A DNA stretch of 64,000 nucleotides, taken from assembly GCF_900116515.1 (NCBI RefSeq), contig NZ_FPBA01000004.1, forward strand, positions 248,001 to 312,000. Direction: 5' to 3'. Position 1 is the first letter of the stretch. Every line of letters begins with the position of its first letter. The notes under the pieces are model-generated. The model did not search any database and was not told where the DNA came from. It saw only the letters and a program-made list of their open reading frames with translations. This document shows, one piece after another, positions 1 through 64,000 of the stretch. The position numbers and the translations under genes were made by a program. Source of the DNA: Geodermatophilus amargosae (lineage in GTDB: Bacteria > Actinomycetota > Actinomycetes > Mycobacteriales > Geodermatophilaceae).

Positions 1-560
1 ACCGCGCCCAGCGGGACGTTGACGAAGAGCACCCACCGCCAGCTGAGCAGGCCGGTGAGCAGGCCGCCGACCACCCCGCCGAGGGCGCTGCCCGAGGCGG
101 CGGCCGCGGTGAGCAGGCTCAGGGCGCGGGCGCGCGCCCGGGGTTCGGCGAACCCGGTCGTGATCAGGCTGAGCGTCGTCGGCACGAGCACCGCGCCGCC
201 GATGCCCTGGACGAAGCGCGCCGCGACCAGCTGCCAGCCCTCCTGGGCCAGGCCGCCGGCCAGGCTGGCGAGGGCGAACAGCGTCAGGCCGCCGAGGAAC
301 GCGCGCTTGCGGCCCCACAGGTCGCCGATCCGCCCCCCGAGGAGGAGGAACCCGGCGAAGGTGAGCGTGTAGCTGCTCACCACCCACTGCAGGCCGGTGG
401 CCGACAGCCCGAGGCTCTCCTGCATCGGGGGCAGGGCGACGTTGACGATCGAGGTGTCCAGGACGCAGATGAACTGCGCGGCGCAGGCGATCGCCAGCAG
501 GACTCCCGGCCGCCGTGGCGGGGCGGCGGCCCGCCCCGCCGCGGGAACCGTGGTCTCCAC
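1..560 (-). CDS. MFS drug-efflux-type transporter (DHA2-like), C-terminus off the left edge
   Basis: Only the first about 186 residues are present; the gene continues past base 1. The protein opens with a Pro/Ala/Arg-rich tail, then a first membrane helix with the DHA2-style motif LDTSIVNVALP, followed by a second helix with GRIGDLWGRKR, the conserved MFS loop between helices 2 and 3. Later helices carry RFVQGIGGAV and SWRWVLFVNVP, also typical of the 14-helix DHA2 family of proton-coupled exporters. The GTG start overlaps the TAG stop of the SnoaL-like gene by one base (TAGTG), so it is the last visible member of the catabolic operon. Export of an aglycone or other product is a reasonable inference; the substrate cannot be read from sequence. 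Confidence 0.85.
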   Translation of the reverse strand, partial: METTVPAAGRAAAPPRRPGVLLAIACAAQFICVLDTSIVNVALPPMQESLGLSATGLQWVVSSYTLTFAGFLLLGGRIGDLWGRKRAFLGGLTLFALASLAGGLAQEGWQLVAARFVQGIGGAVLVPTTLSLITTGFAEPRARARALSLLTAAAASGSALGGVVGGLLTGLLSWRWVLFVNVPLGA

Positions 561-1339
561 TACTTGAACGTGTCCTCGAAGTCGGTGTACGGCACCGGCG
601 GCAGGGGCTCGAGGGTCTGCGCGCGGTCGTTGGCGTAGGGGTGGTACTCGGTCTCGGCCGGCTCGTCGACCGGCGGCAGGAAGACCGGCACGCCGTCGTC
701 GCCGAACCAGGCCAACTGCGAGTCGTGGCTCTCCTGGTTGTCCTTGGCGAAGGAGATCCAGTCCCGGTTGAACGGCGCCCGCGCGACCTCGTAGCAGCGG
801 AAGTGCCAGATGCGCCACTCGCCGTCCTGCTTGACGAAGTCGACGCCGTACTTGCACCAGACCCAGTGCGCCCAGACCGGCTTGCCGTCGACGTCGCCCC
901 CGGAGAGGACCCACGGCGGTACGTTGCGCGCCACCTCGGGGTCCATGAGGCCGGACTCGAGGCCGGCCATGATCCAGATGCCCTTGGCCGTCTGCCCGTC
1001 GGCGCCCACCTCGATGACCGGCGTCGTCGCGTAGTGGAAGAGCAGCTTGCCGACCGGGCGCGGCCGGCCCCGGTGGTAGGCGGTCACCGACTCGTAGGTC
1101 GTGTAGCGACCGACGTTGTTGTAGCGCGACCACATGCCCGGCGTGCCCGGCTGGGCCCAGAGCTCGGCGATGATCCGCTCGTCCTCGTAGGCGTTGTGGT
1201 AGTGCATGTAGCGGTTGAAGACGTTGTCGACCGCGCCGCGGTCCTGCGCACGGGTGGCGGTCAGCTCAGCGGCGGCGAGCCGCTCCTCCAGTGCTGCCAG
1301 GCGCTGCTCGAGCGCCTGCGTCTCGTCGATGGTGGTCAT
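560..1339 (-). CDS. SnoaL-like / NTF2-fold protein, 259 aa
   Basis: An N-terminal coiled-coil-like stretch (about residues 8-35, Leu/Ala/Glu-rich) precedes a SnoaL_4-type domain, seen from the RGAVDNVFNRYMHYHN helix and the later DGEWRIWHFRCYEVAR strand. Family members include polyketide cyclases, dehydratases, small isomerases and many unknowns, so no reaction can be assigned. It sits in the same operon as the oxidases and deglycosidase-like proteins, 110 bases after the fused protein and overlapping the MFS gene. That placement suggests it acts on the released aglycone or a keto-sugar intermediate (inference). No signal peptide is seen, so it is probably cytoplasmic. Confidence 0.75.
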   Translation of the reverse strand: MTTIDETQALEQRLAALEERLAAAELTATRAQDRGAVDNVFNRYMHYHNAYEDERIIAELWAQPGTPGMWSRYNNVGRYTTYESVTAYHRGRPRPVGKLLFHYATTPVIEVGADGQTAKGIWIMAGLESGLMDPEVARNVPPWVLSGGDVDGKPVWAHWVWCKYGVDFVKQDGEWRIWHFRCYEVARAPFNRDWISFAKDNQESHDSQLAWFGDDGVPVFLPPVDEPAETEYHPYANDRAQTLEPLPPVPYTDFEDTFK

Positions 1340-1449
1340 GTCGTGTCCTACTCCCTCTGTGGGGCGGTTGACGGGCCTCGGGTCCAGGGCGCGCGGGGCG
1401 GTCCGCGGAACGGCCGCGGCGTGATCGGTCGGCAGGATCGGGGCACGGG

Positions 1450-2754
1450 TCAGCCGCGGCCTTGCTGCAGCGAGCGCAGCAGGGCGTGCTGGCGACGCAC
1501 CTGGTCACGGCCGCGGTAGGGCTCCCGCCGTCCCTCGTACTCGCTGGACAGCCAGCCGCTCCAGCCGGCGTCCTCCAGGGTCGGGACGATCTCGCCCCAC
1601 GGGACGTGCAGGTCGCGCAGCGAGTCGTCGATCTCGAAGAACTTGGCCTGGATGAAGTGCGTGTGCGGCAGGACCTCGACCAGGTCGGACATGGGCACGC
1701 GCAGCGGGCGCAACGGTGCGGGGATGTCGTCCTCGTCGTCCGTGCCGAGGCTCTCCGCGGCCTCGCGCACGGCGGCGGTCTGGAAGATGCCGGTGTCGAT
1801 GAGCAGCTTGAAGTGCTCGGTACCGGTCTTCTCGATGAAGTCGACGTACCTCTGGGTGACGGGGTGCTCGATCGGTGTCGGCGAGTGGATCTCCGGGCAG
1901 ATGACGACGTCGAGGTCGGCGGCCAGGTCGAGCGAGCGCTCGACGACCTGCTCCCAGATCGGGTGCGGGTCGAGGTCCCAGGAGACGACGCCGAACTTCG
2001 GGCGCACCGAGGTGAAGCCGAGCTCCTTGGCCAGCCGCAGGTCCTGCTGGAGCTGCTCGGCGCCCTCCTCCGCGGTGAGGTCGCGGCCGGAGAACCGGGT
2101 CGTGTCGACCCAGGAGCCGAAGTTCGTGGGCGTGAGGCCGTACTCGGCGACCAGCCCGTGCCAGGAGTCGATCCAGGCCGCGCCGGGCGACGGGTAGCCC
2201 GGCAGGTTGCCCTCACCAAGGACCTCGATGCCGGTCGCCCCCAGGTCGGCGATGTCGGCGAAGACGTCCTCGAGGGTCATCGACGTGTACACGTCGCCGG
2301 TGTAGCTGTAGGTCGAGACGCAGTACCGCAGGCCGCCGTCGGGCACCGGGGGGACGATCACTCCCGAGCCGGCGATCGCGAACTCCGACCGGGCGATCGG
2401 CGGCGGGAAGTAGGAGCGCCGCAGGTAGACCGTCGCCTCGAGGCGGTGGACGCCGACGGACAGGCCGCCGGGCTTCGGCACGGTGATGGTGGCCGGCTCG
2501 TCGAGCTGCCAGCGGACGTCGGTCGAGGCCCGCAGCTCGTCGAGGGTGAAGGTGCGGCCCTGCAGCGTCCACAGCGGCAGGTGGTCGGGGATCCGCTCGC
2601 CGTCGACGACGACCTCGATGCCGTCGAGCATGCTGGCCGGCCCGCCGCGGTAGTTGGGGTTGCGCAGCCGGAAGGAGAAGCCCGTGACCCGGCCGTCCTC
2701 GACGACGTTGCGGAAGCCCCGCCCTTGGATGATCGGGAACTCGAGCACGGTCAT
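1450..2754 (-). CDS. Fused DUF6379 (beta-like) + xylose-isomerase-like TIM barrel (alpha-like): single-chain C-glycoside deglycosidase candidate
   Basis: 434 aa. Residues 1-135 form a DUF6379 domain resembling the two separate small proteins at 6798-7597 (RNPNYRGG, then a VVVDGERIP strand and an LDELRASTDVRW segment). From about residue 141 a sugar-phosphate isomerase/epimerase-type TIM barrel follows in the same frame. Likely metal ligands are E288 and H290 (CPEIHSP), D320 (LLIDTG), H366/Q369 (HFIQAKFF) and E405 (SSEYEG), all matched in the stand-alone barrels nearby. In known C-glycoside deglycosidases the TIM-barrel alpha and DUF6379 beta subunits are separate chains that cleave the C-C bond of a 3-keto-C-glycoside. 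The ATG overlaps the preceding oxidase stop (ATGA). Function is inferred from domain pairing and context. Confidence 0.8.
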   Translation of the reverse strand: MTVLEFPIIQGRGFRNVVEDGRVTGFSFRLRNPNYRGGPASMLDGIEVVVDGERIPDHLPLWTLQGRTFTLDELRASTDVRWQLDEPATITVPKPGGLSVGVHRLEATVYLRRSYFPPPIARSEFAIAGSGVIVPPVPDGGLRYCVSTYSYTGDVYTSMTLEDVFADIADLGATGIEVLGEGNLPGYPSPGAAWIDSWHGLVAEYGLTPTNFGSWVDTTRFSGRDLTAEEGAEQLQQDLRLAKELGFTSVRPKFGVVSWDLDPHPIWEQVVERSLDLAADLDVVICPEIHSPTPIEHPVTQRYVDFIEKTGTEHFKLLIDTGIFQTAAVREAAESLGTDDEDDIPAPLRPLRVPMSDLVEVLPHTHFIQAKFFEIDDSLRDLHVPWGEIVPTLEDAGWSGWLSSEYEGRREPYRGRDQVRRQHALLRSLQQGRG

Positions 2755-4256
2755 GCCCCTTCTCGGAGTTCGGTGACCAGCGCCGTGGCCCCGCGCACGG
2801 CGAGGGCGACGCTGGTGAGGGTGGGGTTCATGGAGTTGGCGGTCGGGATCAGCCCGTTGCCGGCGAGCACCAGGCCGGGCACGCCCCACACCCGCGACCA
2901 CGCGTCGCAGACGCTGGTGCCGTCGTCGGTCTCGCCCATGCGGACGGTCCCCATGTAGTGCAGCGAGCTGCCGGCCGGCATGACCCTGGGCATCCCGTCG
3001 ACGAACTCGCCGAGCGCGGCGGCGGCGCGGGCCTGGTGCTTCCGGGCCCGCTCGAAGTCCGCCTCCTCCAGGTCGGTGAGCTCGTAGGCGATGCGGATGC
3101 CGGGCAGGCCGTTCTCATCGGGCGCGTCGTCCTCGAAGGTGAGCCGGTCCTCCGGCCGGGGCCACTTGCGGAGGCCCCAGCCCATGCCGACGTAGCCACC
3201 GGGGTTGTCGCGGAACCGGCTGCCCTCCGGCAGCGGTACCGGCGAGACGGGGCTGAACATCATCTGCGCGGAGTACGGGTGCCCGTGCTCCTCGTCGAAC
3301 GGGATCGCGATGATGGCCCGGATCGGGTCGACCGGCCCGGCGGGGTCCTCCCGCGGCGGCACGACGTCGCCCCGCACCGCCACCACGCCGAAGAGCAGCG
3401 GGTGCTCGGTCAGGTACCGGCCCAGCGCCTCGGGGCGGATGCCGGAGGCCCACAGCAGCTGCGGGGTGCGCAGCGCGTCGGCGGCCAGGACGACGACGTC
3501 GGCCCGGACCTCCTCCTCCGCGCCGGTGCGCAGGTCGCGCAGCACGGCGCCGACGGCGCGGTCGCCGTCGCGGAGCACCCGCACGCACAGCGTCTCGGCG
3601 CGCAGGGTGAACCTGCCGTCGTCGGGCACGCCGTCGAGGACGACGTCGGTGCCGCTCCACCGCAGGGAGCCGTCCGCCTGCGGGTCGGCGGCCACCGGCA
3701 GGGGGCGCACCGTGATGCCGTCCGGCGCGAACTCGTCGCGGATCCGCTCCAGGATCGCCGCGGCCTGGGGCGCGCCGTCGAAGGACGGCCGGTGGACGTG
3801 CAGCAGCGACTCCGCGACGGCGAGGTGCTGCTCCCAGTCCGCGTCCTCGATGAAGGGGGCGCGCTCCGGCCCGGTCGGAGCGGGCGTGGCGCAGGTCCAG
3901 TGCACGCCCTGGCCGCCGACGCATGTCGCGCCGGCCGCCGCGGGCATGCCCGGGGAACCGTCGGCGGCCCGGCCGATGAGGTGGGTGCCCTGCCGCGCGG
4001 TGATCGTCCCCTCGACGACCACGCCGCCCGGGATGCCGGAGACGCCGCTCTCGTGCGACCGGCCCTGCGAGGCCAGTCGCGCCGCCGCCTGCTCCTCCGG
4101 GTCCGGGACGTTCTTGACGTTCATGCCGATCGGACGGGTCACGACCGGCCCCGCCTCGACCATGAGGACCTCGACGTCCGGGACCTGCTCCAGGAGCAGC
4201 CGGGCGTAGGTGGCTCCGGTCGGCCCGCTGCCGACGATCAGAACTCGGGGGGTCAT
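2751..4256 (-). CDS. GMC-family FAD-dependent oxidoreductase (pyranose/C-glycoside 3-oxidase-like), 501 aa
   Basis: The FAD-binding Rossmann motif GSGPTG lies at residues 9-14, with an acidic VEAGP strand end at about 33-37. The C-terminal GMC domain carries the pyranose-oxidase-type signature LHYMGTVRMG with likely catalytic H433, and N477 in SMNPTLT. Such enzymes oxidise sugar hydroxyls at C2 or C3; the CarA type makes 3-keto-C-glycosides before C-C cleavage. No signal peptide is present, so it acts inside the cell on imported glycoside. It overlaps both neighbours by four bases (ATGA), indicating tight translational coupling with the second oxidase and the fused deglycosidase-like gene. 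Substrate and regiospecificity are inferred from context. Confidence 0.85.
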   Translation of the reverse strand: MTPRVLIVGSGPTGATYARLLLEQVPDVEVLMVEAGPVVTRPIGMNVKNVPDPEEQAAARLASQGRSHESGVSGIPGGVVVEGTITARQGTHLIGRAADGSPGMPAAAGATCVGGQGVHWTCATPAPTGPERAPFIEDADWEQHLAVAESLLHVHRPSFDGAPQAAAILERIRDEFAPDGITVRPLPVAADPQADGSLRWSGTDVVLDGVPDDGRFTLRAETLCVRVLRDGDRAVGAVLRDLRTGAEEEVRADVVVLAADALRTPQLLWASGIRPEALGRYLTEHPLLFGVVAVRGDVVPPREDPAGPVDPIRAIIAIPFDEEHGHPYSAQMMFSPVSPVPLPEGSRFRDNPGGYVGMGWGLRKWPRPEDRLTFEDDAPDENGLPGIRIAYELTDLEEADFERARKHQARAAAALGEFVDGMPRVMPAGSSLHYMGTVRMGETDDGTSVCDAWSRVWGVPGLVLAGNGLIPTANSMNPTLTSVALAVRGATALVTELREGA

Positions 4257-5764
4257 GCGTGCGCCTCCTCGGCGACGGGGGTGGCGGCCAGCGAAGCGGC
4301 CAGGGACCGGGCGGTGAGGACACCGAGCGCGACGGCGGTGAGAGTGGGGTTGCAGGCGGTCGCGGTCGGGATGACGTTGTTGCCGCCGACGTAGAGGTTC
4401 TCGGTGCCCCACACCCGGCCGGTCGGGTCGCAGACGCTCGTGCCGTCGTCGGCCGCACCCATCCGGGTCGTGCCGAGGTAGTGCAGCGAGCTGCCGGGCG
4501 GCATGACGAACGGGTCGCCGAGCGGCTGGCCGAGTGCTCGTGCCGCCCGGCGGACCTCGTCGACAGCCGCGCCGATCGACGCGCGGTCGACGTCGCTGAG
4601 CGCGTAGTCGATGCGGATGGCCGGCAGCCCGTGCTCATCGGCGGCGTCCTCGTCGAACCGGACGCGGTTGTCCGGCGAGAGCTCCTTCCGGCAGAACCAG
4701 CCGAGGCCGACCACCTGACCGGGACGCACGGTCACGCCCGGGTCGAGCGGCATCGGCGAGGCGTCCATCTGCATGACCTGACCGTGGAACGGCCGGTCGG
4801 CGGCGTAGGGCACCCAGGAGACCCCGGAGACGGGGACGATCGCCCCACCCCCGGGCGCGGCGGCCGCCGTGGCCGGGAGGTCGGCGTCGATGGGGGCGTC
4901 CGCCGGGACGTACCGCTCGTCCAGGAGCGAGGCGGCCATGACCTGCGGGTGCTCGGTCAGGTACCGGCCCAGCGCCTGCGGGCGGATGCCCGAGGCCCAG
5001 AGCAGCTGCGGCGTCCGGAACGCGTCGGCGGCGACGACGACGGCACGGGCGGGGATCTGGTGACGCTCCCCGGAGGCGAGGTCGACTGCCTCGACCCCGG
5101 TCACCCGTCCCGCGTCGAGGAGGACCCGCCGGACGAGAGTGCCGGTGCGCAGTTCGACGTCCGTCCGGTCCCACAGGTCCCCCGCGATGATCGCCGGACC
5201 GGTCCAGTGCAGCGTGCCGTCCTCGCCCACCGTGACGGCGACCGGCATCGGTCCGGCCGGGCGGCGGTGCGGACGGTCGAACAGCTCGCCCAGCACCCGC
5301 TGCACCGCGCCGGTCAGGGGCGCCCGGTCGAAGGCGTGCGTCGTGACGGCGAGCAGCGCCTCCGCACGGGTCAGCGCCTCGTCGAGCACAGCGGGGTCGA
5401 CGCAGTCGGGCACCTCGTCGTCCACCGGGCGGGGACAGGCCGCGGTCCAGTGCGCGCCCATCCCGCCGACGTTGGTGGACACCGCGGCGTTGGGCATGTC
5501 CGGAGCGCCGACCAACGTCGTCCCCGGCCGGGCCGGCGTGCCCCCCGGCAGGGGGCCGGGGCCGGTGGCGAGACCGGCGAGCAGCCGGTCGCGCTCGTCG
5601 ACGTCGGCGATGTTCTTGACGTGCCCGCCGGCGGTGTCGCCGAGCGCCTGCCCTGCCTCGAGCACGAGGACCCGCAGGCCGGAGCCGGCGTCGGCCAGCT
5701 CGCGCGCGACCGCCGTCCCCACCGGGCCGGAGCCGACGACGATGACGTCGTACGACCCGCTCAC
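4253..5764 (-). CDS. Second GMC-family FAD-dependent oxidoreductase, 503 aa
   Basis: This is a paralogue of the adjacent oxidase. It has the FAD motif GSGPVG at 11-16, a glycine-rich GGMGAHWTAACP segment matching GGQGVHWTCATP in the neighbour, and C-terminal LHYLGTTRMG with H428 plus N472 in ACNPTLT. The two proteins share long similar blocks (for example RTPQLLWASGIRP and ALGRYLTEHP), so they arose by duplication. The GTG start overlaps the TIM-barrel stop (GTGA). Two oxidases could act on different sugars or anomers, or form a heteromer; sequence alone does not decide. Intracellular, as no signal peptide is visible. Confidence 0.85.
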   Translation of the reverse strand: MSGSYDVIVVGSGPVGTAVARELADAGSGLRVLVLEAGQALGDTAGGHVKNIADVDERDRLLAGLATGPGPLPGGTPARPGTTLVGAPDMPNAAVSTNVGGMGAHWTAACPRPVDDEVPDCVDPAVLDEALTRAEALLAVTTHAFDRAPLTGAVQRVLGELFDRPHRRPAGPMPVAVTVGEDGTLHWTGPAIIAGDLWDRTDVELRTGTLVRRVLLDAGRVTGVEAVDLASGERHQIPARAVVVAADAFRTPQLLWASGIRPQALGRYLTEHPQVMAASLLDERYVPADAPIDADLPATAAAAPGGGAIVPVSGVSWVPYAADRPFHGQVMQMDASPMPLDPGVTVRPGQVVGLGWFCRKELSPDNRVRFDEDAADEHGLPAIRIDYALSDVDRASIGAAVDEVRRAARALGQPLGDPFVMPPGSSLHYLGTTRMGAADDGTSVCDPTGRVWGTENLYVGGNNVIPTATACNPTLTAVALGVLTARSLAASLAATPVAEEAHA

Positions 5765-6795
5765 CGGGCCACCACCACCGAGGCCTCGGCCTCGAGCAGC
5801 CCCTTGAGCATGTCGTGCTGGGCGCGGACCTGGTCGAATGCGTCGTAGCGGTCGCTGTACGCGTGCGCCTCGTACTCGCTGGAGATGAAGCCGGTGTAGC
5901 GCTGCTCGACCAGCACGCGGGCGACCCTCGGCCAGTCGATGGACGGGTCGGTGAGTCCGTCGGGGCCGTCCACGATCCCGTAGAACTTGCCGTGCACGTG
6001 CACCACGTGCGGGAAGAAGTCGGCCCAGCGCTCGGGCTCCATCTTCCCGTGCATCGTGAAGAGCATCTTCAGGTTGCCGACCTGCGCCGGGCTCGCGCCC
6101 GCCTGGGCGGCCCGCCGCTCCAGCTCGGGGAACTTGGCCACCGTCGGGCCGGGCTCGGCCCACAGCTGCTTGGTCATGGCCGTCAGCTCCGGCGAGATGC
6201 CGGCGGCGCGGTGGGCGTCGTCGACGGCCTCCGGGATGGCCCGCATGCTGGAGCTCATGTCGGGGATGAACCCCAGCCACGGGGTGTCCAGCCGGACGAA
6301 GAACTCCTTGAGCGCGGCCACCGGCGGCGCCTCGATCGTCAGCGGCGCGTGGATCTCCACCCCCACCGCGACGCCGAGTTCCTCGGCCAGGGGCAGGAGC
6401 CGCTCCAGGATCGCCGGGCTGGTCTCGACGCCCACCCGGGCGACCGGGAAGCCCAGCGCCGCGGCGCCGCGGACCTGAACGGCCACGTACTCGTAGGACT
6501 CGTCGTCGGTCAGCAGCCGGCCCGGGTAGAGCCCGAGGTCGTTGTTGATGGCCAGGCACGAGGGGGTGAGGCCGGAGGACTCGATCACGCCGCGGACCTC
6601 GCGGACGGCGGCGTCGTCCAGCCGCGGCCAGCCGCGCAGGCTCTGGAAGGCGACCATCTCCAGGCCGGGGCCGAGGTCGCGCGCCGCCACCTCGGCCACC
6701 AGCGAGGCGAAGTCGCGGCCGGGCTTGCGCTGCTCCAGGGAGAGACTGAACAGGGTGGTGCCCAGGCGCGGCAGGCCGGGTGCGGTGTCGGTCAT
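5761..6795 (-). CDS. Xylose-isomerase-like TIM-barrel protein (deglycosidase alpha-like), 344 aa
   Basis: A sugar phosphate isomerase/epimerase-type barrel. Likely metal ligands are E147 and H149 (VEIHAPL), D179 (GFIPDM), H266/H268 (VHVHGKFYG) and E307 (SSEYEA). The spacing matches the other two barrels in the locus, but the fourth position reads HVH where they have HIQ or FIQ, so it is the most divergent of the three. It lies two bases after a DUF6379 gene, the expected alpha/beta gene pairing of C-glycoside deglycosidases. A role as epimerase or isomerase of a keto-sugar remains possible. Confidence 0.75.
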   Translation of the reverse strand: MTDTAPGLPRLGTTLFSLSLEQRKPGRDFASLVAEVAARDLGPGLEMVAFQSLRGWPRLDDAAVREVRGVIESSGLTPSCLAINNDLGLYPGRLLTDDESYEYVAVQVRGAAALGFPVARVGVETSPAILERLLPLAEELGVAVGVEIHAPLTIEAPPVAALKEFFVRLDTPWLGFIPDMSSSMRAIPEAVDDAHRAAGISPELTAMTKQLWAEPGPTVAKFPELERRAAQAGASPAQVGNLKMLFTMHGKMEPERWADFFPHVVHVHGKFYGIVDGPDGLTDPSIDWPRVARVLVEQRYTGFISSEYEAHAYSDRYDAFDQVRAQHDMLKGLLEAEASVVVAR

Positions 6796-6797
6796 CG

Positions 6798-7202
6798 TCA
6801 GGCTCCTGCCGCGGTGAGGGTCTTGTCGGTGAGGCTGGGCGCCACCAGGGGCACCCGGTCCGGGCCGGTGAGGATGTACGGGATCGACAGCCCGAGGAGC
6901 AGCCGCACGCGGTGCTCGCGTCCGGGGGCGGTCTCGACGGGCACGTGCAGCACGACCGGGTCGGTGGTGAACCAGTACTCGTCGCCCTTCTCCGCCAGCG
7001 CGGCGAAAGGATGGCGCTGCCCGTTCACGGTGACCGACAACGAGGAGGGCTCGATGCGCTCCCCGTCCACGGTCAGGTCGACGCGGGCCAGCGAGGGCAG
7101 CGGCAGCGCCCGGTACCAGTGCGAGTAGACGGCGATGTCCAGGCCGTCGGGCGTGGCGGTGAGCGAGTCGGCCCGCACCACCTGGTCGTCGAGGGGTCCC
7201 AT
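6798..7202 (-). CDS. DUF6379 protein (deglycosidase beta-like), 134 aa
   Basis: A small beta-rich protein with the shared pattern WYRALPLPSLARVDLTVDG, then a TVNGQRHPF strand and a GREHRVRLLLGLSIPYI strand. These align with YYRGLALSMVEAVDLVVDG and the matching strands of the neighbouring DUF6379 protein. It is shorter at the N-terminus and lacks the GFR segment (residues 11-13 of the neighbour). Its ATG overlaps the upstream DUF6379 stop (TGATG). In characterised C-glycoside deglycosidases this fold is the beta subunit contacting the alpha barrel. Pairing with the barrel at 5761-6795 is the simplest reading. Confidence 0.7.
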   Translation of the reverse strand: MGPLDDQVVRADSLTATPDGLDIAVYSHWYRALPLPSLARVDLTVDGERIEPSSLSVTVNGQRHPFAALAEKGDEYWFTTDPVVLHVPVETAPGREHRVRLLLGLSIPYILTGPDRVPLVAPSLTDKTLTAAGA

Positions 7203-7597
7203 CAGATCTCCTGGGCAGCGAGGGTCAGGCGCTTGGCGTCCCGGCCGCCGCCGGGCACGGGCATGTACGAGATGCGCAGCCGGACGGCGACGGCGACGTC
7301 GTGCTCCCCCGCGGCCAGCGGCTCGTCGGTCTCGAAGGCGAGCTGCGCCCGCTCCCCCATCTCCCAGCGGTCGTCGGTGGTGCGCGGCAGCTGGTCGAAG
7401 CGGTAGGTGTTCCCGTGCACCGTGAACGTGGTGCGCGCGGCCGGCACGGGCCGGCCGTCGACGACGAGGTCGACGGCCTCGACCATCGACAGCGCCAGGC
7501 CCCGGTAGTAGGGCATCCGGACCTCCACGACGCCGCCGGTGCGTCCGTCGTCGAGCGTGCGGAACCCCTCCTCGCACACGATGTACTTGTCGAACAT
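7202..7597 (-). CDS. DUF6379 protein (deglycosidase beta-like), 131 aa
   Basis: This is the better preserved of the two stand-alone DUF6379 proteins. It has an N-terminal EEGFRTL, then RMPYYRGLALSMVEAVDLVVDG, a TFTVHGNTYRFDQL segment and a DRWEMGE turn, closely following the N-terminal domain of the fused protein at 1450-2754 (GRGFRNV, RNPNYRGG, VDGERIP, LDELRASTDVRW). It is coupled on both sides by one-base TGATG overlaps, to the TIM barrel at 7597-8604 and to the second DUF6379 gene. It probably forms the alpha/beta complex with that barrel. No catalytic residue can be assigned from sequence alone. Confidence 0.75.
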   Translation of the reverse strand: MFDKYIVCEEGFRTLDDGRTGGVVEVRMPYYRGLALSMVEAVDLVVDGRPVPAARTTFTVHGNTYRFDQLPRTTDDRWEMGERAQLAFETDEPLAAGEHDVAVAVRLRISYMPVPGGGRDAKRLTLAAQEI

Positions 7598-8604
7598 CAG
7601 GCGTCCTCTCCGGTGGTCTCGCCGAGCAGGCGGGCGAACATGGCGTGCTGCCGGCGGACCTGCTCGACGCTGTCGACGGGGTGCACGTCCTGGATGTGGC
7701 GGTTGCCCTCGTACTCGCTGGACAGGTAGCCGTCGAAGCCGCCCTCGACGAGCACCGGGACGATCCGGTCGTAGGGGATCGAGTACTCGACCTCGTCCTC
7801 GGTCATCTCGTAGAACTTCGCCTGGATGTGCCCGATCAGGGGCATGTGCTCGAGCATCGCCTTGGGCTCGCTCCAGATGTAGTGCGTCGCCTGGCGGGCC
7901 AGACCGAAGTCCACCGGGCCGCCACCGCGGTAGTTCACGACGTCCATGAGCGCGTGGGTGTCGCCGTGGTCGTCGTAGGTCGAGACGACCAGGTCGACCA
8001 GCTCGGGCTTGGCACCGTCGCGCAGCGCGCGCTCGCTCACGACCCGCGGGAAGCGCTCGACGTAGGTGCCCATGTCCGGCATCAGGCCCAGCGCCGGTGA
8101 GCCGGTCCGGTGCATGACCTCGAGGTGCTGCAGGATCCACGGGTGCTCGTAGTGGAAGGGCGCGTGCACCTCGAGCAGCAGACGGACGCCCTGCTCCTCG
8201 GCGTACGGTGCCGACTCCTCCATCACCTCCGGCGGGGTGTTGATGATCGCCCGGACGACGGTCGCGCCGAGGCGGACGGCGATGTCGACGTCGCGGCAGA
8301 CCGAGGCGACCTGCTCCTCCTGGCTGAGCCAGCGGCCCGGGTGCAGCTTGGTGTCGAGGAAGAGGTCGGTGGCGACCGGCGTCGTCCCGTACCGCTCCAT
8401 CCAGGAGAACCAGGACTCGACGAACTCGTCGCTCACCGCGGGGAAGCCGGGGATCATCTGCTCCGGGATGAGCTCGATGCCGCGGGCGCCGACCTCGCCG
8501 GCGACGCGGATGCAGTCCTCGACGGACATCGTCCGCAGGAAGTACTCCTCCTGGAACGAGTAGAGGCTCACGCCCCGCTTGATCTGGTGTGCCGGTGCGG
8601 TCAC
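7597..8604 (-). CDS. Xylose-isomerase-like TIM-barrel protein (deglycosidase alpha-like), 335 aa
   Basis: The barrel starts with GVSLYSFQEEYFLRT, a segment typical of this isomerase-like family. Likely Mn/metal ligands are E145 and H147 (LEVHAPF), D177 (LMPDM), H259/Q261 (GHIQAKFYE) and E297 (SSEYEG). The GTG start at 8604 was chosen because GGGAGG lies about 9 bases upstream; the open frame extends further but without a start site or homology. The gene overlaps the following DUF6379 gene (TGATG), giving an alpha-beta pair. The predicted role is cleavage of a 3-keto-C-glycoside or related keto-sugar chemistry, inferred from the pairing with DUF6379 and GMC oxidases. Confidence 0.75.
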   Translation of the reverse strand: MTAPAHQIKRGVSLYSFQEEYFLRTMSVEDCIRVAGEVGARGIELIPEQMIPGFPAVSDEFVESWFSWMERYGTTPVATDLFLDTKLHPGRWLSQEEQVASVCRDVDIAVRLGATVVRAIINTPPEVMEESAPYAEEQGVRLLLEVHAPFHYEHPWILQHLEVMHRTGSPALGLMPDMGTYVERFPRVVSERALRDGAKPELVDLVVSTYDDHGDTHALMDVVNYRGGGPVDFGLARQATHYIWSEPKAMLEHMPLIGHIQAKFYEMTEDEVEYSIPYDRIVPVLVEGGFDGYLSSEYEGNRHIQDVHPVDSVEQVRRQHAMFARLLGETTGEDA

Positions 8605-8618
8605 CGAGGTCCTCCCGG

Positions 8619-9845
<1,227 letters not shown>

Positions 9846-9872
9846 GACTGCTCCTGCGGCGGGATCGGGTGG

Positions 9873-10793
9873 TCAGGACGGGCTGTCGGCGGGGGCGGGC
9901 CTGCGCGGGTCCACCCAGTGCGGGAGGTCCCAGGGCCGGGCGAGGGCCTCGCGGAGCCGGGCGGCGAGCTCGGTCCGCTCCGGGAGGGGTGAGCCGCGTC
10001 CGTCCTCGCGGGGGTACACGCGGCAGGTGAGGGCGGCGGGGGCGGCGACGGGGAACAGGTCGCGCCGGCCGACCTGGAAGGTCGGCGACCCGGGGAAGCC
10101 GAGCCGTGCCGCCTCCTCCCGGCTGCGGACCTCCCGCTCGACGACGTGCACCTCTCCCCTGCCGAGGTCGGCGAGGGTGCCGCGGAGCAGGTCGGCGGCC
10201 CGGTCGTGCGACGGGCAGCCGGCCCACCAGAGCAGCTCGACCCGCCACTTGACCGAGCAGCCCGCCGGGGAGGTCACCGGGCGGGCGACGTCCCGTCCGG
10301 CGAGCACGTCCTCCAGCGCCTCCCGGAGCCACGCGGCGTCCTGGGCGGGGTCGTCGTGGTCGGCGTCAGGTGCGCCGTGGTACCGCACGAGCCCGGCGCG
10401 GTCGACGACGAAGACCTCCGGTGTGGCCGTCGCCCCGTAGGCCTGCGCCACCGCCTGGTCGGCGTCGCGCAGGAAGGGGCCGGCGAGCTCGCCCGCGGCC
10501 ACGCGCCGGCGCATGCCCTCGGGCGAGTCCTCGGGGTGGTCGGTCTCGTCGTTGCTGACGACCTGCAGGACGACGACGCGGTCGGCGTGGTCCCGGGCCA
10601 CGGCCTGGAGGCGGTCGTGCCAGGCCAGGGCGAAGGGGCAGCCGTTCGACGTGAACACGACCACGGTGGCCTCGTGCGCGGCGGGCTCCATGCCGATCGG
10701 TGTCCCGTCGGTGTCCGGGAGGGCGAACAGCGGTGCGTGCTCCCCCACTGTCAGCCGTGCCGCGCTGGTGCCGGCGTGGACCTGATCGGACAC
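9873..10793 (-). CDS. AhpC/TSA-type thioredoxin-fold protein fused to a second thiol domain, 306 aa
   Basis: Residues about 10-155 form a peroxiredoxin/AhpC-TSA-like domain (HAPLFALPDTDGTPI, then TSNGCPFALAWHDR with a single Cys at the usual position, and a cis-Pro-like TATPEVFVVD). A second thioredoxin-like domain follows from about 185, with LLWWAGCPSHDRA, the LGFPGSPTFQV cis-Pro region and a later Cys. The GTG start is supported by GAGGAGG six bases upstream. It is the first gene of the catabolic operon, directly after the shared operator. Removal of H2O2 made by the GMC oxidases is an attractive but unproven role. Confidence 0.75.
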   Translation of the reverse strand: MSDQVHAGTSAARLTVGEHAPLFALPDTDGTPIGMEPAAHEATVVVFTSNGCPFALAWHDRLQAVARDHADRVVVLQVVSNDETDHPEDSPEGMRRRVAAGELAGPFLRDADQAVAQAYGATATPEVFVVDRAGLVRYHGAPDADHDDPAQDAAWLREALEDVLAGRDVARPVTSPAGCSVKWRVELLWWAGCPSHDRAADLLRGTLADLGRGEVHVVEREVRSREEAARLGFPGSPTFQVGRRDLFPVAAPAALTCRVYPREDGRGSPLPERTELAARLREALARPWDLPHWVDPRRPAPADSPS

Positions 10794-10827
10794 GGGTCCT
10801 CCTCTGCGGATGCGGGGTGGCTCGGGA

Positions 10828-10861
10828 CACATACTTCTTCCGGATGTCGGAGGAAGTCAAT
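10828..10861 (-). promoter_or_regulatory. Promoter and inverted-repeat operator of the catabolic operon
   Basis: On the minus strand TTGACT (10860-10855) and AAGTAT (10836-10831) are separated by 18 bases, a plausible sigma-70-type promoter. An inverted repeat overlaps it: ACTTCTTCC (10833-10841) and GGAGGAAGT (10849-10857), with a 7-base spacer and one mismatch between arms. The same promoter/operator layout recurs at 14229-14258, and a related repeat lies at 15685-15709 by the ROK genes. Binding by one of the two ROK repressors is inferred. Confidence 0.7.
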
Positions 10862-10932
10862 CGTGCAGCGGCTGTTCCGGCTGATGCCGTACATCAGCGG
10901 AGCGGATGAGCGAGGACGGACGGGCCGGCGCT

Positions 10933-10950
10933 CCCTCCGGTACCGGAGGG
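10933..10950 (-). terminator. Hairpin after the importer permease gene
   Basis: A perfect 18-base palindrome, CCCTCCGGTACCGGAGGG, begins 9 bases past the permease stop. It has no clear U-tract, as is common in high-GC actinobacteria. It separates the importer operon from the operator-promoter of the catabolic operon. Confidence 0.5.
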
Positions 10951-10958
10951 CCGCGGGA

Positions 10959-11792
10959 CTACTTGATGCCGCCGGCGAAGCCCTGGATGAACTTCTTCTG
11001 GGCGAAGAGGTAGAACGCCAGGATCGGCACCATGGAGATGATCACGATGGCGAAGATCTTGTTCCACGCGGAGACCAGCGAGCCGACGTAGTAGTACATC
11101 GACACCGGCAGGGTCTGGTTGTCCGAACCGCCGAGGAAGATCAGCGCGGAGAAGAAGTCGTTCCACACGATGAGGCCGGTGAGGATCGCGACGGTGCCCG
11201 TGGCCGGGGCCATGAGCGGGAGGACGACGCGGAAGAAGACCCGGGCCGGGCTCGCGCCGTCGAGCGCGGCTGCCTCCTCGTAGTCACGCGGGAGGTTGCG
11301 GAAGAACCCGGCGTAGAGGAACACCGCCAGCGGCATCAGCGTGCCGACGTAGAGGATGATCATCCCCCACATCGAGCCGACGAGCCCGATCTGCCGGGCG
11401 CCGATGTAGAGCGGGACCAGGCCGAGCTGGGTCGGCAGCAGGATCGCGACGAGGAACAGGTAGAAGGTCACCGACCCCCAGCGGTGCGTGGTCCTGGCCA
11501 GCACGTAGGCGGCCAGGGAGCCGAAGGCGACCAGTCCGGCGATGCTGCCGACGGTGATCACCACGCTGTGCAGCAGCGCCAGCAGGATGTTGTTGTCCCC
11601 GCCGCTGCTGAGCACCTCGGTGAAGTTCTCGAGCGTGGGCCGGCTCGGCGGCGCCGAGGTGCCGGTGGTGAGCAGCTCCTCGTCGGGCTTGAGCGCGGTG
11701 GCGATCAGGAAGTAGAACGGCATCAGCGTGAGCAGCGCGACGACCCAGACGATCCCCTCGCGGAGGGCCGTCGCCTTCGTGTAGCGGAACAC
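10959..11792 (-). CDS. Carbohydrate ABC transporter permease (MalG type), 277 aa
   Basis: Six hydrophobic segments are visible, beginning at about residues 12-32. The cytoplasmic EAA loop reads YEEAAALDGASPARVFFRVVLP, the contact point for the ATPase. The C-terminus has the usual KFIQGFAGGIK ending of MalG-type permeases. It follows the MalF-type gene by 12 bases and ends just before a hairpin. It would import the glycoside substrate of the locus; specificity depends on the binding protein. Confidence 0.9.
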   Translation of the reverse strand: MFRYTKATALREGIVWVVALLTLMPFYFLIATALKPDEELLTTGTSAPPSRPTLENFTEVLSSGGDNNILLALLHSVVITVGSIAGLVAFGSLAAYVLARTTHRWGSVTFYLFLVAILLPTQLGLVPLYIGARQIGLVGSMWGMIILYVGTLMPLAVFLYAGFFRNLPRDYEEAAALDGASPARVFFRVVLPLMAPATGTVAILTGLIVWNDFFSALIFLGGSDNQTLPVSMYYYVGSLVSAWNKIFAIVIISMVPILAFYLFAQKKFIQGFAGGIK

Positions 11793-11804
11793 GTGTCCGG
11801 CCTC

Positions 11805-12758
11805 CTAGGAACGGTCCCGGGTCGCTGCCTGCTGCAGCACCGAGAAGACGAGCATGATCATGGTCAGCACGAGGGCGAGCGCGGCGCCGTAGCCGAAGTT
11901 GCTCAGCGCGAACGTCTCCTTGTAGACCTGCGTCGCCAGCGTCTCGGTGGCCCCGGCGGGACCCCCGCCGGTGAGCGCCATGACCTGGTCGAACACGCGC
12001 AACCCCTGGATGAGCATCAGGGTCGAGGCGATGGCGATCGAGGGGCGGACCGACGGCACGGTGATGTACCGGAAGCGCCGCCAGGTGCTGGCCCCGTCGA
12101 GGGCTGCGGCCTCTTCGATCTCCGGCGGGACCGTGGCCAGCCCGGCCAGGTAGATGACCATGACCATGCCGGTCGTCTGCCAGGCCATGACCACCAGCAC
12201 CGCCCAGAGCGCCAGCGCGGGGTCGGCCAGCCAGGTGCGCGGTTCCGCGCCCACCCAGCCGAGGACGTCGTTGAGCGGGCCGTTGAAGTCGAAGATGAAC
12301 TTCCAGACGTAGGACACGGCCAGGGGGCTGAGCACGACCGGCATGAAGAACAGCACGCGCAGCAGGTAGCGCGTCTTGAGCGTCCGGTTGAGCGCCAGGG
12401 CCAGGAGCAGGCCACCGACGTTGGTCAGGACCAGGAAGCCGAACGCGAGGAACAGCGTGTTCTGCAGCGACCCGATGGAGTCGGGGTCGTCGAGGATCCG
12501 GCGGAAGTTGTCCAGGCCGATGAACTCGAAGTCGCCGATGCCGGTCCAGTCGGTGAAGGCGTACAGGGCGCCGCCGGCGGTGGCTGCGTAGTGGATCAGC
12601 AGCACCATGGCGACGGCGGGCAGCGCCCACCACCAGCGGCCGTAGGTGATCAGGGGCCGGCTGCGCCGGGAGCGGGCGGGCTGCCCGCCCCCGGCGGCCG
12701 GGACCGACCCTCGGACGAGCGCACCGGTGTCCTGCGGGGTGCCCATGGTTGCGGTCAT
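11805..12758 (-). CDS. Carbohydrate ABC transporter permease (MalF type), 317 aa
   Basis: A positively charged N-terminal tail of about 40 residues leads into six predicted membrane helices. The EAA loop reads IEEAAALDGASTWRRFRYITVP. It pairs with the MalG-type permease immediately downstream to form the transmembrane pore. The first ATG is used here; a second Met at residue 5 is an equally possible start. It lies 65 bases after the binding-protein gene in the same transcript. Confidence 0.9.
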   Translation of the reverse strand: MTATMGTPQDTGALVRGSVPAAGGGQPARSRRSRPLITYGRWWWALPAVAMVLLIHYAATAGGALYAFTDWTGIGDFEFIGLDNFRRILDDPDSIGSLQNTLFLAFGFLVLTNVGGLLLALALNRTLKTRYLLRVLFFMPVVLSPLAVSYVWKFIFDFNGPLNDVLGWVGAEPRTWLADPALALWAVLVVMAWQTTGMVMVIYLAGLATVPPEIEEAAALDGASTWRRFRYITVPSVRPSIAIASTLMLIQGLRVFDQVMALTGGGPAGATETLATQVYKETFALSNFGYGAALALVLTMIMLVFSVLQQAATRDRS

Positions 12759-12823
12759 CGTCAGTCCCTCGGTGCGGTCCGGAGGTGCGGTCGGGGAATC
12801 GTGCCGGGATCAGCCGGCCGGGG

Positions 12824-14125
12824 TCACTGGTCCCAGGCCTGGTCGATGCCCTCGAGCACCGACTGGACGTCGCCCTGGCCGGCGAGCAGGCCCTGGACAC
12901 CGGTGGACAGCGCGTCGTAGACCCCCGGGTTGGGCCATGCCAGGTTCGGCAGGGGCGCGTAGTCGCCGTTGGTGAGCAGGTCCGCGAGCGGCTCGTACAC
13001 CGGCGAGAGGTTCTCGTCCGGACCGGTGATCGCGACCCCGCCCTGGAGCTCGACGAAGCGGGCGGCGTTCTCCGGCTCGGCCATCCAGGCCAGGAACTCG
13101 CGCGCGGCCTCCTTGGCACCCTCGTCCGCCGAGGCGTTGATCGACAGCGCGTAGTTCGGGCTGGCCAGCACGAACGGGTCCCCGCCGTCGGCCGCCGGGA
13201 ACGGCTGGACCTGCAGGTCCAGACCCGGGCTCGCGTTGGCCAGCTCGGTGGCCGCGGCGCCGGGCACGAACGCACCCAGCGAGGTGCCCTGGGTCAGCCC
13301 CTGGGTGATGGCGTCGAAGCCACCACCGGCCGCGCCCTGCTGGAAGCAGCCGGCGTCGTTCATGTCGACGATGGTCTGCAGCGTGGCCTGCCAGCCCTCG
13401 CTGTCGGCGAAGCTGACGTCACCGGCCGAGCGCTGCTCGTTCCAGTCCGGCGTCTCGGCGTAGACGCGGGTGGCGGAGATGGCCATGGCCATGAGGCCCA
13501 TGTTGGGCGGCGCGGACCCCGCGATGGCGAGGAACGACTTGCCGTCGGCGGCCAGCGTGCTGCACGCGTCGAGCATGGCGGCCTCGTCCTCGGGGACCTC
13601 CACGCCGGCCGAGGAGGCCGCGCTGGAGTTCCACACCATGCCGACGGGGATGATGCTGGTCGGCTGCGCGTAGACCTTGCCGTCGATCTCGAACAGCGGC
13701 TCGTTGCCCTCCGGGACGAGAGCCGCCGACTCCTCGCCGAGCTCCTCGATGTAGCCGGCCTCGGCCAGGGGCAGGACGGCGTTCGCGTTGCCGGCGCCGG
13801 GCGAGAACATCATGACGTCGGGGGCGTTGCCGCCCTGCAGTTGCGTGCGCATCGTCAGGCCGTAGCTGTCCGGCGGCAGGCCCTGCGTCTCGATCTGGAC
13901 GCCGGACTCCTGCGCGTACTCGTCGGCCAGGAGCTGCCAGGGGTTCTGCTGCCCACCGGAGGCGTTCTCGAAGGCGAAGGTGAAGCCGTCCGCGGATCCG
14001 CCCGAGCCGCCCGCGCCGCTGTCCTCGTCACCACCGCCGCAGGCCGCGAGCGTCAGGGCGCTCAGTGCCGGAACGGCGACGAGGACGCCGATGCGGCGGA
14101 GTCCCCGGTGGCGTTGCTGGGTCAT
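12824..14125 (-). CDS. Sugar ABC transporter substrate-binding lipoprotein, 433 aa
   Basis: A lipoprotein signal with basic n-region RRHRGLRR-like residues, a hydrophobic core and the lipobox LAAC places the lipidated cysteine at C29. The mature protein is a family-1 type extracellular solute-binding protein that would capture sugars or glycosides at the cell surface. The ATG at 14125 was chosen because it directly precedes the signal peptide; the open frame runs upstream without homology. It is the first gene of the importer operon and is preceded by the promoter/operator at 14229-14258. The ligand cannot be predicted from sequence. Confidence 0.9.
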   Translation of the reverse strand: MTQQRHRGLRRIGVLVAVPALSALTLAACGGGDEDSGAGGSGGSADGFTFAFENASGGQQNPWQLLADEYAQESGVQIETQGLPPDSYGLTMRTQLQGGNAPDVMMFSPGAGNANAVLPLAEAGYIEELGEESAALVPEGNEPLFEIDGKVYAQPTSIIPVGMVWNSSAASSAGVEVPEDEAAMLDACSTLAADGKSFLAIAGSAPPNMGLMAMAISATRVYAETPDWNEQRSAGDVSFADSEGWQATLQTIVDMNDAGCFQQGAAGGGFDAITQGLTQGTSLGAFVPGAAATELANASPGLDLQVQPFPAADGGDPFVLASPNYALSINASADEGAKEAAREFLAWMAEPENAARFVELQGGVAITGPDENLSPVYEPLADLLTNGDYAPLPNLAWPNPGVYDALSTGVQGLLAGQGDVQSVLEGIDQAWDQ

Positions 14126-14225
14126 GTGGGTGCCTTTCGGAGCGGGTCCGGCGACCGGACGACGACTGCGACGGTGGGTCCGAGCACCACGTCCGGCTGT
14201 GACGATCCGTCCACGTGATGGCAAC

Positions 14226-14259
14226 CACATACTTCTGCCAGTCTGCGGAAGAAGTCAAT
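14226..14259 (-). promoter_or_regulatory. Promoter and inverted-repeat operator of the importer operon
   Basis: TTGACT (14258-14253) and AAGTAT (14234-14229) on the minus strand are 18 bases apart, exactly as upstream of the catabolic operon. The overlapping inverted repeat has arms ACTTCTGCC (14231-14239) and GGAAGAAGT (14247-14255) with a 7-base spacer and one mismatch. Coordinated control of uptake and degradation by one repressor is the direct inference. The remaining 14126-14359 gap holds no gene. Confidence 0.7.
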
Positions 14260-14359
14260 GCACCGAGGACGTCACCTCGTTGATGCCCCGCATCAGCTCC
14301 ACTGATGACCTGGACCACACCGCGACGGTGCGTCCGGGACGGGAACGCGGCGGGTGCGC

Positions 14360-15631
14360 TCAGATCGCGCGGCGCCGCGCGGTCGCCGACGCGACCTCGG
14401 GACGTCCCGACGGAGACCCGTCGGACAGCCACAGCGGCAGGCAGGACGGCTCGAACAGGTTGTCGAGGGCGAGGTGGACCGCGCCCGCGAGACCCGCGGC
14501 GTCGCCCAGCATCGACAGCTCGATGCGCAGCGTCCGGGTCGCCAGGGGCAGCGACCGTCGGTACACCGACTCGCGGATCGCCGCGAGGACGTGGTCACCG
14601 GCATGGACCACCCCGCCACCGAGGACGACCAGCCCGGGGTTGTAGAAGCTGACCAGGGTGGCGAGCGTGGCACCCACGAGACGACCGGCCCGGGCCAGGA
14701 GACCGTGGGCCGCGGGATCACCCCGATCGGCTGCGGTGGTCACGTCGGCGACCGACACGGATCCCCGTGCGGCCAGCACCCCGGCCAGGACGGGACTGTC
14801 CCCGCTCTCGGCCAGCTGCCGGCCGTACCGGGCGAGCGCATCGCCTCCTGCCACCGCCTCGAGGCAGCCGGTGTTGCCGCACCGGCAGACGACGGTGTCG
14901 GCGTCGGTGACCGCCACGTGGCCGACGTCACCCGCGCACCCGTCGACCCCGCGGTGGACCCGGCCGCCGGAGACGAGCCCCGCACCGATGCCGGTACCGA
15001 TCTTGAGGTACAGGAGATCGGCGGCCTCGGCAGCGGCCGGGTTCGTCCGCAGCTCCCCCAGCGCGAGGACGTTGACGTCGTTGTCCACCCACACCGGCGC
15101 GCCGAAGCGCGCGGACAACCGCTCGCGGATGGGATGGCCGTCCCATCCGGGCATGATCGGCGGGGCGACGGGACGGGAGGTCGCGAACTCCACCGGTCCG
15201 GGGACGCCCACTCCCAGGCCCCACAGCGGAGGAGGATCGGCGAGCCGGCCGAGCAGGTCGGCGACCAACTCCTCGACACGGCCGAGCACGACGTCGGGAC
15301 CAGCGGCGACGTCGGCCGGTTCCCGGGCCTGCACGAGCACTCTGCCGGCCAGGTCGGCCAGTCCCACGGCCATCCCGGTCGCCCCGATGTCGATGCCCGC
15401 GACGAGCCCCGCGGAGTCGCGCAGGCGCAGCAGGCGCGGGGCGCGGCCGCCGTTGGACGGAGCCAGCCCGTCCTGGACCACGAGTCCGGCCGACTCCAGC
15501 CGGCCGACCCGCTGGGCGACCACCGTCCGGCCGAGCCCCAGTTGCCGCGCGAGTTGAGCCTGCGTCACCCCGTGGCCGGCCCGGACCGCGTCGAGGACGG
15601 CCACCAGACCGTCCATCCGCTCACCGGCCAT
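14360..15631 (-). CDS. ROK-family transcriptional repressor (NagC/XylR type), 423 aa
   Basis: An N-terminal winged helix-turn-helix (VTQAQLARQLGLGRTVVAQRVGRLESAGLV, about residues 22-51) is followed by a ROK sugar-kinase-like domain. That domain includes the zinc-binding CRCGNTGCLEAVAGG motif and an upstream GH dipeptide, and such domains usually bind a sugar effector. A third copy of the operator repeat lies 54 bases upstream of its start, suggesting autoregulation. Together with the operators before the importer and catabolic operons, it is the best candidate for the local regulator. It may instead share the sites with the paralogue upstream. Confidence 0.85.
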   Translation of the reverse strand: MAGERMDGLVAVLDAVRAGHGVTQAQLARQLGLGRTVVAQRVGRLESAGLVVQDGLAPSNGGRAPRLLRLRDSAGLVAGIDIGATGMAVGLADLAGRVLVQAREPADVAAGPDVVLGRVEELVADLLGRLADPPPLWGLGVGVPGPVEFATSRPVAPPIMPGWDGHPIRERLSARFGAPVWVDNDVNVLALGELRTNPAAAEAADLLYLKIGTGIGAGLVSGGRVHRGVDGCAGDVGHVAVTDADTVVCRCGNTGCLEAVAGGDALARYGRQLAESGDSPVLAGVLAARGSVSVADVTTAADRGDPAAHGLLARAGRLVGATLATLVSFYNPGLVVLGGGVVHAGDHVLAAIRESVYRRSLPLATRTLRIELSMLGDAAGLAGAVHLALDNLFEPSCLPLWLSDGSPSGRPEVASATARRRAI

Positions 15632-15684
15632 GACCGCCCCACCCCCGTCGCGGCAGAGCGCGCTGTCGGGTGCAGCCTAGTCAC

Positions 15685-15709
15685 ACTTCGGCTGGAGGGC
15701 GGAAGAAGT
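15685..15709. promoter_or_regulatory. Third copy of the ROK-type operator, upstream of the ROK gene
   Basis: Arms ACTTCGGCT (15685-15693) and GGAAGAAGT (15701-15709) flank a 7-base spacer. The right arm is identical to that at 14247-14255; the left arm matches only the ACTTC half well (three mismatches). It lies in the 97-base gap between the two ROK genes. This fits autoregulation of the gene at 14360-15631. Confidence 0.55.
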
Positions 15710-15728
15710 GCGGTGCGCCGCTGAGGGC

Positions 15729-16997
15729 TCAGGCCGGCAGTGCCCGCTCCTCCACCAGGGCGTCCGGGGTCCCCCCGGCCCGGGCGTCGAGAACGGTCGG
15801 CAAGTGCTCGGGACTGAACAGCTCACCGAGCGCGAACTCCACGGCGCCGGTGATGCCGGCTATCTCCTGGTCGAACGCCGACGGCTCGATCCGCAGGTCC
15901 CGTGTGACGGCGGGGAGTGCCGACCGGTGGACCTCCTCGCGGATCGCTGCCAGGACGTGGGCACGCGCCCGGGCGATGCCGCCGCCGATCACCACCAGGT
16001 CGGGGTCGAACACGTTGACCAACGTCGCCAGGCTGCGCCCGAGCAGGACCGCCGCCCTGTTCAGCAGGGCACGGGCGGCCGCGTCGCCGGATCCGGCCGC
16101 CTCGGTGACGTCACCGGGGCGGATCCGACCGGTTCGTCCCAGGACGTCGGCGAGTGCCGGGCTCTGCCCGGTCTCGGCGAGCAGCCGGCCGTCCCGCGCC
16201 AGTGCCGCTCCACCGGCGACCGCCTCGAGACAGCCGGTCTTGCCGCAGCGGCACACGACGTCGGCTGCGCCCGGCACCGGGACGTGGTCGATGGCACCGG
16301 CGAGTCCGTGCGCCCCTCGGTGGATGCGGCCGCCCACGACCACCGCCGCGCCGATGCCGTAGCCCCCACCCAGGTAGACCATGTGCTGGGACCGCGCAGC
16401 GACCGGGTTCACCCGTCGCTCCCCCAGGGCCGAGAGGTTCGTGCGGTTGTCCATCCACACGGGGACCCCGAAGCGGTCGGTCAGGCGCTGGCGGGTCGGG
16501 TGGCGGCTCCACTCGGGCATGGTGGGCATCGCGGCCGGACCCCCGTCGTCGTAGGCCACCGGCCCCGGCATGCCGACACCGAAGGACCACAGGCTCCGGT
16601 GAGCGCCGACCTCCTCGACGAGCTCGCCGGCCATCTCCTCGACCGCGCCCATGACGGCGTCCGGGCCGTCGACGACGTCGGTCTCCCGGTGCCGGGTGTC
16701 CAGCAGGTTGCCCGCGAGGTCGGCCACCCCGACCACCAGCTCGTTGGTGGCGATGTCGGCCCCCAGCACGTAGCCGGCCTCGGCGTGCAGCCGCAGGCGG
16801 CGCGGGGCCCGGCCACCGGTCGAGGGCCCGAAACCGTCGGACACGACCAGGCCGGCCACCTCCAGCTCCGCGACGCGCTGCGCGACCACGCTGCGGCCGA
16901 GGCCCACCCGCTCGACGAGGAGCGGCTGGGTGATGTCCGCGGAGTTGCGGATGGCACCGAGCACCGCAGCGAGGCCGGTGTAGCGATCACTCGGCAC
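15729..16997 (-). CDS. Second ROK-family transcriptional repressor, 422 aa
   Basis: The layout is the same as its neighbour: helix-turn-helix with ITQPLLVERVGLGRSVVAQRVAELEVAGLV, then a ROK domain with CRCGKTGCLEAVAGG. The two proteins are clearly paralogous over the whole length. The GTG start at 16997 is supported by GGAGG seven bases upstream. No good copy of the 9-7-9 repeat is visible upstream of this gene. Two related repressors in tandem might respond to different sugars, for example the intact glycoside and the released sugar. Confidence 0.85.
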   Translation of the reverse strand: MPSDRYTGLAAVLGAIRNSADITQPLLVERVGLGRSVVAQRVAELEVAGLVVSDGFGPSTGGRAPRRLRLHAEAGYVLGADIATNELVVGVADLAGNLLDTRHRETDVVDGPDAVMGAVEEMAGELVEEVGAHRSLWSFGVGMPGPVAYDDGGPAAMPTMPEWSRHPTRQRLTDRFGVPVWMDNRTNLSALGERRVNPVAARSQHMVYLGGGYGIGAAVVVGGRIHRGAHGLAGAIDHVPVPGAADVVCRCGKTGCLEAVAGGAALARDGRLLAETGQSPALADVLGRTGRIRPGDVTEAAGSGDAAARALLNRAAVLLGRSLATLVNVFDPDLVVIGGGIARARAHVLAAIREEVHRSALPAVTRDLRIEPSAFDQEIAGITGAVEFALGELFSPEHLPTVLDARAGGTPDALVEERALPA

Positions 16998-17206
16998 GTG
17001 TGCGCCTCCTTCCAGGCCGGGGTCCGCTCACCATCATCGGTGCCGCGGCGCCGTCACGAGGCCACCGTGGGGACGGATCGTCCCGACGGGGTACTCCACC
17101 CGGCGCGGTCGCCCATTCTCCCGCCCCGTCACACCCAGGCCGCACGCCCTGTCCCGGCGACGGGCGCCGGCGTGAGCGAGCAGCCGGCCGGGCGGCGCAT
17201 CGCGGC

Positions 17207-17416
17207 TCAGTCGTCGACGCGGAAGCCGATCTTCAGGCGCACCTGGAAGTGGGCCACGTTGCCGTCGACCACCTGACCACGGATCTCCTCGGTCTGGAAC
17301 CACTCGATGTTGTGCACCGTCCGAGCGGCCTTGGCGATCGCCGTGCGGATCGCGTCGTCCACGCTGCTCGGGCTGCTGCCCACGATCTCGCTGAGTCGGT
17401 ACACGTGGTTGCTCAC
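17207..17416 (-). CDS. Dodecin family flavin-binding protein, 69 aa
   Basis: The length and pattern fit dodecin: YRLSEIVGSSPSSVDDAIRTAIAKAARTVHNIEWF, with the conserved flavin-stacking Trp, followed by two beta strands ending KIGFRVDD. Dodecins form hollow dodecamers that store or buffer flavins. The GTG start is preceded by GGGAGG at good spacing. It is monocistronic, with a 209-base gap to the ROK gene on its downstream side. A link to the FAD-dependent oxidases nearby is possible but not shown. Confidence 0.85.
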   Translation of the reverse strand: MSNHVYRLSEIVGSSPSSVDDAIRTAIAKAARTVHNIEWFQTEEIRGQVVDGNVAHFQVRLKIGFRVDD

Positions 17417-17673
17417 GACTGACCTCCCGGGTGGGCGGCGCCCGATGGCGACGCGCCTCACCCTGGCACGCCGAGCCCGGGAGGACGTGCACGAACGCGG
17501 CATCGTCGCCGGCGTGAGCACGGGAGCAGGACCATCGCGACGGAGTGGAGGGCTACCCAGTGGTGACACGGACCAGCCTTCGCGGCAGGGATCAGCGCGC
17601 CTGAGGACCTGTGCCAGCCGTGTTGACCGACCTGCCGGCACCGCGCCCGGCCTGCGGCGAACAGGGGTGGCCG

Positions 17674-17697
17674 ATGGTGGTCACGAGGTGGTCAACC
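17674..17697. repeat. Two 12-base repeats left of attachment-site copy 1
   Basis: ATGGTGGTCACG and AGGTGGTCAACC are adjacent 12-base units related to the four-copy array at 17912-17959. A similar pair lies at the same position relative to the hairpin and core at 29323-29346. They look like integrase arm-type binding sites, which is inference. Confidence 0.5.
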
Positions 17698-17710
17698 GCC
17701 GCAGGAAGCA

Positions 17711-17750
17711 GTCAGGGGCCGTCCCGACTCTCGTCGGACCGGCCCCTGAC
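17711..17750. terminator. Hairpin beside attachment-site copy 1
   Basis: The outer stem GTCAGGGGCC / GGCCCCTGAC (10 bp, perfect) is extended by an inner CCGAC-TCTC-GTCGG stem. A related hairpin lies beside copy 2 (29352-29392), and a different hairpin lies at the same place beside copy 3. In intact elements this would end the integrase transcript. Confidence 0.6.
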
Positions 17751-17762
17751 CTGCGGTTTCCC

Positions 17763-17808
17763 GCTGTCGGGCTGACAGGGTTCGAACCTGCGACCCCTTG
17801 ACCCCCAG
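17763..17808. repeat. Attachment-site copy 1: displaced 3' half of tRNA-Pro
   Basis: 46 bases match the 3' part of the tRNA-Pro gene at 43655-43700 with two differences, then diverge right after the anticodon-loop CCCCCAG. It has no 5' half and is not a functional tRNA. The adjoining GACCTGCGGTTTC (17748-17760) is also shared with copies 2 and 3. It marks the left border of the island ending at 29.4 kb. From 17809 to 18365 I see no gene apart from the repeat array at 17912. Confidence 0.75.
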
Positions 17809-17911
17809 ACCTGCGCAGCACATCCGCAGGAGTTCGGTCAAGTACATACATGCAGGTCAGCCCATGAAGGGAACGAGTGCGATCCGCAGCGGACGACACC
17901 GCCAAGGAACA

Positions 17912-17959
17912 ATGGTGGTCAAGATGGTGGTCAAGATGGTGGTCAAGATGGTGGTCAAC
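17912..17959. repeat. Four tandem 12-base repeats right of attachment-site copy 1
   Basis: The unit ATGGTGGTCAAG is repeated four times without gaps; only the last base of the fourth unit differs. It lies 104 bases right of the tRNA-Pro fragment, while two related units lie 66 bases to the left. The arrangement resembles P and P' arms around an att core. The reading frame through it (MVVK repeats) is not credible as a protein. Confidence 0.6.
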
Positions 17960-18365
17960 AGCGCCGCGTTCCTGCGTCGACGGCGAGAGGTGGACCGGTC
18001 CGTTACTTGCTGTCCGACCTGCGGGGCGGGTCTGGTCGAGTCCGATGCCACGGCCTCACCACACTGCTCGATCTTCGACACCGTCATTCACCGGTCGTAG
18101 CCCCGAGGAGGACAGGAGCGCGACCTGCTGATGTCGGCCCACTGGCGCAGCGGCGACGTGCTGTCGCGTTGCACCGCCTCGACCGGCCTCCAGCGCGCCC
18201 ACGACGCCGACCGGTGTCCCGGTTGCGCGATCGTCTGTGGACCGGCGCAGGGAGGGCGGCGTCGAGCGGTTCTACGCGCATGTCCCGTGCACTGCTCTAC
18301 GGCGCTGGCCAGCGTCCCCCACGCCGCTGCTTCCCGGTCTGGCCGGGCGCCAGAGAATCGAACCT

Positions 18366-19790
18366 CTACCGGTTCTCGGACCATGCGCTGTCGAGCAGGC
18401 CGCACAGGATGGCCAGCGCGTCCCGTAGTTCGAGGTCCGTCGGGGCTCCGTAGCCGAGGACGACGCCGGGGGACGCCGTCGGGCCGTCGTGGTAGTCGGC
18501 GAGGTCGGCGACGACCACTCCGCGGTCGGCGGCAGCGCGGACGAGTGCGGCGGCGTCGGCACCTGGACGGAGGTGGACGACGACGTGCAGCCCGCCGTCG
18601 AGAGCACCCAGGGTCATACCGGGCCGGCCGCCCAGCGCGGACACCACCATCGAGCGCCGGTGGTTGTAGTACCGCTGCGCCCGTGCGGTGTGCCGGGCGA
18701 GGCCCCCACCGGAGAGGAAGTGCGCGAGCGCGGCCTGCTGCACCCCCGACACCGGCGAGTCGAGCGCGGTGCGGATGGCCCGCAGCCGCTCTCCCACCGT
18801 TCCACGGGTGACCATCCAGCCGCAGCGCAGCCACGGGGTGAGCGTCTTGGACCAGCTGCCGATCAGCACCACGTTGGCGTCCGAGGGCAGCGACGCCATC
18901 GCCGGGAGCGGCCGTTGCCGGTGGCGGAACTCGCTGTCGTAGTCGTCCTCGAGGACGACGACGTGCTCGGCCGCGGCCCACCGCAGCAGGTCCACCCGCT
19001 CCTGCACCGGCATCCGGCCGCCCAGCGGGTACTGGTGCGACGGCGTGAGCAGCACCGCGTCCGGCGCCGGGGACAGCGCCGCCAGGTCGGCCACCCGCGG
19101 GCCGTCGGCGTCGACCGGCAGCAGCACCACCTGGGCGCCCGCGGTGGCCAGCACCCGCCGAGCGGCGGGATAGCTGGGGTCCTCCACGACGATCCGGGGA
19201 ACGCGTCCGGGCGCCCCGAGGGCCGTGGTGACGAGCGCGAGGGCGTCGCTGGCACCGGCGGTGACGATCACGTCGTCGGCGACCGCCTCCATCCCCCGCG
19301 CGCGGCGCAGGTAGACGGCGACGGCTCGCCGCAGCGCGGGCAGGCCGAGCGGATCCGGCGGCCCGGACGGGAGGTCCTCGGCCACCGCCCGGCGCCAGGC
19401 CGAGCGCCACTCGGCGTCGTCGAGCAGCCGGGTGGCGGGCCGGCCCGGCGTCAGGTCCACCGCGTGGGGGGCGGCGGGCGGATCCGGCGCCGGACGATGG
19501 GCGCCCGGAGGGCGCCGCGCCGCGGTCAGGTCGGGGCGGACGGCGATCACCGTGCCGCCGCCCCGGCGCCCGGTTGCAAACCCCTCACCGATCAGCTGCT
19601 CGTAGGCGGTGACCACCACTCCGCGGGAGACCTCGAGGTTGGCAGCCAAGGTGCGCGTGGACGGCAGCGTGTCGCCCGGTCCCAGTGCACCGCCCAGGAC
19701 GGCGGCGCGCACCGAGGCCGCGATCTGCACGCTCAGCGGCGCGTCCGCTGTCCGGTCGACCGGGACGAACAGGTCACCGGTGTAGGCCAT
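18366..19790 (-). CDS. pdxR: MocR/PdxR-type GntR regulator with aminotransferase domain, 474 aa
   Basis: Residues about 10-75 form a GntR winged helix-turn-helix ([41 protein letters not shown]). From about 110 a fold-type I aminotransferase-like domain follows, with the PLP-lysine segment [16 protein letters not shown]. MocR proteins of this kind sense PLP and activate pdxST. The divergent gene pair to its right is pdxS-pdxT, which supports the PdxR assignment. The start at 19790 has GGAGG six bases upstream. It is encoded inside a tRNA-Pro island. Confidence 0.85.
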
Positions 19791-19836
19791 TTGGTCCTCC
19801 TGGGTCCACGGCGTTTGGACTGCCGCGAGGACCAAA
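19790..19836. promoter_or_regulatory. Inverted repeat between pdxR and pdxS (PdxR operator candidate)
   Basis: TTTGGTCCTC (19790-19799) and GAGGACCAAA (19827-19836) form a perfect 10-base inverted repeat with 27 bases between arms. A third half-site TTTGGAC lies between at 19814-19820. MocR proteins often use several direct or inverted half-sites. The left arm covers the pdxR start and Shine-Dalgarno region, so binding could repress pdxR while activating pdxST (inference). Confidence 0.5.
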
Positions 19837-19888
19837 GTGTCGCGCATCGTGGACGTGCACCCAGACCCGACGTCCATGGGAGGACACC

Positions 19889-20794
19889 ATGAGCGCGCAG
19901 ACGCACCCCACCTCCACGATCGGCACCGAGCGCGTCAAGCGCGGCCTGGCCGAGCAGCTCAAGGGCGGCGTGATCATGGACGTCGTCACGCCCGAGCAGG
20001 CCCGCATCGCCGAGGACGCCGGCGCGGTCGCCGTCATGGCGCTCGAGCGGGTGCCCGCCGACATCCGCGCGCAGGGCGGCATCGCGCGGATGAGCGATCC
20101 GGACATGGTGCAGGGGATCATCGACGCGGTGTCCATCCCGGTGATGGCCAAGGCCCGCATCGGCCACTTCGTCGAGGCGCAGGTCCTGCAGACCCTGGGC
20201 GTGGACTACGTCGACGAGTCCGAGGTGCTCACCCCCGCCGACGAGGCCCACCACATCGACAAGCACGCGTTCACCGTGCCGTTCGTCTGCGGCGCCACCG
20301 ACCTCGGCGAGGCGCTGCGCCGGATCGCCGAGGGCGCGGCGATGATCCGGTCCAAGGGCGAGGCCGGCACCGGCAACGTCGTCGAGGCCACCCGGCACAT
20401 GCGGGCGATCCGGGCCGGGATCCGCCGGCTGGCGACCCTCGACGAGCCCGAGCTGTTCGTCGCCGCCAAGGAGCTGCGCGCCCCGCACGACCTGGTCGTC
20501 GAGGTCGCGCGAGCCGGGAAGCTGCCGGTCGTCCTCTTCACCGCCGGCGGCATCGCCACCCCCGCCGACGCGGCGATGATGATGCAACTGGGCGCCGAGG
20601 GCGTCTTCGTGGGCTCGGGCATCTTCAAGTCCGGCGACCCCGCCCAGCGGGCCGCGGCCATCGTGCAGGCCACGACGTTCTCCGACGACCCGGCCGTGAT
20701 CGCCAAGGTCTCCCGCGGCCTCGGCGAGGCGATGGTCGGCATCAACGTGGACACGCTGCCGGACGCGCAGCGCTTCGCCACCCGCGGCTGGTGA
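19889..20794 (+). CDS. pdxS: Pyridoxal 5'-phosphate synthase, PdxS subunit, 301 aa
   Basis: A full-length PdxS (SNZ) barrel: [32 protein letters not shown], the catalytic-lysine strands [10 protein letters not shown] and [11 protein letters not shown], and the [16 protein letters not shown] phosphate-binding loop. It condenses ribose 5-phosphate, glyceraldehyde 3-phosphate and ammonia to PLP. The ATG at 19889 is preceded by GGGAGGA. pdxT overlaps its stop codon (GTGA), so the two subunits are made together. Location on an island suggests either a mobile vitamin B6 cassette or a second copy. Confidence 0.95.
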
Positions 20795-21435
20795 GCGCTC
20801 CACACCCCGGGGACGTCCGCATCGGGGTGCTCGCGCTGCAGGGCGACGTCCGCGAGCACTTCGCCGTCCTCACCGGGCTGGGCGCCGAGGCGGTGACCGT
20901 GCGGCACCCGGCGGAGCTGGCCGCCGTCGACGGGCTGGTCCTGCCCGGCGGGGAGTCGACGACGATGGCGAAGCTCGCCGTCCGCACCGGCCTGCTGGAG
21001 CCCTTGCGCGACGCCGTCCGCGGCGGGCTGCCCGTCTACGGCACGTGCGCCGGGCTCGTGCTGCTGGCCGAGCGGCTGCTGGACGCCCCGCCGGACCAGC
21101 CCACCATCGGGGGCCTCGACGTCACGGTGCGCCGCAACGCCTTCGGCCGGCAGGCCGAGTCCTTCGAGTCGCCGGTCCCGCTGGCCGGCGTCCCCGGGGG
21201 GCCGCTGTCGGCGGTGTTCATCCGCGCACCCTGGGTGGAGGAGGCCGGGCCGCAGGTCGAGGTCCTCGGGCGGGTCGGGGGCGGACCGGCCGACGGCAGG
21301 ATCGTCGCGGTGCGTCAGGGCGCCGTCGTGGCCACCAGCTTCCACCCCGAGCTCACCGGGGACACCCGGGTCCACCGGCTCTTCATCCACATGGTCAGGA
21401 CGTCCGCCAGACGCCGCGCTCAGTGCGCGACCTGA
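20791..21435 (+). CDS. pdxT: Pyridoxal 5'-phosphate synthase glutaminase, PdxT subunit, 214 aa
   Basis: A class I-like glutaminase with the catalytic Cys in [12 protein letters not shown] and the His/Glu of the triad in [21 protein letters not shown] at the N-terminus and LPGGESTTM are PdxT hallmarks. It supplies ammonia to PdxS. The GTG start overlaps the pdxS stop by four bases. The C-terminal [12 protein letters not shown] tail is slightly longer than usual. The 246 bases after the stop hold no gene and separate it from the convergent copper operon. Confidence 0.95.
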
Positions 21436-21681
21436 ACCCGGCGGGCCGACCATGGGCGCGTGACAAGACAGCGTCTGACCGCCTGGGCCAGGCCCATCCC
21501 GGTGGGACCAGACGTGAGCGCGCCAACGCTACGATCGCCATGACCACACGCCCGCTCCGGTCTTCCTCCAGTCGCAGTCCCGTTGTCCGACCGCGGACGG
21601 GACTCGGCTGCTCGTCTCGTCAGAGCCGAGACACCACCGGGCTCCTCCCCGGCGATCCAGCGATGGGGCCCGGTGCGTGAG

Positions 21682-24126
21682 TCACCGGGACACCGGCTGA
21701 GGCGCGGTCGCTGTAGCCGCGGTCGCCGCAGGGGCCTCTGGAGCGGGCAGCCGCAGCCGCTTGAGCAGCAGGGCGTTGACCGCGACGAGGAAGCTGGACC
21801 CGGACATCGACAGAGCGGCGATCTCCGGCCGCAGCACGAGCCCGAAGGCGGGCTCGAACACGCCGGCGGCGATCGGCAGCGCGATGGCGTTGTAGCCGAT
21901 CGCCCAGCCGAGGTTCTGCCGCATCTTGCGCAGCGTCCCCCGGCCGATGGTGAGCGCGGTCGGGACGTCGAGCGGGTCGGATCGCATGAGGACGACGTCG
22001 GCGGTCTCGATGGCGACGTCGGTGCCGGCACCGATCGCGATGCCGAGGTCTGCTTGCGCCAGGGCCGGGGCGTCGTTCACCCCGTCGCCGACCATCGCGA
22101 CGCGTCTGCCGGACTGCTGCAGCTCGGTGATCTTCGCGGCCTTGTCGCCGGGGAGGACCTCGGCGATGACCCTGTTGATGCCCAGCTGGCCGGCGATCCG
22201 GCGGGCGGTGGCCTCGTTGTCGCCGCTGAGCACGACCACCTCGACGCCGGCCTCGTGCAGCGCGGTCACCGCGGCGGCCGAGGTCTCCCGCGGAGCGTCG
22301 GCCAGGGCGATCACCCCCGCGGCACGTCCGTCGACGGCGACCAGGACGGCGGTGCGGCCGCTACCGGCCAGCTCGTCCCGGCGGGCGCCGAGCGTCCCGA
22401 GGTCGACGCCCTCGTCGGCCATCAGCCTGGCGTTGCCCACCAGCACCCGGTGCCCGACGACCTCCGCGGCTGCCCCGTGGCCGGGGACGTTGCGGAACCC
22501 GGTGGCGGTCAGCACCGGCACGCCGAGGGACTCGGCATGCGCAGCGACGGCGGCGGCCAGCGGGTGCTCGGACTCCCGCTCCACGGCGGCGGCCAGCGCC
22601 AGGACGTCTTCGGCCACCATGCCGTCGACCACGACGTCGGTGACCTCGGGCTCCCCCTTCGTCAAGGTGCCGGTCTTGTCCATCACCACGGTGTCGATCT
22701 GCGCGGCGGTCTCCAGCGCGGTGGCGTTCTTGAACAACACGCCGCGCCGGGCGCCGAGACCGGTGCCGACCATGATCACCGTCGGCGTGGCCAGGCCCAG
22801 GGCGTCCGGGCAGGTGATCACCACGACGGTGATCGCGAAGAGCATGGCCGTGGCGAAGACGGCGCCGACCAGCAGCCAGACCGCGAGGGTGAGGCCGCCA
22901 CCGATCAGCGCGACGAGGACCAGCCAGAACGCGGCCCGGTCGGCCAGCCGCTGGCCCGGGGCCTTCGAGTTCTGCGCCTCCTGCACCAGCTGCACGATCT
23001 GGGCCAGCGCGGTGTCAGCGCCGACCTTCGTCGCCCGAACGCGCAGGGTGCCGGTGGTGTTGACCGAGGCGCCGATGACCGCGTCGCCGGGCGCCTTGTG
23101 CACCGGCAGGCTCTCGCCGGTGACCATCGACTCGTCGACCTCGGAGTCGCCGTCCTCGACCACCCCGTCGACCGGGATCTTGGCGCCCGGCCGTACGAGC
23201 AGCAGGTCCCCGACGACGACCTCGGCGGTGGGCACCTCGACCAGCTGCCCGTCGCGGAGCACGACGGCACGCGGCGGTGCCAGTTCCAGCAGCGTGCGGA
23301 TGGCGTCGTTGGCGCCGCCGCGGGCGCGCATCTCGAACCAGTGCCCGAGCAGCACGAACGCGGTGAGCACGGTGGCGGCCTCGTAGAAGACCTCCCCGCC
23401 CCCGGTCAGCGTGATGACCAGGCTGTACAGCCAGCCCGCGCCGACCGCGACGGCGACCAGCACCATCATGTCCAGCGTCTTCGCACGCAGCGCCCGCCAG
23501 GCGCCGTCGAAGAAGATCCAGGCTGACCAGAAGACCACCGGCAGCGACAGGAGGAGCGAGAAGACGTCGTCGCGCAGGCCGAACGGCGCCGGCGCGGTGA
23601 AGCCGAGCACCTCCCGGCCGATCGGCGACCACAACAGGATCGGCACCGACAGCAGTGCCGCGACGAGGAAGCGGTTGCGCATGTCCCTGGCCATGTCGTC
23701 CGTCGACATGCCGGCGTGGTGGCCGCCGTGCCCCATCGCGTCCTGCGGCGTCATCCCGCCGTGTCCGCCGAGGCCCATCTCGTGACCGGCGTGAGGAGCC
23801 TGTCCGTGGTCGCCTCCCCCGGCGTCCGCGGTCGGCCGGTGGCCGCCGTGGTCGTCACCCCCGTGCGGCTCCGCGGCGGGGTCGCACACGTGCCGCGGCA
23901 CCGACTGCCCGGCGCAGTGGTAGCCGCAATCGCGGATCCACGCGGTGAGGTCGGCCACTGAGGTACGTGTCGGGTCGTAGGTGACCGTGGCGGTCTGACC
24001 CACGGGGTTGGCCTCGACGCCCAGGACGCCGGGGCGCCGGCCGAGGACGCGCTCGACGGTGGCCTTCTCCGACGCCCAGTGCACGCCGGCGACTTCCAGC
24101 ACGGTTGTCGTCTGGTCTCCTGCCAT
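21682..24126 (-). CDS. P1B-type heavy-metal ATPase with CPD motif and His/Met-rich N-terminus, 814 aa
   Basis: An HMA-like fold (about residues 8-72) lacks the metal-binding CxxC; the loop reads GVHWASEK. A His/Met/Gly-rich stretch (about 88-140, many GGHGG-type motifs) follows. The catalytic core is complete: TGES actuator loop, DKTGTLTKG with the phosphorylated Asp, HP in ESEHPLAAA, and [10 protein letters not shown]. The transmembrane metal site reads [11 protein letters not shown], where CopA has CPC and CopB has CPH. It is the last gene of the copper operon, 74 bases after copA. Copper or silver export is likely, but metal choice is uncertain because of the CPD site. Confidence 0.85.
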
Positions 24127-24200
24127 GACCTCTCCTCTCCCGGTCCACCGCGGCCTGTGGGCGCGCGGGTCTGGCAGTGAGTGGGCTGTGGATGCGGCCC

Positions 24201-26561
<2,361 letters not shown>

Positions 26562-26606
26562 CGTCTTCCTCCTCGGATCGCGCTCGCGGTGGTCGGGCAG
26601 TGGGCG

Positions 26607-27659
26607 TCAGCCGTGGGCGTGGCCGTCGTCGCCGTGCCCACCCCCGTCGCCGGTGGCAGGGGTTCCGTTGCCGGTCGGTGCGCCGGCGAGATCACCAGCG
26701 CGGACGGTGAACTCGGCGGTGCGGACGACGTCGCCGTGCTGGAAGTCCAGGAACAGCCGGTAGTCCCCAGCCGAGGGGGCGGTGGCGTAGAAGGTGATGT
26801 CCGGGCCGGGCGCGGTGGTGCCGTCACCGGGCTCACCGGCCGGGTGCACGTGCAGGTAGGCCAGGTCGCCGTCGCGGAGGGCGACCAGGTGCCCGTAGGC
26901 GGCCAGGTAGGGCTGCAGGTCGGTGACCGGCCGGCCGTCCCGGCTGACCGACAGGGTCAGCTCGGACTCGGCGCCGGGGGTCAGCTGCCCGTCGAGCGTG
27001 ACGGTGTACCCGTCGACCTCAGCCGTGGTCGACGGCTCGGGCAGCGACTGCGGGACGAGGTCGCCCGCGACGTCGACGTCGGCGCCCAGGACGAGCCCGG
27101 CGTCCCCGCCGGCGGGGTCGAAGTCGGCGAACAGCCGCCAGGTGCCGGCGGTCAGCTCCAGCGGGATCGACCAGGTGCCGTCGGCGGCCAGGTCCGGGTG
27201 CACGTGCTGGTAGCCGGTCAGGTCCCGGCGCACGGCGATCAGGTGCAGGTCCTCGTCGTGGGCGGTGTCGTAGGCGGTGACCGGGCGCCCGTCGGGGCCG
27301 AGGATCCGGAAGGACACCGGGGTGGCCGCGCCGGCCGGCAGGGAGCCGGCCACGTCGAGGGTGTAGCCACCCTCCGAGATCTGCAGGCCGCCGGGCACGT
27401 GGTCGACGGCGGATGCCTGCGGTGCACTGGTGTCCATCGGGGACTCCGTGTGCGACCCGGTGGAGGAGGCGGTGTCGTGGGTGGCGGTGTCATGGGTGGC
27501 GGTGTCGTGGGTGGCGGTGTCCTGGGTGGCGGTGTCCTGGGTGGCGGCGTCGTCGGCGGCCGCGCCGATGGGGCCGGCCACCGAGCCGATGCCGGCGGCG
27601 GCGCCGAAGACGGCGACCAGACCGAGCGCGTAGACGCCGAGCCGGGTGGGGGTGTTCAT
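26607..27659 (-). CDS. Secreted or membrane-anchored protein in the copper operon, 350 aa
   Basis: An N-terminal hydrophobic segment (about 6-34) acts as signal or anchor. It is followed by a Thr/Asp/His-rich linker with a pentad repeat (DTATQ/DTATH, about residues 38-62). Two beta-rich domains then contain matching His motifs: GYQHVHPDLAADGTW and LAYLHVHPAGEPGDG, each flanked by aspartates. The C-terminus is His-rich (GGGHGDDGHAHG). This HVHP pattern is common in actinobacterial copper-locus proteins of unknown biochemistry, and extracytoplasmic copper binding is likely. GAAGGA precedes the chosen ATG. It is located 46 bases before copA. Confidence 0.7.
   Translation of the reverse strand: MNTPTRLGVYALGLVAVFGAAAGIGSVAGPIGAAADDAATQDTATQDTATHDTATHDTATHDTASSTGSHTESPMDTSAPQASAVDHVPGGLQISEGGYTLDVAGSLPAGAATPVSFRILGPDGRPVTAYDTAHDEDLHLIAVRRDLTGYQHVHPDLAADGTWSIPLELTAGTWRLFADFDPAGGDAGLVLGADVDVAGDLVPQSLPEPSTTAEVDGYTVTLDGQLTPGAESELTLSVSRDGRPVTDLQPYLAAYGHLVALRDGDLAYLHVHPAGEPGDGTTAPGPDITFYATAPSAGDYRLFLDFQHGDVVRTAEFTVRAGDLAGAPTGNGTPATGDGGGHGDDGHAHG
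27471..27545. repeat. Five tandem 15-base repeats inside the copper-operon protein gene
   Basis: The unit GGTGTCGTGGGTGGC repeats five times with one-base changes, all in frame. It encodes the DTATH/DTATQ pentads of the linker. Copy number could vary by slippage and would change linker length without breaking the frame. Confidence 0.8.
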
Positions 27660-27720
27660 CGGGGTCCTTCCTGCAAGTGGTGCCCGGGGAGCCGGGAGAT
27701 GCCGGGCCGGCTGCGGACAG

Positions 27721-28002
27721 TCAGGAGCGGACGAGGCGGGCGATCGCCTCGGAGGCCTCGCGGACCTTCTCCTCGGCCTCGGGCCCGCCCTTCTGCGCGG
27801 CGTCGACCACGCACCCGGCCAGGTGCTCATCGAGCAGGCCGAGGGAGAACGACTGCAGGGCTCGGGTGGCCGCCGACACCTGGGTGAGGATGTCGATGCA
27901 GTACTTGTCGTCCTCGACCATCCGCTGGAGCCCGCGGATCTGGCCCTCGATGCGGCGCAGCCGCTTGAGGTGCTCGTCCTTCGCGTGGGTGTAGCTGGCC
28001 AT
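27721..28002 (-). CDS. csoR: CsoR-type copper-sensing repressor, 93 aa
   Basis: An all-helical CsoR/RcnR protein: LKRLRRIEGQIRGLQRMVEDDKYCIDILTQV. The copper-ligand set is C35, H60 and C64 (EHLAGC), the CsoR Cys-His-Cys triad. With Cu(I) bound, CsoR leaves its operator and the operon is expressed. It lies between copZ and the secreted copper-domain gene. Two GTACCCC-type operators sit upstream of copZ at 28331-28376, fitting autoregulation of the whole operon. Confidence 0.9.
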   Translation of the reverse strand: MASYTHAKDEHLKRLRRIEGQIRGLQRMVEDDKYCIDILTQVSAATRALQSFSLGLLDEHLAGCVVDAAQKGGPEAEEKVREASEAIARLVRS

Positions 28003-28094
28003 GTCGGTCTCCTCGTGCAGTCGGCAGGTGCGGTGGGGGAAGTGGGGCGGAGCGCCGGGTCCGACGGGCAGCCGGCGCTCCGCTCCGGACCGGG

Positions 28095-28304
28095 TCAGGC
28101 CGGTACGACCTCGTAGCCGGCCTCGTCGACCGCCGCGGCGACCGCGTCGGCGGGCACCGGCTGGTCGGCCTCGACGGTCACCCGGCCGGCAGCCACGTCG
28201 ACCTGCACCCCGGTGACACCGGGGACCTTCGAGACCTCCTCGGTCACCGCGCTGGCGCAGTGGCCGCAGGTCATCCCCCGGACGGCGTAGTCGGTGGTGC
28301 TCAC
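28095..28304 (-). CDS. copZ: CopZ-like copper chaperone (single HMA domain), 69 aa
   Basis: A single HMA fold with the metal-binding loop GMTCGHCASAV near residue 10. The size is typical for CopZ, which carries Cu(I) to CopA and to CsoR. It is the first gene of the copper operon and starts 27 bases from the nearest operator repeat. A gap of 92 bases separates it from csoR. Confidence 0.9.
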   Translation of the reverse strand: MSTTDYAVRGMTCGHCASAVTEEVSKVPGVTGVQVDVAAGRVTVEADQPVPADAVAAAVDEAGYEVVPA

Positions 28305-28330
28305 GGTGGTTCTCCTCTCGAGGTGGATGG

Positions 28331-28376
28331 GTACCCCCTAGTGGTACGGGGTACAAGGTGTACCCCCCTGGGGTAC
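28331..28376. promoter_or_regulatory. Two CsoR-type operators in the copper divergent region
   Basis: The right site, 28360-28376, is GTACCCC-CCT-GGGGTAC, a perfect 7-base inverted repeat. The left site, 28331-28354, has GTACCCC at one end and GGGGTAC at the other with a longer spacer. Both fit the G/C-tract palindromes known for CsoR. They lie between copZ (minus) and the small membrane-protein gene at 28524 (plus), so either or both promoters could be controlled. Confidence 0.75.
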
Positions 28377-28523
28377 ATCTGACAAGTGGTTGTGGCGCTC
28401 GTCTCGTGCACGCCTTGACCGCTGCGCCGAAACAGAAGGTGGCCGACGAGGGTCACCTCCTGCCCCTGCTGCCTGTCGTCGCAGCGCGCGTCACTGCGAT
28501 GGCGCCGTCGTAGCCTCGAGCGC

Positions 28524-28991
28524 GTGAGGACGGTGCTGCACGGCTGGGCGGCGGTGCTGCTGCTGGCCGCGGTCTTCCTCGGGCACGGACTGCAGTGCAG
28601 CCCGGCAGCCGGCCACCCCACGAACGCCGACCACGGCCAGGGCTCCCCCACCGTGTCGGTGGCGCTCACGGCCACCGACACCCACCGGACCGACCCCACC
28701 GCTCACGCCGCCGAGAGCCCGGCGATGGCTGCACCGGCCGCACACACCGCGGCGACACCCGCCACCACCGCCGACAGCACGCCCGGGCACTGGCACGGCC
28801 TGCCCGGTCATCTGTGGATGGTCTGCCTGGCGGTGCTCGCCGCCGGCCTGGCCGTCCTGGCCGCCGTCCTCGCACCCCGGCTGGTCGGGCTGGCATCGCC
28901 CCTCACGGCCCCGCGGGAACTGCGCGGCGCTCGCTGGCCCACGCCGCTGCGGCCGCCGGAGCTGTCTTCACTCTGCGTCCTGCGGATCTAG
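28524..28991 (+). CDS. Small membrane or secreted protein, divergent from copper operon, 155 aa
   Basis: An N-terminal hydrophobic segment (about 8-27) with a GHGLQC end is followed by a Thr/Ala/His-rich extracytoplasmic stretch. A second hydrophobic segment (about 96-118) leads into a basic tail ending SSLCVLRI. The layout resembles DUF6153-type actinobacterial proteins, but the match is not certain. His residues and the shared CsoR operator region suggest a copper-linked role. A GTG start is used. No enzymatic motif is visible. Confidence 0.6.
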   Translation: MRTVLHGWAAVLLLAAVFLGHGLQCSPAAGHPTNADHGQGSPTVSVALTATDTHRTDPTAHAAESPAMAAPAAHTAATPATTADSTPGHWHGLPGHLWMVCLAVLAAGLAVLAAVLAPRLVGLASPLTAPRELRGARWPTPLRPPELSSLCVLRI

Positions 28992-29083
28992 GCCGACTGC
29001 TCGACCGTCCCGCGCCAGCACAGCTGCCGCGGCGACGGTCCGCGCACGCCTCCCTCCAGCAACGACCGCAGGAGAACACCCTC

Positions 29084-29212
29084 ATGAACCGCACCACCGC
29101 ACACACCCCCGGCCTGACCGGCGCCCTGCTCGCCGGGCGAGTCACCGCCGTGCAGGCGCCCGTTCGAAGACGCAGATGGCCCCTCGGGCGAATGCGCTGG
29201 TCATGGCGGTGA
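29084..29212 (+). pseudogene. 5' remnant of an exported-protein gene, cut at the island end
   Basis: A strong Shine-Dalgarno (CAGGAG) precedes ATG and a start resembling a signal peptide (MNRTTAHTPGLTGALLAG). Codon 19 onward turns into Arg-rich sequence with no hydrophobic core, ending after 42 codons. It looks like a gene downstream of the small membrane-protein gene, truncated when flanking DNA was lost or inserted around 29140. From there to 29320 I see no gene. Confidence 0.4.
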
Positions 29213-29322
29213 CGTGCGAGCCACGCGACCGGAGATCGACGCCGGACACGACGCACGGCTCGCCGAAAGCGCCACCCGGCGGCACAGTCATCAGGCCCGG
29301 TTGCGGACCGTCGACAGGGACC

Positions 29323-29346
29323 ATGGTGGTCAAAACTGTGGTCGGA
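29323..29346. repeat. Pair of 12-base arm-like repeats beside attachment-site copy 2
   Basis: ATGGTGGTCAAA and the weaker ACTGTGGTCGGA lie just left of the hairpin and core, as at 17674-17697. The shared spacing from repeat to hairpin to tRNA fragment supports a common origin of the two island ends. Confidence 0.45.
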
Positions 29347-29351
29347 AAGCA

Positions 29352-29392
29352 GTCAAGGGCCGTTCCGGATCTCTCCGTAAGCGGCCCCTGAC
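29352..29392. terminator. Hairpin beside attachment-site copy 2
   Basis: The stem GTCAAGGGCCG / CGGCCCCTGAC has one mismatch, with an inner CCGG/CCG pairing. It is homologous to the hairpin at 17711-17750. The integrase coding part that should precede it is gone. Confidence 0.55.
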
Positions 29393-29405
29393 CTGCGGTT
29401 TCCTA

Positions 29406-29453
29406 CTGTCGGGCTGGCAGGATTCGAACCTGCGACCCCTTGACCCCGAGTCA
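29406..29453. repeat. Attachment-site copy 2: displaced 3' half of tRNA-Pro
   Basis: About 48 bases match the tRNA-Pro 3' half (43656 onward) with few differences and extend to GAGTCA in the anticodon stem. It forms the border between the two islands. From 29454 to 29825 there is no gene that I can support; the frames there are short and without recognisable content. Confidence 0.75.
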
Positions 29454-29825
29454 CCTTCGTGACATTCGCCGTCGTCCGCGGTCGTGCTGTTTCCGCAGGT
29501 CGCAGGGCCGCAGCGTCCGCCGTCGTTCGGGCCGGGTACGGGCTCGTCCGGACCGCGTTGCTGTACCGGTTGCGGTAGCCCTCCCCCGCACCCGGGAGCG
29601 TCGTCCACTGTGCCCAGCAGCTCAGTGCTGAACCCGGGCGGACGCCTGATGCGCTCCCGGCTGGCAGTACGGATACATCCTCCAGTCCTTCTCCGGCCAG
29701 CTCCCCGAAGTCGTTCGCCACACCGAGCGCGCCCCCCGCTGGACAACTCCCACGATTGGTGGTGGTGTTTGCCCCTCTCGTCGACAGGACGAGGCGCGGT
29801 TCACCGGGCCCAGTGAGGGGTGGTC

Positions 29826-31031
29826 GTGAAACCGGCGGTGTGCCTGTTCACCGACAGCACGGCCCCGTCCGGTGTGGGCGAGCACATCCTGACCCTCGCG
29901 GACGAGCTGCAGGAGAGTTTCACGCTCTCGCTCGTCTGCCCGCCGAGCCCAAGCGGCTCGCGGCTGCTCGAGCGCGCCCACGCGCTCGGGGTGAGGACCG
30001 CGGAGATCCACGTCGGCCGTCCCGACAGCGAAGCCGAGCTGGTCGCGTTCCTGAGCGACGTCCGAGTGGAGCTCTTCCACTGCCACGCCGGAGTGATGAT
30101 CGAGGGATACGCCGGGGTGCGTGCGGCCCGGCAGGCCGGCGTCCCCGCGGTGGTGCGCACCGAGCACCTGGCCGAGCCCTCCGCCGTGTTTCCCACCGAC
30201 GAACTGCCCGACCTCCTGCACTCGCCGTACCACCACCCCGACCGGCGGCTGTCCGACGCAGAGGTGGCGGAGCTGGTCACGGTTCTTCAAAGGGAGTACC
30301 TGGACGTCGTCGAGCTCGTCGACCGCGTGATCTGCGTGTCGGAGGGCGTGCGCGACAGCTTCCTCGAGGTGGGGGTCGAGCAGGCGAAGCTGCGCGTCGT
30401 GCGCAACGGGATCCGGCCGTCGCGCGGCGGGGTGAGCGCGGAGAACGCTCGCGGCCGCCTGCACCTGCCCCCAGAGCGGCGGATCGTGCTCAGCGTCGGC
30501 CGGATGGTCGAGTTGAAGGGGCACCGCTTCATATTGGGCGCTGTGGACAAGGTCGTCCGGAGCCGGCCGGAGGCGGTGTTCCTGTGGGTCGGTACCGGGC
30601 CGCTCGAGACCGAACTGCGCGAGGGGGTGCGGATGATGGGCCTCGATGAATGGGTGTGGTTCGCCGGGGAGCGCTCGGACGTCCCTGACCTCATGGCCGC
30701 CGCGGACGTCTTCCTCCTCGCGTCCACCGTTGAGGGGCTGCCGCTCGTCGTACTCGAGGCGATGGCAGCCGCCCGCCCCGTCGTGGCGACCCGCGTACCC
30801 GGGACCAGCGAGGTCGTGATCGACGACGTCACGGGCCGGCTGGTCGAGCGGGGAAGACTGGACGGCACGGGCGACACCGACGCGCTCGCAGCCGCCATCC
30901 TGGAGCCGCTGGAGGACCGGAAACTCGCGTCCGCCTGGGGCAGCGCGGGCCGGGCGCGCGTACAGCGCGAGTTCAGCAGCGAGCGGATGGCGCGGCAGAC
31001 CGCGGAGGTCTACGTCGAGCTGCTGCGCTGA
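29826..31031 (+). CDS. Glycosyltransferase family 4-type protein, 401 aa
   Basis: A GT-B fold with N-terminal SGVGEHILTLADEL (acceptor-side loop), the linker RNGIRPSRGG and the nucleotide-sugar domain starting VLSVGRMVELKGHRFILGAV. The C-terminal LASTVEGLPLVVLEAMAAARPVVATRVPGTSEVV carries the conserved donor-binding Glu pair (EGLPLVVLE). It would transfer a sugar from an NDP-sugar to a lipid, polysaccharide or small molecule; the acceptor is unknown. GTG at 29826 has GAGGGG at good spacing; GTG at 29820 is the alternative. It stands alone at the left end of the island. Confidence 0.85.
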   Translation: MKPAVCLFTDSTAPSGVGEHILTLADELQESFTLSLVCPPSPSGSRLLERAHALGVRTAEIHVGRPDSEAELVAFLSDVRVELFHCHAGVMIEGYAGVRAARQAGVPAVVRTEHLAEPSAVFPTDELPDLLHSPYHHPDRRLSDAEVAELVTVLQREYLDVVELVDRVICVSEGVRDSFLEVGVEQAKLRVVRNGIRPSRGGVSAENARGRLHLPPERRIVLSVGRMVELKGHRFILGAVDKVVRSRPEAVFLWVGTGPLETELREGVRMMGLDEWVWFAGERSDVPDLMAAADVFLLASTVEGLPLVVLEAMAAARPVVATRVPGTSEVVIDDVTGRLVERGRLDGTGDTDALAAAILEPLEDRKLASAWGSAGRARVQREFSSERMARQTAEVYVELLR

Positions 31032-31170
31032 GGCCCGCCGGTCCCGCACTGGAGACGACCACCGGGCAAACACCTCACTGCTCCAGCGTTGGCCCTCCCC
31101 CGGCTCTCCGCAACGCTGATGCAGGTGGCTCGCCTCCGGATCGCCACATGGGAGCGGCGTCCTCGCTTCG

Positions 31171-31212
31171 TCTGGAGAGGTTCACGGGTGATCTGGAGAG
31201 GTTCAGGGGTGC
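31171..31212. repeat. Tandem 21-base duplication at the 3' end of the ABC ATPase gene
   Basis: TCTGGAGAGGTTCACGGGTG(A) and TCTGGAGAGGTTCAGGGGTG(C) follow directly, with two differences. The second copy spans the stop codon of the minus-strand ATPase gene. A replication-slippage duplication is the simplest origin. Confidence 0.6.
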
Positions 31213-32369
31213 CAGAGCGCGCGGCCGGTGACGGCGTCGAAGACGTGGGCGCTCGACGCCTTGACCGCGACTGTCACCGCGGCACCGGGACGAATCACGG
31301 ATCGCGGTGGAAAGAACGAGCGCAGCGTCGCGCCACGTGACTTGTCGCCGGACACTTCGCTGCCCCGGGCTGTGATCGGCGGGGCGCCGACTGCGACCGT
31401 GACCACGTTTCGTCGACCGGTGTACTCGACCTCCCGCACTACCGCAGCCAGGGCCACCGAGTCCGGGTCGTTGCCGGCCGTGGGGTCGTGCACGTCCTCA
31501 GCTCTGAGCCCGAGTACCACCTCACGGCCCACGTGGTCACGAAGCGGCGGCGGAACCGCCCGCCACAGCGGCAGTGTCCTGTTGCCCACGGTGAACGCGG
31601 CCTGCCCGCCGGCGGACACCAGCCGGGCGGGAAGCAGTCCGATCGGCGGGGTGCCGACGAACCCGGCCGCGAACAGGTCCACCGGCCGCTCATACAGCTC
31701 GCGAGGTGTGCCCACCTGCACCACGGCGCCGTCGTGCAGCAGGGCGACCCGGTCGGCGACCGCGAGTCCTTCGGCTTGGTCGTGGGTGACGAAGAACGTC
31801 GTGGCTCCCAGGGAACGGACGATGTGGACGATCTCCTGACGCACTCGGGGGCGCTCCGCGGCATCCAGGCCCGCGAGCGGCTCGTCGAGCAAGAAGACGT
31901 CCGGGCGCTGCACGAGAGCGTGCCCGATGCCGACCAGGCCGCGCTCGCCCGTGGACAAGTCGTCCGGACGGCGGGGCAGTAACCGGCTCAACCGCAGTTG
32001 CCGGGCGAGGTCCTTGACCCGCTCCTTCACCTCGGTATCCGGTAGCCGCTGCGCGCGCAGCCCCCACCCGAGATTGCGGGACACGTCGAGAAAGGGAATG
32101 AGCGCCGAGGTCTCGAAGACCATCGCCACGCGTCGCTCACCGGGCGGCAGCTTGGTGACGTCACGGCCGTTGATGATCACAGTGCCGGACCCGACCTGGT
32201 TGAGCCCGGCGAGCACCCGCAGGAGGGTGGACTTGCCGCTTCCTGAGGAACCGAGCACGACGAGCAGTTCCCCGTCGGCCGCCCGGAGCGTCACGTCCCG
32301 CAGCACCTGTCTGCCGTCACGGATGACGGTCACGTTCTTGAGCCATGTGCCGCTCATCGGGTCGCCCAT
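31203..32369 (-). CDS. Divergent ABC transporter ATPase with altered Q-loop and signature, 388 aa
   Basis: Walker A (GSSGSGKST), Walker B (VFLLDEP) and H-loop (FVTHDQAE) are intact. The Q-loop reads VFETSALIPF with Glu in place of the near-invariant Gln, and the signature reads LSTGERG rather than LSGGQ. A C-terminal TOBE-like region follows, as in sugar-importer ATPases. ATG 32369 has GGAGG seven bases upstream; ATG 32357 is possible. It is monocistronic and has no cognate permease beside it, although an importer lacking an adjacent ATPase begins at 34696. Reduced or altered coupling is possible. Confidence 0.75.
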   Translation of the reverse strand: MGDPMSGTWLKNVTVIRDGRQVLRDVTLRAADGELLVVLGSSGSGKSTLLRVLAGLNQVGSGTVIINGRDVTKLPPGERRVAMVFETSALIPFLDVSRNLGWGLRAQRLPDTEVKERVKDLARQLRLSRLLPRRPDDLSTGERGLVGIGHALVQRPDVFLLDEPLAGLDAAERPRVRQEIVHIVRSLGATTFFVTHDQAEGLAVADRVALLHDGAVVQVGTPRELYERPVDLFAAGFVGTPPIGLLPARLVSAGGQAAFTVGNRTLPLWRAVPPPLRDHVGREVVLGLRAEDVHDPTAGNDPDSVALAAVVREVEYTGRRNVVTVAVGAPPITARGSEVSGDKSRGATLRSFFPPRSVIRPGAAVTVAVKASSAHVFDAVTGRALWHP

Positions 32370-32622
32370 CCGCCGCCTCCACCGCTCAGGCCGCTGCCCG
32401 ACCGATGATCCACGACGCTGGGCGCTGCGGTGGGCGGAGTCTGCTGAGTTCGGGCAAGCCGAGGCCATCCGGGCTGCCCCTGAACGTCACTCGTCCCGCC
32501 TAACGACCTAGTGCATGGTCAGCCGCGAGCCGTCGTTGATCTCCTGTGGTGCGGGAGTCGACGGTGCAGGTCTGCTCCCGGCACCCGGTCGATCCAGGTC
32601 GAATCAGCGGACACCCACGAAG

Positions 32623-34503
32623 TCATTCGTCCGGCGTACCGAAGGTCGAGGAGGGCTCGTCGAGCGCAGTGTCCGTGCGGCCGGTGACGATCCGGAAGAT
32701 GTCCTCGACAGGGAGCTTCGGCGTTCCGTCAGCGAACACGAGCCCGTTGGTCTCCTGCCCGGTGTCCATGAACTGCGTGTAGCAGAATCCGACGATGTCG
32801 CTGCTGGCCCGGAGCGCCTCGAAGAGCCCTGCGAGACGGCCGGCGTACTCGTCCGTCGACTCGACCTGGTCGTAGCCCCAGGACTCCTCCTGCTGCGAGA
32901 GCGAGATGCCGCCGAACTCCGTGATCATCAACGGAGCCCGGCCGTCGAGGAATCGTTGTCGTTGCGCGTCGTTCAGGATCGGCCGTCGCCCCTGCGGGCC
33001 GTGCCCGGTCAGGACTGCGCGGAGGGCCGCCTGGTTGTCGAGGTAGCGGGCGCGTAGCCGGTCGGGGTCGACGGTGTAGTCGTGCAGCCCGAGGATGTCG
33101 CTGTCCACGTGCTCCCACCCCTCGTTGGAGACGGCGGGACGGCTCGGGTCCAGGGCCCGCGTCAGGCTCACGAGGGACTGCGAGAACTGCTGCTGAGCCG
33201 GGACCGTGGCGATGTCCTGCACTCCCCAGCTCTCGTTGACGGGGACCCACACCACGACCGAGGGGTGGCTGCGGTAGCGGCGGACGATCTCCATCCACTC
33301 GGAGGTGAGCAGGGCGATCGCACTCACCGAGAACTCGTAGGCCCCGGCCGTCTCGCCCCATACCAGCAGACCGAGCCGGTCAGCCCAGAAGAGGAATCTC
33401 GGGTCCTCGGCCTTCTGGTGGATGCGGACCGCGTTGAACCCCATCGCCTTGATCAATTCCACTTCGGCGCGCAACTCGTCGTTGCCGCGCGAAGCGAGGT
33501 GGGTCTCAGGCCGGTAGCCCTGGTTGAGCACGGACCGCGTGTAGTAGGGCTGCCCGTTCAGGTTGAAGGAGCCTTCGCCGACCGACACCTCCCGCAGACC
33601 CAGGTAGCTGGCCACCGTGTCGACCGGCTGCCCGGAGTCGCGGTCGCGCAGCACCACCTCCGCGTCGACGAGGTGGGGATGCTCCGGGGCCCACAACAGA
33701 CGCGCGCGGTCCTGACCGTTGCGCACCGCCGGTACGGCGATGTCGATCTGGGTGACCGCCTGCCGTACCACGCACGTGGCCTCCCCCAGGACCTCCTCGC
33801 CGAGGCTCAGCGTGACCTCCAGCTCGAGCGGAGTGGCCGGCGTGGCGGCCAGCGTGACCTCCCCACGGACCACGGCGGACGACGCGTAGAAGGTCCACGC
33901 GACGTCGACGACCGCTGGGACCGGGACCGTCTCGAGCCAGACCGGTTGCCAGATGCCGGTCGTGCGCTCGTACCAGATGCTGTGCGGCTTCTCTCTCCAG
34001 TCCTGCTTGCCGCGGGGCTGGTGGAGGGCGTGGGGGTCGTCCTCGGCCCGGACCACGAGGACGTGCTCCTCCGGACCCTGATCCTGGCTGGTCGCCAGCG
34101 CGTCGGTGACGTCGGCGGTGAAGGGCGTCTGGCCACCGACGTGCTCGGCGACCAGCTGTCCGTCGAACCAGACCTGGGCGCTGTGGTCGACGGCACCGAA
34201 GTGCACGAGGACCCGACGTGCGTCACCGCCGTCTCCGGCGAGGACGTCGTGCGGAATGACCCGGCGGTACCAGACGACAGGGTGGAACTCACGAGCCCCC
34301 ACCCCTGAGGCGGGCGACTCCGGGGGGTACGGAACCTGGATGCTCCGCTCGAACGCTTCGGCGCTCGAGGGGTGGAACCACCGCGAAGCAATCCCCTCGC
34401 GGGCGTCGTCGTGAGCGAACTGCCAGGTGCCGTCAAGGCTGGTCCACGCCTCCCGGCACATCAGGGGTCGGGGATGGGAACCGTCCTGCTGCGTCGCCTT
34501 CAC
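32623..34503 (-). CDS. Glycoside hydrolase family 2 (beta-galactosidase/glucuronidase-like), 626 aa
   Basis: Domain order is the GH2 standard: sugar-binding jelly roll (about 15-195, with WYRR and FGAVDHSAQVWFDGQ), immunoglobulin-like domain (about 200-300) and TIM barrel (about 305-600). The acid/base is E424 in VPVNESWG and the nucleophile E529 in MITEFGG. At 626 residues it is of the shorter, glucuronidase-like type. No signal peptide is seen, so it acts on imported oligosaccharide or glycoside. It is divergent from an ABC importer, with a 192-base shared intergenic region. Together with galT it suggests a beta-galactoside or related substrate. Confidence 0.9.
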   Translation of the reverse strand: MKATQQDGSHPRPLMCREAWTSLDGTWQFAHDDAREGIASRWFHPSSAEAFERSIQVPYPPESPASGVGAREFHPVVWYRRVIPHDVLAGDGGDARRVLVHFGAVDHSAQVWFDGQLVAEHVGGQTPFTADVTDALATSQDQGPEEHVLVVRAEDDPHALHQPRGKQDWREKPHSIWYERTTGIWQPVWLETVPVPAVVDVAWTFYASSAVVRGEVTLAATPATPLELEVTLSLGEEVLGEATCVVRQAVTQIDIAVPAVRNGQDRARLLWAPEHPHLVDAEVVLRDRDSGQPVDTVASYLGLREVSVGEGSFNLNGQPYYTRSVLNQGYRPETHLASRGNDELRAEVELIKAMGFNAVRIHQKAEDPRFLFWADRLGLLVWGETAGAYEFSVSAIALLTSEWMEIVRRYRSHPSVVVWVPVNESWGVQDIATVPAQQQFSQSLVSLTRALDPSRPAVSNEGWEHVDSDILGLHDYTVDPDRLRARYLDNQAALRAVLTGHGPQGRRPILNDAQRQRFLDGRAPLMITEFGGISLSQQEESWGYDQVESTDEYAGRLAGLFEALRASSDIVGFCYTQFMDTGQETNGLVFADGTPKLPVEDIFRIVTGRTDTALDEPSSTFGTPDE

Positions 34504-34695
34504 GAGCGGGCTCCTCCGTTGCGTCGACGAGCAGTCGCCTTCACCTGGCCCGCATCAGCGCACACGAGGAAAACCTTAGAGGCCCGATGTCTGGGTCACG
34601 CGTCTCACTCAACGACGAGTGCCGAGTTGCCGTCGATATACAGCCGTGTGACAGTCATCGGGTTCGGCTTATCGCGCCAGACTGGATGTCCCCTC
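34504..34695. promoter_or_regulatory. Divergent intergenic region between GH2 and the second importer
   Basis: This 192-base gap must hold promoters for both directions. It is slightly richer in A/T than its surroundings (for example GAGGAAAACCTTAGAGG and GTCGATATACAG). I see no convincing inverted repeat, and no regulator gene is encoded within this island, so control may come from elsewhere. Confidence 0.4.
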
Positions 34696-36024
34696 ATGAC
34701 TCAGCTCTCGCGTCGCCAGTTCCTTGCCGCGGGGGGCAGTGTCTCGCTCGCCGTCGCGATGTCGGGGTGCTCCACACCGATCGGGAGCAGCCTCACCGGG
34801 GCCCAGCCGAGCACGGCCGACGTCATCTTCTGGCACCTGTTCGGCGGCGGCGACGGCGAGAACATGGCGACCATGATCGAGACCTATCGCGAGTCGTCCG
34901 GCACGTCGGTCGAGTCCTCGCTGCTCTCCTGGGGCAACCCCTTCTACACCAAGCTGGCGCTGTCGACGTCGAGCGGCCGCCCGCCCGACGTGACCGTCGC
35001 GCACCTGTCCCGGGTGCCCCTCCTGGCGCAGGCCGAACTGCTCGAGCCCGTCGCGGACCAGTTCGCCGCCGCGGGGATCACCGAGGACAAGTTCACACCG
35101 GCCGCCTGGGAGAAGGCCACGGTGGACGGCACCACGTACGCGGTGCCGATCGACACCCACCCGTTCGTGCTGTACTACAACACCGAGCTGGCGGCGCAGG
35201 CCGGCCTGCTCGACGAGACCGGCGAGAACCTCAAGCCCATGAGGAACAGCGACGACTTCGTCGCCACCCTCCAGGCGATGAAGGACTCGACCGGTAGCGA
35301 GTACGCGGCGGTCGCGTCGATCACGGTGGACCCCTCGACCTGCTGGCGCCTCCTCCTGATGACCTACTCCGGTCTGGCCGGACCGATCGTCGAGGACCTC
35401 GGCACCCGGGTCACGATCGACCGCGCCGCGATGGAGGAGTCCTTCGCCTTCCTCCAGAGCCTCACCGGGGACCTGGGACTGATGCCACGCACCGCCACGT
35501 CGACGACGTCGTCGACCCTCTTCAGTAACGGCGAGGTCGGCTTCCTCTTCGACGGCGTGTGGCAGATCCCGACGTACCGGGACGTCGAGGGTCTCGACTT
35601 CAACGTCGTGCCCTTCCCCGCCCTCCTCGGCCCCGAGCCGGTCGCCTACGCCGACTCGCACGCACTGGTCGTCCCGGCGAGTCCCGGACGCTCCGACGAG
35701 CGGACGGCGAACGCCGTGCGCTTCGTCCAGGGCCTGCTGGACCAGAGCTCGACCTGGGCGGACGGCGGGCACGTCCCCGCCTGGTTACCGGTGCAGGAGA
35801 GCGAGGAGTTCCTCGAGCTCCAGCCGCAGAGCAACTACACGGAGGCGGCCTTCAACGCGGTGTACGACCCGCCGGGTTGGTACACCGGAGCGGGCTCGGA
35901 CTTCCAGACCGCCATGGGCTCCGTCGTCGCCAGCGTGCTCACCGGGGCCACCGACCCCGCGGGTGGCGTCGCCGCCCTGACCAGCAGCCTGCAGACGTTC
36001 TCCACCGCCCGGCCACCCGTGTAG
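34696..36024 (+). CDS. Sugar ABC transporter substrate-binding protein (Tat lipoprotein), 442 aa
   Basis: The N-terminus SRRQFLAAGG is a twin-arginine signal, followed by the lipobox MSGC with lipidated C25. The mature protein is a family-1 solute-binding protein (VIFWHLFGGGDGENMATMIETYRE at the start). It heads an operon with two permeases at 36040 and 37004. ATG at 34696 was chosen because it directly precedes the Tat motif. Export in folded form is unusual but known for actinobacterial sugar-binding proteins. The neighbouring GH2 gene suggests an oligosaccharide ligand. Confidence 0.88.
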   Translation: MTQLSRRQFLAAGGSVSLAVAMSGCSTPIGSSLTGAQPSTADVIFWHLFGGGDGENMATMIETYRESSGTSVESSLLSWGNPFYTKLALSTSSGRPPDVTVAHLSRVPLLAQAELLEPVADQFAAAGITEDKFTPAAWEKATVDGTTYAVPIDTHPFVLYYNTELAAQAGLLDETGENLKPMRNSDDFVATLQAMKDSTGSEYAAVASITVDPSTCWRLLLMTYSGLAGPIVEDLGTRVTIDRAAMEESFAFLQSLTGDLGLMPRTATSTTSSTLFSNGEVGFLFDGVWQIPTYRDVEGLDFNVVPFPALLGPEPVAYADSHALVVPASPGRSDERTANAVRFVQGLLDQSSTWADGGHVPAWLPVQESEEFLELQPQSNYTEAAFNAVYDPPGWYTGAGSDFQTAMGSVVASVLTGATDPAGGVAALTSSLQTFSTARPPV

Positions 36025-36039
36025 GACGGAGACCGCGCC

Positions 36040-36990
36040 ATGACCGCCACCGCTCTCCCCGCGCCCAGGACAGGGGTCGAGGTCGGGGACCGCGCCGCGA
36101 CCGCGGGGAGGCCCCCGCGGTCGGAGAACCGGGCGGGCTGGCTGTTCGCCACCCCGTTCCTGGCCCTCTACCTCGCCTTCCTCATCGGCCCGGTCGTCAT
36201 CGGCCTGCTGATCAGCCTCTTCAACACCACGACCGTGAGATCCGGCATCGGCAGCTGGGTCGGCTTCTCGAACTACGCCGACGTCCTGACCAACGCCGAC
36301 TTCTGGGCCTCGATGTGGCACTCGGCGCTGTTCACGCTGCTGACCACACCGATCCTGGTGCTGCTGCCGCTGCTGTTCGCCGTCCTCGTCTCGCGCCTGG
36401 CCCGCGGCCAGTGGTTCTACCGGCTCGCCTTCTTCGCCCCGTACGTCGTGCCCTCGGCCGCGGTGTGCCTGATCTTCGCGTTCATGTACACGCCCGAGAC
36501 CGGGCTCATCACCAACGCCTTCGGCTGGTTCGGGCTGACCGCCCCCGACTTCTTCGGCAGCACCTCGGGTGCCTGGTTCGCCGTGGTCCTGCTCACCGTG
36601 TGGTGGACGTTCGGCTTCAACTTCATCCTCTACACCGCGGCCATCCAGGAGATCTCGGAGGAGGTCTACGAGGCGGCGGCGCTCGACGGCGCCGGGCCGT
36701 GGCAGCAGATCCGGATGATCACCGTCCCCATCCTGCGCCCGACCATCGGCCTGGTGCTGATCCTGCAGGTCCTCTCGTCCCTGAAGGTGTTCGACCAGAT
36801 CTACATCCTGCTGACCGGCGGCCCGAACTACACGACGCGTCCGGTCATCCAGTACATCTTCGACACCGGGTTCTCGGCCTATCGGGGCGGCTATGCGGCC
36901 GCCGCGACGATGGTCTACTTCGTGGTCCTGGTCCTCGTCAGCGTCGGCTGGTTCCTGGTCCGGCGGCGCAACAACTCCGCGAACACCTGA
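36040..36990 (+). CDS. Carbohydrate ABC transporter permease (MalF type), 316 aa
   Basis: Six membrane segments follow a basic N-terminal tail. The EAA loop reads VYEAAALDGAGPWQQIRMITVP. It starts 15 bases after the binding-protein stop. It would form the pore with the MalG-type permease after it. It is related in layout, not closely in sequence, to the permease at 11805-12758. Confidence 0.9.
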   Translation: MTATALPAPRTGVEVGDRAATAGRPPRSENRAGWLFATPFLALYLAFLIGPVVIGLLISLFNTTTVRSGIGSWVGFSNYADVLTNADFWASMWHSALFTLLTTPILVLLPLLFAVLVSRLARGQWFYRLAFFAPYVVPSAAVCLIFAFMYTPETGLITNAFGWFGLTAPDFFGSTSGAWFAVVLLTVWWTFGFNFILYTAAIQEISEEVYEAAALDGAGPWQQIRMITVPILRPTIGLVLILQVLSSLKVFDQIYILLTGGPNYTTRPVIQYIFDTGFSAYRGGYAAAATMVYFVVLVLVSVGWFLVRRRNNSANT

Positions 36991-37003
36991 GGGAGCTCGG
37001 ACG

Positions 37004-37903
37004 ATGGCGACAGCCGTGGCCGCGCCTGCGGCCGACACCGATCGTTCCGGCACCCGGCGCTCGCGCCGGGGTGGCGAGCAGGACCGGAGCGGGAGGCTCT
37101 TCAACCGGCTCGCCGCCACGTGTATGACGCTCTTCGCGCTCATCTGGCTGGTCCCGTTCCTGTGGGCGCTGATCACGTCGCTGCGGCCCAACGAGGAGAT
37201 CGCCGCGAACCCCACGAACCCGTGGGGGAGCAACTGGAACCTCGACGCGTACAGCTACGCGTGGAACTCGAGCCCGCTGGGCTGGTGGTACGTCAACAGC
37301 TTCATCATCTCCTCCCTCACGGTCGTCTTCACCGTGGTGGTCTGCTCGATGGCCGCCTTCGCCCTGGTCAACCTCAACTTCCGCGGGAAGTACGTCCTGT
37401 TCGGGCTGATCCTGGCCGGCCTGATGGTGCCCGTCGAGGCGCTCGTCCTGCCGCAGTTCCTGGAGTTCCGCGCCATCGGCCTGCTGGGGACCTACTGGGC
37501 GGTCATCCTGCCCTCGGTCGCCCTCCCCGTGGCCCTGTTCGTCTTCCACTCGTTCATCAAGGCCATCCCGGTGGCCCTCATCGAGGCCGCCCGGCTCGAC
37601 GGTGCCAGCTGGTGGCGGATCTATTCCCAGATCGCCATGCCGCTGTCCCGGCCGGCGATCTCCGCGGTGGCGATCCTGACGTTCATCACGTCCTGGAACG
37701 CCTTCCTCTGGCCGCTGCTGGTCCTCACCCAGACCAAGTCGCAGACCATCCCGGTCGGGCTCAGCAGCCTGGTCGGCGGTTCAGCGATCCAGTACGCCGA
37801 GACCATGGCCTCCGCCGTCCTCGGCATCCTGCCGCTGCTCGCCGTCTTCCTGGTCCTTCAGCGCCAGATCGCCCAAGGGGTTGCCAACACCGGCATCAAG
37901 TAG
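37004..37903 (+). CDS. Carbohydrate ABC transporter permease (MalG type), 299 aa
   Basis: Six predicted helices; the EAA loop reads LIEAARLDGASWWRIYSQIAMP, and the C-terminus QRQIAQGVANTGIK is typical of MalG. ATG 37004 lies 13 bases after the MalF-type stop with GGGAG just upstream. Its ATPase partner is probably encoded convergently at 38306-39430 or is the divergent one at 31203-32369. Confidence 0.9.
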   Translation: MATAVAAPAADTDRSGTRRSRRGGEQDRSGRLFNRLAATCMTLFALIWLVPFLWALITSLRPNEEIAANPTNPWGSNWNLDAYSYAWNSSPLGWWYVNSFIISSLTVVFTVVVCSMAAFALVNLNFRGKYVLFGLILAGLMVPVEALVLPQFLEFRAIGLLGTYWAVILPSVALPVALFVFHSFIKAIPVALIEAARLDGASWWRIYSQIAMPLSRPAISAVAILTFITSWNAFLWPLLVLTQTKSQTIPVGLSSLVGGSAIQYAETMASAVLGILPLLAVFLVLQRQIAQGVANTGIK

Positions 37904-38305
37904 CACCAAAGACGTCCTTCTCGAGGCGGCCCCGCGGAACGCCATCGCGGAGCTGGCGGCCGTGCGCGTAGGGCTTGGTGCTGCGCCGCCGGGTCATCGT
38001 GGAGGAGGCCGTCACCGAGGTCGACGGCGCCCGCCGCGCCGGCTACTGGGGCCCCCGATGCGGATCGGGGCCTGACCAGAGGTCCCGTCGTGGAGCCACG
38101 GTCACCTCGCAGCTGAGTCCTGCCCCCGCCATTCCCTCCGAATCCGGGAAGCAAGATCGCCGCACGGCTCGATGCCTCGAGAAAGGCGGCTCTTGATCCA
38201 GCCCGACAGCATGGGGGCACGCCGCTCTCACGGCGTCCAGGGATCGCGCCACACCCGTACGGCCATCACAGGAGCCGTCACTGTGAGGCTGAACAGGCGC
38301 GGGCG
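37904..38305. other. 402-base gap without a supported gene
   Basis: This lies between a plus-strand permease and a minus-strand ATPase, so it must contain termination signals for both. Short frames on each strand show no recognisable domain. It may hold eroded coding sequence, but I cannot identify any. Confidence 0.5.
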
Positions 38306-39430
<1,125 letters not shown>

Positions 39431-39536
39431 GACGTGTCCTCCCTCAGCGGCCGAACGAGGCCGGGTTGGTCCTAGCTGGTGCAGCCGTGGCGTCCCAGGC
39501 GGAACGCAGATCGCTTCGGAGCGACGCGGAGAGTGC

Positions 39537-40140
39537 TCATGCTGGAGCGTTGTCGGGAACGACCACGTCGAGGAAGCGCCGCCCGACCGAGGCGATGACG
39601 TCTGCCCCGAGGAGGCCCGAACGTCGGCGTTGAACATCTCGACCTGTATGTTGCCCCGGTATCCGGCCGCGTCGACAACGTGGCGAATGGCGGGAAGTCG
39701 ATGCTGCCGTCGCCGATGCAGCCGCGGGCCAGGAGGACGTCGGCTCGGAGCGGCAGAGTCCAGTCGCGCACCGGGAAGGACGCGATGCGCGACCCGGCCC
39801 GCTCAATCAAACGCCAGACGTCCGGATCCCACCAGACGCGGACGGTGTCGACGACCACCCCGACCTGCTCCTGCGGGAACTCCTCCGCCAGGTCCGATGC
39901 CTGACCCGGGGGCGAGAGCACACTCCGGTCGGCGCAGTCCATAGGATGCAGCGCCTCCAGGGCGAGCCGGACTTTGGTCGACAGCGTAGGGGGCGAGTTC
40001 GCCGAGCGCATCCCGGACCCGATCCGGGGCCCCGCGCAGGTCGCGGGAACTCGTCGGCAGACCGCCGACGACCATCACGAGGCACTCGGCCTGGAGCGTG
40101 GCCGCCTCGTCGATCGCCCGCCGGTTGTCGTCCAGCACCC
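39537..40140 (-). pseudogene. Frameshifted sugar phosphate isomerase/epimerase gene
   Basis: Pieces of one TIM-barrel protein lie in order but in different frames. [20 protein letters not shown] (about 40130-40075) is followed in another frame by LALEALHPMDCADRSV and VVVDTVRVWWDPDVW (39981-39790). A third frame supplies FNADV (about 39630) and a fourth LLGADVIASVGRRFLDVVV just before the stop. At least three frameshifts and a missing N-terminus make it non-functional. The ELHPM-like and VDTxHVWWDP-like motifs match the hexulose/inosose isomerase branch. Confidence 0.75.
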
Positions 40141-40154
40141 CTGGGGAACACCCG

Positions 40155-40401
40155 AACCTGGGGCGGTGCGCCTTCGTCGGTGAGGGCGGCCCGATCTCGT
40201 TGCCGGTGTCCGAGCTGCTGATCCACGAGCAGGTCACGCTGCACGGCTCCTGGGCGACCTCCCTGCGGCACACGGAGGAGTTGCTCGAGCACCTGGTGCG
40301 GTGGAGCCTGCACCCCGAGCGCATCGTCACCCACCGGTTCACCCTCGACCAGGCCGATGAGGCCCACCGCGTCGGCGACAGAGGCGCCGCACACCGCGCC
40401 A
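40155..40401 (+). pseudogene. C-terminal fragment of a zinc alcohol/sugar dehydrogenase
   Basis: The open stretch [48 protein letters not shown] matches the C-terminal nucleotide-domain end of medium-chain zinc dehydrogenases (sorbitol/threonine dehydrogenase type). The N-terminal two thirds and the catalytic zinc site are missing. It abuts the opposite-strand isomerase remnant at about 40140, which marks a deletion or inversion junction. galT begins directly after it. Confidence 0.7.
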
Positions 40402-40419
40402 GTCCGTGGGAGGTAGGTA

Positions 40420-41433
40420 GTGTTCACCGCATCGCACCGCCGGCTCAACCGGCTCACCGGTGAGTGGGTCCTGGTGTCCCCGCACCGCACCGCCCGGCCG
40501 TGGCAGGGGCAGGTGGAGGAGGTGGCGGCCGACCAACGGCCGACCTACGACCCGGCCTGCTATCTCTGCCCGGGCAACGGGCGGGCCGGCGGGGCGCGTA
40601 CTCCCGAGTACGACTCCACCTACGTGTTCGACAACGACTTCGCCGCGCTGACACCGGATGTGGCCCCGGAGGAGGACGACCGCAAAGGCCTGCTGATCGC
40701 GCAGAGCGAGCGCGGGATCTGCCGCGTGGTGTGCTTCTCGCCGCGGCACGACCTGACGCTGGGGCAGATGCCGGCCGAGGCGATCCGCACGGTGGTCGAC
40801 ACCTGGGCCGACCAGTACCTCGAGCTCGGCAGCCTCGACTGGGTCCGCCACGTGCAGATCTTCGAGAACCGCGGCGCGATGATGGGGGCGTCCAACCCCC
40901 ATCCGCACGGTCAGATCTGGGCCAACGAGCGGCTGCCCAATGAGCCGGCGAAGGAACTCGCCCAGCAGCGTGCCCGCGCCGACAGCGGCGGATGCTTGCT
41001 CTGTGACTACCTCGACGTCGAACTGAACGACGGCGAGCGCATCGTGACCGGCAACGAGCACTTCACCGCGCTCGTGCCGTTCTGGGCGGTCTGGCCGTTC
41101 GAGACCCTCGTTCTACCCCGTGCCCACGCCGGCGCCCTGCCCGACCTCGGCCCCGACCAGCGCGACGGGCTGGCCGACATCCTGCGGCGCCTGACCCGCC
41201 GCTACGACCGGCTCTTCGGTGTCACGTTCCCGTACTCGATGGGCCTGCACCAGCAGCCCACCGACGGCGACCCGCACCGCGAGTGGCATCTGCACGCGCA
41301 CTTCTACCCACCGTTGCTGCGCTCGGCGACGGTCCGCAAGTTCATGGTCGGCTACGAGCTGCTCGGCCAGCCCCAACGCGACATCACCCCGGAGACCGCC
41401 GCGCAGCGGCTGCGCGAGCTGCCGGAGGACTGA
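40420..41433 (+). CDS. galT: Galactose-1-phosphate uridylyltransferase, 337 aa
   Basis: The GalT hallmarks are present: N-terminal [16 protein letters not shown], Zn-site Cys in PACYLCPGN, and the active-site run [10 protein letters not shown] with the nucleophilic His of HPH. A second zinc-type segment [10 protein letters not shown] and the C-terminal [24 protein letters not shown] are also conserved. It exchanges UMP between UDP-glucose and galactose 1-phosphate in the Leloir pathway. galK follows six bases downstream but is broken. The GTG start adjoins the dehydrogenase remnant, so its original promoter may be lost. Confidence 0.93.
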
Positions 41434-41438
41434 GACCG

Positions 41439-41795
41439 ATGGGCCGCGAGGACCTCAGCACCGAGGAGCTGCGCACCCCGGTTGAGCGGGCCTTCGACGC
41501 GCCACCAGAGCTGGTGGTGCGCTCGCCGGGTCGGGTGGACCTGATCGGCGAGCACACCGACTACAAAGACGGATTCACGCTGCCGGTCGCCCTGGACCTG
41601 GGCACCGACGTCGCAGTCCGGCGTCGCCCCGGCGGGCTGCTGCGGACCGTCGCACGCGAGCTGGACGCCACCGACACCTGGCCGATCGACGCCCTGCGCC
41701 CGGCCGAGGGGTCGGAGTGGGCCCGCTGAGTCGCCGGGGCCGCGGCGCTCCTGCGCGAGAGCCGCGGCAACCTGCCCGGCGCCGGCCGCGGGTGA
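41439..41795 (+). pseudogene. galK: Galactokinase gene truncated by an in-frame stop
   Basis: The first 96 codons are a normal GalK N-terminus: the galactose-binding signature SPGRVDLIGEHTDYKDGFTLP is complete. A TGA at 41727-41729 follows GSEWAR. In the same frame beyond it, VAGAAALLRESRGNLPGAG still resembles GalK (where Tyr is expected at the stop position) until a second TGA at 41793. The ATP-binding half is absent. With galK lost, galT cannot work in a complete local Leloir route unless another galK exists in the genome. Confidence 0.85.
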
Positions 41796-42276
41796 CTCGT
41801 CGCCGGCGTTCGGCGGCCAGTAGCCCCGACGCGAAGTGCACGGGCTCCTCGGTGACCGGGAGCACGGCGGTGCCGGGACAGGATCGGACACCAGGACCTC
41901 GGGTGGGAACACGATCTGTGAGAAGACGTCCCTCCTCTCGAGGGCCTGCGCTCTTTCCGATCATCTCGCCCCCGGCGTGTCCCTGACCTGCCGATCTCCG
42001 GCTACTGGGAACGGTTCAGCGGGCCGTCCCGCGGCGACCGCGAGGGTCGTGAGGCAGATCGCCGCCTCGGGCAGCTGTCTGCCGTGTGCATCTCCTCGAC
42101 TGTCTCAGCGGCGGCGATGGTGGTGCCGCGGAAGCGCTGAGGCATCAATAGCGCTACTGCAGAGGCCCGACGAGAGGGCATATGCGTGTCATCGCCGACC
42201 ATTGCGCGAATACGACCGACAACATGCTGGCGAAGCAGCGAATCGATCAACTGAGAGCTGTCATCTGCTAGAGTTG
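41796..42276. other. About 480 bases without a supported gene; base composition shifts
   Basis: Between the galK remnant and the beta-propeller gene, frames on both strands are short and unrecognised. Toward the right end the G+C visibly falls (for example GCATCAATAGCGCTACTGC), and this continues into the next gene. It is probably a junction between DNAs of different origin. Confidence 0.5.
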
Positions 42277-43356
42277 ATGCCCATGCGGGCAGGCAGGGAT
42301 CACGACTTCGCGGGTCTCCAGATCGACGACTTCTATAGGCCGATCATTCCTCATCCGGCGCCCGACGTCACAGACCAGGGTGACCCGTATCTGCTGACCG
42401 TCCCTCGGTCGTCTGCCAGCAGTTACTCGTACTACCTCTACCATACGGACGTTTCCCGCGAGGGTGACCGGATCGCCGTCTATGGTAGCCACGACCTGCG
42501 GCAGTTCCAGTACCTTGGAAAGGCACTACAAGCGGATGCACCGATGAGCGAGCATTGGGCTCCTTGCGTCGTGTACGACGCATCGGCCAGGCGATACAAC
42601 ATGTTCTACTCACGGAGCACACCCCACCAGTCGAATGCAGACATCGGGCAGCGGCTGCGCCGGGCGGTGGCCGACAGGCCGGAAGGGCCGTTCATCGACC
42701 AGGGCGAGATGCCCCTTGAGCTGGAGACGGACTTCGCCATCGATGCGGACGTCTACCAGAGACACGAACAGCAATCGGGTCGCTCAGCACACTTCCTCGC
42801 ATACGTCGTGGAGTTTTGGAACGAAACACGCGTCGGCGTGGGGATCGTCGAGGTGAAGCTGAGTCCTGACCTCGCTCGGCCCGTGTCGGCTCCGCGCATC
42901 CTCGTCAAGCCCAGCCTGGACGTCCAGATGTATGAGCGCGACCGCTCGATGCCCTGGCAGGTTGGCAAGCGGGATTGGGCCGGCGGCGAAACGGTCGACT
43001 GGCACTGCATCGAGGCGCCCATCGGTGGACTGGTATCTCCGGCCGGCAACCCCTATTACCTGAATAGTTACGGCAGCTACAAGGATGAATCGTATGCTGT
43101 TGGTGCGATCCGCGAAGAGGCGGATGGCAGTTTAACAGATCTAGCAGTGCAAGGTCATGCCGTGCTGAGAAGTGGCATGCTGCCGGGCATCTCGAGTGCC
43201 GGGCATCCCTCAATGGTGACGCCCAACCTGCTGGTCTCGCACGGACGGTTCAGTCCTGATGGTGAGCGGCAGGCCTTCTTCGTGCCTCTGCTCTGGGACG
43301 ACGAGGATCGTCCATTCTGCCCGAATCGGGATCAGCTCGCACACATGCTTCAGTAG
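42277..43356 (+). CDS. GH43/GH130-like beta-propeller protein, 359 aa
   Basis: Repeated beta-propeller blade features are seen: DDFYRPIIPHPAPDVTDQGDPYLL, then YYLYHTDVSREGDRIAVYGSHDL with an SxDL-type strand, EHWAPCVVYDASARRYNMFYS, and AIDADVYQRHE. The WAPxVxY and F-I-D-A-D patterns match clan F/J five-bladed glycosidases such as GH43. Asp residues at each blade could be catalytic, but I cannot place the triad with certainty. The G+C is clearly lower than in neighbours, and codon use is less biased, suggesting separate acquisition. No signal peptide. ATG 42277 or 42283. Confidence 0.65.
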   Translation: MPMRAGRDHDFAGLQIDDFYRPIIPHPAPDVTDQGDPYLLTVPRSSASSYSYYLYHTDVSREGDRIAVYGSHDLRQFQYLGKALQADAPMSEHWAPCVVYDASARRYNMFYSRSTPHQSNADIGQRLRRAVADRPEGPFIDQGEMPLELETDFAIDADVYQRHEQQSGRSAHFLAYVVEFWNETRVGVGIVEVKLSPDLARPVSAPRILVKPSLDVQMYERDRSMPWQVGKRDWAGGETVDWHCIEAPIGGLVSPAGNPYYLNSYGSYKDESYAVGAIREEADGSLTDLAVQGHAVLRSGMLPGISSAGHPSMVTPNLLVSHGRFSPDGERQAFFVPLLWDDEDRPFCPNRDQLAHMLQ

Positions 43357-43361
43357 GAGAA

Positions 43362-43654
43362 ACGCGAGCCGGCCTCCGCGGCATCACCCTGCACACCCTC
43401 CGGCACTCCGCCGCGAGCTTTCTGCTGGCGGCCGGCACGCACACGAAGGTCGTCCAGGAGCACCTCGGTCACTCGTCCTACGCCATCACCGCGGACATCT
43501 ACAGCCACGTCGGGCCGGCCCAACAGCGGGAGGCCGCCGACCGGCTCGCTCAGGCGCTCCGCAGGTCACCGCCGCTGTCCCTCGGCCGCGTTGCTGTACT
43601 CACGCGAGAGGCGGGCCACCCTCGTCGGGTGACCCGCCTCCGACCTGCGGTTTC

Positions 43655-43667
<13 letters not shown>
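43362..43667 (+). pseudogene. C-terminal remnant of a tyrosine recombinase (integrase)
   Basis: The frame reads GITLHTLRHSAASFLLAAGTHTKVVQEHLGHSSYAITADIYSHV, containing the conserved HxLRH, the LGH segment and the catalytic Tyr of a phage-type integrase (Arg, His and Tyr of the C-terminal active site). The rest of the catalytic domain and the N-terminus are missing. It ends against the tRNA-Pro gene, the normal place for an integrase beside its attachment site. It shows that the right island entered here by site-specific recombination. Confidence 0.85.
43609..43641. terminator. Hairpin between integrase remnant and tRNA-Pro
   Basis: GAGGCGGGCCACCC and GGGTGACCCGCCTC pair over 14 bases with one mismatch around a short TCGTC loop. 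It could stop transcription from both sides. It occupies the position of the hairpins at copies 1 and 2 but has a different sequence. Confidence 0.65.
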
Positions 43668-43732
<65 letters not shown>

Positions 43733-43940
43733 AGCGCCGGGCGGCTCGCACCGCCCGATCGCTGCAGGAGCAGGTTACCGCACCGACTCCCCCGCCCTGC
43801 CCGGTGGTCGACCGCGCCGCTGCGGTCATCCGGTCAGTGCGGCTCCAGGGCGTCGTCGACGAACGGCGTGGAGCCGCGGCCGCGGCGGGACCCGCCGTGC
43901 CTACCGCGGCTCCCGGTGGGAACCGCGGCAGGCACCGGCA

Positions 43941-45431
43941 TCAGGCGGCTTCCGCCGGCACCGGCTCGGGCAGCCCGGCCGGCCGTCCCGGCGTGAACAG
44001 CCATGCGGTGAACAGCTCGTCGAGCTGCTGCCCGGACACGTCCTCGGCGAGTGCGATGAACTGTCCGGTGGTCGCCGTCTGCCCCGCCATCGACGAGGCC
44101 CACTCACGCAGGATCGTGAAGAACGCGTCGTCGCCGACCTGGTCGCGGAGGGCCTGCAGCGTCATCGCGCCGCGGGTGTAGACCGCCGGGTGGAACAGCT
44201 GGTCCGTGGCCGGCCCCGGGTCGCCGATCACGACCTGCCAGAAGTCCGCGCCCAGCTCCTCGTCAGTCAGCGACGCGAGCGTGTCGAAGATCCCCTGCGG
44301 GGTGTCCAGCCCCTCGTGCTCCAGCCACAGCCACTCGGCGTAGGTGGCGAAGCCCTCGTTCAGCCACATGTGCTGCCACGTGTCCAGGCGCACCGAGTCG
44401 CCGTACCACTGGTGCGCCAGCTCGTGGACGACGACCGTCTCGGCGAGCAGCGGGTCGCCGAAGAACGCCGGCGAGTACACCGGACGCGTCTGGGTCTCCA
44501 GCGCGAACCCGAGCTCGGGGGTGTTGTCGACGATGGCCCCCGCTGCGCTGAACGGATAGGGCCCGAACCAGCCCTCCTGGGCCTCGACGATCTCAGGCTG
44601 GCGGGCGAGCGTGGCGTCAACGACCTCGCCGGCCAGGGGCCCCTCGGTCTCCGGGTCCGCGTCGAAGGTCGCCACGGCCGGGTCGACGGCGTCCCAGTAC
44701 TCGATGCCGTCGGCCTCGTAGTGGCGGAGGTCGAACTCGCCGACCGCCAGCGTGACGAGGTAGGTGGCCATGGGCTCCTCGGCCGACCACGACCACGTCG
44801 TCCACCCGTCCGCGGTCCACGAGCCGCACAGGACCCCGTTGGAGACGCCCTCCAGGCGCTCGGGCACGGTCACCGAGACGTCGACCGACGCGGCGTCCCG
44901 CGGGTGGTCGTTGGCCGGGAACCAGGTCGCCGCGCCGTGCGGCTGACCGGCGACGACGGCGCCGTCGTCGGTGTGGAAGAAGCCCGAGCCCCCGAGCTCG
45001 TCCTGGAGGGTCTCGGGGACACCGTCGTAGACGACTTCGACGGTGAACTCCCGGTGCTCGCGCAGCGGTTGCGCGGGGGTGACGACGAGTTCCTGGCCCT
45101 CCCGGGTCCAGGTCGCCGGACGGCCGCCCACGGTGACCGAGCGGACCTCCAGTCCCACCAGGTCGAGGTCGAAGCTCGACAGCGACTGGGTGGCCCGCGC
45201 GCTGATGCGCGCGGTGCCGGCGAGGACGTCGGTGGCCGGGTCGTAGCGGAGGTCCAGCCCGTAGTGCTGGACGTCGTACCCGCCGTTGCCGTCGAGCGGG
45301 TAGTAGGGGTCGCCGATGCCGGGCGCCCCGGGCTGCGGGTCCCCGTGTCCCCCGCCGTCCGCCGCGGCGGTGCCGGTGGCGATCGCCACCAGCACCCCCG
45401 CCGTCGTCACCACTGCCAGTCTCCGGGTCAT
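43941..45431 (-). CDS. Secreted M1-family metallopeptidase (aminopeptidase N-like), 496 aa
   Basis: A signal peptide (MTRRLAVVTTAGVLVAIATGTAAA) precedes the M1 N-terminal beta domain (HYGLDLRYDP). The zinc site is VVHELAHQWYGD with the third ligand in WLNEGFATYAEW. It lacks the large C-terminal helical domain of classic aminopeptidase N, which is normal for short secreted actinobacterial members. The 208 bases between tRNA-Pro and its stop hold no gene. The ATG at 45431 directly begins the signal peptide. Confidence 0.92.
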   Translation of the reverse strand: MTRRLAVVTTAGVLVAIATGTAAADGGGHGDPQPGAPGIGDPYYPLDGNGGYDVQHYGLDLRYDPATDVLAGTARISARATQSLSSFDLDLVGLEVRSVTVGGRPATWTREGQELVVTPAQPLREHREFTVEVVYDGVPETLQDELGGSGFFHTDDGAVVAGQPHGAATWFPANDHPRDAASVDVSVTVPERLEGVSNGVLCGSWTADGWTTWSWSAEEPMATYLVTLAVGEFDLRHYEADGIEYWDAVDPAVATFDADPETEGPLAGEVVDATLARQPEIVEAQEGWFGPYPFSAAGAIVDNTPELGFALETQTRPVYSPAFFGDPLLAETVVVHELAHQWYGDSVRLDTWQHMWLNEGFATYAEWLWLEHEGLDTPQGIFDTLASLTDEELGADFWQVVIGDPGPATDQLFHPAVYTRGAMTLQALRDQVGDDAFFTILREWASSMAGQTATTGQFIALAEDVSGQQLDELFTAWLFTPGRPAGLPEPVPAEAA

Positions 45432-45591
45432 GGCCGCCCCCGTCCGTGGATGGGTCCTGCTGGACGGACGGCATCCCATCCCCGGGCGGAGATCAACGGG
45501 AGGCTCCCTGTGTGCCAGGTCACACCCGGGATCCGGAACCCGGCCGGTCGCCCCACGGGGCAATCACCGCGCTACCGAAGGTCGGCGGCGC

Positions 45592-46941
45592 TCATCCGCG
45601 GGACCCGTCGTTACCCCGGCCCTCGCGGACCTTCACCGAGATGTCCAGCGGCGTGCCGGTGAAGCCCCAACGCTCGCGCAGCTTGCGCTCGAGGAACCGG
45701 CGGTAGCCGGCCTCGAGGAAGCCGGTGGAGAAGACGACGAACCGCGGCGGCCGGACGTCGGCCTGCGTCACGTACTTGATCTTCGGCGCGCGCCCGCCGC
45801 GGGCCGGCGGCGGCGTCTCCTGGACCAGCTGGCGGACGTAGGCGTTGAGCTCCGCCGTCGGCACCCGGGTCTCCCAGGAGGCGATCGCCGCGCGCAGGTG
45901 GTCGGGGAGCCTGCCGACACCGCGGCCGCTGGTCGCCGAGATGTTGACCCGCGACGCCCACTTGATCCGGGCGAGGTCGCGGTCGATCTCCCGTTCCAGC
46001 TGGGCGTGCCGGTCCTCGTCGACGGCGTCCCACTTGTTGAACGCGATGACCAACGCGCGGCCGGCCTCGATGACCTGGGTGATCACCCGCTGGTCCTGCT
46101 CGCTGATCACCTCGTCGGCGGCCAGCAGTACGACGGCGACCTCGGCGGCCTGGATCGCCGCCTCGGTGCGCAGGCTGGCGTAGTACTCGGTGCCGCTGGC
46201 GGTGTTCACCTTGCGGCGCAGCCCCGCGGTGTCCACGAACCGCCACTCCTCGCCGCCGAGGTTGATGATCGAGTCGACCGGGTCCACGGTCGTGCCGGCG
46301 ACGGAGTCGACGACCGAGCGCTCCTCCTTCGCCAGCCGGTTGAGCAGGCTCGACTTGCCCACGTTGGGCCGGCCCACCAGCGCCACCCGGCGCGGGCCGC
46401 CCTCCCCGGGCTCCCCGCGCGGCGCCTCCGGCAGCGCGTCCAGCACCAGGTCGAGCAGGTCGCCGGACCCGCGGCCGTGCAGCGCGCTCACCGGCTGCGG
46501 CTCCCCCAGGCCCAGCGACCACAGCTCGGCGGCGTTGGACTCGCTGCGCTCGTCGTCGACCTTGTTGGCGACGACGATGACCGGCCGGTCACTGCGGCGC
46601 AGGATGCGTGCGGCGGCCAGGTCGGTGTCGGTGGCGCCGACGGTGCTGTCGACGACGAGGACGATCACGTCGGCGGTGCGCATCGCGAACTCCGCCTGCC
46701 GGCTGATCGAGGCCCCCAGCCCCTCGGCCTTGGGGTCCCAGCCGCCGGTGTCGGTGACGGTGAACCGCCGCCCGTTCCACAGTCCCTCGTAGGAGATGCG
46801 GTCGCGGGTCACCCCCGGGATGTCCTGCACCACCGCGGCGCGCCGTCCCAGGATCCGGTTCACCAGCGTCGACTTGCCCACGTTGGGCCGGCCGACGATC
46901 GCCACCACCGGCAGCGGACCGCCCGTGCCCTCCTCGCTCAT
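45592..46941 (-). CDS. der: Ribosome-associated GTPase Der (EngA), 449 aa
   Basis: Two tandem GTPase domains define Der: first with [14 protein letters not shown] and DTGGW, second with [14 protein letters not shown] and DTAGLRR, plus the specificity motifs NKVD and NKWD. A C-terminal KH-like domain follows. It assists 50S subunit assembly. The start overlaps the cmk stop by four bases. cmk-der pairing is standard in actinobacteria. Confidence 0.97.
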
Positions 46942-47636
46942 GTCCTCTCCCCTGCTCCGACCGACGAGAGCGCCAGGTCGACGACGCGGTCGACGACGGC
47001 CTCCCGGTCCAGGTCGGTGCTGTCCACGACCACCGCGTCGGCGGCCGGCCGCAGCGGGCTGTCCGCGCGGCTGCTGTCGTACTCGTCCCGGCGGCGCAGG
47101 TCGGCCGCGAGCGCGGCGACCTCCGCCGGGTCGCCGATCCCGAGCTGCCCCGCCCGCCGCTGCGCCCGGACCTCCGGGGCGGCGGTCAGGTAGACCTTCA
47201 GCGTCGCGTCGGGCAGCACGACGGTGCCGATGTCGCGCCCCTCCACGACGACGGCGTCGGCCGAGGCCACGAGCGCCCGCTGCTGGTCGACCAGCTGCCG
47301 GCGCACCGCGGGCACCGCCGACACCGCCGACACGTTGCGCGTCACCTCGGCGCCGCGGATCCGCTCGGCGACGTCGGCCCCGTCGACCTCCACCTGCTCG
47401 ACGCCGGCCGCCGTCCCGACCTCGATGCGGGCACCGGCGACCACGCGGGCCACCGCGTCGGCGTCGTCGGGGTCCACGCCCGCGTCGATGACGGCCACGG
47501 TGGCCGCGCGGTACATGGCGCCGGTGTCGAGGTAGGCCGCCCCGAGCCGGGCGGCGACCGCCCGCGCCACGCTGGACTTGCCCGTCCCCGACGGCCCGTC
47601 GAGGGTCACCTGCCCCCGGAACCTCTGCTCGCTCAC
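46938..47636 (-). CDS. cmk: Cytidylate kinase, 232 aa
   Basis: The P-loop reads [19 protein letters not shown], followed by [10 protein letters not shown] and [15 protein letters not shown], all diagnostic of CMP kinase. It phosphorylates CMP and dCMP. The GTG at 47636 is adopted for usual length; an in-frame GTG at 47684 overlaps the aroH stop (GTGA) and would add 16 residues, and coupling favours it. The gene overlaps der at its 3' end. Confidence 0.93.
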
Positions 47637-47680
47637 TGCGCTGTCACCACGCGCAGTGGTCTCCGCTCGCCGGTGCCCGC

Positions 47681-48043
47681 TCACTGCGCGATGTCCCGTC
47701 GCAGCGCCACGGCACCCCGCAGGTACACGTGCTGGATCTCCGTCCGCGGCCGGTCGGTCTCCACGTGCGCCATCAGCCGCAGCACCCGAGGCAGCGCGTG
47801 CGGGACGCCGATCTCGGTGGCGCACATCAGCGGCACGTCGCCCATCCCGAGCTCGCGGGCGGCCAGCGCCGGGAACTCCGAGACCAGGTCGGGGGTCGCG
47901 GTGAACAGGATACTGATGATGTCGTCGTGGTCGAGGCCGTTGCGCTCGACCACGGTGCTCACCAGCTCGCGGGTGGCCTCGAGGACCTCGTCGCGGTCGT
48001 CGGCGTCCACCTGTGTCGCGCCGCGGATGGCCCGTACGGCCAC
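47681..48043 (-). CDS. aroH: Chorismate mutase, AroH type, 120 aa
   Basis: The trimeric AroH fold is recognisable: VRAIRGATQVDADDRDEVLEATRELV, the active-site ISILFTATPDLVSEFPA with CATEIGVP, and VYLRGAVALR. It converts chorismate to prephenate for Phe/Tyr synthesis. GTG 48043 has GGAGG six bases upstream; GTG 48049 is less well placed. It leads into cmk and der. Confidence 0.92.
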   Translation of the reverse strand: MAVRAIRGATQVDADDRDEVLEATRELVSTVVERNGLDHDDIISILFTATPDLVSEFPALAARELGMGDVPLMCATEIGVPHALPRVLRLMAHVETDRPRTEIQHVYLRGAVALRRDIAQ

Positions 48044-48224
48044 GTGCACCCTCCTCGATCGGTCCCGGCTCCCGGAAACGGGGTGCCCGGTCGAGTCTAG
48101 GTACCCCGCGCCACGGCTCCTCCCCCAACCGCCTGCCGCGTGCTGCATGCGGTCGGGACCACGGCTGAGTTGGGGGTAACGGTTCCGACCGTCGGGTCGG
48201 CGGACTCGCCCCCGGGCGGTCGGG

Positions 48225-49138
48225 TCAGAGGGGGCGGATGCCCCAGGTGCCGGTCGTGGACTCCCCCGGCGCCAGCCGCACGACCGCCTCGCCGGAGCGG
48301 AACGCGTCCGGCGGGCAGGTCATCGGCTCGACGGCCAGCCCCTGGCGGCGGCGCGACGGCGGCTCGACGACGTCGCCGGTGAACACCTGCAGGTAGCCGT
48401 AGGAGGCGTCCATCCAGACGGCCGCGCCGCTGCCGTCGGGGCGGACGAGGCGCACCTCGGCGGTGCCGTCGGCGTCCCGGACGAGGTCGGTGAAGCAGTC
48501 GTCGACGACGAGGTCGCCGACCGGCCGCCCGCCGCGCAGGTCGAACGGCGTCCCCTCCACCGGCTCGCTCCCCACCGGCAGCAGCCGGTCGTCGGTCAGC
48601 ACCCGCGTGGCCGCGGGGAGGGTGAGCGTGCAGTCGTCGACCCGCAGGCCCGGCCCGGCGGCGAGGTAGGGGTGGTGGCCCTCGCCGTAGGGCAGGTCGG
48701 CGTCGCCCTCGTTGGTGGCCGTGGTCGTCACCCGCAGCCCGTCCGCGGACAGCTCGTAGCCCACCTGCAGGCGCAGCGAGAAGGGATAGCCCGGCTGCGG
48801 GTGCAGCAGGTGCTGGAGCACCACGGAGTCGTCGGACCGAGCGAGCAGCCGCCAGGCCACGTGCCGCACCAGGCCGTGGATCGCCGTCCCCCGCTCCGGC
48901 TCGGTCACCGGCGTGCGCAGGGCCGTGCCGTCCCAGGACCACTCGCCGTCGCGCAGCCGGTTGGGCCAGGGCGCGAGCACGTTGCCGCGCACGTCCGCGG
49001 CCATCTCGCCGGCGTCGAACCCGTCGACGACGTCCCGCCCGCCGGCGCGGTAGGTGCGCAGTCCGCCGCCGACCTCGACCACGACGGCCTCGGCGTCCCC
49101 CGCGCGGAGGACGTGCTGCTCGCCGGTGGGCGGGAGGC

Positions 49139-49142
<4 letters not shown>
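48225..49142 (-). CDS. Aldose 1-epimerase (mutarotase) family protein, 305 aa
   Basis: A galactose-mutarotase-like beta-sandwich: WPNRLRDGEWSWDG, HGLVRHVAWRLL with a conserved His, and GHHPYLAAG with the second catalytic-region His. Later segments VFTGD and AVEPMTCPPDAFRSGE carry the usual Glu. It interconverts anomers of xylose or other aldoses. The GTG start overlaps the ABC ATPase stop (GTGA), tying it to the xylose cassette. Confidence 0.85.
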
Positions 49143-50227
<1,085 letters not shown>

Positions 50228-50298
50228 GGGGTGCTCCTCGCGGGTTCGGCGACGGTGCCGGGTGGTCCAGGTGCGGGTGGTGCAGGTGCTGAGCTGGT

Positions 50299-51720
50299 TC
50301 AGGTGCGGTCGGCGGTGAGGTCGCGGACCTCGGCGTAGCGCTCGCGGACGACGGGGGTCGGGTCGGCCTCGTGGACCTCGGTGCCCGGCCGCGGCCACTC
50401 GGGCGGGGCAGCCGCGCCGGACAGCACCCAGGCTGCCTGACGGGCGGCGCCGTCGGCGACGTACTCCCCCGGGGGCGGTACGAGCACCGGCACGCCGAGG
50501 ACGGCCGGCGCGATCCGGCGGACCGCCTCGGAGCGGGCACCGCCGCCGACCAGGAGCACCCGGCGGACCTCGGCGCCCGTGGCGCGGACGGCGTCGAGAC
50601 CGTCGGCCAGGCCACACAGCAGCCCCTCGACGGCGGCGCGCGCCAGGTGCGCCGGGGTGGAGGTGGCCAGCGTCAGCCCGTGGACGGCACCGGTCGACGT
50701 CGGCCGGTCCGGCGTCCGCTCGCCTTCCAGGTAGGGGACGAGGACCAGCCCGCCGGCGCCGGCGGGAGCCGACAGCGCCAGCCGGGACAGCTCCTCGTGG
50801 TCGGCGCCGAGCAGCCGCGCGGTGGCGTCCAGGACGCGGGCGGCGTTCAGGGTGGCCACGAGCGGGAGGAACCGCCCGGTGGCGTCGGCGAACCCGGCCA
50901 CCGCGCCGGTGGGGTCGGCGGCCGGGGTCTCCGACACGATCGAGACGACGCCGGAGGTGCCGACCGACAGGACGACGTCACCGGGCTCGGCGGCGAGGCC
51001 CAGCGCGGCCGCGGCGTTGTCGCCGGTGCCCGGGCCCAGCACCGCGCCCGTGGACCCCGCCCACGCCACGGTCCCGGCCGCCTCGGCGGGGCCGAGGACC
51101 CGGGGCAGGTGCGGCGTGGCGCCGAGGGCGCGCTCCAGCAGGTCGGGTCGGTACTCCCCCGTGGCGGCCGACCAGTAGCCGGTGCCGCTCGCGTCGCCGC
51201 GGTCGGTGACCAGCGCGTCGAGGCCCGGACGCCCCGCCAGCACCCAGGTCAGCCAGTCGTGCGGCAGGCAGACGGCAGCGGTGCGGGCGGCGTTCTCCGG
51301 CTCGGCCTGCGCCAGCCAGCGCAGCTTGGTGACGGTGAACGAGGCCACCGGGACCAGCCCGACGGCGTCGGCCCACGCCTGACGCCCCGCCTGCCCGTCG
51401 CCGAGCTCGCGGGTGAGGTCGGCGGCGGCGCCGGCCGAGCGGGTGTCGTTCCACAGCAGCGCGTCGCGGACGACCTCCCCGTCCTCGTCGAGGCAGACCA
51501 TGCCGTGCTGCTGGCCGCCGACGGCGACCGCCGCGACGTCGTCGAGGCCACCGGCCTGGGCCACCGCCTGCTCGAGGGCGGCGGCCCAGGCCGCGGGGGC
51601 CACCTCGGTGCCGTCGGGGTGCGGCGCCCGGCCCTCGCGCACGAGGGTCCCGGACGCCGCGTCCCGGACGACGACCTTGCACGCCTGGGTGGAGGTGTCG
51701 ACCCCCGCGACCAGCGTCAT
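50299..51720 (-). CDS. xylB: Xylulokinase, 473 aa
   Basis: An FGGY-family kinase: N-terminal phosphate loop [23 protein letters not shown] with the substrate-binding His, and the C-terminal adenosine site [18 protein letters not shown]. It phosphorylates D-xylulose to xylulose 5-phosphate. It lies 23 bases after xylA and before the ABC ATPase. The active-site Asp is in [11 protein letters not shown]. Confidence 0.93.
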
Positions 51721-51743
51721 CGGTCGGATCGTCGCAGCAGCGG

Positions 51744-52928
51744 TCAGCCGCGGGCGCCGAGCAGGTGCTCGACGGCCAGCTGCGAGAGCCGGACCTGGCC
51801 GCCGCGGCGGGCGCCGGCGGCGTCGGCGTCGAAGTCCTCGAACGCCGAGCGGTCGGCCAGCAGCTCCTCGTACGAGCCGTCGCCGAGGGTCGGCTGGGCC
51901 AGCTCCGGGACGGCGGCGTCGGCGAGGGCCTCCTGCACCTCCGGGTCGGCGCGGAACGCGGCGGCCCGCTCCTTGAGCAGCAGGTAGGTGCGCATGTTGG
52001 CCGCGGCCGACTCCCAGACGCCCGTGATGTCCTCGGTGCGCAGCGGCTTGTAGTCGAAGTGGCGCGGGCCGTCGTAGGCCGGGCCGCCGTTCGGGCCGCC
52101 GTGCTCGAGCAGGTCGACGGTGGCGAAGGCGCTCAGCACGTCGCCGTGGCCGAAGACCAGGTCCTGGTCGTACTTGATGCCGTGCTGGCCGTTGAGGTCG
52201 ATGTGGAAGAGCTTGCCCTGCCACAGCGCCTGGGCGATGCCGTGCGTGTAGTTGAGCCCGGCCATCTGCTCGTGCCCGACCTCGGGGTTCACGCCCACCA
52301 GGTCGGCGTGCTCGAGGGTGCTGATGAAGGCGATCGCGTGCCCGATGGTGGGCAGGAAGATGTCGCCGCGGGGCTCGTTGGGCTTGGGCTCGAGGGCGAA
52401 GCGCAGGCCGTAGCCGCGGTCCTCGGAGTACTGGGCGAGGGTGTCGATGCTCTCGCGGAAGCGGTCGAGCGCCGCGGTGAGGTCCTTCGCGCCGTCGACC
52501 TCCGCGCCCTCGCGGCCGCCCCACAGCACGTAGGTCTTCGCGCCGAGCTCGGCGGCGAGGTCCATGTTGCGCATGACCTTGCGCATGGCGAACCGGCGGA
52601 CGCCGCGGTCGTTGGCGGTGAGCGCACCCTCCTTGAACACCGGGTGGGTGAACAGGTTGGTGGTGGCCATCGGCACCACGAGGCCGGTCTCCTCGAGGGC
52701 ACCCTTGAAGCGCTCGATGATCTTGTCGCGCTCGCCGCTCTCGGTGCCGAACGGGATGAGGTCGTCGTCGTGGAAGGTGACGCCGTAGGCGCCGAGCTCG
52801 GCCAGCCGGTGCACGCTCTCGACCGGGTCGATCGGCGGGCGGGTCGCCTCGCCGAACGGGTCGCGGGCGTTCCAGCCGACGGTCCACAGGCCGAAGGAGA
52901 AGCGGTCCTCGCGGGTGGGCTGGGTCAT
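51744..52928 (-). CDS. xylA: Xylose isomerase, 394 aa
   Basis: A Streptomyces-type short xylose isomerase (class I): [17 protein letters not shown], the HDDDLIPFG segment with catalytic His-Asp, [10 protein letters not shown], and metal ligands in [24 protein letters not shown] and [14 protein letters not shown]. It isomerises D-xylose to D-xylulose. It heads the operon xylA-xylB-ATPase-epimerase, with the XylR-type operator 42 bases upstream. Confidence 0.96.
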
Positions 52929-52969
52929 CGGGTTCCTCCTGGGAACGGTGTGGGGGACGATCGGCGCGG

Positions 52970-52994
52970 ATTTTGTTTCGGACTAAAACATAAT
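52970..52994. promoter_or_regulatory. XylR-type operator between xylA and the divergent ROK gene
   Basis: ATTTTGTTT (52970-52978) and AAACATAAT (52986-52994) form a 9-base inverted repeat with one mismatch around a 7-base spacer, CGGACTA. It is the only A/T-rich patch in the vicinity. The 9-7-9 geometry equals that of the ROK operators at 10.8, 14.2 and 15.7 kb, though the arm sequences differ. Confidence 0.7.
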
Positions 52995-53018
52995 GCACGT
53001 CACAGCTAACCTCAACCC

Positions 53019-54233
53019 GTGACCGTGCCGGTGTCCAGCCTGGAGGTGGGGCGCGCACGGTCCTCTACCCCGCGCCCGGCCAACCTCGCGCTGGTGCTGC
53101 GGACGGTGTGTACCGCCGACGTCCTCCCGTCGCGGGCCGACGTCGCGGCCGCCACCGGGATGACCCGCGCCACGGCCGCCCGGCTGGCCGACGACCTCGT
53201 CGCCGGAGGCCTGCTGGACGAGGTCGAGGCGACCCCCTCGGGCCGCCGCGGCCGGCCGGCCACCCCGCTGGCGCCCGGCTCCCGGGTCGTCGCCCTGGGC
53301 CTGCAGGCCGACGCCGGACTGCTCGCCGGCCGGGTGCTCGACCTGCGCGGACGGGTGGTGGGCGAACGGGTAGAGCCCGGCGACCTGCGCGGCAGCGACC
53401 CCGCGGCCACCCTGGCCCGGCTGGGCACCCTGGCCGCGGACCTCCTGGGCGGGCTGCCGGAGGGCACCCGGGTGGCCGGGGCCGGCCTGGCCCTGCCGGG
53501 CATCGTCGACGGCGGCACCGGCGTGCTGCTGCGCGCGCCGAACCTCGGCTGGTCCGACGTCTGCCCGGCCGACCTGCTCACGCCCCGGCTGCCCGGCGGG
53601 CTGGACCCGGTGCCCGGCAACGAGGCGGACCTCGCCGCGCGCACCGTGGCCGAGACCGCGCCCGGCCGCCCCGGCCCGCACCGCGACTTCGTCTACCTGT
53701 CGGGCCAGATCGGGATCGGCGGCGCCACGGTGCTGGACGGCCGGGTCATGTGCGGCAGCTCGGGGTGGGCCGGCGAGATGGGCCACGTGTGCGTCGACCC
53801 CGACGGGCCGCCCTGCCGCTGCGGTTCCACCGGCTGCCTGGAGCAGTACGCCGGGCGCGACGCCCTGCTCGCCGCCGCCGGCCTGCCCCGAGGCACCGCC
53901 CCCGCCGAGCTCGCCCGGCGCGCGGCCGGCGGCGACCCGGCCGCACGGGCCGCGGTGGCCGGCGCGGCGCGGGCGCTGGGCGTGGCGCTGGCCGGCGTGC
54001 TCAACGTGCTCGACGTGCCGGTCGTGGTCCTCGGCGGCCACCTCGGGGAGCTCGCCGGCCTGCTGCGCCCGGCGCTGGAGGAGCACCTGGGCCGGCGCGT
54101 GCTGTCGGCCCGCTGGCGCCGGCCCCGGGTCGAGGCCGCGCCCGGCGCGCCGGCGGCCGGTGCGACGGGGGCGGCGCTGCGCGCGCTCGCCGACGTCGTC
54201 GACGACCCCGCCCGGTGGCTGGGAGCGCACTGA
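53019..54233 (+). CDS. xylR: ROK-family xylose repressor, 404 aa
   Basis: An N-terminal helix-turn-helix ([30 protein letters not shown], about 40-70) and a ROK domain with GEMGHVCVD and the zinc motif [19 protein letters not shown]. It is divergent from xylA, the usual XylR layout, with an operator in the 90-base gap. D-xylose is the expected inducer. The gene is very GC-rich and full length. Confidence 0.88.
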
Positions 54234-54287
54234 GGCGGCTACTCGCCGGAGCCGGCCGTCGAGCCGCCCGGGAGGGACGCGGGTGGC

Positions 54288-55154
54288 TCAGAGGCCGACG
54301 AGCTCCTCCAGGGCACCGACCTCCTGGCGGGTGAGCCGCCGGATCGCGCCGCTGCGCATCCGCTGCAGCGAGACCGGGCCGACCGCGGTGCGGGTCAGCC
54401 GCGACACCGGCAGCCCCACCTCGGCCAGCAGCCGCCGGACGACGCGCTTGCGTCCCTCGTGCAGGACGACCTCCACCACCGACTGGCCGGCGTGGGTGTC
54501 GACGAGGCGGAAGGAGTCCACCTTCACCGGGCCGTCGTCGAGCTCGACCCCGGCGCGCAGCCGGCGGTGCAGGTCGCGCGAGACCGAGCCGGACACCTGC
54601 GCGAGGTAGGTCTTCTTCACCCCGTAGGACGGGTGGGCGAGGCGGTGCGCCAGCTCACCGTCGTTGGTGACGAGCAGCAGGCCCTCGGTGTCCTGGTCGA
54701 GCCGGCCGACGTGCACCAGCCCGGGCGCGAGGTCGCCGACCATGTCACCGACGGTCGGGCGGGCGCGGTCGTCGCTCATCGCGGTGATGACGCCCGACGG
54801 CTTGTTCAGCGCGTAGGTGACCCGGTCGTCGCGCAGCTCGAGCCGGCTGCCGTCGACGGCGATCTTGTCGGTGGCGGGGTCGACGCGCATGCCCTGCACG
54901 GTCACGACCGCGCCGTTCACGCTGATCCGGCCGCGGTCGATCATCTCCTCGCAGACGCGGCGGGAGCCGACACCGGCGCGGGCGAGCACCTTCTGCAGCC
55001 GCTCCCCCTGGCGGTCGGCGGACGCGGGAGCCGGCTCGCGGTCGCCGGGGTGGACCGGCGCGAGCTCCATGTCCTCCGACCAGCCCTCCCCGCCGGGGCG
55101 GCCGCCCGGCTCGTCGGTGGCGGGGAGCTCGTCGGGATGCGGTGCGGTGTCCAT
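54288..55154 (-). CDS. Pseudouridine synthase, RsuA/RluB family, 288 aa
   Basis: An acidic, probably disordered N-terminal tail of about 50 residues precedes an S4 RNA-binding domain (RLQKVLARAGVGSRRVCEEMI). The catalytic domain has the motif HVGRLDQDTEGLLLVTNDGELAHRL with the catalytic Asp (GRLDQDT). The C-terminal motif HEGRKRVVRRLLAEVG is typical. It modifies uridine in rRNA. It is downstream of scpB in the core block, with one lipoprotein gene between. Confidence 0.92.
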   Translation of the reverse strand: MDTAPHPDELPATDEPGGRPGGEGWSEDMELAPVHPGDREPAPASADRQGERLQKVLARAGVGSRRVCEEMIDRGRISVNGAVVTVQGMRVDPATDKIAVDGSRLELRDDRVTYALNKPSGVITAMSDDRARPTVGDMVGDLAPGLVHVGRLDQDTEGLLLVTNDGELAHRLAHPSYGVKKTYLAQVSGSVSRDLHRRLRAGVELDDGPVKVDSFRLVDTHAGQSVVEVVLHEGRKRVVRRLLAEVGLPVSRLTRTAVGPVSLQRMRSGAIRRLTRQEVGALEELVGL

Positions 55155-55222
55155 CCCCTCCAGTCTCCCACCCCCGCGGCCCTCCCATCCCACGGCGGGG
55201 ACCGGCCGGCGCGGGAGGGCGG

Positions 55223-55627
55223 TCAGCAGTTGGCCTTGCCGTACTCGTCCACGGCCTCGCCCGAGGAGACCAGGTCGCCCTGCAGCTCCTGCAGCTGCGG
55301 CGCGAGGTCGGCGTTGGCCGCGGGGTCGGTCAGGTCGGCCTGGTCGATCAGGTCGGCCAGCGCCCGCCAGGACGTCACCAGGTCGCCCCACTGGTCCGCC
55401 ACCCCCTCCGGCGGGTCCACGGCCTCGAGCCGGCCGACCGCCTCGTCGAGCACCTGCGGCGCCGACTGCGGGTCGGAGTAGACGGCGTTGACGTCGTCGG
55501 TGATGTCCGACAGCAGGTCGGGCACCTCCTCGCAGAAGGCCTCCTCGCGCTGGTCGTCCTCCGACGAGCAGCCGGCCAGCAGCAGCGCGGCGACGACGAG
55601 CGGGGTGGCGAGGGCGCGCGGGGTCAT
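55223..55627 (-). CDS. Small predicted lipoprotein, 134 aa
   Basis: The signal peptide ends in a lipobox LLAGC with C20 lipidated, followed by an acidic SSEDDQREE linker. The mature part is helical, with Cys residues near its start and at the very end (KANC), which could form a disulfide. I do not recognise a family; function unknown. It lies between the RluB-type gene and scpB. Confidence 0.75.
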   Translation of the reverse strand: MTPRALATPLVVAALLLAGCSSEDDQREEAFCEEVPDLLSDITDDVNAVYSDPQSAPQVLDEAVGRLEAVDPPEGVADQWGDLVTSWRALADLIDQADLTDPAANADLAPQLQELQGDLVSSGEAVDEYGKANC

Positions 55628-55668
55628 GCCGGGCAACGTAACGGCGCCGCGGTCCCGGACACCGGCGC

Positions 55669-56520
55669 TCACCCGTCCGGGCGGTCGGCGGCCTCCTCGC
55701 GGGCGAGCGCGACCGGGTCCGGCAGCAGCGGTGCCAGCGGCGGCAGCTCGTCGAGGTCCGTGAGCCCGAGCCGCTCCAGGAACAGCGGCGTCGTCCCGTA
55801 GAGGCCGCCGCCGCTGTCGGGGTCGGTGCCGACCTCGACGACCAGCCCGCGGGTCAGCAGCGTGCGCATGACGCCGTCGACGCCGACCCCGCGGATCGCC
55901 GACACCCGCGCGCGGGTCACCGGCTGCCGGTAGGCGATGACGGCGAGGGTCTCCAGGGCCGCCTGGGTGAGCCGGGTGCGCTGGCCCTCGGCCAGGTGCC
56001 GCTCGACGACCGGGGCGAACTCCTCGCGGGTGTAGAACCGCCAGCCCTCCCCCACCCGGCGCAGCGTGATGCCCGACCGGCGGGCGTCGTGCTCGGCGGC
56101 GAGGTCGGCCAGCGCGGTCCGCACCCGGGCCACCGGGCAGCGCAGCGCGGCGGCCAGCGGGGCCTCGTCGACCGGCCCGTCGGCGACGAACAGCAGCGCC
56201 TCCAGCCCGCCGCGCAGCTCCACCGGGTCGAGGTCGGCCTCCGGCTCGGGCTCGGGCTCCGGCTCGGGCAGCTCGAGGCCGGGGATCGGCAGCGGCAGCG
56301 GCCCGGACTCGGCGGGGACCGGGGGGACGTCGGCGGCGGCCGCCACCGGGCGCTCGGCCACCCGGGCGGCCAGCTCGGCGGCGACGGCGTCCCACACCGC
56401 CGGGTCGGCGGCGTCCGGGCGGCCGGCCTCCTCCTCGCGGGTCGCCTCCAGCTCGGCGGCCAGCGCCTCCCACGAGATGGGGCTCCGCCCGGCGGGACGG
56501 GGCTCCTCCGGCTCCGTCAC
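55669..56520 (-). CDS. scpB: Segregation and condensation protein ScpB, 283 aa
   Basis: The core is ScpB: LRGGLEALLFVADGPVDEAPLAAAL, two winged-helix domains with QAALETLAVIAYRQPVTRARVSAIRGVGVDGVMRTLL, and GLVVEVGTDPDSGGGLYGTTPLFLERLGL. About 95 extra N-terminal residues form a low-complexity Ala/Glu/Pro region, longer than in most bacteria. It joins ScpA and SMC in chromosome condensation. The start overlaps the scpA stop. Confidence 0.95.
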   Translation of the reverse strand: MTEPEEPRPAGRSPISWEALAAELEATREEEAGRPDAADPAVWDAVAAELAARVAERPVAAAADVPPVPAESGPLPLPIPGLELPEPEPEPEPEADLDPVELRGGLEALLFVADGPVDEAPLAAALRCPVARVRTALADLAAEHDARRSGITLRRVGEGWRFYTREEFAPVVERHLAEGQRTRLTQAALETLAVIAYRQPVTRARVSAIRGVGVDGVMRTLLTRGLVVEVGTDPDSGGGLYGTTPLFLERLGLTDLDELPPLAPLLPDPVALAREEAADRPDG

Positions 56521-57404
56521 GGCAGGTCCGCCGTGGCCACGTCGTCGGAGACACCGTCGTCGGGGACACCGTCGTCGGGGACACCGTCGTCGGGCTCGTC
56601 GTCCGGCTCGTCGGCGGGCTCCGCGGTGGCGGGGCCGGTCCAGCGGACGTGCAGCTCCCCCAGCGGGGTGGGCTGGGTGAAGGTGACCCGCTGCTGGCGG
56701 TAGAGCTCGAGCAGCGCGAGGAAGCGCGCGACGACCTCCATCGTCGTCGTGCAGTCGCCGGTCAGGGACCGGAAGGTGAGCGTCCCGGCGCCGACCAGGG
56801 CGGTGCGGACGGCGAGCAGCTGCTCGGCGACGCTCACCGGCGGTGCGTGCAGGTGCGCGACGCCGACGGTCGGCGGCTCCTTCGGCGTGAGCGCCTGCGC
56901 GGCCAGCGCGGCGAACCGCTCGGGCGTGATGCCGAGGAGCACCTCGGGCAGCAGCTCGGCGAAGCGCGGCTCCAGCGGCGCCTCGCGGGCGTGGCGCCCG
57001 GCAGCGACCGTCTCGCGCTCGCGCAGGAAGGCCGCGGCCTGCTTGTAGGCGCGGTACTGCAGGAGCCGGGCGAAGAGCAGGTCACGGGCCTCGAGCAGCT
57101 CGAGGTCGTCCTCGTCCTCGATGTCGGCGGCGGGCAGCAGCCGGGCGGCCTTGAGGTCGAGCAGCGTGGAGGCGACGACGAGGAACTCGCTGGCCTGGTC
57201 GAGGTCGAGCTCGTCGCCGAGCGCCCGCAGGTGGGCGATGAACTCGTCGGTGACCACCGACAGGGCGATCTCGGTGACGTCGAGCTGGTGCCGGCTGATC
57301 AGCTGCAGCAGCAGGTCGAACGGACCCTCGAAGTTGGTGAGCCGGACGGTGAAGCGCGCGGGCTCAGCCCCGCGCTCCGCCACCGCCTGCGTACTTCCAC
57401 TCAC
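56517..57404 (-). CDS. scpA: Segregation and condensation protein ScpA, 295 aa
   Basis: A kleisin: FTVRLTNFEGPFDLLLQLISRHQLDVTEIAL at the SMC-neck binding N-terminus, then SEFLVVASTLLDLKAARLLP, and the C-terminal winged helix RFLALLELYRQQRVTFTQP. The C-terminus carries an in-frame repeat DDGVP (three near copies) in an acidic tail. GTG 57404 starts the protein after a weak ribosome site. It pairs with scpB by a four-base overlap. Confidence 0.95.
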   Translation of the reverse strand: MSGSTQAVAERGAEPARFTVRLTNFEGPFDLLLQLISRHQLDVTEIALSVVTDEFIAHLRALGDELDLDQASEFLVVASTLLDLKAARLLPAADIEDEDDLELLEARDLLFARLLQYRAYKQAAAFLRERETVAAGRHAREAPLEPRFAELLPEVLLGITPERFAALAAQALTPKEPPTVGVAHLHAPPVSVAEQLLAVRTALVGAGTLTFRSLTGDCTTTMEVVARFLALLELYRQQRVTFTQPTPLGELHVRWTGPATAEPADEPDDEPDDGVPDDGVPDDGVSDDVATADLP

Positions 57405-57435
57405 GGAACGCAAGGGTAGGCGGTGCCTCTGACGT

Positions 57436-57942
57436 TCAGCCCCGGAGACGCCGGACGAGGACCGAGTCCTCGCCCTGCTCGGCCAGGTCGGCCAGCAGCA
57501 CCGAGATCGCCTCGCGGACGATGCGGCCGCGGTCGGCGGCCACGCCGTGCTGGGCCCGCAGCGACAGCCGGGCGCTCTCCAGCGCCAGCAGGTCGTCGGC
57601 GGAGATGTAGACGGTGATCTTCTCGTCGTGCCGGGTGCGGTTGTCGCCGGCCGCGCGGGCGGCCTTGCCGCGGGTGCGGGCACCGGGCGCGGCGGGGACC
57701 GCAGCGGGGGCCGGGGCCGGCCCGCGGTAGGCGGCCAGCGGGTCGGCCGGGGCGCCGCCCGGCACGAGCGTGAGCGGTGCGGGCGCGTCGTCCGCCGGGG
57801 CGGGCTCGGCGGCACGGCGGCCGCGCAGCGCCGGGGAGCTCACCGCCGAGGCCAGGCTCGGCAGCTCGGTCACCTCCGCCTGCGGGTTGTCGGTGCGCCG
57901 GAACAGCTCGGCGGCACCCGGGAGCACGGGACGCCGGGTCAC
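57436..57942 (-). CDS. ParA-coupled protein with C-terminal ribbon-helix-helix-like domain, 168 aa
   Basis: The first about 100 residues are Pro/Ala-rich and likely disordered. The C-terminal part (about 105-168) starts RHDEKITVYISADDLLALESARLSLR, a beta strand then helices as in ribbon-helix-helix DNA-binding proteins. The GTG start overlaps the parA stop (GTGA), so the two are translationally coupled. A ParB/CopG-like partner of the ParA ATPase is the natural inference. No parS or operator was identified. Confidence 0.65.
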   Translation of the reverse strand: MTRRPVLPGAAELFRRTDNPQAEVTELPSLASAVSSPALRGRRAAEPAPADDAPAPLTLVPGGAPADPLAAYRGPAPAPAAVPAAPGARTRGKAARAAGDNRTRHDEKITVYISADDLLALESARLSLRAQHGVAADRGRIVREAISVLLADLAEQGEDSVLVRRLRG

Positions 57943-58844
57943 AGGGCGATCACCTCCTTGGCCAGGTCGCGGTAGGCGGCCGCACCCGAGGAGGTTGGCG
58001 CCCAGGTGGTGATGGGCTGGCCGGCGACGGTGGTCTCCGGGAAGCGCACGGTGCGCTGGATGACCGTCCGGAACACGGTATCGCCGAACGCCTCGACCAC
58101 CCGGCTGAACACCTCCCGGCAGTGCACGGTCCGGGTGTCGTACATCGTCGCGAGGATCCCGGAGATCTCCAGCTCGGGGTTGAGCCGCTCCTTGACCTTG
58201 TCGATCGTGTCGACCAGCAGCGCCACGCCGCGCAGCGAGAAGAACTCGCACTCCAGCGGGATGACCACGCCGTGCGCCGCGGTCAGGGCGTTGACCGTGA
58301 GCAGACCCAGCGAGGGCTGGCAGTCGATGAGGACGTAGTCGTACTCGTCGCGCACGGAGTCCAGCGCGCGCAGCAGGGTCTGCTCGCGGGCGACCTCGCT
58401 GACCAGCTGCACCTCGGCCGCCGACAGGTCGATGTTGCTCGGCACCAGGTCCAGGCCCGGGACGTCGGTGGCGACACGGACGTCGGCCAGCGTCGTCCGC
58501 CGCTCCATGAGGGCGTTGTAGACGGTGCGGTCGAGCTGCTGGGCGGGCACGCCCAGGCCGACCGACAGCGCGCCCTGCGGGTCGAGGTCGACCAGCAGCA
58601 CGCGGCGGCCGTACTCGACCAGGGCGGCGCCCAGGTTGATCGTCGACGTCGTCTTGCCGACGCCGCCCTTCTGGTTGCACATCGCGATGACGCGCGCCGG
58701 GCCGTGCTCCGTGAGCGGCGGCGGCTCCGGCAGCTTGCGCTGCCGCGCGCGGGCCGGGTCCAGCCGTGAGGCGGCCGCCCCCATCTCCCCGCCGTCGGCC
58801 GGGAGTGCGAGAGCCTGACCGGCCACGTCCCCTCGGTTCGCCAT
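57939..58844 (-). CDS. ParA/Soj-family ATPase, 301 aa
   Basis: The deviant Walker A box CNQKGGVGKTTSTINLG lies near residue 55, with LLVDLDPQGALSVGLG and the Walker B-like VLIDCQPSLG. The N-terminal about 50 residues are an actinobacterial extension. It belongs to the ParA-like protein encoded beside scpA in actinobacteria, distinct from the parAB pair at the origin. Roles in chromosome or SMC-complex positioning are possible. The start at 58844 has GGAGGAG upstream. Confidence 0.9.
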   Translation of the reverse strand: MANRGDVAGQALALPADGGEMGAAASRLDPARARQRKLPEPPPLTEHGPARVIAMCNQKGGVGKTTSTINLGAALVEYGRRVLLVDLDPQGALSVGLGVPAQQLDRTVYNALMERRTTLADVRVATDVPGLDLVPSNIDLSAAEVQLVSEVAREQTLLRALDSVRDEYDYVLIDCQPSLGLLTVNALTAAHGVVIPLECEFFSLRGVALLVDTIDKVKERLNPELEISGILATMYDTRTVHCREVFSRVVEAFGDTVFRTVIQRTVRFPETTVAGQPITTWAPTSSGAAAYRDLAKEVIAL

Positions 58845-59042
58845 GAGTCGCCACTCCTCCGTGCTCCCCGGCGGTGCCGGCCGCGGTCGGCCGGCCCGGT
58901 CCGCTCGGGTCCTCCGGAACGGTAGGGAGATCCCTGGCGGCGATCCACGGGACACGCCGTTGCTGGCGGATGTTGCCGTCGGGATGTCGCTCGTCGCCGG
59001 TAACCGTGGGCAAGAGATGCCAGACGAATGGCCGTCCGGTCG

Positions 59043-60053
59043 TCAGGACAGTGCCCGTGGGTGGCTGCTGGCGTACACCTCGCGCAGCTTGTCCACCGTC
59101 ACCAGCGTGTAGACCTGCGTGGTCGTCACCGACGCGTGGCCGAGCAGTTCCTGCACCACGCGGACGTCCGCGCCGCCGTCGAGCAGGTGGGTGGCGAAGG
59201 AGTGCCGCAGCGTGTGCGGGGAGACGTGGTCGACCGACAGCCCGGCGGCCCCGCCCGCGCGCTCGCCCGCCGTCTGCAGGATCGTCCAGGCACTCTGCCG
59301 CGACAGCGGGCCGCCGCGGGCGTTGAGGAACAGCCGCCCGCCGCGGACGCCGCCCCTCCCCGCCCTCGTCCCCGCCATGGCCAGTGCCGGGCGGGCGCGC
59401 ACCAGGTAGTCCTCGACGGCGCGCAGGGCGTAGCTGCCCACCGGGACGATCCGCTCCTTGCCGCCCTTGCCAGCCAGCCGCACCACGGCCTGCCCGCGGT
59501 CGAGGTCGTCGACGGCGAGGCCGACGGCCTCGGAGATCCGCGCGCCGGTGCCGTAGAGGACCTCGAGCAGCGCCCGGTCGCGCAGCCCGCGCGGGCCCTC
59601 GAGCGAGCCCGCGGCCTCGATCAGCGCGACGACGGCCTCCACCGGGATCGCCTTGGGCAGCCGCCGGGCCGGCGCAGGCGGGCGGACCTCGGCGGCCACG
59701 TCGCCGGGGACCAGGCCGTCGAGCAGCGCGAAGCGGTGCAGCCCGCGGACGGCGACCACGGCGCGCGCCGCCGACGTCGCCGACAGCGGCGGGTGCTCGT
59801 CGTCGCCCTGCCGGAGCGCGGCGAGGAAGCCGGTGACGTCGCTCTCGGCGACCTCGCCCAGCCCGCGGACCCCGGCGTCGGCGAGGAACCGCGTGTAGCG
59901 GCGCAGGTCGCGCCGGTAGGAGGTGATGGTGTTGGCGGCCAGGCCCCGCTCGACGGCGAGGTGGTCGAGGTAGCCGCCCACCACCCGCTCGACGTCGGGA
60001 CCGGGGGCGGAGGTGCCCGGGAGCGTCCCGGGCACGGTCCCGGTCAGGGTCAC
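59043..60053 (-). CDS. xerD: Site-specific tyrosine recombinase XerD, 336 aa
   Basis: An N-terminal SAM-like domain ([30 protein letters not shown]) and a catalytic domain with the Arg of [49 protein letters not shown] containing HxxR, His and Tyr. It resolves chromosome dimers at dif with XerC. An insertion around [14 protein letters not shown] is typical for actinobacteria. It follows ald by two bases. Confidence 0.93.
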
Positions 60054-60055
60054 GG

Positions 60056-61180
60056 TCAGGGCAGGTCTCCCTCCACCTTCTCCAGGCCGACGGCGCCCAT
60101 GCCGTGCGCCTCGGCCACCTCCGGCAGCACCACCTGCCCGGCGACGACGTTGACGCCGTGCGCCAGCGCCGGGTCGGCGGCGACCGCGGCCCGCGTCCCC
60201 CGCTCGGCCAGCGCCATGACGTAGGGCAGCGTCACGTTGGTCAGCGCGTGCGTGGAGGTGTTCGGGACCGCACCGGGCATGTTCGCCACGCAGTAGAACA
60301 CCGACCCGTGCACGCGGAAGGTCGGCTCGTCGTGTGTCGTGGGCCGGCTGTCCTCGAAGCAGCCGCCCTGGTCGACGGCGATGTCGACGAGCACCGAGCC
60401 CGGCTTCATCCGCGACACCAGTTCGTTGCTCACCAGCGTGGGCGCCTTGGCGCCGGGCACGAGCACCGCGCCGATGACCAGGTCGGCGTCGAGGACGGCC
60501 CGCTCGACCTCGTAGGCGTTGGAGGCCACCGTCTGCAGGTGCCCGCGGTAGACCCTGTCGGCGGCGCGCAGCTTGTCGACGTCGCGGTCGAGGACGACGA
60601 CCTCGGCCTGCATGCCGAGGGCGATGGTGGCGGCGTTCATGCCCGACACCCCGGCCCCGATGACGACGACCTTGGCCGCGTAGACGCCCGACACCCCGCC
60701 GAGGAGCACGCCGCGGCCGCCGTGCGCGCGCTCGAGGCTGTGCGCCCCGACCTGCGGCGCCATCCGCCCGGCGACCTCGCTCATCGGCGCGAGCAGCGGC
60801 AGGGCGCCGTTCGCCGTCTGCACGGTCTCGTAGGCGATCGCGGTGGTGCCGGAGGAGACCAGCGCCTCGGTGCAGGCCCGCGAGGCGGCCAGGTGCAGGT
60901 AGGTGAACAGCGTCTGCCCGGCGCGCAGCCGGCCGTACTCCTCCTCGACCGGCTCCTTGACCTTGAGCAGCAGGTCGGCGTCGGCCCAGACGTCGTCGGC
61001 GCTGCCGACGATCCGGGCGCCCGCGGCGGTGAAGTCGGTGTCGGGGATCGAGCTGCCCTCCCCCGCGCCCCGCTCGACGAGCACCGTGTGCCCCGCCCGG
61101 GTCAGCTCCGTGACCCCGGCCGGGGTCAACGCCACCCGGTACTCCCTGTTCTTGACCTCGCGCGGCACCCCGACGTGCAT
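60056..61180 (-). CDS. ald: Alanine dehydrogenase, 374 aa
   Basis: [23 protein letters not shown], the catalytic His in [11 protein letters not shown], and the NAD-binding [30 protein letters not shown] are diagnostic. The C-terminal [14 protein letters not shown] segment holds the second active-site region. It interconverts alanine and pyruvate with NAD. ATG 61180 begins the conserved N-terminus. Confidence 0.96.
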
Positions 61181-61353
61181 GGCGACTCCCGTCCCGGCCG
61201 GGCCGAGGTCGTCGGCCCGCACCTGTCCTGCGGCTCCCGGGTGAGGGAGCTCACCCGGCGACCCTAGGACAGGTGCCACGGCGCCCGGGCTGCCGCCGCC
61301 GCGCGCAGCGCCGACGATGGCGGGGTCGCCGAGCTCTCCGGGAGGACCCGCTG

Positions 61354-62007
61354 ATGCGCCTGTACGCCACCCGACCCGACCGCCGTCTGGGTCAGGTGCT
61401 CGCCGACGTCGGCCTGCTGGCGTGGGCGGTGCTGTGGGTCGTCGTCGCGCGGGTCGTGCACGACGCGGTGCTCGTGCTGGCCGAGCCGGGGCAGGCGGTG
61501 GAGGACCTGGGCTCGTCGGTGGCCGACAGCATGGGCTCGGCGGCGTCGGCCGCGGAGGACGTGCCGGTGGTCGGCGACGAGCTGTCCGCGCCGTTCGGTG
61601 CGCTGAGCGACGCCGCGGGGTCGGTGAGCGGGGCGGGGCAGGCCGCGCAGGACGCCGTCGGCACGCTGGCCACGGTCCTCGCCGTCGTCCTCGTGGTGCT
61701 GCCCGTGGGCTGGCTGCTCGTGCGCTGGCTGCCCTGGCGGGTGGGGTGGGTGCGCGAGGCGAGCGCGGTGTCCCGGCTGGCCGGGCGCGCCGAGCCCGAC
61801 CTGGACCTGCTGGCCGCGCGCGCCGTCGCCACCGCCCCGCTCCCCCGCCTCGCCGCGCTGCCGCCGGGGACCGGCGCGGCGTGGCGGGCCGGCGACCCGG
61901 CGGCTGTGCGGGCGCTGGCCGCGCTGGAGGCCGGCCGGCTGGGGATGCGGCTGCCCGCGCCCGACGCCGCGGCGTCAGGGGCGTGCGCGCCGCCGCGCTC
62001 GGGTTGA
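61354..62007 (+). CDS. Two-helix membrane protein of unknown function, 217 aa
   Basis: Hydrophobic segments at about 15-45 and about 105-128 flank an Ala/Ser/Gly-rich loop, probably extracytoplasmic. The C-terminal about 80 residues are cytoplasmic and Arg/Ala-rich. GGAGG lies eight bases before the ATG. It is divergent from ald. I do not recognise a family, and no catalytic motif is visible. Confidence 0.75.
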   Translation: MRLYATRPDRRLGQVLADVGLLAWAVLWVVVARVVHDAVLVLAEPGQAVEDLGSSVADSMGSAASAAEDVPVVGDELSAPFGALSDAAGSVSGAGQAAQDAVGTLATVLAVVLVVLPVGWLLVRWLPWRVGWVREASAVSRLAGRAEPDLDLLAARAVATAPLPRLAALPPGTGAAWRAGDPAAVRALAALEAGRLGMRLPAPDAAASGACAPPRSG

Positions 62008-62055
62008 GTCCGCCCCCGCCGGTGCCGATGCCCCCGACTGATCCGGGAGGTGGGC

Positions 62056-62748
62056 GTGGGACGGACGGGACGCACGCGGCCGCGGCGGCGGGGTCGCCCG
62101 CGTCCGTCGGCCGGCGGGGTCACCACGCGCGTGGCCGCCGTGGCGGCGGTCGGGCTGGTGGCGCTGTCGGCGCCGGCCACCGACCTCGCCGCGCAGGTGA
62201 CCGCCTCCTGGGCGCCGTTCCGCAACGCCGGCACCGCCGACGGCCCGGAACCGGCCCGGGGAGTCGACGCCCCGCAGCCGGTCACCGCCGTCCCGGACCG
62301 GATCGTCGACACCCCGGTGCTCGCGCTGCCCGTCCCGCGGCGACTGGAGGTCGACCTCCCGACGCCGATGGTCCCGTACGGCGTGCCGCTGGAGACCACG
62401 CCGCCGCCCGGGCAGTGCGGCGGGTACGGCAGCCTCCGCCAGGTCCCGCCCGGTGTCGTGCCCGGCGCGGGGTCGGCGACGGTGCGCTGGCAGGCCGACG
62501 GCCGCGAGGTCGTCCAGGGCTACCGGGTGACCGCGGTCAGCCAGCAGCTGGTGTCCGGCGAGCAGCCGGCGCCGCCGCAGGTGACCGTCGGCCGGCGCGA
62601 CGACTGCGGCGAGGTGACCGCGAGCATCGGCGGGCTCACCAGCGGCGTGGCCTACGTGTTCTGGCTGGAGGAGCTCGTCCTCGACGCCGACAGCCAGGTG
62701 ACCGTGTACGAGCAGGTCGGCTGGTCCCCCGCCGTCGTCATCGGGTGA
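62056..62748 (+). CDS. Secreted protein with a fibronectin-III-like domain, 230 aa
   Basis: An Arg-rich n-region (RTRPRRRGRPR) is followed by a hydrophobic stretch (VAAVAAVGLVALSAPATDLAA), so it is exported or anchored. A Pro-rich segment follows, then a beta domain from about 130 (SATVRWQADGREVVQGYRVTAVSQ ... ASIGGLTSGVAYVFWLEEL) with the look of an FN3 fold. Two Cys could pair. GTG 62056 fits GGGAGG; GTG 62050 overlaps that site. Function unknown. Confidence 0.65.
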   Translation: MGRTGRTRPRRRGRPRPSAGGVTTRVAAVAAVGLVALSAPATDLAAQVTASWAPFRNAGTADGPEPARGVDAPQPVTAVPDRIVDTPVLALPVPRRLEVDLPTPMVPYGVPLETTPPPGQCGGYGSLRQVPPGVVPGAGSATVRWQADGREVVQGYRVTAVSQQLVSGEQPAPPQVTVGRRDDCGEVTASIGGLTSGVAYVFWLEELVLDADSQVTVYEQVGWSPAVVIG

Positions 62749-62793
62749 CGCGGTCCCCGCCGGGATCGGCGATCTCGCCGTGGGACGCGGTGC

Positions 62794-63393
62794 CTACGTG
62801 GCGTCGACGGGGCGCAGGGTGGTCCCGGCGGCGCGGTGCTGCGCGGCGGCGAGCAGGCCGATGACGGCGGCGGAGTTGCGGATCCCCCCGTCGAACACCC
62901 GCTGCACCGCCTCGGCCAGCGGCACCAGCTCGACGGTCATGTCGAGCTCCTCGTGCTCCACGGTGAAGCCCTCGGGCCGGTCGACGTCGGACAGCCCCTC
63001 GGCGAGGTAGACCAGCACCAGCTCGTCGCAGAAGCCCGGCGTGCTGAACGTGGTGGTGAGCAGCGACCACCGCTCGGCGGCCATGCGGACCTCCTCGGCC
63101 AGCTCCCGCTTCGCGGTCTCCAGCGGCGGCTCGCCGTCGGAGTCGCGCAGGCCGGCGGGCAGCTCCCACAGGTAGCCGCCGACCGGGTGCCGGTACTGCC
63201 GCAGCAGCACGACCTCGCCGTCGTCGGTCAGCGCCACGACCGCGACGGCGCCCGGGTGGCGGACCACCTCGCGCACGCTGTCGCCGCCGCCGGGCATCGC
63301 CACGGTGTCCTTGACCAGCGTGATGACCCGGCCGTCGTAGACCGTCTCGGTGCCGAGAACCCGGTAGTCGCCCTCGGCGGCCGGCTCGGTCAC
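62794..63393 (-). CDS. Nudix hydrolase (ADP-ribose pyrophosphatase-like), 199 aa
   Basis: The Nudix box runs from GLRDSDGEPPLETAKRELAEEV, with REL-EE as the metal-binding core. The N-terminal strands VLGTETVYDGRVITLVKDTV and VVLLRQYRHPVGGYLWELPAG fit ADP-ribose pyrophosphatase. It hydrolyses ADP-ribose or similar nucleoside diphosphates. GTG start; it begins two bases after the pyrG stop. Confidence 0.9.
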   Translation of the reverse strand: MTEPAAEGDYRVLGTETVYDGRVITLVKDTVAMPGGGDSVREVVRHPGAVAVVALTDDGEVVLLRQYRHPVGGYLWELPAGLRDSDGEPPLETAKRELAEEVRMAAERWSLLTTTFSTPGFCDELVLVYLAEGLSDVDRPEGFTVEHEELDMTVELVPLAEAVQRVFDGGIRNSAAVIGLLAAAQHRAAGTTLRPVDAT

Positions 63394-63394
63394 C

Positions 63395-64000
63395 TCAGAT
63401 CCCCACCTTCTCCGCGTCGTCCATCGGCACCGGCAGGCGCGCGGACTCGGCGCGGTCGATGGCGGCGCAGACGAAGGCGGCGAACAGCGGGTGCGGGCGG
63501 GTGGGCCGGCTCTTGAGCTCCGGGTGGGCCTGGGTGCCGACGAAGAACGGGTGCACCTCGCGCGGCAGCTCGGCGAACTCGACCAGCAGGCCGTCGGGCG
63601 AGGTGCCGCTGAACACCAGGCCGGCCTCGCCGAGCCGGTCGCGGTAGGCGTTGGCCACCTCGTAGCGGTGCCGGTGCCGCTCGGTGACCTCGGTCGAGCC
63701 GTACGCCGCGGCGGCCTGCGAGCCCTTCTGGAGGTGCGCCGGGTAGCTGCCCAGCCGCATGGTGCCGCCGAGGCCGCGCTCGCCGGCGAGGACGTCGACC
63801 TGGCTGGCCATGGTGGCGATCACCGGGTCGGGGGTGTCGGGGTCGAACTCGGCGGAGTTGGCCTGCTCGATCCCGGCGACGTCGCGGGCGTACTCGATGA
63901 CCATGCACTGCAGGCCCAGGCACAGCCCGAGGGTCGGGATGCCGTTGGTGCGGCTGTAGCGGATGGCGCCGAGCTTGCCCTCGATGCCGCGCACGCCGAA
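63395..64000 (-). CDS. pyrG: CTP synthase, C-terminal glutaminase part (N-terminus off the right edge)
   Basis: The visible about 200 residues are the class I glutaminase domain: nucleophile Cys in [13 protein letters not shown], and the His/Glu of the triad in [29 protein letters not shown] is the conserved pre-C-terminal motif. It aminates UTP to CTP with glutamine. The synthetase domain lies beyond base 64000. Confidence 0.95.

Follow-up and report, generated by a model that had tools for sequence, protein, structure and literature searches.

A putative single-chain C-glycoside deglycosidase in a gene cluster of Geodermatophilus amargosae, with its fused and unfused relatives

The fused gene and its neighbours

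The analysed window (the whole stretch of DNA, 64,000 nucleotides) carries on its minus strand, at 1450..2754, a gene for a 434-residue protein, here referred to as the fusion, that is annotated as a putative single-chain C-glycoside deglycosidase (CGD). As the sequence-only reading had claimed, the frame is single and open, with no stop inside its 434 codons, and it joins an N-terminal beta domain to a TIM barrel. Pfam detected the C-glycoside deglycosidase beta subunit domain CGDB (PF19906) at residues 7-115 (E 1.8e-37, 128 bits versus a cut-off of 27.6) and the TIM barrel AP_endonuc_2 (PF01261) at residues 165-428 (E 8e-17, over its cut-off); NCBIfam, searched up to E 0.01, yielded no family for either the fused protein or the other CGD modules. 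We divided the fusion into a beta module (2380..2754, minus; residues 1-125, with PF19906 and Tyr35), a linker (2335..2379, minus; residues 126-140), at which unfused overlapping pairs have a stop and a start, and an alpha TIM-barrel module of the DfgA type (1453..2334, minus; residues 141-434), assigned by PF01261 and by its placement on the alpha tree. Third-position G+C is 0.99 in the beta module, 0.93 in the linker and 0.97 in the alpha module. The plus-strand frame at 1450-2754 is likewise open; an open frame on the opposite strand is not unusual in G+C-rich DNA.

Directly upstream lie two GMC oxidase genes, both coding for glycoside 3-oxidase homologues. The stop codon of the first (2751..4256, minus) shares the bases ATGA with the ATG start of the fusion, and the second (4253..5764, minus) probably starts with GTG. 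The best solved relatives of both are 7qf8 and 7dve, that is PsG3Ox and MtCarA, described as glycoside 3-oxidases of soil bacteria (PMC10646112). Both products remain under the NCBIfam pyranose oxidase cut-off, with 183 and 187 bits versus 545.

The two modules of the fusion are also encoded separately in adjoining genes, which agrees with what had been read from the sequence. These are an alpha subunit of the AgCGD2 type (5761..6795, minus; best PDB match 7dnm_A, E 1.1e-57), which falls in the AgCGD2 branch of the alpha tree, beta subunit 2 (6798..7202, minus; PF19906, E 3.6e-10), beta subunit 3 (7202..7597, minus; PF19906, E 4.8e-31) and an alpha subunit of the D. aerius CGD type (7597..8604, minus; best PDB match 8qvc_A, E 1.4e-112), probably with a GTG start. 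For these separate modules the gene ends were checked and the starts, including that of beta subunit 2, were inferred. A SnoaL_4 protein (560..1339, minus; PF13577, E 4.7e-16) is encoded directly downstream of the fusion, so that the order on the minus strand is D. aerius-type alpha, two betas, AgCGD2-type alpha, two GMC oxidases, fusion and SnoaL_4. Four CGDB domains were found in the whole genome.

Further upstream, genes for an ABC ATPase, two permeases and a binding protein were named by inspection, as were two adjacent ROK-like regulators at 14360-15631 and 15729-16997 of the window, upstream of the transporter genes. The first regulator has homologues near several of the relatives as well, fused and unfused alike. 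The cluster extends past the start of the window (contig positions 229000-248500) with a third CGDB/TIM pair and additional TIM barrels, together with genes that by inspection resemble those for a ThuA-like protein, an aromatic FAD monooxygenase and a BCCT transporter.

Solved relatives and distribution of the fused form

A phmmer search matched the 435-residue chain 8qrz_A across residues 3-429 of the fusion (455 bits, E 2.6e-135). The fusion was also modelled with AlphaFold2 from an input of 26 fused sequences (mean pLDDT 88.5, pTM 0.89), and 8UN2 and 8QRZ are the top two Foldseek matches of this model (TM 0.92-0.93). Both entries are titled Microbacterium testaceum C-glucosyl deglycosidase, wild type, and were released on 2025-04-23. 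Like the fusion, the M. testaceum enzyme is one chain of about 435 residues, with the beta domain N-terminal and the alpha barrel C-terminal, at 49-50% identity. Since 8QRZ and 8UN2 are one chain that matches the fusion end to end, a single-chain enzyme of this kind is already known. Our literature searches found no paper on 8QRZ or 8UN2 and no passage on fused CGDs. Thus, the proposal of a natural beta-alpha CGD fusion is supported by family, fold and gene neighbourhood, while the novelty it implied did not stand, both because of these entries and because the fusion is frequent. Judged by its sequence, the fused protein belongs with the M. testaceum-type single-chain CGDs, and the join itself is not unprecedented.

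After 8QRZ, the best-scoring solved alpha and beta chains were those of EuCGD (DfgA-DfgB, PDB 7BVS). EuCGD DfgA and the fused alphas share a common branch holding 22 of the 28 rows of the alpha tree (support 100/98); unlike the fusion, EuCGD keeps the His ligand and consists of two chains, arranged as alpha4beta4 (PMC8563793). The same source describes EuCGD as being without a lid, and the fused alpha, being as short as the EuCGD alpha, is therefore probably lidless too. AgCGD2 (AgCarB2-C2, PDB 7DNM/7DNN) shares with the fusion the two domains, the catalytic His and Glu and four of five metal ligands, but it has two chains, falls in a separate alpha branch and carries a lid on its alpha subunit (PMC8563793). 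The D. aerius CGD (PDB 8QVC, 8UMC) has the same domain pair, again in two chains. AtOGE, an O-glycoside beta-eliminase, is also a TIM barrel and has Mn and a catalytic His; unlike the fusion it is without a beta subunit and acts on O-glycosides, and it is described as unrelated in sequence (PMC10628242). Of the features that define the CGD/CGE enzymes PuCGD, EuCGD and AgCGD2, the fusion shows a TIM-barrel alpha module homologous to DgpC, DfgA and AgCarB2; it departs from them in being one frame instead of two separate chains.

The database survey for the same fusion, with the fused protein as query and one genome per species, yielded 39 loci. It reaches close relatives only, and therefore the fused share says nothing about distant ones. 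Both modules were fused in one frame at 26 loci (25 actinobacterial and one from Marinomonas), and at ten loci beta and then alpha were two genes with a 4-base overlap (ATGA in eight, GTGA in two). A Bacteroidetes locus (L060) has alpha before beta, and at one further locus (L062) there was no beta match. The Streptomyces harenosi copy (L048:6001-7286) is disrupted, with frame changes in both modules. The best named match is a Geodermatophilus obscurus record with 98% identity. Judged from these sequences, the fusion is frequent among close relatives. The N-terminal place of the beta module, to which the sequence-only reading had drawn attention, has a plain reading, as beta comes first in the ten unfused relatives too, where it overlaps alpha by 4 bases. 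Fused copies, together with unfused relatives whose two genes overlap by 4 bases where the others are joined, form a natural series for studying the fusing of a two-chain enzyme.

In the family to which this genome belongs, full-length fused copies were found in 14 of 112 genomes (this one counted), and the copies of the 13 others are 63-98% identical to that of the window; together with the third-position G+C, they rule out that the fusion is a sequencing slip. In the phylum at large the CGDB domain is rare: of 396 genomes sampled, three, this one among them, had a match above its cut-off. Two other loci from genomes of the phylum (L071:1456-2985 and L072:629-2149) showed an N-terminal PF25653 match and a sub-cut-off CGDB match before a URO-D domain. 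Eight plasmid records matched. The Arthrobacter one (L066) carries a fused gene; the other seven are sphingomonad records in which the match covers alpha only, and the two that were opened have alpha and then beta as separate genes. No relative of the fusion was found in viral contigs.

Origin of the single chain and the active-site residues

The main tree, built without L048 and L062, holds 45 rows, and its 30 fused rows form two clades. Clade A, with Geodermatophilaceae, Streptomyces, Actinomadura and relatives, and Marinomonas, stands beside the ten overlapping beta-alpha pairs (96/88), while clade B, with Microbacteriaceae, the Arthrobacter plasmid and 8qrz, stands beside two sphingomonad alpha-beta pairs (98/99). 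Thus, 8QRZ lies in the other fused group, by unfused sphingomonad pairs, and the window's group lies by unfused beta-alpha pairs, a separation that depends on the sphingomonad rows.

A single clade of the DfgA-type fused rows was rejected on alpha plus beta (AU p 0.0003), without four long rows (p 0.00013) and on alpha alone (p 0.002), and it was not rejected on beta alone (p 0.205). When one sphingomonad row was dropped at a time, the single clade was still rejected (p 0.0026 and 0.0013); when both (L067 and L068) were dropped, the fused rows came out together at a branch supported by 43/6, a value that neither establishes nor rejects a single clade. Since dropping both removes the rejection, the two-fusion reading of the DfgA type hangs on L067 and L068, which are long branches. 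We favour two fusions within the DfgA type, as these trees suggest, a reading resting on the two sphingomonad rows; the alternative is a single DfgA-type fusion with a later split and a reversal of order in the sphingomonads.

The five clade-B loci with flanks hold, besides the DfgA-type fusion, a second single-frame gene of 489-500 residues that joins a beta and an alpha of the AgCGD2 type (L044:3965-5467, L045:3362-4864, L046:7307-8776, L047:7327-8805 and L066:7319-8797). Pfam, run on three of the five, detected both domains. The best PDB matches of the two halves of the L066 protein are 7dnm_A and 7dnm_B, and among its 13 PDB matches 8qrz (96 bits) is the only single-chain entry. On the alpha tree, the fused alpha of the window groups with DfgA of EuCGD, and its two stand-alone alphas group with AgCGD2 and with the D. 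aerius enzyme. As AgCGD2 and the window's own AgCGD2-type pair are unfused and sit in a separate alpha branch, fusion occurred in more than one type.

Mori et al. (PMC8563793) give E147, D179, H269, K271 and E305 as the metal ligands of AgCGD2 and H149 and E307 as its catalytic residues, numbers that we checked against the printed chain. The equivalent positions in the fusion are E288, D320, Q369, K371 and E405 for the ligands and H290 and E407 for catalysis. It had been claimed that all likely metal ligands are conserved, which does not hold: four of the five are kept, and the Mn-binding His269 is replaced by Gln369. As only four are kept, the fusion was filed under the M. testaceum type and not under the strict CGD ligand set. 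The letters at these ligand and catalytic positions (E, H, D, Q, K, E, E) are identical in 8qrz and the fusion. Gln occupies the position of the His ligand in all 30 fused rows (8qrz included), in the ten overlapping pairs and in both sphingomonad pairs, and His is found in L060 and L065. Equivalents of H290 and E407 are present in 45 of the 45 aligned rows, as is Tyr35, which corresponds to Tyr39-beta of PuCGE by an offset of 4, residues 13-116 being aligned with 17-120 of 7bvr_B.

The distribution of His and Gln over the 28 rows of the alpha tree calls for two changes. The first falls on the branch of the fused rows and their unfused relatives (support 100/99), and the second on the window's own D. 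aerius-type alpha (7597-8604), apart from the fused clade. The D. aerius CGD alpha keeps His, whereas Gln was found in all seven full copies of the D. aerius-type alpha that cover the position (L019, L021-L024, L026 and the window's own copy). The unfused relatives share the branch-wide Gln, and hence it is probably older than the fusions. The fixed change departs from a ligand set described as conserved in three structures.

It is possible, if rather doubtful, that the whole history ran as follows: the single chain arose several times, separately in the AgCGD2 type and perhaps twice in the DfgA type, and His gave way to Gln in the DfgA-type set, fused or not, before any fusion and, independently, in the window's D. 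aerius-type alpha. If so, the metal site would hold another metal or support another chemistry, and nature would provide fused and unfused relatives for measuring the effect of fusion. As the kind of enzyme is already known, the remaining interest lies in repeated fusion and in the fixed His-to-Gln change.

Proposed function and mechanism

The fused protein is most likely a single-chain 3-oxo-C-glucoside beta-eliminase, to judge from its families and solved relatives. We consider it probable that, as an M. testaceum-type CGD, it carries out the second step of glucose removal from aryl C-glycosides, perhaps also from O-glycosides. In the first step, one of the two adjacent GMC oxidases would oxidise the sugar at C3. 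The 3-oxo sugar would then be bound at a divalent metal held by E288, D320, K371 and E405, and perhaps Q369; H290, aided by E407, would remove the proton from the sugar C2, and beta-elimination would break the C1-aryl bond to yield the aglycone and 1,5-anhydro-hex-1-en-3-ulose. The beta module would close the aglycone pocket and offer Tyr35 to the phenolate, a role that is proposed for Tyr39-beta in PuCGE and backed by mutation (PMC10628242): in the Phe mutant, C-glucoside cleavage is nearly abolished, with only a 2.4-fold loss on an O-glucoside. The fusion would swap a two-chain complex for one chain, with the ratio fixed at 1:1. Such single-chain forms would be simpler catalysts than alpha4beta4 complexes for freeing aglycones from C-glucosides.

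The gene neighbourhood supports the oxidation-first order. Of the 27 fused loci that have flanks, 24 carry a gene homologous to the GMC oxidases of the window within the fetched stretch; at 13 loci this gene sits immediately upstream in the same orientation. All ten overlapping unfused pairs have one directly upstream, within 60 bases or overlapping. In the fetched stretches of the other three fused loci (L047, L061 and L066), no homologue of these oxidases was found, which counts against the proposed function, as does the position of the window's oxidases below the NCBIfam pyranose oxidase cut-off. In the Marinomonas locus (L061), a gene (4668-5771) of the Gfo/Idh/MocA family, to which the DgpA oxidiser belongs, lies directly upstream of the fusion instead, and a GMC-family gene that is not a close homologue of the window's oxidases lies downstream (8643-10280).

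The replacement of His269 by Gln is a further point against the proposed function, as mutation of this ligand to Ala dramatically reduced the activity of PuCGD and MiCGD (PMC8563793). However, 8QRZ also has Gln, and therefore the change need not inactivate the enzyme, the function of 8QRZ being indicated by its title alone. With regard to substrate, the DfgA gene set is described to deglycosylate homoorientin and isovitexin (PMC8563793), and since the fused alpha groups with DfgA (100/98), C6-glucosyl flavones are a reasonable first guess. As the stand-alone alphas of the window fall elsewhere on the tree, a substrate different from theirs is plausible for the fusion.

An unlikely alternative is that the protein acts chiefly as a 3-oxo-O-glycoside beta-eliminase: with oxidised O-glucosides the aryl ring would not have to be activated, and the altered metal site could be enough. 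PuCGE also cleaves 3-keto-phlorizin, with about 1.4% of that activity kept by isolated PuCGE-alpha (PMC10628242), and actinobacterial oxidases are reported to accept O-glycosides as well, though to a smaller degree (PMC10807413). On the other hand, AtOGE is described as working without a beta subunit (PMC10628242), whereas the beta module and Tyr35 are kept in all 45 rows, and 8QRZ is titled a C-glucosyl deglycosidase.

There is a slim chance that the fusion is an isomerase, epimerase or hydratase of the released 3-keto sugar, with cleavage left to the separate pairs. This would fit the two other alpha/beta pairs that adjoin the fusion, the replaced His ligand and the epimerases among the AP_endonuc_2 barrels, which appear lower in the Foldseek list; it fits poorly with the beta domain, the retained catalytic His and Glu and the full-length 8QRZ match, and for some fused loci (L028-L035) the fetched flank showed no further alpha/beta pair. 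An assembly artefact, in which two overlapping genes were wrongly joined, might be suspected from the 4-base gene overlap at that very point in ten unfused relatives; it is rejected by the fused copies at 26 of the 39 loci, from many species, by the solved single chain of 435 residues and by a linker that stays in frame in all 26 aligned fused rows.

Returning to the single-chain beta-eliminase that we prefer, the SnoaL_4 protein encoded directly downstream of it showed weak matches to the SnoaL-like chains 8abt, 8abu and 8abv and, as a guess, perhaps acts on the aglycone or on the released sugar.
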